From contig JACRNL010000001.1 of the NCBI GenBank assembly GCA_016234935.1, forward strand, positions 62,001 through 126,000: DNA of 64,000 nucleotides, read 5' to 3'. Made by a program: the position numbers and the translations under genes. Every line of letters begins with the position of its first letter. The first letter of the stretch is position 1. Below are positions 1 through 64,000 of the stretch, in pieces. Under the pieces are notes generated by a model. It had not been told where the DNA came from. It did no database searches and saw only the letters and a program-made list of their open reading frames with translations. The DNA comes from Deltaproteobacteria bacterium (lineage in GTDB: Bacteria; Desulfobacterota; GWC2-55-46).

Positions 1-249
1 AAAAATTCCGTTTATTTTGAGATAACGGCCCGCGCCAGCCACGGGATATCCAACGGCCACGTGGCTTCGATGTCAAAGAGGCACGGCGTGAAGATGCTTT
101 TAAATACGGATTCGCATTCTCCCGGCGACCTCATTAACATCGAAACCGCGCTGAAAATAGCCCTAGGCGCGGGCCTTGACAGGACTGATTTCAGAAAGAT
201 CGAAAATAATGCCAAAGAACTTCTTAAAAAAACGTCAAGCCTTTCTTAG
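1..249 (+). CDS. PHP-domain protein, 3' fragment
   Basis: The frame is open from base 1 to the TAG at 247-249, so this is the C-terminal 82 residues of a gene cut by the window edge. It reads through motifs such as ITARASHGISNGHVA and LLNTDSHSPGD. The conserved N-T-D-S-H is a metal-ligand segment of PHP-family phosphoesterases (histidinol-phosphatase-like). The substrate cannot be told from this piece. The next gene's start overlaps the end of this one by about 40 bases, which suggests co-transcription. The function is inferred only from the PHP-like C-terminal motifs. Confidence 0.7.
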   Translation, partial: KNSVYFEITARASHGISNGHVASMSKRHGVKMLLNTDSHSPGDLINIETALKIALGAGLDRTDFRKIENNAKELLKKTSSLS

Positions 250-1459
250 CGTCAGTCTTTTTTCAGCCCTGCTCGCCATATTTGCCAGCGGATGCGCCCC
301 TTATAAAACACCGGAAGGCTCCAGGCCGTGGAGCGCTTATCTCTACGGCGGCGAAAGGACAAACGTCTCCGAGGATAAGATCACGCTTCCGGCCCGGGTC
401 TCCTGGACAAAGGACGTCTCACCCTTCACACTTTACGACAAATATGAGAGGGAACAGCTTTCGAGTCCGGTTATCGTCGAAGGCGCCCTTTATGTCGGTT
501 CGGCCAACGAACGGCTATATTCAATCAGGCTCGACTCCGGCGGCGTGAATTGGCGTTTCTACGCTGATTACCCGATGGAGGCGGCCCCAACGGCCGCAGG
601 CGGCCTTGTTTGTTTCGGCGCGGGCGACGGCATCCTCAGATGCCTGGAGCGCGCGACGGGAAAAGAGGTATGGAGCTATCAGGCGAAATCAGAGGTCATT
701 GCGTCGCCGCTCGTGAAAGACGGCCGCATCTATGCCTACTCGGCTGACGACAAAGTCACCGCGCTTGATCTAAAGACCGGCGAAAAGCTCTGGAGCTACG
801 TCCACGGCACATACGGGGCCGTTGCTCCGCGCATCACCGCGGCGCCGGCGGCGGCTCCGGGGAAGAACAGGATTTTCCAGTTTTTTTCGGACGGCGTCCT
901 CGTCTGCCTTGACGCGGACAGCGGCAAGGCCGTGTGGTCAAAGAAGATCGCAGGCAACTTCGACACGGCGGCGAAGATAAGAAGAACGCCGCTGCTGCAC
1001 AGCGGAAACGTTTACATGATAGACGACGCCAACATCATCCTCGCGCTTGACCAGGACACGGGGGAGCTCAGGAACATCTTCAACGTGATAAAGGCATTCG
1101 ACTTCGTGATTACCGGCAAACGCTCGATAGTCATAGCCGGGCTTGACCAAGCCGTTGCGCTTGACCTCGCGACCGGCGCGATTTTATGGAAGAGCGAGCT
1201 TAAATACAACCCCATGTCCAGCATCTTCGCCGCCGGCGACTATCTCTTCGCCGTGTCAAATTACAGGTATGCGCCGCTTGGGATATCGTGGCTTTCCAAA
1301 CTCAGGGGCTACATCCAGGCGCTTGATCTTGCGACCGGCGAAGCCGTCTGGGGAAAAAGGCTTGGCTCCGTCATTACCGCCAACGCCTCGGCATCGGAGG
1401 ACAGGATAACCCTCTTGATGAACGACGGGACTTTGCAGGTCTTCGAACCCAAGAAGTAA
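209..1459 (+). CDS. PQQ-binding-like beta-propeller lipoprotein (BamB-like)
   Basis: A 416-residue protein with a basic N-terminus, a hydrophobic stretch and a lipobox ending at Cys29 (FASGC), so it is probably a lipoprotein. The mature part consists of repeated blades of the form [AG]LD-x-x-TG-x-x-x-W (for example TALDLKTGEKLWSY and QALDLATGEAVWGKR). This is the signature of PQQ-like/BamB beta-propellers. BamB proteins help the outer-membrane barrel assembly complex, but many lipoproteins with this fold have other roles, so the name is structural only. An upstream ATG at 176 would add 11 non-hydrophobic residues before the signal peptide. The ATG at 209 gives a clean lipoprotein signal and is preferred. 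Confidence 0.82.
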   Translation: MPKNFLKKRQAFLSVSLFSALLAIFASGCAPYKTPEGSRPWSAYLYGGERTNVSEDKITLPARVSWTKDVSPFTLYDKYEREQLSSPVIVEGALYVGSANERLYSIRLDSGGVNWRFYADYPMEAAPTAAGGLVCFGAGDGILRCLERATGKEVWSYQAKSEVIASPLVKDGRIYAYSADDKVTALDLKTGEKLWSYVHGTYGAVAPRITAAPAAAPGKNRIFQFFSDGVLVCLDADSGKAVWSKKIAGNFDTAAKIRRTPLLHSGNVYMIDDANIILALDQDTGELRNIFNVIKAFDFVITGKRSIVIAGLDQAVALDLATGAILWKSELKYNPMSSIFAAGDYLFAVSNYRYAPLGISWLSKLRGYIQALDLATGEAVWGKRLGSVITANASASEDRITLLMNDGTLQVFEPKK

Positions 1460-1493
1460 AAAACCGGAATAATCCAAAAAAGGCGGATGGGAA

Positions 1494-3794
1494 ATGGACA
1501 GACGGGATAAAAGGCTCAATGTCGCCTTTGTCTGGCATATGCACCAGCCTCTTTACAAAGACCCCCTCACTGGCGAGTACGTCATGCCCTGGGTGCTTTT
1601 GCACGCCACGAAGGATTATTTCGACATGGCCGCCATACTTGAGGAGTTCCCCGCCGTCCATCAGACCTTCAACGTCGTGCCGTGCCTCATCGAGCAGATA
1701 AACGACTACGCCTCCGGGCGCGTTAACGACGCTTACCGCAACGTTACCCTGAAACCGGCCGCCGGGCTGGACAAAGACGACAAGCTGTTCCTGCTTAAAA
1801 ACTTCTTTCAGGCCAACTGGGAGAATATGATCAGGCCCATACCGGGTTACTGGGAGCTTTTATGCAGAAGGGGGCCTTCAAATTCTCCGGACGACATCCG
1901 GCAGGCGCTCAGGTACTTCAGCGTCCAGGACTATCTTGATCTGCAGATATATTTCAATCTTGCGTGGATAGACCCCTGGATACGTTCACAGGACGCCGAG
2001 CTCGGCGGTCTCCTGAAAAAAGGCCGCTCATATGCTGAAGAAGACAAGCAGACTATCGTAAAAAAGCAGACCGCGATAGCCGCCGGCATCCTTCGGAAGT
2101 ACGCGGAATTATCTGAGCGGGGCATAATCGAACTCTCCACCACCCCGTATTACCACCCTATAATGCCGCTCCTGTACGACAGCTTCTCCGCAAAGGCCGC
2201 CATGCCGGACGTTATCCTTCCCAAAGAGCGTTTTTCACATCCTGAGGACGTCCGCGCCCAGCTTGAAAAAGGCGTCAGGCTGCATGAAGAGACCTTTGGA
2301 ATGAAACCCGCGGGCATGTGGCCGTCAGAAGGCTCGGTCAGCCATGAGATACTGCCGCTTATCAGGCAGGCCGGCATCAAGTGGATAGCCAGCGACGAGG
2401 AAATACTGTCGAATTCGCTTAAAAGGCCACTGCGCCGCGACACCTCCGGCAACTGCCATGACGCATTTCTCTATAAGCCCTACGCGGTTGACGTCAATGG
2501 AGAAAGGCTTTCCATCGTCTTCAGAGACCATATGCTTTCAGACCTCATAGGATTTGATTACGCGAAGATGAACCCGGACGACGCCGCTGACGACTTCATC
2601 CGCAGACTGACGCACATACACGGCCTTTTTGAAGAGCCTGAAAAGCAGATAGTCAGCATAATCCTCGACGGAGAGAACGCATGGGAGAACTTCATAAACG
2701 ACGGCAGGGACTTCCTTCGCGCCCTGTATTCAAAGCTCTCAGACCATCCGCAGCTCAAATGCGTCACCGTCGGCGAGTTCCTTGACTCTGCGCCATACAG
2801 GGAGGAGCTGAAATGGCTCTATCCCGGCTCGTGGATCAGCCACAACTTCAAGATATGGATAGGCCATCACGAGGACAACGCGGCATGGGATTATATCGCC
2901 GAGGCCAGAAGCGCGCTCGTCAGGTTCGAGGAGACGCTGGCGCCGGATACGCTCACGGCGGAGAAAAAATTCACTCCCCCGCTTCAGACACGCGAGGGCA
3001 GGCTTAAAGAGGCGTGGAGCGAGATATACGCCGCCGAGGGGAGCGACTGGTTCTGGTGGTACGGCGACGATCACTCGTCCCAGAGCGACGAACAGTTCGA
3101 CGTCCTTTTCAGAAAACATCTGAAGAAGGCGTACCTTCTCATGGGCAAGGAGCCGCCGATGGCGCTCGACATCCCGATATCCTCCGAAGAAAAGGGTTTC
3201 AAGCCTGCGTCCACGCCGACCGCCTTCATAAAGCCGGTCATCGACGGGGACGTCACCAATTACTTCGAGTGGCTCGCGGCTGGCAGGCTTGAACGCATCA
3301 TGACGTCAAGCTCCATGCACAAAGACGTCCAGAAGGGCTGTCTTTTAGACGCCATACTCTACGGTTTTTCAAGGGACTCTATATTCTTCAGGCTTGACTA
3401 CCTGCCTGAGCTCATCCCGTATGAGAAGGATTGGAAGTTCACGATAAACATAGTTCAGCCGTCGTGCACCAGGATATCCGCCGGGATAAAAGGCGGCTCG
3501 CCAACCGTAAGCGTCTATAAAAAACAGGCTAAGGTCGAACCCCCTCAGGGAATTGAGCCCCTTCAGGGGGAAGATGAGTGGGTCGCGGCCGGTGTGAATG
3601 CCGCGATAGCCTCCGGATGCGTGGTCGAGCTCGGCCTGAGGCTCGATGATATAGATGTAAGGCCCGCAGGCGAGATACGCTTTTTCATAAACATAGAAGC
3701 CGGCGAACGCTGCGTTGAAAGGTGGCCGTCGAAAGGCGTCATAATCATCGACGCCCCGTCGGCGGATTTCGAAGACGAAAACTGGCTTGTGTAG
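1494..3794 (+). CDS. Glycoside hydrolase family 57 protein
   Basis: A 766-residue protein opening with VWHMHQPLYKDP, the HxHQP motif that begins GH57 catalytic domains (alpha-amylase/4-alpha-glucanotransferase group). GMWPSEGSVS near residue 280 fits the nucleophile region, and SDLIGFDYAKM near 350 fits the acid/base region. The C-terminal third is a beta-rich domain typical of the long bacterial form. It probably acts on storage alpha-glucan, which would fit glgB at 32.5 kb. Two repeats are embedded in frame. A family B copy at residues about 495-503 reads PPLQTREGRL. A family A copy at about 680-693 reads VEPPQGIEPLQG. Exact substrate is unknown. Confidence 0.85.
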   Translation: MDRRDKRLNVAFVWHMHQPLYKDPLTGEYVMPWVLLHATKDYFDMAAILEEFPAVHQTFNVVPCLIEQINDYASGRVNDAYRNVTLKPAAGLDKDDKLFLLKNFFQANWENMIRPIPGYWELLCRRGPSNSPDDIRQALRYFSVQDYLDLQIYFNLAWIDPWIRSQDAELGGLLKKGRSYAEEDKQTIVKKQTAIAAGILRKYAELSERGIIELSTTPYYHPIMPLLYDSFSAKAAMPDVILPKERFSHPEDVRAQLEKGVRLHEETFGMKPAGMWPSEGSVSHEILPLIRQAGIKWIASDEEILSNSLKRPLRRDTSGNCHDAFLYKPYAVDVNGERLSIVFRDHMLSDLIGFDYAKMNPDDAADDFIRRLTHIHGLFEEPEKQIVSIILDGENAWENFINDGRDFLRALYSKLSDHPQLKCVTVGEFLDSAPYREELKWLYPGSWISHNFKIWIGHHEDNAAWDYIAEARSALVRFEETLAPDTLTAEKKFTPPLQTREGRLKEAWSEIYAAEGSDWFWWYGDDHSSQSDEQFDVLFRKHLKKAYLLMGKEPPMALDIPISSEEKGFKPASTPTAFIKPVIDGDVTNYFEWLAAGRLERIMTSSSMHKDVQKGCLLDAILYGFSRDSIFFRLDYLPELIPYEKDWKFTINIVQPSCTRISAGIKGGSPTVSVYKKQAKVEPPQGIEPLQGEDEWVAAGVNAAIASGCVVELGLRLDDIDVRPAGEIRFFINIEAGERCVERWPSKGVIIIDAPSADFEDENWLV
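2976..3002 (+). repeat. Family B palindromic repeat inside the GH57 gene
   Basis: The run CCCCCGCTTCAGACACGCGA continues into GGGCAGG. It is nearly identical to copies in mutS (6329), upstream of prmC (16483) and upstream of mobB (61584). Here it is in frame and codes for PPLQTREGRL. Confidence 0.8.
3532..3571 (+). repeat. Family A in-frame 18-bp-period repeat (GH57 gene)
   Basis: Two imperfect units (GTCGAACCCCCTCAGGGA and ATTGAGCCCCTTCAGGGG) read VEPPQG-IEPLQG. This is phase 1 of the element (G-V/I-E-P-x-Q). Confidence 0.85.
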
Positions 3795-3802
3795 AGAGCG
3801 GC

Positions 3803-6451
3803 ATGACTATGGAAAACCTGACACCGGCTATGCGCCAGTACCTTGACATCAAGACGAAAAACAGCGACGCCATACTGCTGTTCAGGATGGGCGACTTCTA
3901 CGAGATGTTCTTTGAAGACGCAGTCCTTGCCTCGCGCATACTCGGCATAGCGCTTACCTCAAGGGACCGCGCGAAGAAAATACCCATGTGCGGCGTTCCG
4001 TATCATGCCGCCGACGGCTACATCGCCAGGCTTGTCAAGGCGGGGCACAAGGTCGCGATATGCGAGCAGGCCGGCCTGCCCCCCGCCGGAGACAAGGGCA
4101 TTGTAGAGCGCTACTTGAAGAAGATTATTACCCCCGGAACCGCGCTCGAAGACGCGATACTCGACCCGAAGGTGGAAAACCATATCGCGGCAGTGTCCCT
4201 TGGCGGCGATGGCTGCGGCCTTGCCTGCATGGAGCTGTCGACCGGCGAGTTCATGGTGTCTGAGTTCACGTCAATCGCCTCGCTTCAGGACGAGATACGG
4301 CGCGTCCGTCCGCTTGAGCTTGTCATAAAAGGCGCTGAAAACCCGTTTGCCGGCGTTGAGGAATTTTTCATAAAAAAGATAACCTCGCTCCCGAAGCATG
4401 ATTTTGAGCTTCACTCGGCGCATGAGAGGCTTAACTCACACTTCGGCACGGCGGCCCTTGACGGCTTCGGAGTAGGCGGCATGCGCGAAGGCCTCCGCGC
4501 CGCAGGCGCGCTCCTTCATTATGTAAAGGAAACTCAGCGCTCCGGCCTTTCACATATAAAAAAATGCGCTGCCCGCCTTCCTCATGAATACCTGATAATA
4601 GACCATTCAAGCAGAAGAAACCTTGAGATAACCGAAAACCAGAGGACGGGCGGCAGGGAAGGGACTTTATTAGACCTGCTTGACAGGACAAAGACCGCAA
4701 TGGGGGCAAGGCGTCTGAGGTCGTGGCTTTTAAACCCGCTCAGGCACGCGGAGGCCGTTAACGGGCGGCTCGACGCCGTGTCGGAGCTTAAAAATGACAG
4801 GGTGGCAAGGTCGGCTTTGGCCGAACTGCTCTCAGGCGTGTATGACATCGAAAGGCTCGTAACAAAGGTCTCTTTGCTTTCTGCCTCGCCGCGGGATATC
4901 GTCGCGCTTAAAAATTCCCTTTCCAGATGCCCTGACGTGAATAAACGGCTTGCCGCGTTCAAATCAACGCTTGCCGCCGGGATAAACGCGGGTGTGGACG
5001 CGGTATACGAAGCGATTGAATTGATAGACAAGGCGGTAGCAGACCCGCCTCCATTTTCCATTAAAGACGGCGGCGTAATCAAGGCAGGCCACAATAAGCT
5101 TCTTGACGAGCTGCGCGAGATAGGCTCCGGCGGAAAGGACTGGATGGCCCGTCTTGAGGCCGATGAAAGAAAGAGAACCGGAATAAATTCGCTTAAAATC
5201 GGCTTCAACAGGGTCTTTGGCTACTATATCGAGGTCACGCGGACGAACCTGGCCGCCATACCGCCGGATTACACAAGAAAGCAGACCCTCGTGAACGCCG
5301 AGAGGTTCATCACGCCCGCGCTTAAAGAGTGGGAGGAAAAAATATTGACCTCCGAGGAAAAGGCAAGGGAGCTTGAGGCGTCGCTCTTTGCCGCTCTCCT
5401 TGGCGACCTTTCATTTTACGCCGGCCGCATACGCGGGACGGCGCAAATGCTTTCCGTGCTTGACGCCCTTGTCTCCCTTGCGGACGCCGCGCATGAGCTT
5501 GGCTACGTCAGGCCGGAGGTGGCCGCCGAAGGCGGCATCTCGATAACCGGCGGCAGGCACCCGGTCGTGGAGGCCGTTATCAGGAACTCCGCCGACTCAG
5601 CCGGCTTCGTGGCGAACGACGTTGTCCTTGACGCCGGTGAAAACCAGATACATATCGTCACCGGGCCGAACATGGCCGGGAAATCAACGTACCTCCGCCA
5701 GACGGCGCTTATCGTCCTCATGGCGCAGATTGGTTCGTTCATCCCCGCCGCGAAGGCGTCCATAGGCGCGGTTGACAGGATATTCACGAGGATAGGGGCC
5801 TCTGACGACCTCTCGCGGGGACAGTCCACCTTCATGGTCGAGATGAGCGAGACCGCCAACATCCTCAATAACGCCACGCCCATGAGCCTCGTTATATTGG
5901 ATGAAGTAGGCAGGGGCACGTCCACCTTCGACGGCCTCAGCATAGCGTGGGCGGTTGTGGAATACCTGCATGACCTCGGCGGCATAAGGCCCATGACGCT
6001 CTTTGCGACGCATTACCACGAGCTGACCGAGCTTTCCTTGACAAGGGAAAGGGTCAAAAACTATAATATGGCTGTAAAGGAACTTGACGATAAGATTACT
6101 TTTCTCAGAAAGGTAGTGCCCGGCGCGGTGAACAGGAGCTACGGCATCCACGTCGCGAGGCTTGCCGGCATCCCCGCCGAGGTCATTGCAAGGGCGGGGC
6201 AGATACTTAAAAACCTGGAGCGCGGCGAGATCACCGAATCCGGCATGCCGCGTATAGCGCTTAATGACGGCGGCGCGCAGGCACAGCTTGAAAGGGTTGA
6301 ACCCCCCATTCCTGAAAAAACGGACGCACCCCCGCTTCAAGCACGCGAGGGCAGGTTGCGCGAAGAGCTGATGAGGGTCGACGTAAACAATATTACGCCG
6401 ATGGAATCGCTGACCATCCTGAGCAGGCTTAAGGGAATGCTCGACAATTGA
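3803..6451 (+). CDS. mutS: DNA mismatch repair protein MutS
   Basis: An 882-residue MutS. The N-terminal mismatch-recognition motif is GDFYEMF, with the Phe-x-Glu pair that contacts the mispair. The C-terminal ATPase has the Walker A GPNMAGKSTYLRQ (near residue 620), the signature region DDLSRGQSTFMVEM, the Walker B LVILDEVGRGTSTFDG, and the dimer-interface helix-turn-helix at the C-terminus. The ATG at 3803 follows an AGAG-type weak ribosome-binding site 8 bases after the GH57 stop. A longer upstream frame lacks homology. The linker before the last 30 residues contains a degenerate family A copy (RVEPP) and a family B copy (PPLQAREGRL), a position that should tolerate insertion. Confidence 0.97.
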   Translation: MTMENLTPAMRQYLDIKTKNSDAILLFRMGDFYEMFFEDAVLASRILGIALTSRDRAKKIPMCGVPYHAADGYIARLVKAGHKVAICEQAGLPPAGDKGIVERYLKKIITPGTALEDAILDPKVENHIAAVSLGGDGCGLACMELSTGEFMVSEFTSIASLQDEIRRVRPLELVIKGAENPFAGVEEFFIKKITSLPKHDFELHSAHERLNSHFGTAALDGFGVGGMREGLRAAGALLHYVKETQRSGLSHIKKCAARLPHEYLIIDHSSRRNLEITENQRTGGREGTLLDLLDRTKTAMGARRLRSWLLNPLRHAEAVNGRLDAVSELKNDRVARSALAELLSGVYDIERLVTKVSLLSASPRDIVALKNSLSRCPDVNKRLAAFKSTLAAGINAGVDAVYEAIELIDKAVADPPPFSIKDGGVIKAGHNKLLDELREIGSGGKDWMARLEADERKRTGINSLKIGFNRVFGYYIEVTRTNLAAIPPDYTRKQTLVNAERFITPALKEWEEKILTSEEKARELEASLFAALLGDLSFYAGRIRGTAQMLSVLDALVSLADAAHELGYVRPEVAAEGGISITGGRHPVVEAVIRNSADSAGFVANDVVLDAGENQIHIVTGPNMAGKSTYLRQTALIVLMAQIGSFIPAAKASIGAVDRIFTRIGASDDLSRGQSTFMVEMSETANILNNATPMSLVILDEVGRGTSTFDGLSIAWAVVEYLHDLGGIRPMTLFATHYHELTELSLTRERVKNYNMAVKELDDKITFLRKVVPGAVNRSYGIHVARLAGIPAEVIARAGQILKNLERGEITESGMPRIALNDGGAQAQLERVEPPIPEKTDAPPLQAREGRLREELMRVDVNNITPMESLTILSRLKGMLDN
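6293..6355 (+). repeat. Degenerate family A plus family B repeat in the MutS linker
   Basis: AGGGTTGAACCCCCC (family A half unit) is followed 20 bases later by CCCCCGCTTCAAGCACGCGA-GGGCAGG (family B, about 6329-6355). Both are in frame in the poorly conserved region between the MutS ATPase and its C-terminal helix. Confidence 0.75.
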
Positions 6452-7701
6452 AAATGACATCGTTAAAAAACGCGTGGAAATTAGCCTGCCTGTCCGTCAT
6501 TACTTTTCTTGTAATGCCGTGCCTCAGCCCGGCAAACGGCAAAGAACCGGCTGCGGCAAAGCCGCTCGTCATGGAGATAAAGCATACTTCAAATCCGGAA
6601 TACTCAAGGATCGTCATCAGCCTCAGCGCGAAAGCGGCCTTCAGCCACAGGCTTTTAAAAAAAGACCCGGCCATCAACAAGCCGCGCCGCCTTTTCATAG
6701 ACATTGCAGGCGCGGTTATGGACAAAGGCCTTCAGCGTGAGATTACGATTAACGACGGCCTTCTGAAGGCCGCACGCGCCGGACAGTTCGACAAAGAGAC
6801 GGTCCGCGTTGTCCTGGACATCGAATCCATAGAGGATTACAAGATAATCCCGTTTGAGGACCCGTTCAGGATAGTCATAGACGTCACCGGTGAAAAGGCA
6901 AAGAACGCGCAGGCCGGGCCTTCCGCCGCAAAGGCCGTACCGGCTACAGAGAAGCCGCAAAAAAGCGTTGAGGCGAAACCCGCGGCAAAGGCAAGGGTTG
7001 AACCCTCTCAGAGGACTGTCACGATAGTCATTGACCCCGGCCACGGCGGCAAAGACCCAGGGGCCGTCGGCAAGGACGGGCTTATGGAAAAGGACGTCAC
7101 GCTGAAAATATCGAGAATGCTCAGGAAAAGGCTCGGCAGGGGCGCCTCCGGCGCAAAGATAATAATGACAAGGGACACGGACGTGTTCATCCCGCTTGAG
7201 GAAAGGACGGCCATTGCAAACAGCCGGAACGCGGATCTTTTCGTATCGGTTCATATCAACTCAAGCCCCAGAAGGGCCGCGAGCGGAGTGGAAACATACA
7301 TATTGAGCATCTCAAGGGACGAGTCGGCGCGCCGCCTTGCCGCGCGTGAGAATGCGACGTCAAGGAAGGCCGTCAGCGACCTGGAGTTCATCCTTAGCGA
7401 TCTGATGAAGACCGCCAAGCGCAACGACTCCGTGCTGTTTGCGTCCGCCGTGCACGAAAGGCTTGTGGCCAGGCTCAGGGGAAATTACACCGGCATAAGG
7501 AGCAACGGCGTCAAGGGCGCCTCCTTTTACGTCCTCGTGGGCACGAGGATGCCGTCTATCCTCGTCGAGGTCTCATTCATAAGCAATCCCATGGAGGAAA
7601 AGCGCATGAGAAGCGAGAATTACCTTGAGAACGTCGTCGAAGGCATCTCCACAGGCATACTTAACTACATAAACGGAGCCGCCCTGAAGGGCGGCGCATA
7701 A
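6448..7701 (+). CDS. amiC: N-acetylmuramoyl-L-alanine amidase with AMIN domain
   Basis: A 417-residue exported protein. It has a signal peptide, an N-terminal beta-rich AMIN domain (about 45-150), an Ala/Pro/Lys linker and a C-terminal amidase_3 domain. The domain begins at VIDPGHGGKDPGAVG and contains the zinc-binding His, the MTRDTD segment, SVHINSS and the glutamate in LVEVSFISN. It cleaves the peptide stem from peptidoglycan at septation. A TTG at 6448 overlaps the mutS stop and has AAGGGA 11 bases upstream; an ATG at 6454 is the alternative. The linker holds a family A copy (RVEPSQR) just before the catalytic domain. The symbol is by analogy. Confidence 0.9.
   Translation: MKMTSLKNAWKLACLSVITFLVMPCLSPANGKEPAAAKPLVMEIKHTSNPEYSRIVISLSAKAAFSHRLLKKDPAINKPRRLFIDIAGAVMDKGLQREITINDGLLKAARAGQFDKETVRVVLDIESIEDYKIIPFEDPFRIVIDVTGEKAKNAQAGPSAAKAVPATEKPQKSVEAKPAAKARVEPSQRTVTIVIDPGHGGKDPGAVGKDGLMEKDVTLKISRMLRKRLGRGASGAKIIMTRDTDVFIPLEERTAIANSRNADLFVSVHINSSPRRAASGVETYILSISRDESARRLAARENATSRKAVSDLEFILSDLMKTAKRNDSVLFASAVHERLVARLRGNYTGIRSNGVKGASFYVLVGTRMPSILVEVSFISNPMEEKRMRSENYLENVVEGISTGILNYINGAALKGGA
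6993..7015 (+). repeat. Family A repeat in the amidase linker
   Basis: AGGGTTGAACCCTCTCAGAG is one unit of the GAGGG subtype. It is in frame and reads RVEPSQR immediately before the amidase_3 domain. Confidence 0.8.
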
Positions 7702-7761
7702 TTACGCCTGCTTTTTCTATCATTCCCGAATGCCTTTATCCCCGACACAAACGGAAAATAA

Positions 7762-10584
7762 ATGTTTCACAACGAATATTTAAAAACACTTGAGGCCGCT
7801 TTGAAGGAGGCTGCCCCTGATTCAAAGGCCCGGCACGTAAAGCGCTATCTTGCCGATTGCGAAGCAGTCCTCAAATCCCGCCATCTCGCGCTTACAGGGG
7901 CTCGACCCCCTGAGGGGGTTCAACCCCTTCAAGCAGGCGCCAGGGGCGCCGAGGTGTGCGCGGCATATACCCTCGTCATAGACGGCCTTCTTGAAGCTCT
8001 CTTTAAAACGCAATATGAACAGACCGGATGCTCGGACCCGGCCGCCCTTGTCGCCATTGGCGGATACGGCAGAGGGGAGCTGAACATACGCTCGGATATT
8101 GATCTTATGCTGCTTTACAGGGGCCGCATGACGCCGGCGATAGAGGGGCTGAACAGGGCGCTCCTCTACGTCCTCTGGGACACGGGGCTTGACCTCGGCT
8201 TTAGCATAAGGTCCATTGACGAGAGCATCGCCCTTGCGAAAGACGACATGAAGACCATGACAGCCCTTCTTGACAGGCGTTTTCTGCTCGGTGATAAAGC
8301 GCTGTTTGACGAATTTGAACGCGCAGCCGTCAAAAAACTCTTTTCCGGATCCCGCGTTAATGATTTCATAAAGAGCAAGCTCGACGAGAACAGCGAACGC
8401 CGCGCGAAGTTCGGAGGCTCCGTCTACACCCTTGAGCCGAACGTGAAGGAAGGGGAGGGGGGCCTGCGCGACATGCACACGGCCGCGTGGGTCGTAAAGG
8501 CCAAAAACACCGGCCTGCCCCCCGCTTTAGATATGCGGGGGTTGAACCCCTTCAAGGGGCAGGCCGTGCCGATCCCGGCTATGGCCGGCGGCCTCTTGTC
8601 TGAAAAAGAACAGGCCACCCTGCGGGATTCGCTCGACTTCATCCTATGGGTTAGAAACGACCTGCACTTTTCCACTAACCGCAAGACCGACCAGCTGACG
8701 TTCGACCATCAGGAAAGGATTTCCGCGACACTCGGCTTTGAATCCGCCAAGCACGCGCTTCCCGTAGAGCTTTTCATGCAGCAGTACTACCGCCACGCGT
8801 CGAATGTAGACCACTACTGCGCCCTGATACTTTCAAGGTGCCTGCACAGGGACAGGAAAAAGAGCTTCTTCTGGCCCTCAAAGAAGATAAAGATAGACAA
8901 GGATTTTGAAATTTCAGACAGCCGCCTGACGCTGAGGAATAAGGAAACAAAGTCCATTGACGGCCTTACCGCGATAAGGGCGTTTGATTACGCGCAGTCC
9001 TTTGACGTGGAGCCGGACCAGCCGCTGAAAGACGCGATACTCTCGTTTGCCGAAGGGTGCGGCGCCCTGCAAAGGTCCGGCGCGGACGAATGGCGCTCCT
9101 CCGAGAACGTTGCCGAATCCTTCATCAAGATACTCAAAGGCCCGAACTGCTACCGGACGCTTGCCGCCATGCATGAGCTTAAGTTCCTCGACGCGTATAT
9201 CCCTGAATTTGCCGCCATCACCTGCAAGACCCAGCACGACCTGTATCATGTCTACACCGTGGACGTGCACACGCTTTTCGCGGTGCGCGAGATAGAAATG
9301 CTCGGCGGGCAGGTCGAAGGCGAGTTCAGCCTGCTTGCCGGCATATGCGGGGAGCTGACAAACAGGGCGGCGCTGATGCTCGCCGTGCTTCTTCACGACA
9401 CAGGCAAGGCCGAGGGCAAGGGGCATGCGTTAAAAGGCGCCGTTATGTCCGGACATATCTGCCGGAGGCTCCATATGCCGGATGACGACGCCGCGCTCGT
9501 GGAATTTCTTATCAGGAACCATCTCATCCTTGCCGACACCGCGCAGTACCGCGACCTGCACGACGAAAAACTCATCGTAGAATTCGCCAAAAAGGTCGGC
9601 GACGCCGAGAGGCTCGGCATGCTCTACCTGCTGACCTTCGCCGACGTAAGGGCCGTAGGCCCGGATGTATGGAACCAATGGAAGGGCGCGCTCTTCCAGG
9701 AGCTTTACTTCAAGGCGTCAACCGTGCTTGAAAGGGGAACCTTCGAAATCGAAGACGCCGGCGCCAAGCTTAAAAGGACCCAGGACAAAACCGTCGAGCT
9801 TCTCGCGCCGTCCGGCATCATGCGTGATTACGTCGAGGAGTTCTTTCAGCTTCTGCCGCAAAGATATTTTCTTGCAAACAGCGCCGATACCATAGCCGGA
9901 CACATAAAGACAGTCAGGGATTTAAGCGCTGAAAGCAAACCCGCTGAGAGGGTTCAACCCTATGTCATGAGCGTCAGGCAGGACAAGGCGCGCGAGTATA
10001 CGGAATTCGTAATCTGCACGCACGACGTGCACGGGCTGTTTTCCATGATAACCGGCGTCATGGCCGCCAACTCCGTCAACATACTCGGCGCGCAGGTAAA
10101 TACGCTTAAAAACGGCATTTGCCTCGACGTCCTGCAGGTGACAAACCCTATGGGCGGATTGATAACCGACGAGCATAAGCTCAGGCGGATAGAGAGCGAC
10201 CTTGCCGGCGTCATCACCGGCAAGTTGAAGGTGGCGGCCCTTGTGCACAAGCACAGGAAGCCGTCAATACTCGACATGAAGGCCAAACCCAGGGTGCCGA
10301 CAAGGGTGCAGATAGACAACGACGCATCCGACGCCTACACGGTCGTTGACATAAAAACTCACAACAGGATAGGTCTTCTCTACGACATCACGAGCACGCT
10401 TTCAAGGCTCGGCCTATACATATACATCTCTAAGATATCCACCAAGGGCGACGAGGCCGCCGACATCTTCTACGTAAAGGACATCTTCGGACAGAAGATA
10501 TTTTACAAGGAAAAGCTCCGCGACATCGCCGACACGGTTTACGGCGTTCTGACGGGGATCGAAGGCGCGCAGAGCTCGAAATGA
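7762..10584 (+). CDS. glnD: Bifunctional [protein-PII] uridylyltransferase / uridylyl-removing enzyme GlnD
   Basis: A 940-residue nitrogen-status sensor. The nucleotidyltransferase motif GGYGRGELNIRSDIDL lies near residue 95. A GlnE/GlnD-type helical region follows, then an HD phosphohydrolase domain (HDTGKAEGKGH, near 540) and two C-terminal ACT domains that bind glutamine (FVICTHDVHGLFSMITG and VVDIKTHNRIGLLYDIT). It uridylylates or deuridylylates PII proteins. Three family A repeats are in frame. The first is at residues about 45-58 (ARPPEGVQPLQ). The second is at 259-267 (RGLNPFKG), fused to a family B half. The third is at 728-734 (RVQP) in the linker before the ACT domains. All lie in likely loops. 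The next gene starts inside its stop codon. Confidence 0.97.
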   Translation: MFHNEYLKTLEAALKEAAPDSKARHVKRYLADCEAVLKSRHLALTGARPPEGVQPLQAGARGAEVCAAYTLVIDGLLEALFKTQYEQTGCSDPAALVAIGGYGRGELNIRSDIDLMLLYRGRMTPAIEGLNRALLYVLWDTGLDLGFSIRSIDESIALAKDDMKTMTALLDRRFLLGDKALFDEFERAAVKKLFSGSRVNDFIKSKLDENSERRAKFGGSVYTLEPNVKEGEGGLRDMHTAAWVVKAKNTGLPPALDMRGLNPFKGQAVPIPAMAGGLLSEKEQATLRDSLDFILWVRNDLHFSTNRKTDQLTFDHQERISATLGFESAKHALPVELFMQQYYRHASNVDHYCALILSRCLHRDRKKSFFWPSKKIKIDKDFEISDSRLTLRNKETKSIDGLTAIRAFDYAQSFDVEPDQPLKDAILSFAEGCGALQRSGADEWRSSENVAESFIKILKGPNCYRTLAAMHELKFLDAYIPEFAAITCKTQHDLYHVYTVDVHTLFAVREIEMLGGQVEGEFSLLAGICGELTNRAALMLAVLLHDTGKAEGKGHALKGAVMSGHICRRLHMPDDDAALVEFLIRNHLILADTAQYRDLHDEKLIVEFAKKVGDAERLGMLYLLTFADVRAVGPDVWNQWKGALFQELYFKASTVLERGTFEIEDAGAKLKRTQDKTVELLAPSGIMRDYVEEFFQLLPQRYFLANSADTIAGHIKTVRDLSAESKPAERVQPYVMSVRQDKAREYTEFVICTHDVHGLFSMITGVMAANSVNILGAQVNTLKNGICLDVLQVTNPMGGLITDEHKLRRIESDLAGVITGKLKVAALVHKHRKPSILDMKAKPRVPTRVQIDNDASDAYTVVDIKTHNRIGLLYDITSTLSRLGLYIYISKISTKGDEAADIFYVKDIFGQKIFYKEKLRDIADTVYGVLTGIEGAQSSK
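7896..7934 (+). repeat. Family A repeat, glnD copy 1
   Basis: GGGGCTCGACCCCCTGAG is followed by GGGGTTCAACCCCTTCAA. These are two clean 18-bp units, read in phase 1 as GARPPE-GVQPLQ. Confidence 0.88.
8517..8560 (+). repeat. Family B half plus family A repeat, glnD copy 2
   Basis: CCCCCGCTTTAGATATGCGG forms a hairpin with its own 3' end. It merges directly into GGGGTTGAACCCCTTCAAGG, read in phase 2 as GLNPFK. Two families share one GGGG arm, so one may have inserted into the other. Confidence 0.8.
9943..9962 (+). repeat. Family A repeat, glnD copy 3 (short)
   Basis: CTGAGAGGGTTCAACCCTAT is about one unit of the GAGGG subtype. It reads ERVQP in the linker between the HD and ACT domains. Confidence 0.7.
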
Positions 10585-11513
10585 ATCAAAACGATCCGCT
10601 CATAAAGGAATTTCTCGACCACATAATCGTGGAAAAGGGGCTTTCGCGTAATACCCGTCTTTCTTACTCAAGCGACCTTTCACGCTACGCGGAAAGTCTT
10701 AAGAAGAATAGCGTTGAGCCGGTTAACGCGTCGTCCGGCGACATAACCGCCTTTCTTAAGGGCCTGCGGGACGGCGGCATTTCGCCGCGTTCATGCACAA
10801 GGTCGCTTGTGGCCGTGCGCGGGTTTTATAGATTTTTATTAAAGAGGAAGAAGATAAGGCAGTCTCCCTGCGCGAACGTTGACATGCCGCGCTTTAACAT
10901 GAAGCTGCCGGAGTTCCTGTCTTTGGGAGAGGTAGACCGCCTGCTCAGCGCGCCGGACAGTTCGAGCGCGCACGGCCTCAGAAACAAGGCCATGCTTGAG
11001 ACGCTTTATGCCGCCGGCCTCAGGGTCTCGGAGCTTGTCTCGCTGAAGCTCAACGGCATAAACCTCCAAAAAGGATTCCTGACTGCATTCGGAAAAGGCT
11101 CCAAGGAGCGGCTCGTTCCGCTTGGCGAGTCCGCCATGATATGGCTGAAACGCTACATAGACGACGCGAGACCAACGCTATGCGCGAAGAAAAGCCCCTT
11201 GAAGGGGTCAAGCCCCTTCAAGGGGCTGAGCACGCCATTTCTTTTTCTCACCTCAAGAGGCAGCCGCATGAGCAGGCAGAACTTTTGGGTAGTGATAAAA
11301 AAGACGGCCCTTGCGGCGGGCATTGATACGGCGAAGATAAAACCTCACAGCCTGCGCCATTCATTTGCCACGCATATGCTTGAAAGAGGGGCTGACTTAC
11401 GGATGGTGCAGGCCATGCTCGGCCACTCCGACATATCAACCACCCAGATATACACCCATATCACAAAAGAACGGCTAAAAAAACTGCACAAGAAAAAACA
11501 TCCGAGGGGTTGA
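10581..11513 (+). CDS. xerD: Tyrosine recombinase XerD/XerC
   Basis: A 310-residue site-specific recombinase of the chromosome-dimer resolution type. It has an N-terminal SAM-like core-binding domain (about 1-95) and a C-terminal catalytic domain. The catalytic residues are Arg in AAGLRVSELVSL, the HSLRHSFATH box, and the nucleophile Tyr in STTQIYTH. Its ATG overlaps the glnD stop (ATGA), indicating translational coupling. A family A repeat interrupts the catalytic domain at residues about 204-217 (SPLKGSSPFKGL), where XerD proteins have a beta-hairpin loop. The gene's TGA stop is itself part of another family A copy (GGGGTTGAACCCC). The split between XerC and XerD is not certain. Confidence 0.93.
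   Translation: MNQNDPLIKEFLDHIIVEKGLSRNTRLSYSSDLSRYAESLKKNSVEPVNASSGDITAFLKGLRDGGISPRSCTRSLVAVRGFYRFLLKRKKIRQSPCANVDMPRFNMKLPEFLSLGEVDRLLSAPDSSSAHGLRNKAMLETLYAAGLRVSELVSLKLNGINLQKGFLTAFGKGSKERLVPLGESAMIWLKRYIDDARPTLCAKKSPLKGSSPFKGLSTPFLFLTSRGSRMSRQNFWVVIKKTALAAGIDTAKIKPHSLRHSFATHMLERGADLRMVQAMLGHSDISTTQIYTHITKERLKKLHKKKHPRG
11192..11231 (+). repeat. Family A repeat inside xerD
   Basis: AGCCCCTTGAAGGGG-TCAAGCCCCTTCAAGGGG is two units in phase 2, reading SPLKGSSPFKG. The arms are strongly self-complementary and should form an RNA hairpin in the coding sequence. Confidence 0.88.
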
Positions 11514-11545
11514 ACCCCTTGAAGGGGCTCAGCCCCCTCAGGGGA
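11503..11545 (+). repeat. Family A repeat supplying the xerD stop codon
   Basis: The segment starts GAGGGGTTGAACCCCTTGAA and continues GGGGCTCAGCCCCCTCAGGG. The TGA at 11511-11513 within GGTTGAACC ends xerD, in phase 3 of the element. The rest lies 3' of the gene and may act as a transcript-end hairpin. Confidence 0.85.
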
Positions 11546-11560
11546 TAATGCAGACGGCAG

Positions 11561-11584
11561 GCGAGACTAAAGTCTCGCACTACG
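11561..11584 (-). repeat. REP-like hairpin (family C)
   Basis: On the minus strand GTAGTGCGAGACTTTAGTCT-CGCC is a GTAG tetranucleotide followed by a near-perfect hairpin. This is the architecture of REP elements recognised by RAYT transposases. Confidence 0.72.
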
Positions 11585-11796
11585 ATACGGCGATGCATGC
11601 CCTGAGCTTCGCATTATGATATGATATATAATTTGACATAATATCCATTATGCGACAAATAGGGGAAGATAAACTGACTTGGCTACGCCACATAAGTATA
11701 TAATATTATAATGATTGCAGATGGTTGCGAGGAAAACCTTAGATTAGTCATACTGACTCTCATAACGTGTATGAGGGCCAGAAGCTATTGAAGCTG

Positions 11797-11831
11797 CTTT
11801 TAAAAAAGCCGCCTCCGACTTCGGGAGCGAG
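11797..11831 (-). terminator. Probable terminator of the TPR lipoprotein gene
   Basis: Read on the minus strand, CTCCCGAAGTCGGAGGCGGC is followed by TTTTTT. The hairpin has arms CTC(C)CGA/TCGGAG and lies about 25 bases after the gene end. Confidence 0.55.
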
Positions 11832-11854
11832 ATAAAAAACTTTATTTCAAAGTC

Positions 11855-14230
11855 TTATTGTTTCAGCGCGTCCAAAGGTAAAACCATGGGCTTATCGCCT
11901 TGTGAGTCCTTGTATTCCCTTTTGATCTTATTGTCAACAAGGCGTATGACTTCGGCATCCAGTATTATCGTCACGGCCTTTGCGTCTTTGGCGCCTGAGA
12001 GTTTTGCAATGGCCATAGCCGGGTCAATGGCAACGGCATTCAGATAGTTTTCATAGGCGCCGAGCAGGGCGTTTTTGTATGTTTCCTTATTGCCTTTTTC
12101 AATGTACATGTCTACGAGATGCTCTTTAAGGCGTTTAAAGTAATCGGCCTGAACCTTCTTGCTGAGCTTTTTAAGTGCTGTGACTGTGAGTTCCTTGTTC
12201 GGAGAAAGCTGCAGGTTTACCCGCACAATACCGGCCTTGGGATTAGGGTTGTCAAAATATGAACCTGACACCGCCTCCTCCTCCTGCCAGTCATCGGTTG
12301 AGTCAATATCCGGGCCTGCGAGCTTGCCTGTGGCGGATACCGCGACCTTTCTTGATATCGTAACCTCGTTGTAGTAATGGGTGTCGTGATTTTCCTTTTT
12401 AAGCGTTCTCGGTGTGTTGTCAAGACGGGACCTTGCGTCGTCCATCTTTTGCCTTGACGGCATAGTAGCCGAATAAACGCCGGACATAACTCCGGCCATA
12501 ACCGCGCCGAACATGCCTTGTCCCTGGGTCGCCTGCCTCGCCTGCCTGTCAAACTCCGCCTTATTGGCGTTGTAAGTGGACATGGCGGAGTTGTAGTTGT
12601 TCTGTTCGGCCTGATAGTTATTCAGCGCGACATCATATTCTGGATTTGGCTCTGTATAATAACTTGAAATATAATCTTTGGTAAGTTGCACTTCGTTGCG
12701 CGTTTCATCAGGAACGATGTCAATTATTTCCAATGAAATGGCGAATTTATTAGGGATATTCTGCATGGCGGCGACCCTTGCCCGCTCTTCTTCGGAAAGC
12801 TTTGAAAAACTCCGCGACTTTAAGGTCAAATTAACAGGCTTTCCATTGTTTAACCCCGCAAGTATGCTCTGCCCAAGCGTATCTTCATTGGCCGAACTGC
12901 CCTTTTTATCCCTGGCAATAACCTCTAATTCATAAGCGGTGCGTTGATTTAGCTTACTTATGGCCTGATCAATAATCGGTGATATATCTTCATTACTGAA
13001 ACTTGATAATTTTTCGCTCTTTGTGCTGTTTTCATTTGTAAATCCAGTGGCAAGGTCTTTTGCTTTTTTACGAAAAATAGCCATGTTGGCGTATAGCGCG
13101 TTGGTTTCAAGGAGTTTACTCGCGGCAATATATGTGGTTACAAGGCTGACTGCGGCATTTTCATCGAAGGGGTAAATAGAAAGCAGATTTTCAAGCGTGG
13201 CAATAGTCTCGCCGAGTCTCTGACCCTTTATGGCGGCATCTGCCCTGGCGCGAAGCGTTGCTGCCCGTGCGAGCTGGCCTTCGGTTTCCCTTATGGCTTT
13301 GGCCACCGAGCCGTGATAGGGACTCTGTTCCTTGCATTTTTGAAATGAGTTAAGCGCCAGATTAAGTTTTTTAATTGCAAGGGAGGTGTTTCCCTGTTCG
13401 AATAATTGATTGCCGGTATTTTCCTCGCGTGTGACTTCTTCCTGTCTGACGCCGGCTTCCGTGAATTCACTATCCATTTCTATAGTCTTGGCATAGAGTT
13501 TTGCCGCTTCGCTCCAGTTTCTCATTGTCCTGAACTTCTCGGCCTCGGCGAAGATTTTATTGGAGCTCTTCAGCCTTGCTTCAGTCGCCTTTATCGCTTC
13601 ATCCACCTTCGGGTGAAAGGGGTCTTTAGCCTTGCATTCCTGCAAGACAGCTAAGGCGCCCCTGACCTTGCCTGCGTTGAATTTAGCCATACCGTCTGAA
13701 TACAGCCCGTCACCGGCCCTCTGCCCTGCGACGGCATCCAGTTTCTTCGCATACGCGGCCATTAGGTTTCTGTTAAACTTGACTGCCTCGTCCAAAGGCT
13801 TTACCGCCGCGCGCCAGTTCTTTTCGATGACATATGCGGAACCCTGGGCGAAGAGCGTGTCCGCCTTCTTTATATTATCTTCCTTGCGGCTCTGTAGCCG
13901 CTGGAGGGCGTCCTTGACGTCCGCATTTTCAGGGTCGAGTTCACCGGCCTTTTTAAGCAGGATTATCGCGTTGTTCATATCACCCTTTTCAGCGTTATCC
14001 AGCGCTTCCTTATAGTATCTGTCTGCGATAGTTTTCTTGGTTTCCCTATAATGCAAGGCATTTACAGGGTCTGACAGACCCTTTGGTTCTTTCTTCTCCG
14101 CGTCTTGATAAACCGCCAAGGCCTTGTCATAATCCTTGTTCTTATAAAACTGATTTGCGTCGTTCCAGATAGAGGTGCATCCAAAAAGCAGCAAAGACAA
14201 GCCCATTACCAATAGATGCCGCATCTTCAT
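11855..14230 (-). CDS. TPR-repeat lipoprotein, unknown function
   Basis: A 791-residue protein starting MKMRHLL with a lipobox at LLLFGC. The chosen ATG (14230) has GGAGGTG 8 bases upstream. Positions 25 to about 420 are successive TPR-like helix pairs, with short motifs such as YDKALAVYQDAEKKEP and AEKFRTMRNWSEAAKLY. A middle segment has a glycine-rich hydrophobic stretch (FGAVMAGVMSGVYSA). The C-terminal 150 residues end in a conserved-looking domain resembling assembly or sugar-polymer lipoproteins. No catalytic motif is visible. It may scaffold an envelope complex. It has its own promoter and lies downstream of another TPR gene. Confidence 0.75.
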   Translation of the reverse strand: MKMRHLLVMGLSLLLFGCTSIWNDANQFYKNKDYDKALAVYQDAEKKEPKGLSDPVNALHYRETKKTIADRYYKEALDNAEKGDMNNAIILLKKAGELDPENADVKDALQRLQSRKEDNIKKADTLFAQGSAYVIEKNWRAAVKPLDEAVKFNRNLMAAYAKKLDAVAGQRAGDGLYSDGMAKFNAGKVRGALAVLQECKAKDPFHPKVDEAIKATEARLKSSNKIFAEAEKFRTMRNWSEAAKLYAKTIEMDSEFTEAGVRQEEVTREENTGNQLFEQGNTSLAIKKLNLALNSFQKCKEQSPYHGSVAKAIRETEGQLARAATLRARADAAIKGQRLGETIATLENLLSIYPFDENAAVSLVTTYIAASKLLETNALYANMAIFRKKAKDLATGFTNENSTKSEKLSSFSNEDISPIIDQAISKLNQRTAYELEVIARDKKGSSANEDTLGQSILAGLNNGKPVNLTLKSRSFSKLSEEERARVAAMQNIPNKFAISLEIIDIVPDETRNEVQLTKDYISSYYTEPNPEYDVALNNYQAEQNNYNSAMSTYNANKAEFDRQARQATQGQGMFGAVMAGVMSGVYSATMPSRQKMDDARSRLDNTPRTLKKENHDTHYYNEVTISRKVAVSATGKLAGPDIDSTDDWQEEEAVSGSYFDNPNPKAGIVRVNLQLSPNKELTVTALKKLSKKVQADYFKRLKEHLVDMYIEKGNKETYKNALLGAYENYLNAVAIDPAMAIAKLSGAKDAKAVTIILDAEVIRLVDNKIKREYKDSQGDKPMVLPLDALKQ

Positions 14231-14261
14231 AAGCCCATCACCTCCGGTTATAGTATGACCA

Positions 14262-14289
14262 ATTATATCACAGCGCCGGAAATTCACAA
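14262..14289 (-). promoter_or_regulatory. Sigma-70-like promoter of the TPR lipoprotein gene
   Basis: On the minus strand TTGTGA (14284-14289) and TATAAT (14262-14267) are separated by 16 bases. The -10 is extended (TGATATAAT). The start codon follows about 30 bases on. Confidence 0.65.
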
Positions 14290-14335
14290 CATGTCGCCTC
14301 CCTTGACGTGCGTGTAGAAATCCTGAAAGATGTTT

Positions 14336-16282
14336 TTAACTTCCTTTCGGATGCACTTTACGGTCTTTGAGTCTGATGGCCTCTTCCATATTGACCTCGG
14401 CCTCTTTATGGTTGGGCTGAAGCTGGAGCGTCTTTTGATAAAAAGCTATGGCTTCATCAAGTCTGCCGAGCCTTCTAAGGACGTTTCCCATGCCGTTATT
14501 GGCCTCTGGAGAATCCGGTCTCAGCTTCAATGCCGTGTCCAATGCCATGAGGGCCTCGTCATTTCTGCCGAGCAGCGACAGCGCGTAGCCAAGTCCGACG
14601 TAGGCGTCGAAATAATCCGGCTTTATACTTAAAGCTTTCCTAAACTGCTCCGCAGCCTCCGCGTTTCTGTCCAGAAGCAAGAGTGCATCGCCTATGTTGT
14701 AATGCGCCTTCCATGCATGTTCCGGATGCAGCTGCGCAGCTTTGTAAAAATTCTTCAATGCCTCGTCGTGCCTGTTCAGCCGGACAAGCGTCTCGCCAAG
14801 GTTGACGTAGCCGACCCACATGCCCGGCTCGAGCCTTACGACCTTCTTAAAATACTCTTCGGCCTCCGCGAACCTGCCTTCACGCGCAACGGCGTATCCG
14901 ACATTGGAGTATCCCCTTGCCTTGTTAGGCGACTTGGCCACGACGTCCTTCCACAGGGTAAGCTCATCCTTCCAAACGCGGTTCCGGTAGAACGTCGCCG
15001 CCGAGCTTAGAGCTACGATTACCGCTATGACAGCCGGAACGGCCCTTTTAAGGCCAAACCTTTCTCTGATATATATAAGCAGCGCGGCAAAGGCCGAAAA
15101 CATCCCTACCGACGGCAGATAAAGCCTGTGCTCGAAGATTACGTCTACGATAGGGATTATTGACGACTCAACGCTAAGCGTTATGAAGAACCACAGTATG
15201 CCGAAGGCTGTGAATATCCCCTTAAAGCTTTCCGTATATTTGGAGCGGACATAAAGAAAGACGGCGAAAAGGAATATTGACGACAAAAAAATAAAAGACA
15301 GTATCACCTGCGTATTGTAAAACGAGTGGAATACCGGGTAATCGTAGTCAAGGTTCTGGTTTACAGGCAGGACAAGAAGCCTCAGGTAAGTGACAATGAC
15401 CTTTAGCTGCGTCATTAAGTAATCAAAGCGGCCCAGCGTTGCCTGGCTCTCCGTCATGATTCCGCTTAACTTATCAAACAGGGCCATGCTGCCCGCCGAG
15501 CCCGCAGGCCCGGCGGCGCGAGCGGCATAAAACAACGTCAGCGGTATGACAAGAAGGCTTAAAAGGAACGGGGCAAGATACAAAAACCGTTTCAACAAAC
15601 GCTCACGCGAACTGTCTAAAAAGGTAAACTCATAGAGCACTATGACCGCCGGCAGGGTAAAGGATATTTCCTTTGTCTTTGCCGCCAGCGCGGCGGATAT
15701 GATGCTTACGGCGTAAAGCAGCCACGGCCTCCATACCCTTTCCCTGTCCGCCAGCGAGAAGGCAAGCCTTGCGCCTGCATAGCACAGGATCGAACCTAAA
15801 TAAAAGAAGGTTGCAAGAGAGGCGAAACGCTGGCTTAAATAAGTTACGGCCTGAGTCTGCGCCGGGTGACTGACGAATAAGAGCGCGGCAGTAAATGCGA
15901 CGGCCTCAATCTGCCCCCTGAAGGAGTTCTGCTCCTTTTCCGACTGGACCATGCGGATATGAAAAGTGCTGAATACAAGGAAATAGACGAATATCGAATT
16001 GGCGATGTGAATCGCGATATTTACCGCGTGATAGCCGAAGGTGTCAAGACCCCCGACGGCGTAATTGAGCGCGAAGCTCAGAAACCCGATGTATCTCGTC
16101 CCTGAAAAGTCGAGGAATCTGAAGTTTACAATCTTGTAGTTGTCAACTATGACTTCCGCGTCGTCAAAGACGAACGGCGAATGAAGGGTGTTGGAATAGA
16201 TGAGGAAGCCGAGGATGACAATAACGAAAAGATGCAAATACCTTTGCAGGGTGTCACGCCCTTTTTTTTGATCACCGTTCAT
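14336..16282 (-). CDS. Multi-spanning membrane protein with C-terminal TPR repeats (GT-C/TMTC-like)
   Basis: A 648-residue protein. The N-terminal 400 residues hold about 10 to 12 membrane spans with the early acidic motif SPFVFDDAEVIVDN. That D-D motif is typical of GT-C glycosyltransferases (the O-mannosyltransferase/DUF1736 group). From about 450 to the end there are TPR units (for example YFKKVVRLEPGMWVGYVNLGE and QFRKALSIKPDYFDAYVGLG). Bacterial TMTC-like proteins are thought to transfer sugars from lipid carriers, but the substrate here is unknown. There is no strong ribosome-binding site. The start at 16282 gives an N-terminus of 14 polar residues before the first span. Confidence 0.8.
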   Translation of the reverse strand: MNGDQKKGRDTLQRYLHLFVIVILGFLIYSNTLHSPFVFDDAEVIVDNYKIVNFRFLDFSGTRYIGFLSFALNYAVGGLDTFGYHAVNIAIHIANSIFVYFLVFSTFHIRMVQSEKEQNSFRGQIEAVAFTAALLFVSHPAQTQAVTYLSQRFASLATFFYLGSILCYAGARLAFSLADRERVWRPWLLYAVSIISAALAAKTKEISFTLPAVIVLYEFTFLDSSRERLLKRFLYLAPFLLSLLVIPLTLFYAARAAGPAGSAGSMALFDKLSGIMTESQATLGRFDYLMTQLKVIVTYLRLLVLPVNQNLDYDYPVFHSFYNTQVILSFIFLSSIFLFAVFLYVRSKYTESFKGIFTAFGILWFFITLSVESSIIPIVDVIFEHRLYLPSVGMFSAFAALLIYIRERFGLKRAVPAVIAVIVALSSAATFYRNRVWKDELTLWKDVVAKSPNKARGYSNVGYAVAREGRFAEAEEYFKKVVRLEPGMWVGYVNLGETLVRLNRHDEALKNFYKAAQLHPEHAWKAHYNIGDALLLLDRNAEAAEQFRKALSIKPDYFDAYVGLGYALSLLGRNDEALMALDTALKLRPDSPEANNGMGNVLRRLGRLDEAIAFYQKTLQLQPNHKEAEVNMEEAIRLKDRKVHPKGS

Positions 16283-16360
16283 CGGTATGCGCTGCCATTG
16301 GTGTTTTTTGCCGTTTTTTTATTGTATTCCAAACGGCAGGCGTTGTAAAGTTAAGTTATC

Positions 16361-16482
16361 ACTTGCCTTTCTTGAAAAAAAGGCGCTGCGCACGGCTAAA
16401 GCCAGGATGCAACCCTTTAGCCATATGTCCCCGCAGGTTTTAAGCGGGGATTTGCTCACCGCAGGCGCCCAAAGAACTTTAA
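16361..16482 (+). repeat. Compound intergenic repeat (family D), copy 1
   Basis: It starts CTTGCCTTTCTTGAAAAAAA, runs through GCTGCGCACGGCTAAAGCC and TTTAGCCATATGTCCCCGC, and ends GGCGCCCAAAGAACTTTAAT. It closely matches 20331-20561 (with REPs inserted) and the reverse complement of 61136-61236, which lacks the TCCCCGC...GCGGGGA hairpin. Confidence 0.8.
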
Positions 16483-16508
16483 TTCCGCTTCAGGCACGCG
16501 AGGACAGG
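16483..16508 (+). repeat. prmC: Family B repeat supplying the prmC ribosome-binding site
   Basis: TTCCGCTTCAGGCACGCGAG-GACAGG directly precedes the prmC start. Its GAGGACAGG end lies 6 to 13 bases before the ATG at 16515 and is the only purine-rich candidate ribosome-binding site. Confidence 0.65.
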
Positions 16509-16514
16509 AATACC

Positions 16515-17402
16515 ATGACCATTGGACAGGCCCTATTGCAGGCCGCCGGGCGGCTTTCGCTCTCGGGCATACTTGGGGCGCGCACAGAGGCCGAGCGGCT
16601 GCTTTGCCACGTCCTGGGCTGTAAAAGGCATGAGCTTTTCATCAGATCAAACGAAGAGCTGTCCGCCGGGGCGCTGTCGGAATTTCTTGATTGCGCCGGG
16701 AGGAGAGCTTTGAGAGAGCCTTTGCAATACATCATCGGCAAGGAGGAGTTCCGGGGGCTTGAGTTTAAGGTAACGCGGGACACCCTGATACCGAGGCCGG
16801 AGACCGAACTGCTTGTCGAGCAGGCAGTGCTGCTTGCGAAAACCCTTGAGATTACGGACGGATACGGCGGGATATTCATAGACCTTTGCACCGGCAGCGG
16901 ATGCGTCGCGGTCTGTCTTGCAAAAGAGATACCTTCCGCTGTTGTCTACGCCGCCGATATCTCAAAAAGCGCTCTGGAGACGGCGCGCGAAAATGCCAAA
17001 AGGCACGGCGTTGCCGACAGGGTCATTTTCGTTGAAGGCGACCTCTTTGACCCGCTCTTACCCTTTGACCTCTACGGCAAGGCGTCTTTTATCCTGTCAA
17101 ATCCGCCCTACGTCGCAAAGGCTGATTTTGAAAACCTTCAGCCTGAAATTAAAGACTACGAGCCTGCCGGCGCGCTTTTGGCCGGCCTGGACGGGCTTGA
17201 ATTTTACCGAAGGATAATTCCAGGGTCGCTTGACTACCTGAAGCAGGGCGGTTACCTGATAATGGAAGCCGGCTGCGGACAGGCCGAAGACCTGCTGAAG
17301 CTGATTGAAGAAAACGGAATGTTCACCGGGATGGAATTTATAAAAGACCAGCACGGCATAGACCGTGTGCTGAGGGCAAGGAAGGCAGCCGCTAGGCTGT
17401 GA
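16515..17402 (+). CDS. prmC: Peptide chain release factor N5-glutamine methyltransferase PrmC
   Basis: A 295-residue SAM-dependent methyltransferase that methylates the GGQ glutamine of release factors. It has an N-terminal helical domain (about 1-80), RDTLIPRPETE (the substrate-binding segment), the SAM motif DLCTGSGCVAV, and the diagnostic NPPY motif in ILSNPPYVAK. The open frame extends upstream to 16287, but that part consists of compound repeats (families D and B) and has no homology, so the ATG at 16515 is chosen. It is usually next to prfA but stands alone here between two minus-strand blocks. Confidence 0.95.
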   Translation: MTIGQALLQAAGRLSLSGILGARTEAERLLCHVLGCKRHELFIRSNEELSAGALSEFLDCAGRRALREPLQYIIGKEEFRGLEFKVTRDTLIPRPETELLVEQAVLLAKTLEITDGYGGIFIDLCTGSGCVAVCLAKEIPSAVVYAADISKSALETARENAKRHGVADRVIFVEGDLFDPLLPFDLYGKASFILSNPPYVAKADFENLQPEIKDYEPAGALLAGLDGLEFYRRIIPGSLDYLKQGGYLIMEAGCGQAEDLLKLIEENGMFTGMEFIKDQHGIDRVLRARKAAARL

Positions 17403-17438
17403 TTTTTTGCCGCGCCTTTATTCTGTTTTTGCCTGTTT

Positions 17439-17849
17439 TTAAGTATGCTCGAACTTAATGAGAAAATCTCCCAACTCCTTGTCCATGCCGCCTATGTGGT
17501 TCACAAGCCAATCCACCATTGCCCTTTCCATCTTTTTAATAAGCTCCGCCGGCGGCTTGCCGGAAATGCCTTCGCGCTTTAGTCTTGCTACGTCTTCAAT
17601 AAACCTGTGATGCTCAGTCATGTGAATGGTTAAGTCAGGGTAGTTTGCCCCGTGCATGGCCTGCTCCTCGGCGTCAAAATGAAAAACAAAATATTCATCA
17701 AGGAAGGTAAACAGGCTTTCGACCTCTTCTATTCCCTGCCCCTTGTTTATGGCGTCAAGCAGCGCGCCGACCCTGTTGAAAAGCTCGATGTGCTGGGCAT
17801 CCTGCCACGGCAGCCCTGTTGAAAGTATTTTACTCCACATGATGCCCAT
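17439..17849 (-). CDS. Bacteriohemerythrin
   Basis: A 136-residue four-helix O2-binding di-iron protein. The ligand pattern is visible: QHIELFNRV (first His), FHFDAEEQAM (His and Glu), HMTEHHRFI (His pair) and NHIGGMDKELG (His and Asp). The length is typical. It probably stores or senses O2 or delivers it for detoxification, in line with the ferritin-like neighbours. TAAGGAGAAAAT is a good ribosome-binding site. A REP hairpin lies in the 5' region, and further upstream is a small ORF with its own terminator. Confidence 0.95.
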   Translation of the reverse strand: MGIMWSKILSTGLPWQDAQHIELFNRVGALLDAINKGQGIEEVESLFTFLDEYFVFHFDAEEQAMHGANYPDLTIHMTEHHRFIEDVARLKREGISGKPPAELIKKMERAMVDWLVNHIGGMDKELGDFLIKFEHT

Positions 17850-17886
17850 ATTTTCTCCTTAAAAAGATACCGGATACAAAAAAACA

Positions 17887-17909
17887 GCGAGGCTAAAGCC
17901 TCGCACTAC
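17887..17909 (-). repeat. REP-like hairpin (family C)
   Basis: Minus strand GTAGTGCGAGGCTTTAGCCT-CGC: a GTAG head followed by a 7-bp GC-rich hairpin. It lies between the small ORF's terminator and the hemerythrin gene. Confidence 0.8.
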
Positions 17910-17917
17910 TTTTCCGG

Positions 17918-17946
17918 AAAAAAACGGGCAGTTTAGCGTCATGCCC
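17918..17946 (-). terminator. Intrinsic terminator overlapping the 3' end of the small ORF
   Basis: Minus strand GGGCA-(11 nt)-TGCCC is followed by GTTTTTTT. The 5' arm is formed by the last sense codons of the 22-codon ORF and its stop codon lies in the loop, an attenuator-like arrangement. Confidence 0.6.
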
Positions 17947-18007
17947 AGGACCAAGTTCGGCATCCGTCGGAACAATGAGCCATCCTCGGGACTATGAAAC
18001 GTTTCAT
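17939..18007 (-). CDS. Small ORF (22 aa) with own promoter, ribosome-binding site and terminator
   Basis: ATG at 18007, TGA at 17939-17941. It encodes 22 residues beginning MKRFIVPRMAH and ending CSDGCRTWSWA, with two Cys (CxxxC) and a W-S-W near the end. AGGGAGGTGA lies 6 bases before the ATG and an extended -10 (TGATATAAT) about 40 bases upstream. A terminator overlaps its end. It could be a leader peptide controlling hemerythrin, a small regulatory protein, or a precursor peptide. I do not recognise a family. It is too short to judge codon bias, so the case rests on the signals around it. Confidence 0.55.
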   Translation of the reverse strand: MKRFIVPRMAHCSDGCRTWSWA

Positions 18008-18042
18008 ACGCGTTCACCTCCCTGATAGAATCTCCTGCTACT

Positions 18043-18051
18043 TAAATTATA
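18043..18051 (-). promoter_or_regulatory. Extended -10 promoter of the small ORF
   Basis: Minus strand ATGATATAATTTAAG carries TGnTATAAT. The match at the -35 position is weak, as is common for extended -10 promoters. Confidence 0.6.
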
Positions 18052-18097
18052 TCATATTTTCAGGTTTTCAGCCCGGTTTTGTTAAAAGCCACGGCTG

Positions 18098-19300
18098 TCA
18101 CGATGAAAACAGGTTGAACCTGCGGAGCAGGCTTGAGAACCAGCGGCGTATCATCATCAAGGGCCTTCGGCGCACCCTTGACAACACCCATTTGTAAAAT
18201 TCCGCGCAGCTCTCTTCTCCCCTGACGACGTTGTAATATCTAAGCATTATATTCGGGTTTTTTTCGAGGATACTGTACCATAGACTGGGATATGAGTAGA
18301 CAAGGCGGGCTATTTTCTCAGCGGCCTTGAATTCAGGGTAGATTTCCTTTATAAGCCATGTTTGATAGGGGGTCAGGTCCGCCGTGCCGGAGGAAAGGCA
18401 GTTCGATACCGTCAAGGCCGCTTTCTTTCCGGTCAGCATGGCGTAGTAAATGCCTTCGCCCAGAAACGGATCAACAAGATGGCCTGTGTCGCCAGCGAGA
18501 AGCACCCTGCCTTTAACGACGCCCCTGCCTTCGTCATAAAAAACAGGCACTGTCCAGCCGGTCTTTTCCCGGACCTTGAACCCCTTTAAAAGACCGTGCG
18601 AAGCGGCAAATGCGTCGAAATATTCCCTTGTCCTGCTTTTTGCCTTCGCGCTGTCGCAAGCCACGCCTATGGAGAGGTAGTTCTGCTTGGGGAATATCCA
18701 CGCGTAGCCGTATGGCACGCTGCCGAAATCCACGAATATCTTCTGACTTATCTCCTTGAAAGCGCTCCGGTCATACGGGATCTCAGAGGTAATGGTCACC
18801 CCGCTCATCTTTGAACTGAAGCCAAAGTATTCCCTTCCAATAACGCCGCCGGCGCCATCCGCGCCGATGACGAATTTCGCGGTGTAGGTCTTGCCTGACG
18901 CGGTCTTTACGGCTGCCTTGCCGCCATTGTCTTCAATGGACGTAACCCGCGCCCCGCTCTCGTCTATTATACAGGCCCCGGCCCCTTTTGCCTTCTGCAT
19001 CAGCAGGTGGTCGAAGCGGTCGCGCATGACGCTGTATCCGGCCGGCCGGTCAGAGACTATCTCCACCGGGCGCCCGGACCTGTAAGTGAAAACAGCGCCT
19101 CTGACCGTTTCTTCAACTACATCCATGAAGCTGAAGTCAACTATATCAACGGCCTTTACAGAGACGCATCCTCCGCAGGATTTGTAGCGTGGAAACTTTT
19201 CCTTATCAAGGCCAAGAACCTTAAAACCCCTGGATGCAAGCGTATATGCCGCAACCGAACCGGCGGGGCCAAGTCCGGCGACAATCACATCGTAACTCAT
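18098..19300 (-). CDS. Geranylgeranyl reductase-family flavoprotein
   Basis: A 400-residue FAD-dependent oxidoreductase. It opens with the dinucleotide motif VIVAGLGPAGSVAA, has the FAD-contact segment FPRYKSCGGCVS, and a second FAD motif AGDTGHLVDPFLGEGIYYAM. This places it in the geranylgeranyl reductase/digeranylgeranylglycerophospholipid reductase family, which saturates isoprenoid double bonds (quinone or lipid side chains in bacteria). The substrate here cannot be fixed. The gene is alone; a family A repeat pair lies just upstream of the start. Length is normal. Confidence 0.88.
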   Translation of the reverse strand: MSYDVIVAGLGPAGSVAAYTLASRGFKVLGLDKEKFPRYKSCGGCVSVKAVDIVDFSFMDVVEETVRGAVFTYRSGRPVEIVSDRPAGYSVMRDRFDHLLMQKAKGAGACIIDESGARVTSIEDNGGKAAVKTASGKTYTAKFVIGADGAGGVIGREYFGFSSKMSGVTITSEIPYDRSAFKEISQKIFVDFGSVPYGYAWIFPKQNYLSIGVACDSAKAKSRTREYFDAFAASHGLLKGFKVREKTGWTVPVFYDEGRGVVKGRVLLAGDTGHLVDPFLGEGIYYAMLTGKKAALTVSNCLSSGTADLTPYQTWLIKEIYPEFKAAEKIARLVYSYPSLWYSILEKNPNIMLRYYNVVRGEESCAEFYKWVLSRVRRRPLMMIRRWFSSLLRRFNLFSS

Positions 19301-19346
19301 GTATTATCCGGGTACGCAGAATATTTCCAGAAAAGAATCTTTACGG

Positions 19347-19404
19347 TGGGGTTGAACCCCTGCAAGGGGTTGAACCCCTTCAAGCTGCTCAAAAAGTTCA
19401 TCTG
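19347..19404. repeat. Family A repeat joined to a family E half element
   Basis: GGGGTTGAACCCCTGCAAGG-GGTTGAACCCCTTCAA is followed at once by GCTGCTCAAAAAGTTC, the terminal arm of the family E palindrome. It fills the gap between two minus-strand genes. Confidence 0.75.
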
Positions 19405-19980
19405 CTAATGGCTTTCGTCGGATTCCTTCTCTACGCTGAATTCCATCTGTCCGGCCCAGAAGCCGGTATTTATTAGGGATTCGCTTTCCCATCTGACTAT
19501 CTTCAGGTGGCCTTTTTCCATCTCAAGAAGCCTTGTAAGGAGCATCTTCTCGCCTGGCTCTTTCGCCTTTTTAAGCAGCTCTCCGTAGAAATGAACGGCC
19601 TTTTCCTCGGCCTCAATGCTGATATTGACGGCGTTGAGGTCTGTCTGGTTCTTTTTAAGCCGCTCCGTCATCTCGTTTTCCGACGGGAATATCTTGAGGC
19701 CTGCGGCGCTGATGGGCGTGCCCTTTTTCAAGGCCTCGTTGTAGTTCATCCAGCCGTTTCCGGCTTCAAGGGACTCGGCAATGGACTTTACGACCTTGAT
19801 ATGTTCCATCTCCTCTTCCGCGAGATGATTAAACACGTTCTTACCCTTCTTGTCAGCCACCATGCCGGCGACGAACTTATAGAAAAAATATCCGGCTATC
19901 TCGGTTGAGTGCGCGAGGTTGAGCTCCGAGATTATATGCTTTTCAGCCCTCTGAGAGGGTTCAGCCGCCTTTTTTGCCAT
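19405..19980 (-). CDS. Ferritin-like (rubrerythrin-type) di-iron protein
   Basis: A 191-residue helical protein. The di-iron ligand motifs are E-x-x-H in EEEMEHIKV and EMEKGHLKIV, with glutamates in STEIAGYFFY and SIEAEEKAVHFY. This is the erythrin/ferritin-like fold with no rubredoxin domain; a separate rubredoxin is encoded at 21.9 kb. It probably handles peroxide or iron. GAGGAGGTGTA precedes the ATG. A family A repeat lies in the first 12 codons (AEPSQRAEK) ahead of helix 1, so the repeat is translated at the extreme N-terminus. Confidence 0.88.
   Translation of the reverse strand: MAKKAAEPSQRAEKHIISELNLAHSTEIAGYFFYKFVAGMVADKKGKNVFNHLAEEEMEHIKVVKSIAESLEAGNGWMNYNEALKKGTPISAAGLKIFPSENEMTERLKKNQTDLNAVNISIEAEEKAVHFYGELLKKAKEPGEKMLLTRLLEMEKGHLKIVRWESESLINTGFWAGQMEFSVEKESDESH
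19944..19967 (-). repeat. Family A repeat at the N-terminus of the ferritin-like protein
   Basis: One GAGGG-subtype unit (GGCTGAACCCTCTCAGAGGG), codons 5-12. Confidence 0.82.
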
Positions 19981-20029
19981 TACACCTCCTCATGTATACC
20001 GTAAGATGCACGGTTTCAAGTTCATTCGC

Positions 20030-20062
20030 AGGGTGTCACACCCTCTGAGAGGGCTCAGCCCT
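20030..20062 (-). repeat. Family A repeat just after the zinc-ribbon gene
   Basis: GGGCTGAGCCCTCTCAGAGG followed by GTGTGACACCCTGCG. It begins at the stop codon of the 20063 gene. Confidence 0.72.
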
Positions 20063-20260
20063 TTATCTCCTGCCGGAGTCTGTCCTGCCGGCCTTTTCAA
20101 TGTCGTGTTTTTTCTCAACGGCTTCGCCCCGTATCTTATCCTCGCAGGCGTGGCAAATGACCGTATCGGACGGCCTGCCGCAGATCGAACAGACATGCTT
20201 TTTTTCATGGCCTTCTTCCCTCTGAGAGGGTTCAACGTTTTTTTTTACATCATCGGTCAT
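20063..20260 (-). CDS. Small zinc-ribbon protein
   Basis: A 65-residue protein whose core is VCSICGRPSDTVICHACEDK, a C-x2-C...C-x2-C zinc-finger pattern. A charged tail follows. Small proteins of this pattern occur next to ferritin-like genes in related bacteria (recollection, not checked). AAAGGAGACCATT is a strong ribosome-binding site and favours the ATG at 20260 over the upstream one at 20302. Codons 9-15 are a family A repeat (VEPSQRE). Function unknown. Confidence 0.72.
   Translation of the reverse strand: MTDDVKKNVEPSQREEGHEKKHVCSICGRPSDTVICHACEDKIRGEAVEKKHDIEKAGRTDSGRR
20217..20236 (-). repeat. Family A repeat in the zinc-ribbon protein
   Basis: Minus strand GTTGAACCCTCTCAGAGG, phase 1, reading VEPSQR. 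Confidence 0.78.
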
Positions 20261-20389
20261 AATGGTCTCCTTTTTCAAAGACTGGACGCTACTATTTACC
20301 ACAAATCAGCATGACTTTAAAGTCTAAAATTCACCTGCCTTTCTTGAAAGAAAGGTGCTGCGCACGGCTAAAGCCTGAATGCGAATCTC

Positions 20390-20412
20390 GTAGTGCGAGG
20401 CTTCAGCCTCGC
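20390..20412 (+). repeat. REP-like hairpin (family C)
   Basis: GTAGTGCGAGGCTTCAGCCT-CGC, with a perfect 7-bp stem after GTAG. Confidence 0.85.
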
Positions 20413-20444
20413 TTGCCGCAGTCATGCAAGGGCAACGCAAAACA

Positions 20445-20467
20445 GCGAGGCTGAAGCCTTGCACTAC
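20445..20467 (-). repeat. REP-like hairpin (family C), inverted partner
   Basis: Minus strand GTAGTGCAAGGCTTCAGCCT-CGC. With 20390-20412 it forms an inverted REP pair (BIME-like). Confidence 0.82.
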
Positions 20468-20574
20468 TTTACATACGAAAAAATACAACCATTTAGCCAT
20501 GTCCCCGCAGGTTTTAAGCGGGGATTTGCCCGCCGCAGGCGCCCAAAGAACTTTAATTCAAATGACGTTCAACC

Positions 20575-21825
20575 TCACAGACAGCGGCTCATTTCCTTAA
20601 ACGAAAAGCCTTTCAGACTCGGCCTGTCCATTCCCTTGTGCTGGACCATGACCTTGAAGGTGTCGCCCATGCCGCCGGGGCTTATTAACCGCGCCAAGGC
20701 GCGGTTATATTTTATCTTTTCGTAATCGTCACCCCTCTGAGAGGGGTCAACCCTTGGGCCGGAGGCAACGGCCTCTTTAAGCTCTTCGATGATGCCGAGG
20801 CCGAGAAAGAAGTTCTTTTGCGTCGTAAAACCGGTAAGCTGAAGGCCAAGGGCGTTCCCCCTGTTCATGAGCATGGAGAAGTCAACATGCGCCGTTATAT
20901 CCTGTCTACCTACGTTTATATAGGGGTTGTCGTTAAGGGTATGGCGATAGTGGCACATGAGGCTGCCGGCGCGCCTTTCCGGGGAATAAAGTTCGCGTGC
21001 AGGCAGGCCGTAATCAATCGTAATAACGAAGCCATTGCTTATAAAAGCTGAGACGGTTTCGAGCCACTTGCAGGCATTAAGGTTTATCTCCATGAGCATG
21101 CCGTCCACAGGCGCTATGCCGGAGTCCTTGATATACGCGGCAAGCTCATCCGTTGAAGGTTCTCCCAGCCGTTCAACGAACCGTCCGTCAACGTAATCAA
21201 TATAGATTTCCTTCAGCCCCCTGAGGGGGTTCGACCCTCTGAGAGGGTTCGACCCTCCTGCCCTCTGAGAGGGTTCAACCCACAAAACCCTATGCACCGG
21301 AAAGCTGTCAATAAGCTCATTTGAAAGGACGCAGGCACAGGCAGGTCTTTTAAAACCGGTAAAATCCTCATGCCATGAGATATTTGCCTGAGGCTCTTCC
21401 CTCTGATAGGGTTCAACCCTCTGAGAGGGATCAACCCTCAAATACGGATTTTTTTCGATGAGCCTGACCTTTATGACGTCATACAACGGTCTCCAGAACT
21501 CCTCAAGCGTTGCAAGGATGCCTTTTGAAAGCCATCCCCTGCCGGCGCCCGCTTCTATCAGCGTAAAATCTTCCGGCGACCCTGACAGGACCCACATCTC
21601 GTGTATCTGTTTTGCAAGCAACTTTGAAAATACCGGACTTACGTCAAGGCTCGTGATGTAGTCGCCCTTTTCACCCCATCTTCCGCCCGGCGAGGTGTAG
21701 TATCCGCCTTCCGGGCAGTATAGGGCGCCGTCCATAAACGCGGCAAATGTCATGGGGCCGTTTTTCCGTATGCCCCTGATTATTTCTGCCTCTGCTGGTG
21801 TGATTTTTTCTTCTTTTAAATTCAT
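20575..21825 (-). CDS. MidA-type SAM-dependent methyltransferase (DUF185/NDUFAF7 family)
   Basis: A 416-residue protein. N-terminal ALYCPEGGYYTS is the diagnostic segment of the MidA/NDUFAF7 family, and TLIEAGAGRGWLSKGIL is the SAM-binding motif; VITIDYGLPARELY and HVDFSMLM also fit. The mitochondrial homologue methylates an arginine of complex I; the bacterial target is unknown. This gene carries three separate family A insertions: residues about 130-143 (RVDPSQRVEPYQRE), 182-204 (VEPSQRAGGSNPLRGSNPLR) and 358-365 (RVDPSQR). It is the most heavily invaded gene here. The frame stays open and the family motifs are intact, so it is probably functional. Confidence 0.9.
   Translation of the reverse strand: MNLKEEKITPAEAEIIRGIRKNGPMTFAAFMDGALYCPEGGYYTSPGGRWGEKGDYITSLDVSPVFSKLLAKQIHEMWVLSGSPEDFTLIEAGAGRGWLSKGILATLEEFWRPLYDVIKVRLIEKNPYLRVDPSQRVEPYQREEPQANISWHEDFTGFKRPACACVLSNELIDSFPVHRVLWVEPSQRAGGSNPLRGSNPLRGLKEIYIDYVDGRFVERLGEPSTDELAAYIKDSGIAPVDGMLMEINLNACKWLETVSAFISNGFVITIDYGLPARELYSPERRAGSLMCHYRHTLNDNPYINVGRQDITAHVDFSMLMNRGNALGLQLTGFTTQKNFFLGLGIIEELKEAVASGPRVDPSQRGDDYEKIKYNRALARLISPGGMGDTFKVMVQHKGMDRPSLKGFSFKEMSRCL
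20731..20754 (-). repeat. Family A repeat, midA copy 3
   Basis: AGGGTTGACCCCTCTCAGAG-GGGT on the minus strand, reading RVDPSQRG. Confidence 0.82.
21213..21281 (-). repeat. Family A repeat, midA copy 2 (four units)
   Basis: The longest array in the window. One phase 1 unit (VEPSQR), a 6-base break (GCAGGA), then two phase 2 units (GSNPLR-GSNPLR). The break changes phase without creating a stop. Confidence 0.88.
21398..21438 (-). repeat. Family A repeat, midA copy 1
   Basis: Two GAGGG-subtype units in phase 1 (RVDPSQ-RVEPYQ-RE). Confidence 0.85.
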
Positions 21826-21854
21826 CAGTTACATTGTATCCATGAGGCTAAGTC

Positions 21855-22001
21855 TCAAGCATTCAAAACCTCTATGAACGCCTCTGCCGGGACGTAGCAC
21901 TGCGGGCACATATCAGGCGGGTTCTGCCCGATGTGCAGGTATCCGCACTCCGTGCACATCCACTTTTTTTGGGGCTGAACCCCCTCAAGAGATGATTTCA
22001 T
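21855..22001 (-). CDS. Rubredoxin-like protein
   Basis: A 48-residue protein with two iron-binding knuckles, C-T-E-C-G-Y and C-P-Q-C. It resembles the rubredoxin domain of rubrerythrins, standing alone. It probably passes electrons to the ferritin-like or rubrerythrin-type neighbours. The ATG at 22001 begins MKSSLEGVQPQKKW. Residues 4-11 come from a family A repeat. The ribosome-binding site is weak. The frame extends further upstream, into the downstream end of the bacterioferritin-like gene, without homology. Confidence 0.82.
   Translation of the reverse strand: MKSSLEGVQPQKKWMCTECGYLHIGQNPPDMCPQCYVPAEAFIEVLNA
21969..21991 (-). repeat. Family A repeat at the N-terminus of the rubredoxin-like protein
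   Basis: TCTTGAGGGGGTTCAGCCCC on the minus strand, reading LEGVQP (phase 1). Confidence 0.8.
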
Positions 22002-22020
22002 ATTATCCCGCGGGCCGGAG

Positions 22021-22461
22021 TTATTTCCTTCTGATGCCCAGCGTTGTCTCCCACACGTCGGCATGTCCCTCTTCCTGGGAGAGTATCCCCTCAAGCATAA
22101 GCCTTGTAGTGGTATCCCCAAGCTCGGCGCAGAGCTTTATGTGCGTTTTGTAACGCTCTATGGCCCCGTTTTCCGCCTCAAGGTCGTCCTTGACCATCGC
22201 CTTTATTTCCCCGCCTCTTTTGACGCCTGCGGGCTTCTGCACGGGCACGCCTCCGAGATAGACTATCCTTTCGCCGAGAAGCTCAGCGTGCTTCATCTCG
22301 TCCATGGCCGTTTTTTTAAAGATGTCCAATATGGCCGGGCTTTCAATGCCGTCGCCCTCGTAGTGGTGCCCCATATACTGCAGTATCGCGGCGAGTTCGT
22401 AAGACCTGTCGATATTAAGCGCGTCTATTATCTGCTTCCTGCCGTCATCTTTGCCAGGCAT
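22021..22461 (-). CDS. Bacterioferritin-like ferritin-fold protein
   Basis: A 146-residue four-helix protein. Ligand motifs are seen in helix 1-2 (RSYELAAILQYMGHH, then AMDEMKHAELLGERI) and helix 3-4 (EAENGAIERYK, then SQEEGHADVWETTLG). The DEMKHA segment matches the bacterioferritin helix that carries the haem-binding Met. This supports the bacterioferritin subfamily but does not prove haem binding. GGAGGTAGAACCTT lies upstream of the ATG. It may store iron or detoxify peroxide with the rubredoxin downstream; the two genes are 20 bases apart and probably co-transcribed. Confidence 0.85.
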   Translation of the reverse strand: MPGKDDGRKQIIDALNIDRSYELAAILQYMGHHYEGDGIESPAILDIFKKTAMDEMKHAELLGERIVYLGGVPVQKPAGVKRGGEIKAMVKDDLEAENGAIERYKTHIKLCAELGDTTTRLMLEGILSQEEGHADVWETTLGIRRK

Positions 22462-22674
22462 AAGGTTCTACCTCCGTTTATTTTCCGCGTCCATCTGCGG
22501 GATATTATACTAAGCTTAATGAACGTCCGCAATCTAAAACCTTAACGAAAAGGTAACGTAATTATATACTATAATCCGCCGCCTGTCATGACCGGCCGTC
22601 AGGTTTTATTGACATCCCAATGGAAACTGCTTTAATTCAAATATGCCTTCCGGCAGACAAAGGAGACGAAAGAC

Positions 22675-24663
22675 ATGAAAAAAACCCTTGAAGGGGCTCA
22701 GCCCCTCGCAAGAAAGATAATAGAGGCGCATCTGATCAAAGGCAAATGGGAGGCCGGCTCTGAGATAGCCATAAAAATAGACCAGACCTTGACGCAGGAC
22801 GCAACCGGCACCGTCGCGTTTCTCGAGTTCGAATCCCTCGGGCTTGATACCGTCAAGACCGAACTTTCCGCGAGCTATGTCGACCACAATCTCCTGCAGA
22901 CGGACTTCAGGAACGCGGACGACCACAGTTTTCTGATGCAGTGCGCCATGAAGTACGGGGTCTACTTCTCCCCTCCCGGCAACGGCGTATCGCATCCCGT
23001 GCACATGGAAAGGTTCGGCGTTCCGGGAAAGACCCTCCTCGGCGCGGACAGCCACACGTCCACCGGCGGCGCGCTCGGCATGATAGCCATAGGCGCGGGC
23101 GGCCTTGACGTCGCCCTTGCAATGGCCGGGGAGCCGTTTTACCTCAACTGTCCGCGGATATTAGGCGTAAAACTGACCGGCAAGCTCGGCCCGTGGGTGT
23201 CCGCCAAGGACGTTATACTTGAGATGCTCCGGCGCCGCACAGTCAAGGGTGGAGTCGGAATGATAGTGGAATATTACGGCCCAGGGGTAAAAACGCTTTC
23301 GGCGGCGGAAAGGGCGACCATCGCCAACATGGGCGCGGAGCTTGGCGCGACAACCAGCATATTCCCTTCCGACGAGAGGACAAAGGAGTATCTTGACGCT
23401 CAGGGCAGGACAAACAGCTTCCGCCCGCTTGAGGCGGATGCCAACGCTGAATATGACGAGCATGACGAAATAGACCTTGGCAGGCTGGAGCCGCTCATAG
23501 CGTGTCCGAGTTCTCCGGACAACGTCAAAAAGGTCTCGGAGGTCGAGGGCATCCCCGTGGCGCAGGCCATTATCGGCTCATCGGTCAATTTTTCCTTCCG
23601 CGACATGATGGTCGCGGCAAAGGCGCTCAAGGGAAAGACCGTCTATCCGGGGGTAAGCCTTGAGATAAACCCGGGCAGCAGGGCCGCGTTTGAGAACGTC
23701 GAGCTTGCCGGAGGGGTTGAATTGCTGACGCACGCCGGTGCGCGGATACATCAATCAGGCTGTCTTGGATGCGTCGGCATGGGGCAGGCCCCTGCAACCG
23801 GCACGGTCTCCGTGCGCACATTCCCGCGCAACTTCCCCGGCAGAAGCGGAACGGAAAACGACCAGGTCTACCTGTCAAGCCCTGAGGTGGCCGTTGCCTC
23901 CGCTATATTCGGCAGGATTACAGACCCGCGTAAGCTCGGAAAATACCCGAAGGTCATAGAGCCCCGGAAATACGTATACAACAAAGCGTTGATCCTTAAA
24001 CCTATGCCGCTCGGCGACAGGAAGAAAATAACGGTGACGCGCGGGCCGAACATCGCGCCCTTTCCGGTCTTCGACGCCATGCCCGACGCCTTTGAAGGGT
24101 CCAGCCCTTTCAAAGGGACGGTGCTGCTGAAGGTCGGCGACAACGTCTCAACCGACGACATCCTGCCTGCCGGCAACAGTATATTGCCGCTTCGGAGCAA
24201 CATCCCGCGTATCAGCGAACACGTCTTTGAGCGGTTAGACAAGGGCTTTGCAAGGCGCGCGAAAGAGACTGGCAACGGCGTGGTGGTGGGCGGCGAGAAC
24301 TACGGGCAGGGCTCTTCGCGCGAACACGCGGCCATAGGGCCGAGGTATCTGGGCATCAGGTCGAAAATAGCCAAATCTTTTGCCCGCATCCACAGGGCAA
24401 ACCTCATAAACTTCGGCATAATCCCCCTTCTGTTCATAAACCCTGACGATTACAACGCCATTGACGCCGGCGATATCCTCATCTTTCCCGGGATAAAAAA
24501 AGATGTTGAAAACGGGATTACCCGAACGATTGTGCAGATCAATGGAAAGTCAGCGGATATCAATCTGAGGATAGACCTGACCGGACGGGAGAGGGAGTGC
24601 ATCATTGCCGGAGGGCTTTTGAACCTCATAAAAAAAGCGATGCAGCGCAGGACAAGGTTTTAG
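22675..24663 (+). CDS. acn: Aconitate hydratase
   Basis: A 662-residue [4Fe-4S] enzyme interconverting citrate and isocitrate. Substrate and cluster motifs are present: LLGADSHTSTGG, the cluster Cys in HQSGCLGCVGMGQAP, and NYGQGSSREHAAIGPRYLG in the swivel domain. It is the shorter (about 640-residue) aconitase type common in anaerobic deltaproteobacteria. GGAGACGAAAGAC precedes the ATG. Two family A repeats are in frame: codons 4-11 (LEGAQPL), at the very start, and about 472-482 (FEGSSPFKG), in the linker between domain 3 and the swivel domain. Confidence 0.95.
   Translation: MKKTLEGAQPLARKIIEAHLIKGKWEAGSEIAIKIDQTLTQDATGTVAFLEFESLGLDTVKTELSASYVDHNLLQTDFRNADDHSFLMQCAMKYGVYFSPPGNGVSHPVHMERFGVPGKTLLGADSHTSTGGALGMIAIGAGGLDVALAMAGEPFYLNCPRILGVKLTGKLGPWVSAKDVILEMLRRRTVKGGVGMIVEYYGPGVKTLSAAERATIANMGAELGATTSIFPSDERTKEYLDAQGRTNSFRPLEADANAEYDEHDEIDLGRLEPLIACPSSPDNVKKVSEVEGIPVAQAIIGSSVNFSFRDMMVAAKALKGKTVYPGVSLEINPGSRAAFENVELAGGVELLTHAGARIHQSGCLGCVGMGQAPATGTVSVRTFPRNFPGRSGTENDQVYLSSPEVAVASAIFGRITDPRKLGKYPKVIEPRKYVYNKALILKPMPLGDRKKITVTRGPNIAPFPVFDAMPDAFEGSSPFKGTVLLKVGDNVSTDDILPAGNSILPLRSNIPRISEHVFERLDKGFARRAKETGNGVVVGGENYGQGSSREHAAIGPRYLGIRSKIAKSFARIHRANLINFGIIPLLFINPDDYNAIDAGDILIFPGIKKDVENGITRTIVQINGKSADINLRIDLTGRERECIIAGGLLNLIKKAMQRRTRF
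22684..22707 (+). repeat. Family A repeat at the aconitase N-terminus
   Basis: ACCCTTGAAGGGGCTCAGCC-CCTC; codons 4-11, phase 1 (LEGAQPL). Confidence 0.82.
24090..24119 (+). repeat. Family A repeat in the aconitase linker
   Basis: GAAGGGTCCAGCCCTTTCAA-AGGG; phase 2 (GSSPFKG), with a compensated GGG/CCC arm. Confidence 0.8.
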
Positions 24664-24679
24664 CCTTGCTTTCCAATGC

Positions 24680-24760
24680 CCTGCCCTTGTATGTTAGACT
24701 GTGCTATATACGTAATTTTTAAATCCTTTTTTCTCCTCTCCCCTCGCGGGAGAGGGTAGG
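24680..24760. repeat. Intergenic repeat (family G), copy 1
   Basis: The block from CCTGCCCTTGTATGTTAGAC to CTCCTCTCCCCTCGCGGG recurs at 26961-27034 with few differences. It ends in a C/G-rich inverted stretch. Confidence 0.7.
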
Positions 24761-24828
24761 GTGAGGGGGCTCAACCTCAAAGGGGAGAGGACGTTAAAAC
24801 CTGCCAACCGGCCAACCGGATGGGACGC

Positions 24829-25692
24829 TCAGTGGCGCGCCGCGCTGAAGATGTTTTTGACCGCTTCCTTTATTTCGCTCATGGGCGCCGGCTTTTCTAA
24901 ATGTCTGAGGCTGTTTTTTTCAAAAAAATCTTTACATTCCTCGTCGTAATTCGTCAGAAAAATGAAACGATTCTTAACGCTGGGGAACTTCTGAACGGCT
25001 TTTTCAAAAAATTCAATCCCGCTCATGACCGGCATGCGTATGTCGCTGATTATGGCGGCGTAATACTTGCCGGCAAGTTTTTCAAGCGCCTCCTTGCCGT
25101 TTGAAGCGGTGTCTACCGCCCCATATTCTGAAAGGAGCGTATGGAATGCCTCTGTCAGCGAAGCATCGTCGTCAACCACAAGCATGTTTTCCCTGCCCGA
25201 TACCGGCAGGCGCGACAGCTTCCCGCAAAGCTTGCCGAATTCCGGCCGCACATTGATAAACCGCTCTATATGCGCCCTGTGCCTGCTTATGTCCGACGCG
25301 TCCTTCAAAAGCCCCTCCATACGGAACCGGCTGACTTTAATGGCATAGAGAAAAAAATCGTTATGCTCGGAGGTTTCAATATTGATAACCGCATTAAGGA
25401 GTTCCTCTTTCGTCATGCCGCCTGAATCGAGCTTCTTTTCACTGCCGGCAAAAAGGGACAGCGTGTCGTTCATGCTCGCGGCGTCAGGGACGATGGCTGA
25501 GTCAAACTCCTCCGTGCCGAGCGTAATGTCGTGGATAAGCTTTACAGCGCAATAATGCCTGGCCTCGTCTTCTGCCAGAAGTTTCAGCATCTGCGAAAGC
25601 TCGGCGTCTTCGGCAAACTTCAACGCCGCCTTTTCATAAAACCTTTTCGCTGACCCCTCGACATCCATCAGCCATTTGCTGATTTCTTTCAT
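24829..25692 (-). CDS. Ferritin-like domain fused to a response-regulator receiver domain
   Basis: A 287-residue protein. Residues about 1-75 form a rubrerythrin-type helical pair (EGSAKRFYEKAALKF, EDEARHYCAVK). A second helical pair follows (INIETSEHNDFFLYA, RHRAHIERFI), with some ligand positions altered. Residues about 168-280 are a receiver domain: acidic pocket VVDDDAS, phospho-acceptor Asp in ISDIRMPVMSG, Thr in FLTNYDE and Lys in LEKPAP. There is no DNA-binding or output domain. A di-iron sensor coupled to a receiver is plausible, but whether the first domain binds iron is open. No histidine kinase is nearby. Confidence 0.85.
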   Translation of the reverse strand: MKEISKWLMDVEGSAKRFYEKAALKFAEDAELSQMLKLLAEDEARHYCAVKLIHDITLGTEEFDSAIVPDAASMNDTLSLFAGSEKKLDSGGMTKEELLNAVINIETSEHNDFFLYAIKVSRFRMEGLLKDASDISRHRAHIERFINVRPEFGKLCGKLSRLPVSGRENMLVVDDDASLTEAFHTLLSEYGAVDTASNGKEALEKLAGKYYAAIISDIRMPVMSGIEFFEKAVQKFPSVKNRFIFLTNYDEECKDFFEKNSLRHLEKPAPMSEIKEAVKNIFSAARH

Positions 25693-25790
25693 TGCCTTGC
25701 CTCATTATGATTTTTACACAAACTTTAAATATATAATGAAGCCGCAGTGTTTGCAATATTAATTTCACTTTAGCGCAATAAGCCTGCCCC

Positions 25791-26861
25791 TCACAGGCCG
25801 CAATGCAATCTGGTTTTTTCGATCAAATCCATAAAATCCCTGCCCCCCTGAGGGGGCTCAGCCCCTTGAAGGGGCTCAGCCCCTGCTCCGACAACGAGCC
25901 TGACCTCTTCCCTGCTCTTTCCAACCCCGGCCTCTATCGCGCGCTTTATCTGTTTTTGTTCCCAGACCCCTTTTCCCGTGACCATGTCCCATTTGCCGAA
26001 GGACTTTATTATGCCCAGTCCAACCGCGTCCGCTGCCACGCGGTCGCCGCTTGCGATGATAAGGCCGGTCTTTGCCGTGGTCCCGCTCCACGGGCCGCCT
26101 TCGATCATCGAGACCGTGCCGTCGACTATGTTCAGGTCAGGCGAATAGGCGCGGTTAAAGTCAGCGACTATTTCCTCCCACAGGCTCGTGTCTATCAGAT
26201 AAGGCCGCTGTTTGAGGTGCGTGCATCCGATGAAATTCTTCAAACAGATGGAATATGAAGCGGATCTGTGGGTCTTTACGACAGGCAGGTTTATGAAGAC
26301 GTCGGCCCTGTATATCCATTCGGTCACATACGCCGTTTTAACGATGGACTCTTCGGGCAGTTTGACCTCTATCCATTCATGATCTTCGAATACGACAACC
26401 TCCGCCCCGTTGTCGACCGCGGCCTGCATGATGCCGGAGCTTTTCATGTTCTTTTTGGTGGAAAGAGTGGCAAAGGCCGACATGTCGCCCACGTAGACCT
26501 TTGACGCGCCTTCTTCGTAGAGTATCTTCACCACGGCGGCGACGACTTCCGGGTTTGTCGTCGCCGGACTGGGCTGGCCGGAGACGACGTTGGGCTTGAC
26601 AAGGACGCTTTTACCTCTGACATTCAGGGCTGAAAAACCGCCGATAATTGAAACCGCCTCCCTGACCATAGCCTTCACGTCCGCTGCGCCGGCGACGCCC
26701 ACGAGGGCCTTGCCATCCCGCATGAAACGGTTTTCCACGAGGCGCGGAGGCATCTTGTTTTTAGCCTTTGAAAAAAAACCGGCCACGGCATGCCTTTCTC
26801 CTGAGAGCAGAGAGAAACCGAAAACGCCGAAAACCTTTAACAGTGTCCGTCTTGATATCAT
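25791..26861 (-). CDS. DUF362 protein with Tat-type signal
   Basis: A 356-residue protein. It opens with the twin-arginine signature MISRRTLLKVFG, predicting folded export. The remainder has the DUF362 core (VLVKPNVVS, NLPVVKTHRSASYS, GCTHLKQRPYLIDTS). No ferredoxin cysteine motif is visible in this member. The biochemical role is unknown. Residues about 327-340 are a family A repeat (GAEPLQGAEPPQG), shortly before the C-terminus. The start at 26861 gives a full Tat signal. No ribosome-binding site stands out. Confidence 0.82.
   Translation of the reverse strand: MISRRTLLKVFGVFGFSLLSGERHAVAGFFSKAKNKMPPRLVENRFMRDGKALVGVAGAADVKAMVREAVSIIGGFSALNVRGKSVLVKPNVVSGQPSPATTNPEVVAAVVKILYEEGASKVYVGDMSAFATLSTKKNMKSSGIMQAAVDNGAEVVVFEDHEWIEVKLPEESIVKTAYVTEWIYRADVFINLPVVKTHRSASYSICLKNFIGCTHLKQRPYLIDTSLWEEIVADFNRAYSPDLNIVDGTVSMIEGGPWSGTTAKTGLIIASGDRVAADAVGLGIIKSFGKWDMVTGKGVWEQKQIKRAIEAGVGKSREEVRLVVGAGAEPLQGAEPPQGGRDFMDLIEKTRLHCGL
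25844..25884 (-). repeat. Family A repeat near the DUF362 C-terminus
   Basis: GGGGCTGAGCCCCTTCAAGG-GGCTGAGCCCCCTCAGGG on the minus strand, two clean units in phase 1 (GAEPLQ-GAEPPQ). Confidence 0.88.
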
Positions 26862-26960
26862 ATTAAAGCAAGTATTGCCTCAAGGGTTCGTTTGTCAAGC
26901 CGCGGCTTTAATCCTGCCGCAACCGGCCTTTCCTTTCTTACCCACTCCCGTCAACCCCCA

Positions 26961-27034
26961 CCCTGTCCTTGTATGTTAGACTGTGCCATATTGCGTAATT
27001 TTTAAATCCTTTTTTCCCCTCTCCCCTCGCGGGG
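26961..27034. repeat. Intergenic repeat (family G), copy 2
   Basis: Matches 24680-24760 from CCTGTCCTTGTATGTTAGAC onward. The two copies lie 2.2 kb apart. Confidence 0.7.
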
Positions 27035-27073
27035 GCTGAAGAAAAGAAGATGTCATTAACCGCGAACGGGAAA

Positions 27074-27107
27074 TAAAAAAAGGGCTGGTTTGACCCAGCC
27101 CTTTTTT
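27074..27107 (-). terminator. Terminator downstream of ahcY
   Basis: AAAAAAAGGGCTGG-(TTTGA)-CCCAGCCCTTTTTT is symmetric and can act on both strands. It is the probable end of the metK-ahcY transcript. Confidence 0.75.
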
Positions 27108-27150
27108 ATCTTCATCTACCGTTCTTAATCGCGCATTGCGGGTTTGATTT

Positions 27151-27173
27151 CCCCTGAAGGGGTTCAACCCCTG
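27151..27173. repeat. Family A repeat, intergenic
   Basis: CCCCTGAAGGGGTTCAACCC-CTG, just 3' of ahcY. Confidence 0.75.
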
Positions 27174-27198
27174 AACGCGCAGCAGCGGGGAGGTTAAT

Positions 27199-28534
<1,336 letters not shown>

Positions 28535-28578
28535 GATGGCATTCATGCGACACGCGCATCGCTATCAAGCGTCAATGC

Positions 28579-29742
28579 CTACAGTCCGGCGGCCTTTCTG
28601 AGTATGTCGGCCTTGTCCGTCCTCTCCCACCTGAAACCGTCGCCAGTCCTGCCGAAGTGTCCATAGGCGGCGGTTGCCCTGTATATGGGCCTCAGAAGGT
28701 CGAGGTCTTTTATAAGCTCGGCGGGCTTCATGCGGAAGTTCTGCCTTACGAGTCTTTCTATCTTCTCCTCCGATATCCTCTCGGTGCCGAAGGTGTCAAC
28801 CATGACGGAAACCGGGTCTGCCACGCCTATGGCGTAGGCGAGCTGTATCTCGCACTCCTCGGCAAGGCCGGCCGCGACGATATTCTTGGCGATGTAACGC
28901 GCAAGATAGGACGCGCTCCTGTCTACCTTTGAAGGGTCTTTGCCGGAGAACGCGCCGCCGCCGTGGCTTCCGTGGCCGCCGTAGGTGTCGACGATTATCT
29001 TTCTGCCCGTAAGCCCGCAGTCCCCGTGAGGGCCGCCGACGACGAACTTGCCGGTCGGGTTTATATGGTACTTGGTCTGCCGCGTGAGGAGCTTTGCGGG
29101 GATGACCTTTTTGATCACCTCTTCTATTATCGCCTCTTTTAAAACCTTGGCCTTTACGTCCGGCGAATGCTGGCTCGACACGACGACCGTATCAACCGCT
29201 GTCGGCCTGCCGTTTACGTATTTTATGGTCACCTGGCTCTTTCCGTCGGGCCTGATGAACGGGAGCGCCCCTTTTTTCCTTACCTCCGCGAGCCTCATGG
29301 TTATCTTATGGGCAAAATGCACCGGCATGGGCATGAGTTCCTTCGTGTGGTTGCACGCGTAGCCGAACATAAGGCCCTGGTCTCCGGCCCCCTGCTCTTT
29401 TTTCGCGCCGGTGTCAACGCCCATTGCTATGTCGGGCGACTGCCTGTCGAGCGTGACCATGACCGCGCAGGTCTTGTAGTCAAAGCCCATTGACGCGTCG
29501 GTGTAGCCGATGTCCCTGATGGTCTGCCTTACGATGTCCGGGTAATCCACGCGCGCCGTTGTGGTTATCTCGCCTGCTATCAGCGCAAGCCCTGTCGTGA
29601 CGAGCGTTTCGCAGGCCACGCGGCTTTTCGGGTCCTGGGCCAGAAGCGCGTCCAATATAGCGTCTGAAACTTGATCCGCAACCTTGTCAGGATGCCCCTC
29701 TGTGACGGATTCCGACGTGAACAGATATTCCCTATTCTCCAA
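28579..29742 (-). CDS. metK: S-adenosylmethionine synthetase
   Basis: Makes SAM from methionine and ATP. Motifs: [20 protein letters not shown] (N-terminal), [12 protein letters not shown] and [22 protein letters not shown] at 29742 has AAGGAGGG at the ideal distance and gives a normal N-terminus ([11 protein letters not shown]). The ATG at 29766 would add eight residues and have the ribosome-binding site inside it. The TTG start (387 residues) is therefore preferred. A sigma-70-type promoter lies 50 bases upstream. No SAM riboswitch is visible in the short leader. Confidence 0.97.
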
Positions 29743-29788
29743 TTTACAGCCCTCCTTATCAGGCATTCGTAGACAAAAAGAATTTTAA

Positions 29789-29817
29789 ATTATTAAACCT
29801 TTCCGCGTTTTTGTCAA
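29789..29817 (-). promoter_or_regulatory. metK: Sigma-70 promoter of metK
   Basis: Minus strand TTGACA (29812-29817) and AATAAT (29789-29794), 17 bases apart. Confidence 0.72.
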
Positions 29818-29845
29818 TCAAAATATCACCGCTGGTAAAAGGGTT

Positions 29846-29873
29846 GTATTTTGACTTTAGCCGTGCGCGGCGC
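29846..29873 (-). repeat. Partial family D repeat
   Basis: Minus strand GCCGCGCACGGCTAAAGTCA followed by AAATACAACC matches the middle of the compound repeats at 16361 and 20331. It is immediately after the ugd stop codon. Confidence 0.65.
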
Positions 29874-29874
29874 C

Positions 29875-31179
29875 TTATCTGCCGACCGAGACGTATTCAA
29901 AACCCATCGCCCTCATGCGCGCCGGATCGTAGACGTTCCTCAGGTCTGCGACCTTCGGCGCATTAAGAAGGCTCTTTACGCGCTCAAGGTCGAGTTTTCT
30001 GAACTGGTTCCATTCGGTAAGGATGACAAGCGCGTCGCTGCCCTGGGCGGCCTCATAGGCGTCGCCGCAGTATGTGAGTTCATCAGGCATCAGCCGTTTC
30101 GTGTTTTCCATGCCGGCAGGGTCGTAGACCTTGACCGACGCGCCCTCGCCTTTGAGAATGCGTATCACAGCGATTGCGGGCGAATCGCGGATGTCGTCGG
30201 TATTGGGCTTGAACGTCAGGCCGAGCGCGCCTATGGTCTTACCTTTCAGCTGTCCGCCGAGAAGTCTTTTTACCTTTTCCGCCATCAACCCGTGCTGGCG
30301 CTCGTTCACCTCGATGACGGCCTCGACTATTTTAAAGGTATAGCCGTGCTGCCTCGCTATCCTGGTCGCGGCGGAGGTGTCCTTGGGGAGACAGGAGCCG
30401 CCGTAGCCCGGCCCCGGGTGCAGGAACTTGGGGCCTATCCTGTTGTCAAGGCCCATGCCCTTGGCCACCATGTGGACGTCCGCGCCGACGAGTTCGCAGA
30501 TATTGGCGATTTCATTTATAAATGAAATCTTCGTCGCAAGAAAGGCGTTTGAGGCGTATTTGATAAGCTCGGAAGTCTCGATGTTGGTGATGACAAAAGG
30601 GGTCTCTATGAGATACAGCGGCGAATAGAGGTCTTTCATTATTGCGACGGCCTGCTCGCTGCGCGCGCCTATGACGACCCTGTTGGGCCGCATGAAGTCG
30701 CCGATGGCGGAGCCTTCGCGCAGGAATTCAGGGTTTGAAACGACGTCGAACTTGTGCCCGTCCGGCTGATGCCGGCCTATTATCTTCTCGATAAGATTTC
30801 CGGTGCCCACCGGAACGGTGCTCTTGGTGACAATTACCTTGTAGCCGTTCAGTTCCTTCGCGATAGTCCTTGAAACCTCTTCCACGTAGGTCAGGTCGGC
30901 GGTGCCGTCTTCCCTGGGCGGCGTGCCTACGGCTATGAAAATAACAAGGGACTTTCTGATGCTCGCGCCGAGGTCCGTGGTGAACTCAAGCCTGCCCTCT
31001 TTTACGTTGCCCTCGACGATCTCTTTGAGTCCCGGTTCGTAGATTGGTATCTCGCCCTTCTTGAGCAGGTCTATCTTGGCCTCATCCTTGTCAACGCACG
31101 AGACGTTAACGCCGAAGTCCGCAAAACAGGCGCCTGTAACAAGCCCGACGTAGCCGGTCCCGATGACGCATATATTCAT
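29875..31179 (-). CDS. ugd: UDP-glucose 6-dehydrogenase
   Basis: A 434-residue NAD-dependent enzyme oxidising UDP-glucose to UDP-glucuronate. It opens NICVIGTGYVGLVTGACFA (dinucleotide fold). The active-site Cys lies in GPGYGGSCLPKDT. TFKPNTDDIRDSPA marks the C-terminal domain. GGAGGTTTTGTTTTC precedes the ATG at 31179; the longer upstream frame is non-homologous and includes the promoter. It supplies precursors for surface polysaccharide. Confidence 0.95.
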   Translation of the reverse strand: MNICVIGTGYVGLVTGACFADFGVNVSCVDKDEAKIDLLKKGEIPIYEPGLKEIVEGNVKEGRLEFTTDLGASIRKSLVIFIAVGTPPREDGTADLTYVEEVSRTIAKELNGYKVIVTKSTVPVGTGNLIEKIIGRHQPDGHKFDVVSNPEFLREGSAIGDFMRPNRVVIGARSEQAVAIMKDLYSPLYLIETPFVITNIETSELIKYASNAFLATKISFINEIANICELVGADVHMVAKGMGLDNRIGPKFLHPGPGYGGSCLPKDTSAATRIARQHGYTFKIVEAVIEVNERQHGLMAEKVKRLLGGQLKGKTIGALGLTFKPNTDDIRDSPAIAVIRILKGEGASVKVYDPAGMENTKRLMPDELTYCGDAYEAAQGSDALVILTEWNQFRKLDLERVKSLLNAPKVADLRNVYDPARMRAMGFEYVSVGR

Positions 31180-31269
31180 GAAAACAAAACCTCCATAGGC
31201 GCATTTATTGCGTTTAAAAGCCATGACGCCGATAAACACGCGGCAAAAAGACTCTAAACTCGCAGAGCA

Positions 31270-31298
31270 AATATAATCCAGCGGCACGCTTATGTCAA
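31270..31298 (-). promoter_or_regulatory. ugd: Sigma-70 promoter of ugd
   Basis: Minus strand TTGACA (31293-31298) and TATATT (31270-31275), separated by 17 bases. Confidence 0.72.
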
Positions 31299-31360
31299 TA
31301 TATTTAAGGGTTTCAGGGACGGAATTTTTGGACTTATTACAAGGTCTTCTGAAGAAAAAA

Positions 31361-31440
31361 AGCCGCCCAGCACCACTTTCCATTACCAGAAGTTTATGCA
31401 TAATATAAACGTTGGCGCTGGAAAGTGGTGCTGGGCGGCT
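31361..31440. repeat. MITE-like palindrome (family F), copy 1
   Basis: Perfect 22-bp inverted repeats (AGCCGCCCAGCACCACTTTC-CA and its complement) flank 36 bases. A second copy at 35437-35506 has 16-bp arms and a closely similar core (GTTTATGCATAATATAAACG versus GTTCATGCATAATACAAACG). Confidence 0.85.
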
Positions 31441-31456
31441 GTCTGGAAAAAGCAGC

Positions 31457-31480
31457 GCCCCTTGAAGGGGCTTGACCCCT
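31457..31480. repeat. Family A repeat immediately 3' of spoVG
   Basis: CCCCTTGAAGGGGCTTGACC-CCTT. It lies between the spoVG stop and the family F palindrome and may serve as a 3' hairpin. Confidence 0.75.
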
Positions 31481-31482
31481 TT

Positions 31483-31758
31483 CTATGCGGCGGCGCTGCC
31501 GGGCACCTGGAGTCTTTTGTACTCATGCAATATCTGATCTTCGAGCATTTGCCGCGTGGACTTGTCCAATGGGTGAACGAGGTCGCGGTATGTGCCGTCC
31601 TTCATCTTCTTCGCCGGCATGGCGATAAAGAAACCGGTCGTCCCTTTTATAATTTTCATGTCCCTGACGACAAAACAGTCGTCGAGCTTGATAGTCACAT
31701 AGGCCTTAAGTTTTTCGTCACCATCTACCGGCAGGACTTTAATCTCAGTAATGCGCAT
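31483..31758 (-). CDS. spoVG: Septation regulator SpoVG
   Basis: A 91-residue RNA/DNA-binding regulator. MRITEIKVLPV, KAYVTIKLDDCFVVRDMKII and FIAMPAKK fit the family closely and the length is normal. In Firmicutes it affects division and sporulation; outside them its role is mostly unknown. AAGGAGGAAAAAGCG precedes the ATG. It is monocistronic as far as can be seen. Confidence 0.96.
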   Translation of the reverse strand: MRITEIKVLPVDGDEKLKAYVTIKLDDCFVVRDMKIIKGTTGFFIAMPAKKMKDGTYRDLVHPLDKSTRQMLEDQILHEYKRLQVPGSAAA

Positions 31759-32343
31759 CGCTTTTTCCTCCTTGCTTGGTTTTTGGTTTATGTTTCCAGA
31801 AGCAGCCCTGTAACACTTCCTGTAAACCTCTCGACGTTAGAAAAAAAGTATGCCGCGCATAAGCATCAATGCGAGATAGCGCTGTGCAAGACGTTGTATC
31901 TTTCTAATTTTTAAATGGGTTTCAAAATCTCTACCCCTGTTTTAAAATTGCGTTGCGTGTCGTTGTGCGGATAATCAATTCTAAAATGAAGCAGGGGTTA
32001 TCTGCGTCTCGGCTGTTAAAGGTTTCTAAAAACGCATATTAACTTTTTTTGACGTATCATCTGACATGAGCTATAATATTTTATATGTTTATGTTTCTAT
32101 TGCAAACATAGTGCCAAAAAGTTGACTCACGATAAAGACTAATAAAAACAGATAGTTCTATTTAAAAGCTCACCTTGTTTGTGCTGATAATTATAATAAT
32201 TACATATTTTTATATGCATGGTGCACATAGGAATATGCAACGCAATTCATTTTAGAACAAAAGAAAATAGAAATTTACAAATCACCACATTGTGTTATAT
32301 TTGACGTTCATTTAGCAAGTTTCTGAAAAACTCAAAATCTGGT
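31759..32343. other. AT-rich gene-free region with inverted repeats
   Basis: About 585 bases with markedly lower GC than the rest. No ORF with a credible start. It contains ACCCCTG-TTTTAAAATTG (about 31935) facing CAATTCTAAAATGAAGCAGG (about 31976), and TTGCGTTGC (about 31948) facing GCAACGCAATTCATTTTAGA (about 32236). It may be a decayed mobile element or a regulatory region. Confidence 0.5.
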
Positions 32344-32467
32344 CAGGCTGCTCAAAAAGTTCCAGATGCAAGGCGTCGAGGAGAGAGGAACGAGGCGCAC
32401 TTTGTTGTGCGCCGTTCGTTCCGAACGACGAAGACAACGCCGCAGATGGGACTTTTTCAGCAGCCTG
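32344..32467. repeat. MITE-like palindrome (family E), intact copy
   Basis: Termini CAGGCTGCTCAAAAAGTTCC and GGGACTTTTTCAGCAGCCTG are inverted repeats (18 of 20). Inner arms are CAGATGCAAGGCG and CGCCGCAGATG, with further hairpins GTGCGC and CGTTCG. Similarity to the second copy (35366-35550) starts about 25 bases before the left terminus. Confidence 0.85.
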
Positions 32468-32494
32468 TTAGATTGAATGAAAAAGGGAACGGAT

Positions 32495-34438
32495 ATGCAA
32501 TTAAAGACGGATTCTTGTGTCTTAGGCGTTGCGAGCCCGATTACCGACCACGACGTCTATCTCTTCAAGGAAGGCAGCCACTTCAAGCTCCACAAAAAGC
32601 TTGGCGCGCATATCGCCGCGATAGACGGCCCGAACGGCAAGGTTGGCGGCGTGCATTTTGCCGTGTGGGCGCCTAACGCCCAAAAAGTCTCGGTCATCGG
32701 GGATTTTAACGGCTGGGACGGCTCGCGGCATGAATTGAAAGTGCGCGACGACTGGTCGGGCATATGGGAAGGTTTTATCCCCGGCTTAACTCATGGAACC
32801 TTTTACAAATACCGCGTCGAATCCAGATACCTCGGATTCAAGATGGATAAATCCGACCCGTTCGCATTCTACTCGGAATGCCCTCCCATGTCCGCGTCCA
32901 TCGTCTGGAGCCGCGAATACCGCTGGTCTGACTCTGATTGGATGGCTAACAGGCATCGTCACAATTCCCTTAAAGGCCCGATGTCGATATACGAACTCCA
33001 CCCCGGTTCGTGGAAACGCGTTCCAGAGGAGGGCAACAGGTTTTTGACATATCGTGAAATGGCCGTCGAGCTTGCGGGCTACGCAAAGGAAATGGGCTTT
33101 ACCCATATAGAACTCCTGCCGGTTATGGAACATCCGTTCTACGGTTCATGGGGCTACCAGACGGTCGGCTACTTTTCCCCGACAAGCAGATACGGCACGC
33201 CGGAGGACTTCATGTTCTTCGTGGACCACCTCCATCAAAACGGCATCGGCGTTATCCTCGACTGGGTGCCTTCGCATTTCCCCGGAGACGGCCACGGACT
33301 GGCCTTTTTCGACGGCACGCACCTGTTTGAGCACGCGGACCCGAGGAAGGGCTTTCACCCTGACTGGGCAAGCTGGATATTCAACTACGGCAGGAACGAA
33401 GTTCGCTCGTTCCTTATCTCAAGCGCGCTTTACTGGCTTGAGATGTTCCATATAGACGGCATAAGGGTAGACGCCGTGGCCTCCATGCTCTACCTTGACT
33501 ATTCCAGAAAAGAGGGCGAATGGATACCGAACGAATACGGCGGAAGGGAAAACCTCGAGGCCATAAGTTTTTTAAAAAGGTTTAACGAAGCGGTCTACGC
33601 GGAATTCCCGGACGTGCAGACAATGGCCGAGGAGTCCACCGACTGGCCTATGGTTTCAAGACCGACGTATCTCGGGGGCCTCGGCTTCGGCATAAAATGG
33701 AACATGGGCTGGATGCACGACACGCTTAAATTCTTTTCCGAAGACCCGCTTTTCAGAAAATACCACCATGACTCCCTCACCTTCAGCCTCTGGTATGCCT
33801 TCAGCGAGAATTTCATCCTGCCGCTTTCGCACGACGAGGTCGTCCACGGCAAGGGATCGCTCATCGGCAAGATGCCCGGCGACGAATGGCAGAGACACGC
33901 CAATCTGCGTCTTTTGTACGGATATATGTTCGGTCACCCCGGCAAAAAGCTCCTCTTCATGGGCGACGAGTTCGCGCAGGTAAAGGAATGGCGCCACGAT
34001 GAGAGCCTTGAATGGCACGTGCTTCAATACGATTTTCACGCCGGAGCGCAAAGGTGGGTAAAAGACCTTAATCGGACATACAGAAGCGAGCCCGCGTTAT
34101 ACGAGCTTGACTTCGAGAGCGCCGGATTTGAGTGGATAGACGCCAATAATTACGAAGACAGCGTCATAAGTTTCATCCGTAAGGGCCATGAAACAAAAGA
34201 GATTATCCTTGTCGTTTGCAACCTCACGCCCGCTGTCCGCAAGGACTTTACAATAGGCGTGCCGGAAGGCGGCCTGTGGCAGGAGATATTAAACAGCGAC
34301 TCGTCCCTCTACGGCGGCACAAACGTCGGCAACAGCGGCGGCGTAAACGCCGACGCGCACGTCGCAAACCACAGGCCCTTCTCCATAAAAATAAAACTCC
34401 CGCCGCTGGCCTGCGTGATGTTCAAATGGGGAACGTAG
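32495..34438 (+). CDS. glgB: 1,4-alpha-glucan branching enzyme
   Basis: A GH13 enzyme of about 647 residues that makes alpha-1,6 branches in glycogen. It has an N-terminal CBM48 segment ([20 protein letters not shown]), the catalytic Asp in [17 protein letters not shown], the Glu in MAEESTDWP, and [17 protein letters not shown]. The ATG at 32495 has AAAAAGGGA six bases upstream; the ATG at 32477 lacks one. The gene begins just after a family E repeat, so its promoter must lie in or upstream of the repeat. It probably works with the GH57 protein at 1.5 kb in alpha-glucan storage. Confidence 0.96.
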
Positions 34439-34445
34439 TGCGAGC

Positions 34446-34499
34446 CCCCCGCTTTAGCCTGCCCTCGTGCGCTTTAAGCGGGGGACACGCGAGGGCATG
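34446..34499. repeat. Family B repeats, head to head
   Basis: CCCCCGCTTTAGCCTGCCCT-CGTGCGCTTTAAGCGGGGG then ACACGCGAGGGCA. Two B units in opposite orientation form a hairpin just 3' of glgB, possibly its terminator structure. Confidence 0.75.
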
Positions 34500-34626
34500 C
34501 TTTTTGCCTCGCAATTTTATAGATGTCATTCCCGATGTATTAATCGGGAATCTGAATGAATAACCAAAAACAGATCCACGATAAAGACGTTCGGGGATGA
34601 CAGAAAAAAGGCGCCTTAAATCCTGC

Positions 34627-34655
34627 TTAACATATTTTTCCGGCTGTGGTATGAT
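34627..34655 (+). promoter_or_regulatory. Sigma-70 promoter of the zinc-ribbon gene
   Basis: TTAACA (34627-34632) and TATGAT (34650-34655) with a 17-base spacer. Confidence 0.65.
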
Positions 34656-34699
34656 AATCAGGCGTAAAAAACAGCAAAGACGGTCAGGAGGATTTTACA

Positions 34700-34930
34700 A
34701 TGAGTTTTTTTGGAAATATGGTTGGAATGAGCGCGCCCAAGGAGGCCTTTTCCGAGTGTTCTGAATGCAATAAGAAAGGGCTTCTCATGCATCTGTCAAA
34801 GGTCGCGAATGTCGGCCCGGAAATCCTGCGCCTTTATCAATGCCCTAAGTGCACGGCGGTAGTCTGCGAGCAGCACGTGGCAACCGGGTTTACCTGCCCC
34901 AAATGCTTCTCAAGGCTGAGAAGGTCGTAA
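34700..34930 (+). CDS. Small zinc-ribbon protein
   Basis: A 76-residue protein with three Cys pairs: SECSECNKKG, YQCPKCTAVVCEQHV and FTCPKCFSRL. This suggests one or two zinc sites. TCAGGAGGATTTTACA is a strong ribosome-binding site and a good promoter lies upstream, so it is likely expressed. I do not recognise a named family. Its neighbours are glgB and a tRNA gene, which do not point to a role. Confidence 0.78.
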   Translation: MSFFGNMVGMSAPKEAFSECSECNKKGLLMHLSKVANVGPEILRLYQCPKCTAVVCEQHVATGFTCPKCFSRLRRS

Positions 34931-34953
34931 ACCGCTATACTCCTGAAAAAGCA

Positions 34954-34973
34954 GCGCGAGGCTTCAGCCTCGC
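34954..34973. repeat. REP-like hairpin (family C)
   Basis: GCGCGAGGCTTCAGCCTCGC, perfect stem, without a GTAG head. A half copy (GTAGAAGCCTCGCGCTGCG) lies at 35067-35085. Confidence 0.68.
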
Positions 34974-34987
34974 TTCTCCGCTTAAAG

Positions 34988-35013
34988 CCCCCGCTTTAGA
35001 CACGCGAGGGCAG
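34988..35013 (+). repeat. Family B repeat, intergenic
   Basis: CCCCCGCTTTAGACACGCGA-GGGCAGG, followed by a CCTGCGGGGACATGG piece of the hairpin found in family D. Confidence 0.78.
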
Positions 35014-35197
35014 GCCTGCGGGGACATGGTTTTTAAAGCGCCTCTGCATGGTTGCGGCAAGGCCCGGTAGAAGCCTCGCGCTGCGATTTTCTTTGGGAAT
35101 ACTTGACATATATTTTAATATCAGATATCTTAAATTTTCAACTTGCCGGTTTTGGACAAAATACGCCATAAAAACGAAAAGTTAGGCGCCGGCATTT

Positions 35198-35271
35198 GCG
35201 GGTGTAGTTCAATGGCAGAATGAAAGCTTCCCAAGCTTTAGACGGGGGTTCGATTCCCCTCACCCGCTCCA
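35198..35271 (+). tRNA. tRNA-Gly (CCC)
   Basis: 74 bases with encoded CCA end. Acceptor arm GCGGGTG/CACCCGC pairs fully. Anticodon arm AAAGC-TTCCCAA-GCTTT gives anticodon CCC. T arm GGGGG-TTCGATT-CCCCT. D arm GTTCAATGGCAGAAT. It reads GGG codons. A strong terminator follows 15 bases on. Confidence 0.96.
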
Positions 35272-35283
35272 TATTAACACAGT

Positions 35284-35322
35284 AAAAAAAGGCCGCGTCT
35301 TCAGGACGCAGGCCTTTTTTGT
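35284..35322 (+). terminator. Terminator of tRNA-Gly
   Basis: AAAAAAAGGCC-GCGTC-TTCA-GGACGC-AGGCCTTTTTT is a long stem with a T-run, directly after the tRNA. Confidence 0.85.
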
Positions 35323-35380
35323 TTTTTGGGTTTTAACAAGTTGCGGAAAAAACTCAAAATATGGTCAGGCTGCTCAAATC

Positions 35381-35412
35381 TTCCCATTGCAATAATAAAG
35401 ACGCAATGGGAA
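35381..35412. repeat. Inserted hairpin in family E
   Basis: Perfect arms TTCCCATTGC and GCAATGGGAA with a 12-base loop. Absent from the intact copy at 32344. Confidence 0.75.
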
Positions 35413-35436
35413 CCCAGCCAGATGCAAGGCGTCGAG

Positions 35437-35506
35437 CCCAGCACCACTTTCCATCGCCAAGAGTTCATGCATAATACAAACGTTGGCAGAGGAAAGTGGT
35501 GCTGGG
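35437..35506. repeat. MITE-like palindrome (family F), copy 2, nested in family E
   Basis: Arms CCCAGCACCACTTTCC and GGAAAGTGGTGCTGGG (16 of 16) around a core like that of copy 1. The flanks, GTCGAG on the left and GAGGAACG on the right, fit a 3-base duplication (GAG). Confidence 0.85.
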
Positions 35507-35620
35507 GAGGAACGAGGCAACGCCGCAGATGGGACTTTTTCAGCAGCCTGTTAAGAGGCGTTGCGGCGGAGGCCCGGCTCTGATATAGTCAACGTAAATA
35601 TCATAACTTGCGGGGTTCAT

Positions 35621-37123
35621 ATGTCCATCAGCAAACCATTCAAGGTAAAAAATCTCATTAACGGCAAATGGGCCGGCGCCGACACGGGAAAAACCCTTAA
35701 AAGCATAAACCCGGCTAACACCGGCGACGTCGTAGGCATCGTGCCGTCATCCGGCAAGACCGACGTAGACAGGGCCGTTGACAGCGCGAGGAAGGCATAT
35801 CAAAGCTGGCGGCTTGTCCCCGCGCCCAAACGCGGCGAGATGATTTTCAGGGCCGCCTGTCTTATAGAGCAGAGTAAAAACGAGCTTGGAAGACTTGTCA
35901 CGCGCGAGATGGGCAAGATATTAAAAGAGGGCCTCGGCGACGTGCAGGAGGCCATTGACATGGCCTACTACATGGCCGGCGAAGGCAGAAGACTTTCCGG
36001 CGAGACCGTCCCTTCGGAACTGCCTGATAAAGACTGCAAATCAATCAGAGTCCCCATAGGCGTCTTTGCGCTCATCACGCCGTGGAACTTCCCGACGGCG
36101 ATACCGGCATGGAAGATATTCCCCTCCCTCATAAGCGGCAACACGGTCGTTTTCAAACCATCGAGCTACGCGCCCGTGACGGCCTCGCGCCTTGTTGAGC
36201 TTATATGCGAGGCGGGAGTCCCCGACGGCGTTATCAACCTGATCCACGGCACGGGGGATGAAACCGGTGAATACCTCGCCGCGCATCCCGGCATTGACGG
36301 CGTCTCCTTTACCGGCTCAACGGCGGTCGGCGAAAGGCTCGCCCGCGTATGCGGCCGGGCTGGCAAGGAAATCTCATGCGAGATGGGCGGCAAGAACCCC
36401 ATCATAGTCATGGACGACGCGCGCATTGACCTTGCCGTCGAAGGGGCGCTCTGGGGGGCATTCGGCACCACGGGGCAAAGGTGCACCGCCGCAAGCAGGC
36501 TCATCGTCCACAGGAAGGTCTACGACGATTTCCTTGAAAAGTTTATAACCGCCGCGCGGAAACTGCGCCTCGGCGACGGGCTTTTGCCGGCCACCGACAT
36601 GGGGCCGCTGATAAATGAATCGCAGATGAAAAAGGTGCTCGATTATATTGAAATAGGCAAAAAGGAAGGGGCTGAGCTGAGGCTCGGCGGACGGCGCAGA
36701 ACAGACGGGGCCTTTAAAAAGGGGTATTTCATCGAGCCTACGGTATTCGCGGGCGCTGCGCCCAGGATGCGCATCGCCAGAGAGGAGATATTCGGCCCGG
36801 TCGTTGCCGTAATCAGGGCAAACAGTCTTGAAGCCGCGATAGACATGGCAAACAGCGCGGACTACGGCCTGTCAGCGGCTATATACTCTCAGGACGTCAA
36901 TAACACCGCGCGGGCGGAGCGCGATCTTGACGCGGGTATCGTCTACATAAACGCGCCTACCATCGGCGCGGAGATACAGCTCCCGTTCGGCGGCACGGGA
37001 AAGAGCGGCCACGGCAGGAGGGAGGCCGGCGGCAGAGGCGGCGCGCTCGATATGTTCACGAAATGGAAGGTCATCTACCGCGACTTCAGCGGCAGGCTGC
37101 AAAAGGCCCAGATAGGGGGTTGA
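35621..37123 (+). CDS. Aldehyde dehydrogenase (NAD(P)+)
   Basis: A 500-residue ALDH. Cofactor loop [15 protein letters not shown]; catalytic Glu in CEMGGKNP; catalytic Cys in [11 protein letters not shown]. The substrate is not fixed by sequence. It lies upstream of a class III aminotransferase (38197) with a ferritin-like gene and a small Cys-rich gene between. That makes a transaminase-dehydrogenase pair such as gabT-gabD plausible, and proline dehydrogenase lies further down at 43 kb. Its TGA stop (37121-37123) is part of a family A repeat. Confidence 0.92.
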
Positions 37124-37150
37124 ACCCCTTCAAGGGGTTGAACCCATTCA
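37114..37150 (+). repeat. Family A repeat supplying the aldehyde dehydrogenase stop codon
   Basis: GGGGGTTGAACCCCTTCAAG-GGGTTGAACCC. The first GTTGAAC gives the stop (phase 3); the rest is 3' UTR. Confidence 0.87.
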
Positions 37151-37217
37151 AATTGACCGGCCTTGCAAGCCGCCTCAAAAAAACCACAAAAAAGACCTCG
37201 TCAATCCGGCAATGAAG

Positions 37218-37226
37218 TGATATAAT
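37218..37226 (+). promoter_or_regulatory. Extended -10 promoter of the ferritin-like gene
   Basis: AGTGATATAATCC carries TGnTATAAT, the same extended -10 as at the small ORF (18043) and the TPR lipoprotein (14262). The -35 (TCGTCA, 37198-37203) is partial. Confidence 0.6.
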
Positions 37227-37278
37227 CCGGCGCATCAAGCATGCAGGCAGGCGCAGTTTATCGGAAAAGGAGGCTTTC

Positions 37279-37773
37279 ATGGACCCGGTACATTTTACAG
37301 GCAGAGAAATCCTTGAGGTGGCGTTGAGGATTGAAGAAAACGGCGTAAAGTTCTACACGGACGCAAGCAAGGCCTTCAAGAACGCAAACATCGTCAAAAT
37401 CTTTCAAGATCTCGCGAAGGAAGAGGCTGTGCACATAAAGGTCTTCCGCGAACTTATAAAGCTCGTGCCTGAAAGCGGCCCGTTTGGAGAGTATACCCCT
37501 TACATGGAAGAGGCCTCGGACTATCTGAATGCCCTTGCAAACAGCGAGGTGTTCACCAGGCCGGAGGAAGGCGCAAAACTACCCTTGACGGTGCGCAGCG
37601 AAAAAGATGCCGTTGAATATGCCATACAGATGGAAAAGGAATCCCTGCTTTTTTACCTTGAAATGAAAAACATGATCCGCGAGAAGGACAAGGCCGTCAT
37701 TGACAACCTGATTGAGCAGGAAAAGAACCACCTCAGTCAATTGACGGCAATTAAAAATGAATTTTTCAGATAG
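37279..37773 (+). CDS. Ferritin-like (rubrerythrin-type) di-iron protein
   Basis: A 164-residue helical protein. Ligand helices are RIEENGVKFY and KEEAVHIKVF, then MEKESLLFY and QEKNHLSQL; both E-x-x-H motifs are intact. No rubredoxin domain. A different paralogue from the one at 19405. AAAAGGAGGCTTTC is the ribosome-binding site. The role is probably iron or peroxide handling. Confidence 0.88.
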   Translation: MDPVHFTGREILEVALRIEENGVKFYTDASKAFKNANIVKIFQDLAKEEAVHIKVFRELIKLVPESGPFGEYTPYMEEASDYLNALANSEVFTRPEEGAKLPLTVRSEKDAVEYAIQMEKESLLFYLEMKNMIREKDKAVIDNLIEQEKNHLSQLTAIKNEFFR

Positions 37774-37794
37774 ATGATGACCCCTTCCTTTTAT

Positions 37795-37870
37795 CCTCCC
37801 CCGCACCACTCGCTCGTACGGCTGTTTGCGTTTAGTGATGCGTCTGTATCGGCGAGTGGTGCGGGGGAGG
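37795..37870. repeat. Palindrome with 19-bp arms inside a family H repeat
   Basis: CCTCCCCCGCACCACTCGC and its exact complement flank 38 bases. The copy at 52606 has only the short CCTCCCCC-TTCAC-GGGGGAGG stem, so the GCACCACTCGC...GCGAGTGGTGC portion looks inserted. Confidence 0.78.
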
Positions 37871-37919
37871 GCAGGGTGGGGGTGCCGTATTGAAAAAAAT
37901 ATATCAGGAGTTCGGGCAC

Positions 37920-38168
37920 ATGACCAAATATGTCGAGACCTTTCCCTGCCCTGCCTGCGGCCTGACGGCCAGCGGCCGAGGGCATCTCTGCCACCCAAAG
38001 GAAGACGTCCCGCCCTCTGCTTGCGAATTCTGCAATAAGACAACGTCCGACGCAAGGCACGTCTGCCCCATGATGACGGGCAGGCTCGAATACATCTGCA
38101 AAAAATGCGGACGCCTCGCCGTCTACGACACCATGCTCTGCGAGCCTGCCCCCATAGACGAAGACTAA
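37920..38168 (+). CDS. Small cysteine-rich (zinc-ribbon-like) protein
   Basis: An 82-residue protein with Cys pairs PCPACG, CEFC and CKKCG, plus single Cys in HLCHP, HVCPMM and MLCEPA. It is probably zinc binding. The ATG at 37920 has AGGAGT eight bases upstream and is preferred over a TTG at 37890. No family is recognised. It sits just before the aminotransferase and may be co-transcribed with it. Confidence 0.68.
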   Translation: MTKYVETFPCPACGLTASGRGHLCHPKEDVPPSACEFCNKTTSDARHVCPMMTGRLEYICKKCGRLAVYDTMLCEPAPIDED

Positions 38169-38196
38169 AACGCGCCCGGCACGGCTATTTCAGGAT

Positions 38197-39471
38197 ATGA
38201 CCAACGATAACGCCATTAAAAAAGCTAAAAAACATCTTACGCCCGCGCTCGTTTTCCACACGGAGATAATCGCCGAAAAGGCGGAGGGCATATACGTCTT
38301 TGGCGCGGACGGCGCCCGCTACATGGACTTCTCATCCGGCCTCGCGGTCACTAACGTCGGCCACTGCCATCCCGCGGTGGTGAAGGCCGCGAAGGGCCAG
38401 CTCGATCGGCTCATCCACGCCGGATGCATATATTATAACGAATCAGAGGCCCTTTTAGCTGTAAAGCTTTCCCATATAACGCCCGAAGGCATTGACATGT
38501 TCTTTTTCTCCAACAGCGGCGCAGAGGCCGTTGAGGGCGCGATAAAGCTTGCGCGCTGCGCTACCGGCAGACAGGGCATCATAGCCTTTACCGGTGGCTT
38601 TCACGGCAGGACGATGGGCGCGCTCAGCCTTACGGCGTCTAACGCCAAATACAGAAAACATTACCACCCGCTTTTGCCGTCCGTCTTTCACGCGCCCTAC
38701 CCTTACTGCCACCGGTGTTTCCTTGGGAAAAAGCGCGATACCTGTTCAACTGACTGCCTTCAATACCTTAAAGATATCCTCCGCCACCAGATAGCGCCTG
38801 AAGAGGTAGCCTGCGTCATCATCGAACCTGTCCTCGGAGAGGGCGGCTACTCGGCGGCGCCGCCGGACTACATGAAGATGCTCAAAGAACTGTGCGAAAA
38901 GGAAGGCATCCTGTTCATCGCCGACGAGGTGCAGTCGGGCTTTGGCAGGACGGGCAAGTGGTTCGCCTGCGAGCATTCCGGCATAAGGCCCGACATCATC
39001 ACAATGGCAAAGGGCATCGCGTCCGGGTTTCCGCTCAGCGCCGTTGGGGCGCCGCATGCGATAATGCGTAAATGGCCCCCCGGCGCGCACGGGACGACAT
39101 TCGGCGGCAACCCCGTCTCCTCGGCCGCGGCATGCGCCACGATAGACGTTATTGTAAAAGAAGGTCTCCTTGAAAATGCCGCAAAGACCGGTGGATACGC
39201 CCTTCGTCGCCTGAAGGCCATGCAAAAAAAACATCCGTTCATCTCCGACGTGCGCGGCCTGGGCCTGATGATAGGCGTCGAGATATGCGAGGAGGACGGC
39301 TCCCCAGGCACAGGGCGCATGAAGGAAGTATTGAAACGCTGCCTCAAAAAAGGCCTTATTATCATCGAATGCGGCATTGACAAGAACGTCGCCCGCCTGA
39401 TGCCCCCGCTTACCGTAAACGAGGCCGAAATGGCAAAGGCCCTCGACATCTTTGAGGAGGCCCTTGTTTGA
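38197..39471 (+). CDS. Class III pyridoxal-phosphate aminotransferase (GabT/ArgD-like)
   Basis: A 424-residue enzyme. PLP segments: NSGAEAVEGAIKLAR, the Asp in FIADEVQSGFGRTGKWF, the Schiff-base Lys in ITMAKGIASGFPLSAVG, and GTTFGGNPVSSAAA. It resembles 4-aminobutyrate or acetylornithine aminotransferases. The neighbouring aldehyde dehydrogenase favours a GABA-type role, but this is inferred. The next gene starts at a TTG overlapping its stop. Confidence 0.9.
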   Translation: MTNDNAIKKAKKHLTPALVFHTEIIAEKAEGIYVFGADGARYMDFSSGLAVTNVGHCHPAVVKAAKGQLDRLIHAGCIYYNESEALLAVKLSHITPEGIDMFFFSNSGAEAVEGAIKLARCATGRQGIIAFTGGFHGRTMGALSLTASNAKYRKHYHPLLPSVFHAPYPYCHRCFLGKKRDTCSTDCLQYLKDILRHQIAPEEVACVIIEPVLGEGGYSAAPPDYMKMLKELCEKEGILFIADEVQSGFGRTGKWFACEHSGIRPDIITMAKGIASGFPLSAVGAPHAIMRKWPPGAHGTTFGGNPVSSAAACATIDVIVKEGLLENAAKTGGYALRRLKAMQKKHPFISDVRGLGLMIGVEICEEDGSPGTGRMKEVLKRCLKKGLIIIECGIDKNVARLMPPLTVNEAEMAKALDIFEEALV

Positions 39472-41651
39472 ACGGCATACTTGAACGTAAAGGCGCGCTG
39501 ACCATCATCGCATGCGCGCTCGGCGCGCTGTTTGCCGCGCTTAATCTGGACTTTATCGCAGGCACCATCCCTCAAACGCCGTCTCTTGTATCGGCGTCAA
39601 GGGTAATGAGCTTTGCCGGCAACGGCATTGTGCTTGCCGGCATCTGCATTCTTATCTTCTTCACCGGCCTTGTCTTTAAAAGCCAGCGGATAAAATACAG
39701 CGGCCTTGACGGTTTTTATTCCGCCCTGCTCGCGGGCGCGTTCGTGCAGATATTGAAGGCGGCCTTTGAAAGGCCAAGGCCCGCTTACGCAGGCCGGTTC
39801 GTAATGGAGCTGCTTGAAAATCCGGCCTTCTTTGACGCCTCCGGCAGGTTCAACTCAATACCGTCGGGCCACACGACCGTCAGCTTCGCCGTGGCATACG
39901 CGCTCGGCAGAAACTACCCCCGCCTTCGCATCCCTCTTTACGCGGCGGCGGCCCTTGTCGCGGCCTCACGCGTTTACCTTGGGTCGCACTTCCCGTCTGA
40001 TGTCGTTGCCGGAGCCATACTCGGCCTGACGGCGGGCTGGCTCATCACGGCTAAACTCTACTCAAGGACGAACTGGCTCATTGCCGGCCTTCTCATACTT
40101 GCCATCTTTGTTTCGTTTTTCAAGACCGGCAGCCTGCTCCTCTTTGACGTGGACGAGGCCGTATTCTCCGAGGCCTCCCGCGAGATGGCCGAGACGGGCG
40201 ACTACATCACGCCGACCTACAACTATGAACCCAGATACGACAAACCCATACTCATCTACTGGTTCATGTCCTCGGCATACAGGCTCTTTGGCGTCAATGA
40301 ATTCGCCGCGCGCTTCACGTCGTCGGCCTTCGGCGTCCTCCTTGTCATGATGACCTTCTTTTTCATGCGGCGGATAAAGGGCGGCCTGCCGGCTTTCTTT
40401 GCCGCAATCGCGCTCCTCCTGAACATCGAATACTTCGTCTACACGCATTCGGCCGTAACGGACATGACGCTTGCCTTTTTCATCACCGCCTCGCTTTTTT
40501 CATTCTTTCTCGCGGTCCATGAAAACGACGGCAGATGGGCCGCCGCGTTCTGGGTCTCCTCCGCCGCTGCCGTGCTCACAAAGGGCGCGGTCGGCCTGCT
40601 GTTCCCGGTGTCCGTCGGTTTTTTATATCTGCTCGCGTCAAGAAACCTTTCGATGGCGGCGATGTTCCTCGCGCCCAGGCATCTCCTGATTTTCATAGCG
40701 GCAGCCGCGCCGTGGTTTATCGCCGAGACATACGTAAACGGCATGGACTTCATCAACGCCTTTGTCATAAAACACCACTTCAAGCGTTACACGGAGGTCA
40801 TCTCCAGCCACGGAGGCCCATTCTACTATTATTTAGGCGTGCTCGCCCTCGGCTTTTTCCCGTGGGTGTGCTTTGTGCCGGAGGCCGTCTACAAAGGTTT
40901 CACGCAGCTGCGCAATGGCAAGGGCGGCCTTTATCTTTTTTCGGCGATATGGTTTTTATTCGTTCTCATATTCTTTTCAATCTCGTCCACTAAACTTCCG
41001 AACTACATCTTCCCGCTGATGCCTGCAGGGGCCGTGCTGGCCGGGCTTTTGATAGGAGATCTCGCGGACATGGAACCGGCCAGACGGACAAAGAGCCTTT
41101 ATCTCCTCATCATGCTTTCCGCCGTCTTCGCGGCGGCCATGTTCATCATCCCGCACATGGAATTAAAGGCTGAAATAGCCTTGCCGCACAGGCTCTTATG
41201 GGGCATCGGCGCGATATTCCTTGCGATACTCGGACTTTCGCTTGCCGCCGGTTCAAAGCCGCTCGCGTCGCTCACGGCCATAGGCTTCATGATGATTTCG
41301 CTCCTTGCCGTGCTCAGGCTCTACGCCCTTCCGCCGGTAAACATATATTTCCAGAAAGACCTGTACGATTTTGCCCAATACGCAAAAAAACTCGGCAAGG
41401 ACACGAGGCTTGCCGCGTATGAGATAAACCAGCCGAGCATCGCCTTCTACGCCCAGAGGAGAGTCCCAAAGGTCGAAAAGGCGCGCACCTGCGACATAAA
41501 GGAATACAGCAAAGCCGGCAAGCTCCTCGTGATAACCCAAAAAGCAAAGGCCGGAGAGCTTGCTGAGTTCCAGGAATTAAAACCCATCGCCGAAAGGGGC
41601 AAATACGTTCTATTGGGGAATATCCCGGATGCGCCGCCGTTTGCCCCTTGA
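39468..41651 (+). CDS. PAP2-type phosphatase fused to an ArnT-like glycosyltransferase
   Basis: A 727-residue polytopic protein. Residues about 60-190 hold the three acid phosphatase motifs: KAAFERPRP, SIPSGHTTVSFAVAY and SRVYLGSHFPSDVVAG. Residues from about 200 form a GT-C domain with the acidic motif LLLFDVDEAVFSEASREMA and RYDKPILIYWF (ArnT/PMT_2 type). The first hydrolyses lipid-linked pyrophosphates or phosphates; the second transfers a sugar from a polyprenyl phosphate. The TTG start has GAGGAGG upstream and overlaps the previous stop. A fused recycling-plus-transfer enzyme is inferred. Confidence 0.88.
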   Translation: MNGILERKGALTIIACALGALFAALNLDFIAGTIPQTPSLVSASRVMSFAGNGIVLAGICILIFFTGLVFKSQRIKYSGLDGFYSALLAGAFVQILKAAFERPRPAYAGRFVMELLENPAFFDASGRFNSIPSGHTTVSFAVAYALGRNYPRLRIPLYAAAALVAASRVYLGSHFPSDVVAGAILGLTAGWLITAKLYSRTNWLIAGLLILAIFVSFFKTGSLLLFDVDEAVFSEASREMAETGDYITPTYNYEPRYDKPILIYWFMSSAYRLFGVNEFAARFTSSAFGVLLVMMTFFFMRRIKGGLPAFFAAIALLLNIEYFVYTHSAVTDMTLAFFITASLFSFFLAVHENDGRWAAAFWVSSAAAVLTKGAVGLLFPVSVGFLYLLASRNLSMAAMFLAPRHLLIFIAAAAPWFIAETYVNGMDFINAFVIKHHFKRYTEVISSHGGPFYYYLGVLALGFFPWVCFVPEAVYKGFTQLRNGKGGLYLFSAIWFLFVLIFFSISSTKLPNYIFPLMPAGAVLAGLLIGDLADMEPARRTKSLYLLIMLSAVFAAAMFIIPHMELKAEIALPHRLLWGIGAIFLAILGLSLAAGSKPLASLTAIGFMMISLLAVLRLYALPPVNIYFQKDLYDFAQYAKKLGKDTRLAAYEINQPSIAFYAQRRVPKVEKARTCDIKEYSKAGKLLVITQKAKAGELAEFQELKPIAERGKYVLLGNIPDAPPFAP

Positions 41652-41705
41652 TTGGGCGCAGCCTTAACGCTTGCTTTTTTCAAGCCCTCCCGTATCCTTA
41701 AACAT

Positions 41706-43028
41706 ATGAAACGAAAAAAGATTATCATCATGGGCGCCGCAGGCAGGGACTTTCACAACTTCAACCTGTGCTTCCGCGATAACCCTGATTACGAATGCGT
41801 CGCGTTCACTGCGGCTCAAATACCTTTCATCGAAAAAAGGGCATATCCTCCCGCCCTTTCCGGAAGCCTCTATCCGGAAGGCATCCCTGTTTATCCCGAA
41901 GAACATCTTGCGCGCATCATAAAAGAAAAAAAGATAGACGAAGCGGTCTTTTCATACAGCGACGTATCGCATGATTACGTAATGCACAGGGCCTCGCTCG
42001 TTACCGCTCTGGGCGCGGACTTCGTGCTCCTTGGCGCGGCCAGGACAATGCTCAGGTCTTCACGGCCCGTCATCTCCGTATGCGCCGTCCGCACAGGCTG
42101 CGGCAAAAGCGGCGTCACGCGGTTTGCGGCCAGGGAGCTTAAAAAGGCCGGGAAAAAGCCGGTTGCCATACGCCACCCCATGCCATACGGCGAGCTGACG
42201 CTTGAGAGGGTCCAGCGTTTCGCCTCGCCTGACGACATGCGCCGCGCCGGCTGCACGATAGAGGAAATGGAAGAATACGAGCCTCTCGTGACGGCGGGCG
42301 TCACGGTCTGGGCCGGAGTCGACTACGAAATGATATTGAAAGAGGCCGAAAAAGAGGCGGATATCATCATCTGGGACGGCGGCAACAACGACATGCCCTT
42401 CATCAAACCCGATCTTGAAATAGTAATTGCCGACCCGCTAAGGCCGGGGCATGAGATAGGCTACTACCCCGGAGAGGCCAACCTGAGAAGGGCCGCGTGC
42501 GTCGTGATTAACAAGGTCAATTCCGCGAGGACCGACGACATAGAGCTTGTGATGACGAACATAAACCGGCTTAACCCGAAGGCCGCCGTGGTCCAGACCA
42601 ATTCGATTGTAACCGTCGGGGAACGGATGCCGCTTGAAGGTAAAAAGGTTCTCGTCATCGAAGACGGCCCTACGCTCACGCACGGAGGCATGGACTACGG
42701 CGCGGGGATAATCGCGGCGCGGCTTTTAAAGGCCGAGCCGGTTGACCCTGCCGTTTACGCCGTCGGGACGATAAAGGAGACCCTTCAGAGATATCCGCAT
42801 CTTAAAAACATCCTTCCCGCCGTCGGATACTCAAAGCAGCAGATAAGCGAACTTGAGGAGACCATCAACCGCACGCCCTGCGACGCCGTGCTTGTGGCCA
42901 CGCCCGTGGACCTTTCCCGTTTGATAAGAATAAACAGGCCCGCCGTGCGCGTAAGCTACGAGGTCGAGGACATTGGCAAGGACGGCCTTGCCGGCATCAT
43001 CAGTGAATTTATCAAAAGGACAAAATGA
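41706..43028 (+). CDS. Cyclic 2,3-diphosphoglycerate synthetase-like GTPase
   Basis: A 440-residue protein starting MKRKKIIIMGAAGRDFHNFN, with the P-loop VRTGCGKSGVTRF and IIIWDGGNNDMPF. This matches the COG2403/cPGS family named after the methanogen enzyme. Bacterial members are widespread and of unproven activity. Proline dehydrogenase follows, with a 4-base overlap (ATGA). The ATG at 41706 is preferred over an upstream start at 41652 that gives a non-homologous lead. Confidence 0.82.
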   Translation: MKRKKIIIMGAAGRDFHNFNLCFRDNPDYECVAFTAAQIPFIEKRAYPPALSGSLYPEGIPVYPEEHLARIIKEKKIDEAVFSYSDVSHDYVMHRASLVTALGADFVLLGAARTMLRSSRPVISVCAVRTGCGKSGVTRFAARELKKAGKKPVAIRHPMPYGELTLERVQRFASPDDMRRAGCTIEEMEEYEPLVTAGVTVWAGVDYEMILKEAEKEADIIIWDGGNNDMPFIKPDLEIVIADPLRPGHEIGYYPGEANLRRAACVVINKVNSARTDDIELVMTNINRLNPKAAVVQTNSIVTVGERMPLEGKKVLVIEDGPTLTHGGMDYGAGIIAARLLKAEPVDPAVYAVGTIKETLQRYPHLKNILPAVGYSKQQISELEETINRTPCDAVLVATPVDLSRLIRINRPAVRVSYEVEDIGKDGLAGIISEFIKRTK

Positions 43029-43891
43029 GCACAACGCCGGCCCTTTCGCGTATCCTGGCGCCGTTTGCCAAAAGATACATCGCAGGCACGGACAAGCAGG
43101 ACGCAATTAATGCCGCTCGCTCTCTTAATTCAAGCGGCATTAACGCGGCGATAGACAACCTCGGCGAAAACGTAACCACGCCGGAGGAGGCCGCGGCGTC
43201 CGCCGGAGAATATCTTGGCCTCCTTGACCTCATCGCATCCACAGGCGTAAGAGCGAACGTCTCATTGAAGCTGACGCATATGGGCCTGGACATCTCGGAA
43301 AAATTAGCCTTTGAAAACGCGGGGGCCGTGGTCAAAAAGGCTCACGCGCATAAAAACCGCATCCGCTTCGACATGGAAGGCTCGCGCTACACGCAAAAGA
43401 CCATAGACATCTTTTTCAAACTGCATAAAACCTTTCCCAATGCCGGCATAGCCATCCAAAGCGCTCTTCTCAGAAGCGCTGAGGACGTAAAACGCCTTAT
43501 TGCCGAAGGCGCGAGCGTGCGCCTTGTCAAGGGGGCATATAAAGAGCCGCCGGAGGTAGCGTTTCAAGACAAGAAGGACGTAGACGCAAACTTCGAGAAA
43601 CTGATGAGAGAGCTTTTGCTGAAAGGAAATATGCCCGCCATCGCCACGCACGACGAGAGGCTTATTAACGTTGCAAAGGAGTTCGCAGAGACGAGCGGCA
43701 TTGGAAAAGGACGTTTCGAGTTCGAATTTCTGTTAGGCATTAAGAGAGATCTGCAAAAAAGGCTTGCCTCTGAAGGCTGGAACGTAAGGGTCTACTGCCC
43801 CTACGGAAGCGATTGGCTGCCCTATACGCTGAGGCGGCTGCGGGAGAGAAAAGAGAACGTCTGGTTCGTGCTTAGAAACCTGTTAGATTAA
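43025..43891 (+). CDS. Proline dehydrogenase
   Basis: A 288-residue monofunctional FAD-dependent enzyme oxidising proline to pyrroline-5-carboxylate. Motifs: NVSLKLTHMG, VRLVKGAYKEP, PAIATHDERLI, and the terminal substrate helix LPYTLRRLRERKEN. The start overlaps the previous stop (ATGA). The aldehyde dehydrogenase at 35.6 kb could perform the next step, but the distance and the lack of P5C-dehydrogenase hallmarks leave that open. Confidence 0.93.
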   Translation: MSTTPALSRILAPFAKRYIAGTDKQDAINAARSLNSSGINAAIDNLGENVTTPEEAAASAGEYLGLLDLIASTGVRANVSLKLTHMGLDISEKLAFENAGAVVKKAHAHKNRIRFDMEGSRYTQKTIDIFFKLHKTFPNAGIAIQSALLRSAEDVKRLIAEGASVRLVKGAYKEPPEVAFQDKKDVDANFEKLMRELLLKGNMPAIATHDERLINVAKEFAETSGIGKGRFEFEFLLGIKRDLQKRLASEGWNVRVYCPYGSDWLPYTLRRLRERKENVWFVLRNLLD

Positions 43892-43895
43892 CCGC

Positions 43896-43922
43896 GCCCC
43901 CTGTGGGGGTTCAACCCCTTTT
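43896..43922 (-). repeat. Family A repeat supplying the glycosyltransferase stop codon
   Basis: Minus strand AAGGGGTTGAACCCCCACAG-GGGGC. The TGA at 43911-43913 terminates the minus-strand glycosyltransferase. The hairpin lies between convergent genes. Confidence 0.85.
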
Positions 43923-45038
43923 TAAGGAATTAAAAACAGAAAGCGTCTCCTTTACCGCCTTTTCCCACGAAAATTGCCCTGCCCTGTAAAACCCCTTTTC
44001 GACGAGCCTTTGCCGCAGTCCGCCGTCGCCCAGCGCCTTTAAAATACCTTCCGCTATGGAACTGACGCTCATTGGGTCTATGTAAAGGGCCGCGTCGCCG
44101 GCGACCTCGGTCAAAGGTTCAATCCTGGAGCATACGACCGGCACGCCTGAGGCAAAGGCCTCAAGCACCGGTATGCCGAAGCCTTCGTGCGTCGTCGGGA
44201 ATACGAAGACCGTCGAGGCCGCGTAAAGGCCGGGCAGGTCTTCAAACGGCAGCCAGCCAAGGAAGACCACGCTACCCTCAAGACCAAGCTCTTTAATCCT
44301 GCGGCTGATGGCCTCCTGGCCGTAGTCCCGCGCGCCCGTGAGGACGAGCCTGACATCAGGGAATTTTTCAAGGACAGACTTGAACGCCTCCAGAAGGCGC
44401 AGGTGGTTCTTGTGCGGCAGGGACGCGGCGGCATAAAGGATGAATCGCTCCGGCAGGCCGTATTTTCCCCTGACGCGGTCAGCGTCGGTCTTGTTTTGCG
44501 CGCCAAAGGCCTTGTTTGCCGCTAAATAGGTCACGCTTATCTTATCAGGCCTTATCCCGTAGAATTCAACGACGTCTTTTTTGGATCTTTCCGAGATGGT
44601 TATGATGCGGCTTGCGGCCTTCGCGCTGAGGCGGATTATCGTCCTTAAAAAAAAGAGAAAAAATGCCGGAAAAAACTGCGGCTGGTTGACGTGCTGCATG
44701 TCGAAGATGACAAGCGCCGACGGGACCGGCGAAAAAAACGGCGTCGTGAGTCCGGGGGAAAAAAGCAGGTCTATCTTATGACGGCGGAGCTGGAATGGAA
44801 GGACGAACTGCTCCCAGAGTATCCTCATGGGGCGCGACGAGGCGTTCAGCGGACACCGGACAATCCTGGCGCCGGGGGCATGTTTTTCAAACAGCCCGGC
44901 GCATTCCCGGTTTATGAAGATTACATATTCGTTTTCCCTATCGGCGTCAAGAAGTCCTTTGACGATATTGAGCGCGTATGTTTCGCTTCCGCCGACCTTG
45001 CCGGGCAGGAGATAGAGCGCGTTTATGCCGATCCTCAA
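43911..45038 (-). CDS. Glycosyltransferase family 4-type (GT-B)
   Basis: A 375-residue GT-B enzyme. N-terminal GKVGGSETYALNIVKGL; C-terminal donor motif VFVFPTTHEGFGIPVLEAFA, the E-x7-E box of GT4 enzymes. It transfers a sugar, possibly deoxyhexose, to a growing surface polysaccharide. TTG start at 45038 with GAGGGGAC upstream. Last gene of the polysaccharide operon. Its stop is provided by a family A repeat (K-R-G-stop). Confidence 0.9.
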   Translation of the reverse strand: MRIGINALYLLPGKVGGSETYALNIVKGLLDADRENEYVIFINRECAGLFEKHAPGARIVRCPLNASSRPMRILWEQFVLPFQLRRHKIDLLFSPGLTTPFFSPVPSALVIFDMQHVNQPQFFPAFFLFFLRTIIRLSAKAASRIITISERSKKDVVEFYGIRPDKISVTYLAANKAFGAQNKTDADRVRGKYGLPERFILYAAASLPHKNHLRLLEAFKSVLEKFPDVRLVLTGARDYGQEAISRRIKELGLEGSVVFLGWLPFEDLPGLYAASTVFVFPTTHEGFGIPVLEAFASGVPVVCSRIEPLTEVAGDAALYIDPMSVSSIAEGILKALGDGGLRQRLVEKGFYRAGQFSWEKAVKETLSVFNSLKRG

Positions 45039-45060
45039 TGTCCCCTCGCCTGAAGGCCTG

Positions 45061-46990
<1,930 letters not shown>

Positions 46991-47572
46991 TTATGGTTGT
47001 TTCTTGAGTATCTGTTTGAGTATCAAACGGGCGGCTTCAAGGAGATCCGCGGCAACATAGTCCGGCTCTGACGCGCACTGGCCGTCCTTGCCGCCGTAGC
47101 CGGTCCTGACGAGTATGGTCTTTGAGCCGAAATCGCTGCCGGCCTGTATGTCGGACGTCTTGTCGCCTATCAACCAGGAAGACGACGCCTCGATGGGCTG
47201 TTCGCTTGCCGCCCTCTGGAGCATTCCCGTGCGGGGCTTCCTGCAAAGGCAGTCAACCTTGTATCTGCCAATCCCTTCCGTAGGGTGGTGAGGGCAGAAA
47301 TAAACGGCGCGTATCCTGACGCCGCCTTTTTCAAGTATGGAGAGAAGTTGATTTGAAAAGGCGTGATACTCCTCCTCGGTGAAAAACCCCCGCGCGATGC
47401 CCGCCTGGTTCGTGACAATGATTATCTGAAAACCGGCTGCGCTTAAATCTCTCAGCCCATCCACGGCGCCGGGAACGAGCTTTAAATCCTCAACGCGGTG
47501 GAGGTATTCGCCGTCCTCGATTATAACGCCGTCCCTGTCAACGAATACGGTTTTGTTCACATGCGATGCCAT
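46991..47572 (-). CDS. gmhB: HAD-family D,D-heptose 1,7-bisphosphate phosphatase-like protein
   Basis: A 193-residue HAD hydrolase. DxD in FVDRDGVIIEDGEYLHR; IIVTNQAGIARG; zinc-binding Cys/His in CPHHPTEGIGRYKVDCLCRKP; and LIGDKTSDIQAG. It would act on heptose bisphosphate in LPS core or GDP-heptose synthesis. The remaining heptose genes are not in the window. It lies second in the polysaccharide operon. Confidence 0.88.
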   Translation of the reverse strand: MASHVNKTVFVDRDGVIIEDGEYLHRVEDLKLVPGAVDGLRDLSAAGFQIIIVTNQAGIARGFFTEEEYHAFSNQLLSILEKGGVRIRAVYFCPHHPTEGIGRYKVDCLCRKPRTGMLQRAASEQPIEASSSWLIGDKTSDIQAGSDFGSKTILVRTGYGGKDGQCASEPDYVAADLLEAARLILKQILKKQP

Positions 47573-47637
47573 GTTTGAGATTGAAAGATTGCCGCCCGGA
47601 AAATCCTGACGGCCTTATCCGCAGCCGCGCAAAAACC

Positions 47638-48309
47638 TCACCGCCCCTTGAAGGGGTTGAGCCCACTGATGGAATTCAACTCTATCTTCTTCAGCCACCC
47701 CTGAGAGCTGATGTCGCAAATCCTGTCCTTCGCGATTCCGGCGTCTCGAAGCCCTGCCCTGAGTTTCAGCCCGTTTTGAAAGGAGGTTATTATGATGACG
47801 TCGAACTCCAGGCCGGATAATTTTTCAAAGGGCAGGACAGGGTTGCCTAAAAACCGCCTGTCGTTGCCGCCCGCGTCAAGGTCTATGACGGCCGCAAGCT
47901 CGATGCCGGACTCCTTCAAGGACAAAAAGGCTATCTCGGTTATCTCGTCAACGCCGCAAAAGACAACCCTCTTTATCCTGGCGCGGCTTAGCGTCTCAAA
48001 GAGTGAATTGAAGTCCCTCCTTGCCACACGGTAGAGGTTAGTAAAGTTCTGGAGGTGCTGATATGTCAGACGGGTCTTTTCCGCGATACCGCTTGGCGTT
48101 AAAAAATATTTATACCGTTTCCGCGAAATGGTCGAAACGGTTACGTAACCCTTTGCCACAAGGTTTTTAAGATACGAGTTGACCAGTCCGAGCGCGACGC
48201 CGAGCTTCTTGCTTAAATCGCGCTGGGTCTGCTCCTGTTCCCTTGATATCTCATCAAGCAGCAGAAACGACCGGTAATCGTCCGCCTGTTCTTCCCTGTT
48301 ATTGTTCAT
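47638..48309 (-). CDS. Winged-helix regulator of the polysaccharide operon
   Basis: A 223-residue protein. Residues about 15-75 form a winged helix (LSKKLGVALGLVNSYLKNLV), similar to EPS-locus MarR-type regulators. Residues about 105-210 resemble a Rossmann/CoA-binding-like domain (KRVVFCGVDEITEIAFLSL, FDVIIITSF), perhaps a ligand sensor. It is the first gene of the operon. The last nine residues (GLNPFKGR) come from a family A repeat. The start codon lies within a perfect palindrome and the -10 box lies only a few bases upstream, so it may be leaderless and autoregulated. Confidence 0.82.
   Translation of the reverse strand: MNNNREEQADDYRSFLLLDEISREQEQTQRDLSKKLGVALGLVNSYLKNLVAKGYVTVSTISRKRYKYFLTPSGIAEKTRLTYQHLQNFTNLYRVARRDFNSLFETLSRARIKRVVFCGVDEITEIAFLSLKESGIELAAVIDLDAGGNDRRFLGNPVLPFEKLSGLEFDVIIITSFQNGLKLRAGLRDAGIAKDRICDISSQGWLKKIELNSISGLNPFKGR
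47642..47666 (-). repeat. Family A repeat forming the C-terminus of the winged-helix regulator
   Basis: Minus strand GGGCTCAACCCCTTCAAGGG-GCGG, phase 2 (GLNPFKGR-stop). Confidence 0.82.
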
Positions 48310-48321
48310 TTAATGAACAAT
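48301..48321. promoter_or_regulatory. Perfect 21-bp palindromic operator at the regulator start codon
   Basis: ATTGTTCATT-T-AATGAACAAT: 10-bp arms with no mismatches. The regulator's ATG (48307-48309) lies inside it. Likely the autoregulatory binding site. Confidence 0.72.
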
Positions 48322-48345
48322 AACACATACTTCATTTCTCGTCAA
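48317..48345 (-). promoter_or_regulatory. Promoter of the winged-helix regulator
   Basis: Minus strand TTGACG (48340-48345), 17-base spacer, TATTGT (48317-48322). The -10 overlaps the palindrome and is 7 bases from the ATG, so the transcript would start at or near the start codon. Confidence 0.65.
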
Positions 48346-48414
48346 GGATTTAGTTCCGATTTTAAACGGTTGCTTCAGGAATTTTTAAAATAATCCGGCA
48401 TTTGCAATCCGGAA

Positions 48415-48918
48415 TCACGCGCCCCGCGGCAAGGCGCACTCCGTGGGCGAGCCCTTTATCTTTTCTATCGTGTGGCACAGGGCAGGCATTAGCACGGCAA
48501 GGTTTTCCCGGACGGCCCTGGGGCTTCCGGGCAGGTTGATAATCAGCGTCTGGCCCCTGATGCCGCAGACCGCCCTTGAGATCATGGCATTGGGTGTTTT
48601 TTTAAGACTCTCGGCGCGCATGGCCTCTGACATGCCGGGCAGTTCGCGTTCGATGACCGCCTTTGTCGCCTCAGGCGTAACGTCCCTTGGCGTTACGCCG
48701 GTGCCGCCGGTGGTTAAAACCATGTCGAGTTTTTTTACGTCGGCATATTCTATGAGCTTTGCCATGATGACGTCCGTCTCGTCAGGGATGACCTCATAGG
48801 CCATGACCTCGGCTGGAAGGGTCTTTATCATAACTTCTATCTCCTTGCCGCTCAGGTCTATCCTCTCGCCCCTTGAGCCTTTGTCGCTCATCGTAAGAAT
48901 GCCAACCGTTATATTCAT
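48415..48918 (-). CDS. moaB: Molybdopterin adenylyltransferase (MoaB/Mog family)
   Basis: A 167-residue protein. MoCF-fold motifs: GILTMSDKGSRGERID, TTGGTGVTPRDVTPEAT and INLPGSPRAVRENL. Adenylylates molybdopterin before metal insertion. Third gene of the moaD-moaE-moaB run; it starts 7 bases from the moaE stop. Confidence 0.92.
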   Translation of the reverse strand: MNITVGILTMSDKGSRGERIDLSGKEIEVMIKTLPAEVMAYEVIPDETDVIMAKLIEYADVKKLDMVLTTGGTGVTPRDVTPEATKAVIERELPGMSEAMRAESLKKTPNAMISRAVCGIRGQTLIINLPGSPRAVRENLAVLMPALCHTIEKIKGSPTECALPRGA

Positions 48919-48925
48919 ATCTTTT

Positions 48926-49354
48926 TTACGGGGTCTCGGAAACCCAGACGTCCCCTTCCTTTGTAGTCTCTCTTTTCCATATGGGCGTGGTGCGCTTTAG
49001 TTCCGTTATGGCCCATTCGCAGGCCATGAAGGCGTCGTTCCTGTGGGCGGAGGCGGCCACGATGAGGACGATGTCCTCGCCAATGGCGATAAGGCCGGTT
49101 CTGTGTATGATGGCCATTTCGATGATATCGAAGTTGGCAAGCGCCCTCATGCGTATATCTTTAAGCTTTTTTTCGGCCATGCCGGGGTAGTGCTCGAAGT
49201 CGAGGCCGGATATCTCCTTGCCCTTTGAAAAATCGCGCGCGGCGCCGACGAAGCTCACAAGCGCGCCTATCCCCTTTGACGCCTTCTTGACAAGGGCCGA
49301 GGTCTCTTCAACGGAAAAACCTTCTTTTTGTATGCGCACCAAAGAGTCTGACAT
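48926..49354 (-). CDS. moaE: Molybdopterin synthase catalytic subunit MoaE
   Basis: A 142-residue protein. GALVSFVGAARDFSKGKEIS, LDFEHYPGMAEKKL, SAHRNDAFMACEWAI and TPIWKRE (active-site Lys) are family hallmarks. It pairs with MoaD encoded just upstream to insert sulfur into precursor Z. Confidence 0.95.
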   Translation of the reverse strand: MSDSLVRIQKEGFSVEETSALVKKASKGIGALVSFVGAARDFSKGKEISGLDFEHYPGMAEKKLKDIRMRALANFDIIEMAIIHRTGLIAIGEDIVLIVAASAHRNDAFMACEWAITELKRTTPIWKRETTKEGDVWVSETP

Positions 49355-49386
49355 TTTAATTTATAACCGGATTTTTATTTTAAAGA

Positions 49387-49635
49387 TCATCCGCCTGAAA
49401 ACGGCGGCAGCAGACCGACCTCGTCTCCGTCTTTTATCATGGTGTCCATACCGGCGAACTCCAGATTAACGGATATCAGCAGCGAGCGGCTGTCCAGCAT
49501 TCCAGAGAGCGCCGGGAAATCAGCCTTGAGCATCTTTTTCAGCTCGGCGACGGTAATGGGTTTAAGGATGCGGTATTCCTTGAACTCACAACCGGTCTTA
49601 TTCCTGAGCATCGCGAAGAACCTGACTGTTATCAT
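49387..49635 (-). CDS. moaD: Molybdopterin synthase sulfur carrier subunit MoaD
   Basis: An 82-residue ubiquitin-like protein ending LLPPFSGG; the terminal Gly-Gly carries thiocarboxylate. First gene of the molybdopterin run. Confidence 0.93.
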   Translation of the reverse strand: MITVRFFAMLRNKTGCEFKEYRILKPITVAELKKMLKADFPALSGMLDSRSLLISVNLEFAGMDTMIKDGDEVGLLPPFSGG

Positions 49636-49751
49636 ATGGTTATTTTATAGGATTTCAATATGTATTTTAACATAAATAACTTAACACAATGAACCTCCCC
49701 GCAGCAAGCAGCACAAAGCAAGCTCAGGGGAATTAAACTCGCAATGCGGGA

Positions 49752-52082
49752 TTAAAGCTCTGAATCGTAGGCCTTGCTGAGGTTGAGGCGCTCTCTTTTC
49801 GAGGCACAGTCGAAAAGCTCCTTGAACGTGGAGCCGTCCCTCGGAAACAGCGCGAAGCCGTAGAGTATGTCTATTGAGCCGTCGGCAACGGCGTCGTGAA
49901 AAACAGCGTCGGTGGAGACAACCTCGATGATGGCGTCAAGCGGACGCGTGACCTTTTCGTTAGTGTCTAAAAGGAGAAAGCCGTAGGTCTCGGCGTCAAG
50001 CTTCACGACCACGTCAAAGTTCCTCGTCTTTTTCCTGAAGAGCGCGGCGAGCCTGTGCTCGAACTCCACGCCGCTTTTTGTAAATACCGGCCCTGTCTGA
50101 CCGGCGATGCGTATGGTCGCGAGGACAAAGCCCTTGTCAAACCTGCGCGCCCTTGAGGTCTCCTCCTCGGCGCGTTTGCGGAAAAGCTCAAGCGGCGCCG
50201 GCCCTGCGCCTGCCGCTGCGGCCTCTTTCGGCGCTCCCTTGACTATCCTTGCAAGGCCGCTTTCGACGTAGACGGCGAACCTTAAAAGCACATCGAGGTC
50301 GGATTTTGAAAAAACGGAGGGATAAAATGCCCCGTCCGCCGTCTTATTGAACAGGGTCAGCACCCCGTTTATCCTGCCGTCCACGTTCAAAGGCAGCGAG
50401 AGTATGGAGCGTATATACGGTGACGTCTCTTCGGAAAACTCCCTTGTGACAGGCTCCTTTCTCCTCAAGACCTCCAGCGCCGTCTCCTTCTCAAGCGGGA
50501 TGAAGGCGTTTTTTATCATCGTGTCGTCAAGTCCGTAATTGGCAAGGGGCTGAAACCTGCCGGTCTCAACGTGCTTGATGCGCAAAAGCGCCCCTTCGGC
50601 GCCGATTATGGCCGCCGGGGTGGTTGCCATTATCGTCAAAAGCCTGGCGGGGTCAGACATGGAGAGCATTTCAAGGCCGGCCTCATCCACCGCGAACATC
50701 TCCCTTGACGTTGTCTTCTCCTTTTCGCCCTGCCTGTATTTGAAAACGCCGTCGGCTATAAGGGACCTTATCTCTTTTAAAAACGATTCGTGGTGAATGG
50801 ACAGACCGCGCGCGGACACGATGTGGCCGCTTATGGCGCCGACGTGATGCCCTCCGGAGACCATGGGCAGGGACAGGTATAATCTCTTGATGCTCCCCTC
50901 CTCTGTCCTGTCAACGAGGATGATGTCCTTCATGGCGTCGAGGCTCGCCCCTTCGATGCCCTCTCCGGGCCTGAGGCTCAACGCGCCAAGCCCTTTAGTG
51001 TCCTTGATGCTCGAGGCCTTCAGTGAAAGCCTGCCGAAGTCCTCGTCGTAGATGTAAAAGAAGCATGTAAGCCCTGGGACTATCTGCGCCAGTTTCTTAG
51101 CTATGATATTGAGGCCCTTGTCCAGCGGCATGCGGGATGAAAGCACCGCGTCCGCCTCTTTCCAGAATGTAAACTTGGCGGCATCCACGCGCATCTTTTC
51201 GTATTCATTCGACCTCTGGATGACCTCGGCCGCGAGGCCTGCAAGGCTCATCAAAAAGGCCAGATCCTTATCCGTGAACACGAGGGATGATTCCGATGAG
51301 CTGACGTTTATGACGCCGATGACCTCGTTATGGACGATGAGCGGCACGCACATGGCGCTCTTGACGTCCGTCCGATCTCTCGTCGGGGAGAAGCTCTCAT
51401 CCTTCTTCGCCGTGGCCTTGCCGGTTATAAGAAGCGGCTTGCCGTCCCTTGCGACCTTGCCGGAGATGCCGACGCCGGGCGGCACCCGCACCTTCCGGAC
51501 GACCTCCTCGTCCATGCCCTTTGCTATCTCCATGCGAAGCAGGCCGTCCTCGCGGGAGATAAGCATTATGGAACCCCTCTCCGCCCGCGTTGATTCAGTG
51601 GCGAGCTTGAGGACAACGGACAAAAGCTCTTTCCTGTCAACCGTCAGGCGCACCGCGTCGACTATCTCATGAAGGGAGCCGAGCAGGGAACCGGAGTCCT
51701 TCGCGCCGCCTTCCGCCGGCACGCGCTCCGCGCCCTCGCCGCTCACCCCCCAGATAAGCCTCGCGCTGAGCGCGCCAAGCTTTTCGACGTCTTTAAAATC
51801 ATGGGATTCGAGGAATTTTTCCGACGCGCTGTCCTGAAGAACGTTGATGATTACGTCCAGGTCCTCAATATTCTTGATGTCGCCGGGGTCGTTGGTGAGC
51901 TTTATGTCAAGGCGCTTTGCGAGGCCGAGGCCCAGTTCGCCGAGCTTGAATATCATGGCGTCAGGGTTCTCGTCGGCTATCATGCGCACGCGCGTCTTCT
52001 TGTCCGCCAAAAGCACCGGCAAAAGGGCAAGGCCCTCTTTATTCGCGCCGATTATGGCTACATTTCTGGTGTCATGAAGCAT
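49752..52082 (-). CDS. Multi-GAF signalling protein with Rossmann-like N-terminus
   Basis: A 776-residue soluble protein. Residues 1-125 look like a dinucleotide-binding fold (NVAIIGANKEGLALLPVLL). There follow three GAF domains (about 145-300, 310-460, 480-630; for example AMCVPLIVHNEVIGVINVSS and SILSLPLNVDGRINGVLTLF). The C-terminal 120 residues resemble a diguanylate cyclase fold lacking an intact GGDEF motif. There is no kinase or DNA-binding domain. It is transcribed after the DUF4388 gene, a domain often linked with surface or gliding signalling. The ligand is unknown. Confidence 0.75.
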   Translation of the reverse strand: MLHDTRNVAIIGANKEGLALLPVLLADKKTRVRMIADENPDAMIFKLGELGLGLAKRLDIKLTNDPGDIKNIEDLDVIINVLQDSASEKFLESHDFKDVEKLGALSARLIWGVSGEGAERVPAEGGAKDSGSLLGSLHEIVDAVRLTVDRKELLSVVLKLATESTRAERGSIMLISREDGLLRMEIAKGMDEEVVRKVRVPPGVGISGKVARDGKPLLITGKATAKKDESFSPTRDRTDVKSAMCVPLIVHNEVIGVINVSSSESSLVFTDKDLAFLMSLAGLAAEVIQRSNEYEKMRVDAAKFTFWKEADAVLSSRMPLDKGLNIIAKKLAQIVPGLTCFFYIYDEDFGRLSLKASSIKDTKGLGALSLRPGEGIEGASLDAMKDIILVDRTEEGSIKRLYLSLPMVSGGHHVGAISGHIVSARGLSIHHESFLKEIRSLIADGVFKYRQGEKEKTTSREMFAVDEAGLEMLSMSDPARLLTIMATTPAAIIGAEGALLRIKHVETGRFQPLANYGLDDTMIKNAFIPLEKETALEVLRRKEPVTREFSEETSPYIRSILSLPLNVDGRINGVLTLFNKTADGAFYPSVFSKSDLDVLLRFAVYVESGLARIVKGAPKEAAAAGAGPAPLELFRKRAEEETSRARRFDKGFVLATIRIAGQTGPVFTKSGVEFEHRLAALFRKKTRNFDVVVKLDAETYGFLLLDTNEKVTRPLDAIIEVVSTDAVFHDAVADGSIDILYGFALFPRDGSTFKELFDCASKRERLNLSKAYDSEL

Positions 52083-52161
52083 GAGATGCCTTTGCCATTC
52101 AAAGCGCTGCGCTGTTTGCAGCTGCGCGCCGTGGTGTATATTCCTTACTTAATTTCACAGC

Positions 52162-52569
52162 CTACTCCCGCTTTTCCAGTATCCCAAGCTTTAAAAGGCT
52201 GTTTATCAGCCGGATAGACTCAATGTCTCCGGTATAGCCTGTCGTATCGCCTGCCTGGGCGCGCGATTCGTCCATCCTCCTCATGCCCTCAAGAAGCATG
52301 TTTTCGGCGGATTCATGTATCGTCACCTCAGGGGCGGTCTCATTAGGGTCAACCTCGAATTCGCCGTCCTTCCATGCGATAAGCTGGTAAAACGCATCGG
52401 TGCCGGAACTCCCCCGGTAAGAGGCATGTATTATCTTGCCGTCTTTTACGTAGACGCGACCGTAGCCAAGCTCCGAGCCGAGGTGTATGGCCGCGGTCTT
52501 ATGCTCGGCATTAAATATCTGTATGATGTCCACAAGGGACATGTCCTTGAGCCTGCCCTTTACACCCAT
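52162..52569 (-). CDS. DUF4388 (PATAN-type) domain protein
   Basis: A 135-residue protein. MSLVDIIQIFNAEHKTAAIHL and YVKDGKIIHASYRGSSGTDAF are typical of DUF4388. This domain occurs with response regulators and GTPase-linked signalling. A GAF protein gene follows after 80 bases, so the two may form one signalling unit. AAGGAATCATC precedes the ATG. Confidence 0.82.
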   Translation of the reverse strand: MGVKGRLKDMSLVDIIQIFNAEHKTAAIHLGSELGYGRVYVKDGKIIHASYRGSSGTDAFYQLIAWKDGEFEVDPNETAPEVTIHESAENMLLEGMRRMDESRAQAGDTTGYTGDIESIRLINSLLKLGILEKRE

Positions 52570-52605
52570 GATGATTCCTTAAAAAGAATAGAAAATCCAA
52601 CACCT

Positions 52606-52664
52606 GATGACCTCTTCCTTTTCTCCTCCCCCTTCACGGGGGAGGGCAGGGTGGGGTCGGAATA
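52606..52664. repeat. Intergenic repeat (family H)
   Basis: GATGACCTCTTCCTTTTCTC-CTCCCCCTTCACGGGGGAGG. Related to 37777-37884. It lies between the proA end and the DUF4388 gene. Confidence 0.68.
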
Positions 52665-52756
52665 TCAATGTAATTTTACACCATTTTTTGAAAATCGGCA
52701 GGATTTTTTCAAACCCGCGGGGATGGGGCAAGACCGTAAAGCGTGATGCGTAAGGA

Positions 52757-54013
52757 CTATTCCCTTATCTGGCCGTTGCCGTAAATAATGAACTTCTGTG
52801 TCGTAAGCTCCTCAAGTCCCATCGGGCCGAAGGCATGTATCTTGGTTGTGGAAATGCCTATCTCCCCGCCAAGGCCGAGCTGAAAGCCGTCCGAAAAACG
52901 AGTTGACGCATTCACGAGGACTGTTGATGAATTCACTTCTTTTAAAAAACGCTGCGAGTTGGCGTAATCCTTCGTGACGATGGATTCCGTATGAAGGGAG
53001 CCGTACTTCGCGATGTGATTAACGGCGTCATCAAGCGAATCCACCACGCGCACCGCGAGGATAAGGTCAAGATATTCAGCTGACCAGTCATCTTCCGCTG
53101 CGTCTTTTATGTCCTTAAGGATTCCCTTTGTCCTTGGGCAGCCGCGCAGCTCCACGCCGGCGGCCTTGTATTTGGAGTATATCAGCGGCAGGAACTGGCG
53201 CGCGATATTCTTATGCACAAGAAGCGTTTCCATGGAGTTGCAAACGCCCGGCCTTTGCACCTTTGCGTTGAAACATATCTTCACGGCCATGTCCATGTCG
53301 GCGAACTCATCAACGAAGACGTGGCAGACGCCTTTATAATGCTTGATGACCGGTATCTTTGAGTTCTCCACAACGAACCTTATAAGGCTTTCCCCGCCGC
53401 GCGGGATTATAAGGTCAATGTGCTCTTCAAGCTTCAGCATCTCAAGCACGGCTTCCCTATCAACCGTTGGCATAACCTGAATGGCGGCCTCTGGCACTCC
53501 TTCCCTGACGCAGGCCTCTGAGAGCGCCTTTGCAATGGCAAGGTTTGAGTTAATTGCCTCGCTCCCGCCGCGCAGGATTACGGCGTTGCCGGACTTCAGA
53601 CAAAGCCCGGCCGCGTCAGCCGTTACATTCGGCCTTGACTCATATATAATGCCGATGACGCCGATGGGTATGCGCATCCTTCCGACCATCAGGCCGTTTG
53701 GGCGCCTGGACATATTAGCCACCTCGCCGACGGGATCAGGCAGGGCCGCAACCTCGCGAAGCCCGGCGGCCATGCCGCCAATGACCTTGTCCGTAATGGT
53801 CAGCCTGTCAATCATGGCGCCGGTGAGACCCTTCCTGCGCCCGTCCTCGACGTCTTTTATGTTAGCCTCTTTCAGCACGCCCGCGCTCTTTTCAAGATTC
53901 TCAGCCATCGCAAGTATGGCCCTGTTCTTAACGTCGGTGTCAAGGCGCGACAGATAAAGCGAGGCCTCTTTCGCAAGAACGGCTATTTTCAAAACGTCGT
54001 CTTTAATGGACAC
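52757..54013 (-). CDS. proA: Gamma-glutamyl phosphate reductase
   Basis: A 418-residue enzyme of proline synthesis. Motifs: [19 protein letters not shown]-like segment [40 protein letters not shown], and the catalytic Cys in [14 protein letters not shown] start at 54013 with AAGGAGATTCC. Normally adjacent to proB; here a DUF559 relic lies between them. Confidence 0.97.
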
Positions 54014-54334
54014 GGAATCTCCTTATTAAGTCCGTATAAGGGACGCTGGAGCGTCCCGAATGCGTTCCCACGCCGTAGCGTGATAATGAACCTCAAAACC
54101 CTAACGCCTATCTGCGCGAGTCTTTTGCGTCTGACTTCATCGTCTTTCATGCCACCATCAAGATAGTGCTGTCCTCCGTCGGCCTCCACACATATTTTAT
54201 GTTCCGGCGCGTAGAAATCCAAAATATACCCGCTCAAAGAAAACTGTCTTCTGAACTTTGCGTTGCAAAGCTCCCTGTTGCGGAGAAGACCCCATAATTT
54301 CTTCTCAGCTTCGGTCTGTTCTTTCTTAGGAGCC
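53989..54334 (-). pseudogene. Degraded DUF559-type endonuclease fragment
   Basis: The minus-strand frame reads from TEAEKKLWGLLRNRELCNAK through KFRRQFSLSGYILDFYAPE to EADGGQHYLDGGMKDDEVRR and VRVLRF. These are all DUF559 (Vsr-like nuclease-fold) hallmarks. A stop directly precedes the fragment with no ATG or GTG start, and after VLRF the frame runs into a palindromic repeat (54039-54084), replacing the usual C-terminus. It is therefore a relic or a very truncated gene. It lies between proB and proA. Confidence 0.7.
54039..54084. repeat. Palindromic repeat replacing the DUF559 3' end
   Basis: GGGACGCTGGAGCGTCCC hairpin followed by GCGTTCCCACGCCGTAGCGT. Repeats of this type are common in varied genomes (general recollection). 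Both hairpins are present. Confidence 0.7.
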
Positions 54335-54457
54335 TTGCAATATTTACATTATCTCTTTTCAAGCATCCACCGGTGTGAACCGCCCCTTGCAACACTTTTC
54401 TCGCTCGGCCCTCTCCCCTTCGGGGAGAGGGCTGGGGCGGGAGGTGTCATTTCCCCC

Positions 54458-55576
54458 CTACATCACCACTAAATTATCCCTGTGTATGACCTCGTCAAAA
54501 GACTTGTAGCCGAGGATGTTTTCAATCTCCTTTGTCTTTGCGCCTTTTATCTTCTTTATCTCTTCGGAACTGTAGTTTGACAGGCCTCTGGCGAACTCCA
54601 TGCCCTTTGCGTCCACACAGTGGATGACCTCGCCCGCGTCGAACGACCCGTCGACTTCCTCTATGCCCGAAGGCAGGAGGCTTTTGCCCTTGTTTAAAAG
54701 CGCGTCCCTCGCGCCGTCGTCTACAAAGACCCTGCCTGACGGCCTTGTTGAAAAGGCTATCCAGTGCTTCCAGCTCGTGAGCTTGTCTTCCTTGGGCAAA
54801 AAGAGCGTGCCCACAGGCTCGCCATTTAAAATACGTCCGAGTATCCCCTCTTCAAAGCCGGTGGTTATGACAGTCGGTATGCCGAAGTGCGCGGCCTTTC
54901 TCGCGGCGTCGCACTTTGACCGCATCCCGCCCGTGCCGAAAACGCTCCCCTGGCCGCCAAGGTCAACCGTGAGGCTGTCAACATCCTCTACAATCGAAAC
55001 CATCTTCGCGTCAATTCCCTTGCGAGGGTCTTTGTCATAGAGGCCGTCAATGTCGGTGAGTATGACGAGCATATCGGCCTCGATAAGGTTGGTCGTAAGG
55101 GCGGAGAGGGCGTCGTTGTCGCCGAACTTTATCTCCTCAACGGCGACCGTGTCGTTCTCATTTATAACGGGGATGATGCCGAAATCAAGCAAGGTCAGCA
55201 GGGTGTTCCTTGCGTTTAAAAACCGTTTTCTGTCCGCAAAGTCGTCATGCGTCAGGAGCACCTGCGCGGCCTTTTCTCCGTGCCTTCCAAACGCGTTGTC
55301 ATAATGCGCCATGAGGCTTCCCTGCCCCACCGCCGCTATCGCCTGCCTTTCGGGGATGCTGACAGGCCGCTCAATTAGGCCAAGCCTCTTCATGCCGAGG
55401 GCCACGGCCCCGGAAGAAACGACGACGGCCTCTCTGCCCGCGCCTTTTATCGCGTGGATGTCCCCGGCAAGACGCTCAAAGATTGACTTTTCGCGGCCGT
55501 CGGCAATTACCGCGCTGCCGACCTTGACGACGATGCGCTTTGTCTTTTTGACTATCTTTTTTCTGATGTCCTTCAT
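54458..55576 (-). CDS. proB: Glutamate 5-kinase with PUA domain
   Basis: A 372-residue enzyme, first step of proline synthesis. The amino-acid-kinase domain (about 1-260) has VVKVGSAVIADG, VVVSSGAVALG, NENDTVAVEEIKFGDNDALSA-like core NENDTVAVEE and GTGGMRSKCDAARKA. The PUA domain occupies the end. Proline feedback inhibition is expected. It follows obg on the minus strand. Confidence 0.97.
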   Translation of the reverse strand: MKDIRKKIVKKTKRIVVKVGSAVIADGREKSIFERLAGDIHAIKGAGREAVVVSSGAVALGMKRLGLIERPVSIPERQAIAAVGQGSLMAHYDNAFGRHGEKAAQVLLTHDDFADRKRFLNARNTLLTLLDFGIIPVINENDTVAVEEIKFGDNDALSALTTNLIEADMLVILTDIDGLYDKDPRKGIDAKMVSIVEDVDSLTVDLGGQGSVFGTGGMRSKCDAARKAAHFGIPTVITTGFEEGILGRILNGEPVGTLFLPKEDKLTSWKHWIAFSTRPSGRVFVDDGARDALLNKGKSLLPSGIEEVDGSFDAGEVIHCVDAKGMEFARGLSNYSSEEIKKIKGAKTKEIENILGYKSFDEVIHRDNLVVM

Positions 55577-55635
55577 GTCAGGTTTCCATGCCGCCGCATT
55601 TCAAAATAAAAAAAGGAAAGGGAAAGTAAGGCAGG

Positions 55636-56676
<1,041 letters not shown>

Positions 56677-56690
56677 TCAGAAAAAGACAA

Positions 56691-56733
56691 TAAAAAAAGC
56701 GGTTTGGAGAAGCCCTTTGCCTCTCCTCTCCGC
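56691..56733 (-). terminator. Hairpin with T-run between rpmA and obg
   Basis: Minus strand GCGGAGAGGAG...CTTCTCCAAACCGC followed by seven T. It may partly terminate rplU-rpmA ahead of obg-proB-proA. Confidence 0.6.
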
Positions 56734-56801
56734 CTTGTCTTTAACAAAAGAAACCGGCTTGTTTTTCGCGTTATATTCAGCAGACCACCCGCAGCAGCCT
56801 G

Positions 56802-57059
56802 TCAGGCCTCTAAAGGCACGATGCTGACGAACTTCTTATCGCCCTTGTCAATGAACTTGACTACGCCGGGTATCTTCGCGAAAAGCGTATAGTCCCTGCC
56901 CATGCCGACATTGACGCCCGGATATACCCTCGTGCCGACCTGCCTGACGATGATGGAACCGCCTGTGACCGTCTCGCCTGAGTAGCGCTTTACGCCCCTT
57001 CTCTGGCCGTTCGAGTCTCTGCCGTTTCTTGAGCTTCCGCCCGCTTTTTTATGTGCCAC
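56802..57059 (-). CDS. rpmA: 50S ribosomal protein L27
   Basis: An 85-residue protein. [20 protein letters not shown] and [19 protein letters not shown] are diagnostic. There is no N-terminal extension, so the mature N-terminus is AHKK. Confidence 0.98.
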
Positions 57060-57118
57060 GGTTAAAACCTCCGCATTATCTTTCTATTTATTTTTCCTGC
57101 AGATCAAGCGCGCAGCCC

Positions 57119-57430
57119 TTAGAGCTTTACCTGCTGTATCTTCACGCTCGTGAACATCTGCCTGTGGCCATGCTTCCTGGCAAAGCCCTTTCTTTTTCTC
57201 TTCTTGAATACGATGAGCTTTTTGGCCTTGCCGTGGCTGACTATCTGGCCGATTACCGTTGCCCCTGCCACCGTCGGAGAGCCAATTTTGATGCTGTCGC
57301 CTTCTCCCACGGAAAGCACCTCGGAGAATTCAATGCTTGAACCGGCCTCGCCGATGAGTTTTTCAACCCTGAGCGTGTCGCCTTCGGCTACCCGGTACTG
57401 TTTACCGCCTGTCTTGATTACCGCCTGCAT
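57119..57430 (-). CDS. rplU: 50S ribosomal protein L21
   Basis: A 103-residue protein. MQAVIKTGGKQYRV at the start and KKRKRKGFARKHGHRQMF near the end. First gene of the rplU-rpmA-obg-proB-proA block. Confidence 0.98.
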   Translation of the reverse strand: MQAVIKTGGKQYRVAEGDTLRVEKLIGEAGSSIEFSEVLSVGEGDSIKIGSPTVAGATVIGQIVSHGKAKKLIVFKKRKRKGFARKHGHRQMFTSVKIQQVKL

Positions 57431-57464
57431 CGTAAGTGTCCTCCGTCTATATTGAATATCAAAT

Positions 57465-57491
57465 ATTATAAAATCTCCGGTGTCTTGTCAA
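57465..57491 (-). promoter_or_regulatory. rplU: Promoter of rplU
   Basis: Minus strand TTGACA (57486-57491) and TATAAT (57465-57470), spacer 15 bases, short but both boxes are perfect. Confidence 0.6.
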
Positions 57492-57552
57492 GGTTTTTTA
57501 TAAGTTTCTTATATTTCTTGTAACCGGCGGCGCATTGTATTAAAATATAAAC

Positions 57553-58719
57553 ATGGCGAAAAAGCTCAAATTAAGCAGGAACGTTTATGTCGCGGGGCTT
57601 GTCTCGCTATGCATGGATATCTCATCCGAGATGGTCTACCCGCTCCTGCCGCTCTTCCTTACGACCGTTCTCGGAGCGTCAAAGACCACTGTCGGCATAA
57701 TCGAAGGCATTGCCGAGGCAACGGCCTCTATATTAAAGGTCTTCTCCGGCTGGCTCGCCGACAAGCTCGGCAAAAAAAAGCTGCTCATGACCATAGGCTA
57801 CGGCACATCCGCCTTAAGCCGCCCCATCATAGCCGGGGCAGGGACGTGGTTTGAAGTCCTTACGGCGCGTTTCATAGACAGGACAGGCAAGGGCATAAGG
57901 ACGGCGCCGCGCGACGCTATTATAGCGGATTCCACGCCAAAAGAACAGCTCGGCACGGCCTTCGGCTTCCACCGGACTATGGACACCATCGGCGCCGTTA
58001 TCGGCCCCCTTGCGGCCTTCATTATCCTTTATTTCGTCGCGGACGGCCTGCGTCTCGTATTTCTCCTGTCCGCCATTCCGGCGGTGGCGGCCGTGCTTCT
58101 CATAATCTTTTTCATTAAGGAAAAAAAACACGCGAGGGACGGAGCCGCGCTCCCCAAGCTCTCCATCAAGTCCTTTAACGGCCCGTTCAGACGCTACCTC
58201 GTGGTCATAGGGATATTCTCCCTTGGGAACTTCGCCGACGCATTCATCATCCTGCGCGCGGAGAATCTCGGCGTCGCAAAAACGCACATAACGATCATCT
58301 ACCTCATCTATAACCTCGTCTACGCGCTCAGCGCCGCGCCCCTGGGCATCCTTGCCGACAGGGTCGGGATGAAAAGGATGATCTTCGCGGGCTTTCTTTA
58401 CTACTCCTTGATATTCATCGGGTTCGCATTTGCCGCCACAGGCATGCAGATGTGGGCGCTCTTCCCGCTCTTCGGCATTTTCAAAGGCATGAGCGACGGC
58501 ACACAGCGCGCCTATCTCGCATCCATCTCCCAGCCTGAACGCAAGGCCACAGCCTTCGGCGTCTACCACATGGTCGTAGGCATAACTCTCCTGCCGGCAA
58601 GCATCATCGCCGGAATCCTATGGGATACATTCGGCCCCACAGAGACCTTCCTCTACAGCGCCGTCCTGTCGTTTATAGCGGCGGCGGTGTTTTTGGCGGG
58701 GAGGGGGAAAAAGGGGTAG
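57553..58719 (+). CDS. MFS transporter
   Basis: A 388-residue protein with about 12 spans. A-type loop WLADKLGKKKLLMTIGY after span 2-3, and a second copy LADRVGMKRMIFAG in the other half. FIDRTGKGIRTAPRDAIIAD is characteristic of a subgroup of drug/metabolite MFS proteins. The substrate is unknown. It is divergent from rplU and monocistronic. Confidence 0.88.
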   Translation: MAKKLKLSRNVYVAGLVSLCMDISSEMVYPLLPLFLTTVLGASKTTVGIIEGIAEATASILKVFSGWLADKLGKKKLLMTIGYGTSALSRPIIAGAGTWFEVLTARFIDRTGKGIRTAPRDAIIADSTPKEQLGTAFGFHRTMDTIGAVIGPLAAFIILYFVADGLRLVFLLSAIPAVAAVLLIIFFIKEKKHARDGAALPKLSIKSFNGPFRRYLVVIGIFSLGNFADAFIILRAENLGVAKTHITIIYLIYNLVYALSAAPLGILADRVGMKRMIFAGFLYYSLIFIGFAFAATGMQMWALFPLFGIFKGMSDGTQRAYLASISQPERKATAFGVYHMVVGITLLPASIIAGILWDTFGPTETFLYSAVLSFIAAAVFLAGRGKKG

Positions 58720-58765
58720 GTATTGACGAGGCTGTCCGGCAGGACAGTTGATTTTTACACATCGC

Positions 58766-59680
58766 CTACTCCCCCGCCATTCCCGCCGTCTTTTTCATAT
58801 CCATCGTAATGCCTATCTCGCGGAGCTTTCCGCGGACGTCGCCGAAGAAGACTACGTCCTTGGCAACGGCCTCGACAGGGACGAGGCCCTCCGTGAAGAA
58901 GATGTCTATCTCGCCGCTGCCGGAGCCGAAGAGTTCCCTGTCCAACTTCACCTCGGCAAGGTAGTCGGCATAGGGCTTTAGTCCGTTGGTCTTTTTGTCG
59001 AATTCGCCCTTGGACGCGACTCTTAAAAAAATCTCCGGCGTGTGGTCTTCCTTTGGGAAGGTGGGTATCTTATAAATTTGCAGTTCCTTTATGGCCCCGT
59101 AGACGCCGTAGCGGAAGTTGTAGAAAGCGGCCAGAGGGTCGTCGTAACGCATGCCGTCCTTGAGCCTCACAAGACCAGTTCTATCATCCTTGCCGCCTCC
59201 CCAGCTCTTCCATGTCATCTCATTTTTCGCGTAGTCCATGCTGGTGACGCCTTTTCTGACCTTGCCGTTGACTTCAATGGTCTTTTCAAAGCTCTTGGTG
59301 ACAAAACGCCTGCCGTGGTCCACCTCCTTCAAATGCGCGACGTAGGTGTCCTGCCTGTGGTATATCCTGTCCACTACGCCGACGGTATGCGCGGTGAACG
59401 TGGCGACGTAATCGTTATCCCCGCCTTTTTTAAGGCTTACCGTGCCTGTGGCGGCGTCGTCAAAAAACAAGACCCCCACCTGATAGACAAGCTCCTCGTT
59501 CGCGTAACGCGCGCCTATTGTCCCGGAACTCGTATCCGCTCGAAGGGACTGAGCCCCCTCAGAGGCTTCAACCCCCTGCTTTTCCTCCGCATGGACCGCG
59601 GCGCGGGCGCATGGCAGCGCGAAAATAGCCGCCGTTAAAAATAACGCTGCAAGAAAGACATTCGTATTTTGTCTCTTCAT
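58766..59680 (-). CDS. DUF3108 exported protein
   Basis: A 304-residue protein. Signal peptide ending near ALPCARAAVHA. DUF3108 core: NEELVYQVGVLFFDDAATG, MDYAKNEMTWKS, DDPLAAFYNFRYG and LEVKLDRELFGSG-like VKLDRELFGSGSG. A family A repeat sits just behind the signal peptide (QGVEASEGAQSLR, residues about 35-48), so the repeat would be at the mature N-terminus. The role is unknown. The gene directly follows selA. Confidence 0.85.
   Translation of the reverse strand: MKRQNTNVFLAALFLTAAIFALPCARAAVHAEEKQGVEASEGAQSLRADTSSGTIGARYANEELVYQVGVLFFDDAATGTVSLKKGGDNDYVATFTAHTVGVVDRIYHRQDTYVAHLKEVDHGRRFVTKSFEKTIEVNGKVRKGVTSMDYAKNEMTWKSWGGGKDDRTGLVRLKDGMRYDDPLAAFYNFRYGVYGAIKELQIYKIPTFPKEDHTPEIFLRVASKGEFDKKTNGLKPYADYLAEVKLDRELFGSGSGEIDIFFTEGLVPVEAVAKDVVFFGDVRGKLREIGITMDMKKTAGMAGE
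59538..59577 (-). repeat. Family A repeat in the DUF3108 gene
   Basis: GGGGGTTGAAGCCTCTGAGG-GGGCTCAGTCCCTTCGAGCG on the minus strand; two units with arms starting to diverge (phase 1). Confidence 0.82.
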
Positions 59681-61087
59681 CTAATTTTTCCTTATTACAA
59701 CGTCCTCAGGATTATCGACCGTTCTCATGTCAAGCAGGAATGAACCGTTATTAACCCTGCCGACTATGGGCGGGTCGCTCGCGAGGAACATGCGGTATAT
59801 CCGCGCCGCTCGAAGGGGTTCAACCCCCGGCATCTCCTCATGCGTTATTGCAACAACCTTTGTCGGAAGCTTATGCCCCGGCATAGACCCGCCGCCGACA
59901 ACGGACTCGCTATCCTCGACAGTTACGATAAAACCATCTCCGAGCGCGGCCTTTAGCAGCGCCGCGGCCTTTTGCGCGGCCATGTCAAGCTCGTCAACGG
60001 TGCGTGTCATGTATTTAAGAGACGGCAGGGTCTGTGAAAGTTTTTCCTTGTTAAGATACAGTATGAGCGTCGCCTCCAGCGCGGCAATGGTCAGTTTGTC
60101 CGCGCGTAAAACCCTTTTGAGCGGGTTTTCGTTAATCCGCCTGATAAGCTCTTTTTTTCCGCAAATCAAGCCTGCCTGCGGCCCTCCAAGGAGCTTGTCC
60201 CCGCTGAAGGTCACGATGTCCGCGCCGGCCAAAAGCCTTTCTCCCACGACCGGCTCCTTTGGCAGGCCGTATGCCGAAAGATCAACAAGAGAGCCGCTTC
60301 CCAGGTCTTCGACGACAGGCAGACCATTGGCGCGGCCGATAGCCACAAGCTCCTTCAGGCCGACCTCCGCCGTAAAACCTGCCACCGTAAAGTTGCTTTT
60401 ATGCGCCTTGAAAAGCAGGGCGGTCTGCGGCGTAATAGCCCGCGCGTAATCATGCGGATGCGTCCTGTTGGCCGCGCCGACCTCCTTTAACACGCATCCG
60501 CTCTTGTTGATAATCTCATGCAGCCTGAAAGAGCCGCCTATCTCGACAAGCTCACCCCTTGAGATTATAACCTCTTTCCCTCTGAGAGGGTTCAACCCCG
60601 CGGCAAGGGTGTTAAGCGTAATGAACACAGCCGCCGCGTTGTTGTTCACGACGCAGGCCGCCTCGGCGCCGGTGAGCCTTTTTAAAAGGCCATCGACGTG
60701 ATAATCACGCAGGCCCCTTTCGCCTGTTTCGACGTCAAGCTCGAGGTTCGTGTGATTGCGCGCAACAAGGGCTGCGGCATCAGCCGCGCTCCTGCTCAGA
60801 ACAGCCCTGCCCATGTTCGTGTGAAGCACGGCGCCCGTGGCGTTTATGACCCGCTTAACGCTGGGGCGCATGACCGCGTTAATACGCTCCTGCGTAAGGG
60901 CGATTATCTCCTGAAGGCTTACTTCGCTCCTGCCGTTTGAACTTATTTCCGCCCTTATTGCCGAAAGGGTCTCTTGCGCGGCCTCTACGATAACCGCATG
61001 AGAGCAGAGTGCCAACGCATCTTTAAGCGCGCCGGAGCGCAAGAGCTCGTCAACGGAAGGCAGCCGCCGTAAAAGTTCATCGTTCAT
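59681..61087 (-). CDS. selA: L-seryl-tRNA(Sec) selenium transferase
   Basis: A 468-residue PLP enzyme converting seryl-tRNA(Sec) to selenocysteyl-tRNA(Sec). RVINATGAVLHTNMGRA, CVVNNNAAAVFITLN, VVEDLGSGSLVDLS, and the PLP Lys in TFSGDKLLGGPQAGLI are diagnostic. Its presence implies selenoproteins, though no selB or tRNA-Sec is in view. Two family A repeats are in frame: residues about 163-170 (GLNPLRG) and 420-427 (GVEPLR). Confidence 0.97.
   Translation of the reverse strand: MNDELLRRLPSVDELLRSGALKDALALCSHAVIVEAAQETLSAIRAEISSNGRSEVSLQEIIALTQERINAVMRPSVKRVINATGAVLHTNMGRAVLSRSAADAAALVARNHTNLELDVETGERGLRDYHVDGLLKRLTGAEAACVVNNNAAAVFITLNTLAAGLNPLRGKEVIISRGELVEIGGSFRLHEIINKSGCVLKEVGAANRTHPHDYARAITPQTALLFKAHKSNFTVAGFTAEVGLKELVAIGRANGLPVVEDLGSGSLVDLSAYGLPKEPVVGERLLAGADIVTFSGDKLLGGPQAGLICGKKELIRRINENPLKRVLRADKLTIAALEATLILYLNKEKLSQTLPSLKYMTRTVDELDMAAQKAAALLKAALGDGFIVTVEDSESVVGGGSMPGHKLPTKVVAITHEEMPGVEPLRAARIYRMFLASDPPIVGRVNNGSFLLDMRTVDNPEDVVIRKN
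59809..59829 (-). repeat. Family A repeat, selA copy 2
   Basis: GGGGGTTGAACCCCTTCGAG-C on the minus strand, phase 1 (GVEPLR). Confidence 0.82.
60577..60600 (-). repeat. Family A repeat, selA copy 1
   Basis: GGGGTTGAACCCTCTCAGAG-GGAA on the minus strand, phase 2 (GLNPLRG). Confidence 0.82.
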
Positions 61088-61135
61088 TTTACTAATTTAC
61101 CATAATACCCGGCTTTGTAAAAGGGGGAGAGAAAT

Positions 61136-61236
61136 TAAAGTTCTTTGGCCGCCTGCGGTGAAACAAAGCTAAATGGTTGTATTTAGGCTTTAGCCGTGCG
61201 CAGCAACTTTCTTTCAAGAAAGGCAGGCAAACTTTC
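61136..61236 (-). repeat. Compound repeat (family D), copy 3, without the inserted hairpin
   Basis: The reverse complement matches 16361-16482, but lacks the TCCCCGC...GCGGGGA hairpin. It shows the probable pre-insertion form. Confidence 0.78.
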
Positions 61237-61239
61237 ATA

Positions 61240-61268
61240 TTTACAATGGTTCATTGCGCGTATATATT
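61240..61268 (+). promoter_or_regulatory. Promoter of the small lipoprotein gene
   Basis: TTTACA (61240-61245) and TATATT (61263-61268), spacer 17 bases. Confidence 0.65.
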
Positions 61269-61311
61269 ATATGATATTCGCAATATGTAATGTTTTTTAA
61301 GGAGCGCCGTC

Positions 61312-61539
61312 ATGCCGAAAGGACTTCTTCTTTTAATCATTGCCATGTTCCTTTTTGTCTCATGCTCCGATGGGACTAAAAAAGAGGAACCAAAGGCCGC
61401 GGCCCCGGGAGCGAGAGAGGTGGTTGACAAGTACGTCGACACCCTCACCGCCGCGAAGCCAAAGGCTGAAAAAGCGGCGGAGGCGGAAAACAAACGGGTC
61501 GAGGAGCAGGACAGGATGCTCAAGGAACTGGAAAAATAG
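61312..61539 (+). CDS. Small lipoprotein, unknown function
   Basis: A 75-residue protein. Signal sequence MPKGLLLLIIAMFLFVSC with a lipobox ending at Cys18, then an Ala/Lys/Glu-rich coiled-coil-like tail (EVVDKYVDTLTAAKPKAEKA). AAGGAGCGCCGTC precedes the ATG. A similar short architecture occurs in many small outer-membrane or inner-membrane lipoproteins, without a firm function. Confidence 0.75.
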   Translation: MPKGLLLLIIAMFLFVSCSDGTKKEEPKAAAPGAREVVDKYVDTLTAAKPKAEKAAEAENKRVEEQDRMLKELEK

Positions 61540-61583
61540 CGTCTGAGCCTTGGCTTGACATTCAAAGGCTTGGAGCAAACTAA

Positions 61584-61610
61584 CCCCCGCTTCAAACACG
61601 CGAGGGCAGG
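61584..61610 (+). repeat. mobB: Family B repeat supplying the mobB ribosome-binding site
   Basis: CCCCCGCTTCAAACACGCGA-GGGCAGG, with GAGGGCAGG 7 to 15 bases before the mobB ATG. Confidence 0.75.
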
Positions 61611-61616
61611 CAAAAA

Positions 61617-62276
61617 ATGGTACCGATAATTTCCATAGTGGGCCTTTCAGGCAGCGGCAAGACCACTCTGCTTGAAAAGGTCGTAAAGGAGTTGACCCTT
61701 CGCGGCTGGTCCGTGGGCACGATAAAGCATGACGTCCACGGCTTTGACATTGACCGCGAGGGCAAGGACTCATACAGACACAAGAAGGCCGGGGCCGTGA
61801 CCGTAGCCCTCTCGTCGCCGGGCAGGTTCGCCGTCATCAAAGAGGTCAAGAAAGAATGGCCTCCTGAGCGCATCATCGCGTCTTATCTTTCCGACGTTGA
61901 CGTGGTGGTAATCGAAGGCTTTAAGCAAAGCGGCTTTCCCAAGATAGAGGTCATAAGAAAGGCAAACTCTAAAAAACCGGTCTGCGCGGGCGATAAAAAG
62001 CTCATTGCCTTTGCGAGCGACTTCAATCCAGCCGGGCCAGCCGGAAAAGTTCCGGTCTACGGCATAGACGACTTTAGAGGGATATCCGATCTCATCGAAG
62101 AAAAGATTATAAAAAAACATCAGCAAAAGACCGTCTCGCTGCTCGTTGACGGCAAGGAAGTGGCCTTAAAACCCTTTATAGAAAACCTCCTCCGTGAAGG
62201 CGTTATGGGCATGATAAAGAGCCTGAAGGGCTGTGAAAGGCCGGAGGAAATAGAGATAAGGATAAGGAAAAAATGA
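61617..62276 (+). CDS. mobB: Molybdopterin-guanine dinucleotide biosynthesis protein MobB
   Basis: A 219-residue protein. P-loop SIVGLSGSGKTTLLEKVV; KHDVHGFDIDREGKDSYRH; and VVVIEGFKQSGFPKIEV. Residues from about 172 form an extension (VSLLVDGKEVALKPFIENLL, MIKSLKGCERPEEIEIRIR) not seen in the minimal MobB; it may be a DUF seen in deltaproteobacterial versions. It binds GTP and assists MobA, encoded next with a 4-base overlap. Confidence 0.93.
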   Translation: MVPIISIVGLSGSGKTTLLEKVVKELTLRGWSVGTIKHDVHGFDIDREGKDSYRHKKAGAVTVALSSPGRFAVIKEVKKEWPPERIIASYLSDVDVVVIEGFKQSGFPKIEVIRKANSKKPVCAGDKKLIAFASDFNPAGPAGKVPVYGIDDFRGISDLIEEKIIKKHQQKTVSLLVDGKEVALKPFIENLLREGVMGMIKSLKGCERPEEIEIRIRKK

Positions 62277-62845
62277 CCGGAGCCGTGCTTGCCGGTGGAA
62301 AAAGCCGGAGAATGGGCTTTAACAAGGCCCTGATAAAGATAAACAGCGAGACCATCATCGAAAGAAGTTTAACGCTTTTTAAAGGGGTCTTTGACGACAC
62401 CTTTATTGTGGCAAACGATCTTCTTGAATATGAAAGCCTTAACACCCTTGCCGTCAGCGACATATTCAAGGGCGCCGGAAGCCTCGGCGGCATCTACACC
62501 GCTCTGTTTCATTCGACCACTGACCATACCTTTGTCGCGGCCTGCGACATGCCGTACATGAACAAACAGGTCATCAAGCGCATCCTTGACTCTTACAGAG
62601 AGGCCGAGGCGATAGTCCCGTTCATCAACGAGAGGTTCCACCCCCTGCACGCCGTTTATCACAGAAGATGCATGAAGCCCATAGAAGCGATGATAAAGGA
62701 CGGGAACCTGCGCATAAACGACCTTCTCAGCAAGATACATGTCAAAAAACTCGTTGAGGCCGACTTCCACGGGCTGCCCATCGGACTGTCCATTGAAAAC
62801 ATCAATACAAAAGAAGAGCTTGAAAAGCTAAAACTCTCTCTTTAA
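62273..62845 (+). CDS. mobA: Molybdenum cofactor guanylyltransferase MobA
   Basis: A 190-residue nucleotidyltransferase. AVLAGGKSRRMGFNKALI is the NTP-binding motif, and ACDMPYMNKQVIKRI the metal-binding region. Attaches GMP to molybdopterin. The start overlaps mobB (ATGA). Needed for the MGD cofactor of formate dehydrogenase- or DMSO-reductase-type enzymes, of which none is in the window. Confidence 0.93.
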   Translation: MTGAVLAGGKSRRMGFNKALIKINSETIIERSLTLFKGVFDDTFIVANDLLEYESLNTLAVSDIFKGAGSLGGIYTALFHSTTDHTFVAACDMPYMNKQVIKRILDSYREAEAIVPFINERFHPLHAVYHRRCMKPIEAMIKDGNLRINDLLSKIHVKKLVEADFHGLPIGLSIENINTKEELEKLKLSL

Positions 62846-62851
62846 TATCAA

Positions 62852-63775
62852 ATGCAACTACCCGAAAACAAATCAAAAAAACAACTCTTATCAAAAAATG
62901 CCGACCCCCGATTAAAACGTTCGAGGGCGAGTATCACCAGACTAACCGGCCTGATGGCGAGTCTGCGCGCCCCTGACGGCTGTCCCTGGGACAGGGAGCA
63001 GACGCTTGAAAGCCTCGCCCCTTTCATAATCGAAGAGGCCTATGAGGTCGTCTCGGCAATTGATTCAGGGTCAATGGACGAGATAAAAGACGAACTTGGC
63101 GATCTGCTATTTCAGATAATCTTCGCAAGCCAAATAGCCGAAGAAAAAAAATGTTTCACCCTTGCATCAGTCATTGATGGAACTGCCCGGAAGATGACCC
63201 GCCGGCATCCCCATGTCTTCGGCGACAGAGAGGCAGAGAAGGCAAAGACCCCGAAGGATGTTTTAAAAAGATGGGACCAAATAAAAAACGCGGAAAAGAT
63301 GGAAGAAAAGCAATCCAAGGGGTCAAGCCCCCTCAGGAGGTCGAGCCCCTCCAGGGTGGGGTATCTCTCCGGCGTGCCGGAGGCCATGCCCGCGCTCCTC
63401 AGGGCGCATAAAATAAGCAAAAAGGCCGCTAAAACAGGCTTTGATTGGAAAAACGCCGCGCAGGTGTTTGAAAAGGTAGACGAGGAGATGGCCGAGTTCA
63501 AGCAGGCTCTCAAAAAGAAAAACAGGCGCAACATGGAAGAGGAAATGGGCGATCTGCTCTTTACAATCGTAAACGTATCACGGTTCATGGAGATAAACCC
63601 TGAAGAGGCGCTGCGTAAAACCATCGGGAAGTTCATCACGCGCTTTCACTACATAGAAAGCAAAGCGGCCGCAAAAGGACGCGAGCTATCCGCTCTGACG
63701 CTTGGCGAGATGGATGCGCTATGGGAAGAGGCCAAGAAAACTAAAAGAAAAAAATCAATCAAAACAGACCATTAA
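62852..63775 (+). CDS. mazG: Nucleoside triphosphate pyrophosphohydrolase MazG
   Basis: A 307-residue enzyme with two MazG domains. RAPDGCPWDREQTLESLAPF, FIIEEAYEVVSAI and KDELGDLLFQIIF; second domain EKVDEEMAEFKQAL and EEEMGDLLFTIVN. The first 30 residues (including a degenerate family B copy) are unlike MazG and have no ribosome-binding site, so the real start may be further in. A family A repeat lies between the two domains (GSSPLRRSSPSR, residues about 155-170). Confidence 0.94.
   Translation: MQLPENKSKKQLLSKNADPRLKRSRASITRLTGLMASLRAPDGCPWDREQTLESLAPFIIEEAYEVVSAIDSGSMDEIKDELGDLLFQIIFASQIAEEKKCFTLASVIDGTARKMTRRHPHVFGDREAEKAKTPKDVLKRWDQIKNAEKMEEKQSKGSSPLRRSSPSRVGYLSGVPEAMPALLRAHKISKKAAKTGFDWKNAAQVFEKVDEEMAEFKQALKKKNRRNMEEEMGDLLFTIVNVSRFMEINPEEALRKTIGKFITRFHYIESKAAAKGRELSALTLGEMDALWEEAKKTKRKKSIKTDH
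62903..62930 (+). repeat. Degenerate family B repeat at the 5' end of mazG
   Basis: CCCCCGATTAAAACGTTCGA-GGGCGAG is diverged but has the B outline. Confidence 0.5.
63316..63360 (+). repeat. Family A repeat in mazG
   Basis: AAGGGGTCAAGCCCCCTCAG and GAGGTCGAGCCCCTCCAG, phase 2 (GSSPLR-RSSPSR), in the linker between two MazG domains. Confidence 0.82.
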
Positions 63776-64000
63776 AAAGATGTCCCCACAGGGTGTTGAT
63801 AACGTGTTGACAACATACCCGATGCAAAACAAAGGCAAGCCGCTTTCAATGGGGTTCGTGCAAGTTGCTTATTTTTTAAGCATAGGTTTTAATTTTAAAA
63901 TCAATAAGTTATGCCTCTCTTAAGAGATTATCATTTAACCGTTCCCATCTGACTATCTAAACTATCACTTCCGCAAAAATGTCTTTAAAAACGGGAGTTC
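63776..64000. other. Gene-free window end with one DnaA-box-like site
   Basis: 225 bases. TGTTGATAA (63794-63802) reads TTATCAACA on the minus strand, a variant DnaA box, next to GTGTTGACAAC. An AT-rich stretch follows (63870-63950). No gene is seen. Too little to call an origin. Confidence 0.35.

Follow-up and report, generated by a model that had tools for sequence, protein, structure and literature searches.

How palindromes come to be nested within other palindromes is the question raised by positions 35337-35550 of the window, the stretch of 64,000 nucleotides analyzed here from contig JACRNL010000001.1 of a Deltaproteobacteria bacterium. At this site, a copy of a dispersed palindromic repeat, E, carries a short hairpin, H, and a complete copy of another palindrome, F. 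The initial annotation described the host as MITE-like, proposed that F had been inserted with a 3-base duplication, and concluded that E is older than F. The nesting itself is real: E, H, F, and a stand-alone F are all present, and chance is excluded by 46 matches to E, 13 exact matches to H, and approximately 37 matches to F in the genome (2.15 Mb, 15 contigs).

Extent and Target Duplications of E

Alignment of E copies showed that E extends to an outer left end, CAGG(T)TGCTGAAAAAC, located 28-29 bp to the left of the boundary previously drawn. Both E copies reported in the window were present, and both left boundaries had to be moved. The copy without H or F, placed before at 32344-32467, spans 32316-32467 on the plus strand as determined from genome matches, terminal repeats, and its TTAG flanks. 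The composite copy, placed before at 35366-35550, spans 35337-35550 on the plus strand, as determined from its terminal repeats, its TTAA flanks, and alignment with other E copies; it contains H and F and has lost the native central hairpin. Its outer left terminal repeat (35337-35353, plus strand; CAAGTTGCGGAAAAAAC, with counterpart CAGGTTGCTGAAAAAC) had been overlooked. Its right terminal repeat is CTTTTTCAGCAGCCTG (35535-35550, plus strand), and the E right end, CTTTTTCAGCAGCCTGTTA, had 64 matches in the genome with 2 or fewer mismatches, compared to 0 for a reversed control. With the outer terminal repeat included, both copies show perfect 4-bp duplications, TTAA at 35333-35336 and 35551-35554 for the composite and TTAG at 32312-32315 and 32468-32471 for the intact copy.

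A perfect 4-bp flanking duplication was present in 22 of 47 long E copies from this genome and its relatives, compared to 6.1 for shuffled partners (maximum 14 in 5000 shuffles), and the most common were TTAG, CTAA, and TTAA. For a few copies in this set (for example, at C7:366990), the left end was misplaced by automatic detection; these copies were kept in the count, which lowers the duplication score. Of 40 genomes searched, 25 contained E (23 of 25 in the same family).

Copies of F Within and Outside E

F at 35437-35506 (plus strand) was confirmed, with 16-bp perfect arms CCCAGCACCACTTTCC/GGAAAGTGGTGCTGGG and the junctions GTCGAG-F-GAGGAACG. The second F in the window was likewise found standing alone at 31361-31440 (minus strand; core 31366-31435), with 22-bp perfect arms, but it is not the sole other copy, as the genome has approximately 37, most of them outside E. 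The stand-alone F has a copy-specific stem, AGCCG/CGGCT; its 22-bp perfect stem, which runs into T7 on the minus strand (31355-31440), is terminator-like, and it lies downstream of a 91-aa open reading frame (31483-31758) that is SpoVG-like. Loci L152 and L304 also have F on similar stems with a T run following.

Seven F copies were located in E or E remains: C7:97437 (the 35437 copy), C3:146664, C3:59142, C1:53780, C3:107200, C10:110327, and C10:229461. The first 4 have the junctions G(T/A)C(G/A)AG-F-GAGGAACG in common, with F in either orientation, and F is identical at C7:97437, C3:146664, and C1:53782 and 96% identical at C3:59142. The F at C10:110327 belongs to another lineage (it groups with C4:24665, support 100/98) and its junction is slightly different, indicating that F entered E at least twice in this genome. 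The composites at C7:97337-97550 and near C3:146664 have identical F and both combine H, F, and a lost E center at different genomic sites, which indicates that the E-H-F composite multiplied; this points to one E-F arrangement having been carried to several loci. In this genome, the F copies within E adjoin the E center. The native center is gone from the 35337-35550 copy, where F would now serve as the tip of E.

The proposed relative age of E and F stands in a narrower form. F is later than E within these E copies, but a general dating is too broad, both families being dispersed and the composite itself having multiplied. E copies of relatives were mostly without F, and the full-length copies sampled there had none, contrary to what an original part of E would show, so F joined E later.

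Several other palindromes were observed. Four F copies (C3:107200, C5:293142, C12:97351, and C3:53701) contain a further REP-like hairpin, a third layer of nesting. A REP-like unit, CCCCCGCTTCAGACACGCGAGGGCAGG, lies at window positions 2961-3002, 6314-6355, 34973-35014, and 61569-61610, as well as inside 4 F copies elsewhere in the genome. A third F-like palindrome, at 37799-37866, has a changed inner arm (CCCCGCACCACTCGC..GCGAGTGGTGCGGGG) and has C8:54826 as its neighbor in the F tree. The window also has many short palindromic units, of the CCCCTTGAAGGGG and CCCTCTGAGAGGG kinds and with GGTTCAACC linkers (e.g., 19348-19401, 21199-21289, and 11186-11239), often paired 18 bp apart. Relatives of F in named records were groundwater 'Deltaproteobacteria' metagenome-assembled genomes (MAGs). 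In one relative, G006 (L282 and others), F-type palindromes numbered at least 109 copies, many at contig ends; Y1 and DDE_Tnp_1 transposases were looked for in G006 and none were found.

Inverted Flanks of F and Possible Replacement of Hairpin Tips

The flanks of F in this genome were inverted-complementary, with a mean run of 2.54 compared to 0.84 when shuffled (maximum 1.68; 37 copies). When like contexts were merged and the conserved outer CCCA/TGGG was set aside, 8 of 25 distinct contexts in this genome had at least 4 further complementary pairs, compared to 0.8 expected (maximum 4 in 2000 shuffles). Strictly adjacent inverted flanks in other genomes were found in 5 of 31 contexts compared to 1.7 expected, with no significant excess.

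In pairs of filled and empty hairpins, which are repeat copies at different loci and not orthologous sites, F stands where the empty hairpin has its tip; one such tip is that of the E central hairpin. GCTCG-F-CGAGC (also GCTCG-F-CGAGCGGCCAGA) in L156 and L151 compares with GCTCGCCTTTGGCGAGC (also GCTCGCCTTTGGCGAGCGGCCAGA) in L245, L250, and L254. In the E of G006, AATGAG-F-CGCA (L282, L293) compares with the empty AATGAGGCGCACTTTGTTGTGCGCCGCA (L120); the slot taken is that of the central stem-loop, which in the intact E of the window is GGCGCACTTTGTTGTGCGCC (32394-32413, plus strand). In the genome that contains the window, GTAGTGCGAG-F-CTCGC compares with the REP-like GTAGTGCGAGGCTTCAGCCTCGC. 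E copies of this genome have F at GTCGAG-F-GAGGAACG, where others have about 4 more bases; the flanks there are not complementary and the tip is not symmetric.

By this route, F would spread by replacing the tip of a resident hairpin, be it a terminator, a REP-like repeat, or the central stem-loop of E, and would leave inverted rather than direct flanking repeats. The agent could be template switching between hairpins or an enzyme acting on hairpins. That F actually moves in this manner is something we infer, and the lack of a significant excess of inverted flanks in other genomes indicates that tip replacement may not be the sole mode. We offer tentatively, and with some doubt, the broader reading that F spreads as a hairpin that is swapped in for another hairpin's tip, with no transposase of the kinds tested here, such that chromosomal stem-loops are modular and their flanks inverted. 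Hairpin-tip replacement by F is possibly a new point; the flank statistic reaches significance in this genome alone.

Snap-back synthesis once F is in place might also lengthen inverted flanks. F could have been inserted anywhere by another route, and the flanks could have become inverted later through quasipalindrome template switching, in which one flank is copied in snap-back fashion onto the other. Published work describes such template switching in E. coli (PMC7202029) and states that it is able to create hairpins (PMC8794818), and a copy-specific, AT-rich 11-bp stem (AATACAAGAAG/CTTCTTGTATT) is in keeping with it. However, host hairpins also occur without F, namely GCTCGCCTTTGGCGAGC, the E central hairpin, and the REP-like GTAGTGCGAGG..CCTCGC. 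Snap-back template switching could enlarge stems but leaves these F-less hosts unexplained, and we regard it as an unlikely source of the flanks as a whole.

Direct Repeats Beside F

The 3-base duplication attributed to F was not borne out. Direct repeats of 3 bp or longer flanked 5 of the 37 F copies in this genome, compared to 2.5 expected (maximum 8 in 2000 shuffles), and 3 of these 5 share one E junction. GAG on both sides of F was seen only in E-resident copies with one common junction. The flanks outside GCCCA/TGGGC vary freely, and there is no conserved tetranucleotide head beside the stem. F lacks the features tested for a MITE that duplicates its target and those tested for a REP linked to RAYT.

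Movement of F by a transposase, as a MITE that duplicates 3 bp (GAG at this locus), would require that its symmetric flanks be due to chance or to a preference for palindromic targets. Such movement would fit the GAG that flanks F on either side at 35437-35506, C3:146664, and (inverted) C1:53780, the TCA on both sides at C8:36039, and the direct repeats of 3 bp or longer among the 56 merged contexts, which number 8, compare to 2.45 expected, and equal the shuffle maximum. However, 5 of those 8 are self-complementary CGCG or CATG and are thus inverted as well, the repeats in this genome are not clearly above expectation and come largely from a single E junction, and the inverted flanks are far above expectation. 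Furthermore, E without F mostly reads GTCGAG-GAGN-GAGGAAC, and a clean insertion would not yield the sequence observed. Taken together, these data make a duplicating F quite improbable.

Autonomous Relatives of E

The initial annotation had proposed a search for an insertion sequence (IS) with the terminal arms of E, and intact IS5-family elements with such ends were found in other bacteria. A plasmid search with the E right end led to short Paracoccus elements and then to IS5-family IS, namely elements annotated as ISRssp10-like (Roseovarius) and an IS5-family element (Neorhizobium), with ends of the CAGGCTG(C/T)TGAA(A/G)AAG type and YTAR duplications. Intact IS with E ends were flanked by TTAA/TTAA (L187), TTAG/TTAG (L185, L180), or CTAG/CTAG (L183), and 3 from the same phylum (L191, L196, L195) each by CTAG/CTAG; an IS5-family IS from the same class (L202) showed E-type ends only. 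The transposase of these E-ended elements matches NCBIfam NF033581. The CAGGCTGCTGAAAAA-type terminal inverted repeats are common to E and the autonomous IS, and, as checked on the intact elements of Roseovarius, Neorhizobium, and the phylum relatives, IS of the ISRssp10/NF033581 type share with E the terminal repeat CAGG(C/T)TG(C/T)TGAAAAA and the 4-bp YTAR duplication. E differs from them in being about 150 bp long and noncoding, with many copies (46 matches) in a genome where no matching transposase was found.

The ISRssp10-like, NF033581-type transposase was found neither in this genome (G000) nor in the sampled family members, and PF05598, PF01609, and PF01797 had no match in this genome. 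As candidate partners of E, PF05598 proteins of relatives were rejected because they are without E-like ends, and PF01609 and PF01797 were rejected because the searches gave none in this genome. With IS5-type ends and YTAR duplications present and no such transposase found in the genome, E is an orphan MITE here. The term MITE-like was thus apt: E has what defines an IS5-family MITE, namely terminal repeats, a 4-bp YTAR duplication, and IS5-family IS with matching ends elsewhere, and its autonomous partner is absent from its own genome. E would have spread as a non-autonomous IS5-family element with the terminal repeat CAGG(C/T)TGCTGAAAAA, duplicating a 4-bp YTAR target.

Elements of about 150-160 bp with E-like ends and YTAR-type flanks were also seen on Paracoccus and Phaeobacter plasmids (L176 2359-2521, L177, and L189 1868-2017), and these are possibly IS5-family MITEs.

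It is very improbable that E is instead a family of structured regulatory RNAs, multiplied for its function and not mobile. The intact copy folds into a single long hairpin (32316-32465; fold z = -6.5), and all 17 distinct versions of the central hairpin among the 46 copies in this genome are paired, with a stem of at least 7 bp in every one. In addition, Geobacter metallireducens has multicopy intergenic elements whose central palindrome, GRCGTAGCGCTGCTACGCC, resembles the GGCGTAG..CTACGCC of E and which are described as short RNAs in PMC2700814; their possible identity with E is a lead. However, a MITE would be expected to be a long palindrome anyway, E has YTAR duplications and shares its ends with IS5-family IS, and an Rfam search gave no match for E (weak miRNA matches to F were far under the gathering score).

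Hairpin H and Its Place in E

The extra hairpin at 35381-35412 (plus strand) was present as described, with 10-bp perfect arms TTCCCATTGC/GCAATGGGAA. It is not private to the composite copy, since 14 E copies of this genome, 13 with exact H and 1 with a degenerate H, all carry it at one E site, and these copies span different E subfamilies as judged by arms, outer ends, and central hairpin. In relatives G006, G008, G016, and G010, H lies at other positions of E-like elements, with GGC(A/T)GGG on one side. A one-off insertion was rejected on both grounds, and the different positions in relatives indicate that H is a palindromic repeat in its own right, which has entered E on more than one occasion within the family. 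H and F are both separate families of short palindromic repeats that entered E from outside. In this genome, H may have been gained at one E site and then spread among the E subfamilies, either as E transposed or through gene conversion among E copies.

Although every H and several F of this genome sit in E, it is scarcely credible that both are original parts of E lost from the other copies, because most E copies of this genome and the sampled full-length copies of relatives have neither, most of the approximately 37 F copies are outside E, and the place of H within E differs in other genera.

Other hairpins, of the GACCCATCCTTCGGATGGGTGCCCCGA type, were observed at several positions in the E copies at C15:20436, C9:130087, C10:30771, and C9:165456 (L093, L102, L106, and L104, respectively). 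E seems to be a common host of hairpins.

Discussion

H, F, and the other hairpins described here resemble REP/RAYT repeats, which are associated with a Y1 transposase, in being short, dispersed, and palindromic, and one of the host REP-like units has a GTAG head. In contrast, F has no asymmetric head and sits at the tips of other hairpins, and a search of this genome for the Y1 transposase (PF01797) found none. Mitochondrial double-hairpin and repetitive hairpin-forming elements, together with mobile DNA (e.g., PMC2800124 and PMC4478555), are likewise short, mobile, geneless hairpins; those are mitochondrial, and the likeness is one of description.

The explanation as a whole, which we consider probable, is that E is an IS5-family MITE, that H and F entered it from outside, F by tip replacement, and that the E-F form then multiplied. 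The E side of this history is ordinary, that of an orphan IS5-family MITE. For F, tip replacement predicts that new copies will be found at the tips of stem-loops with the target not duplicated. If confirmed, hairpin-tip swapping would be a form of DNA copying without target duplication, would tie the spread of repeats to terminators and to the processing of hairpins at replication forks, and would account for the nesting of palindromes in these bacteria from groundwater.
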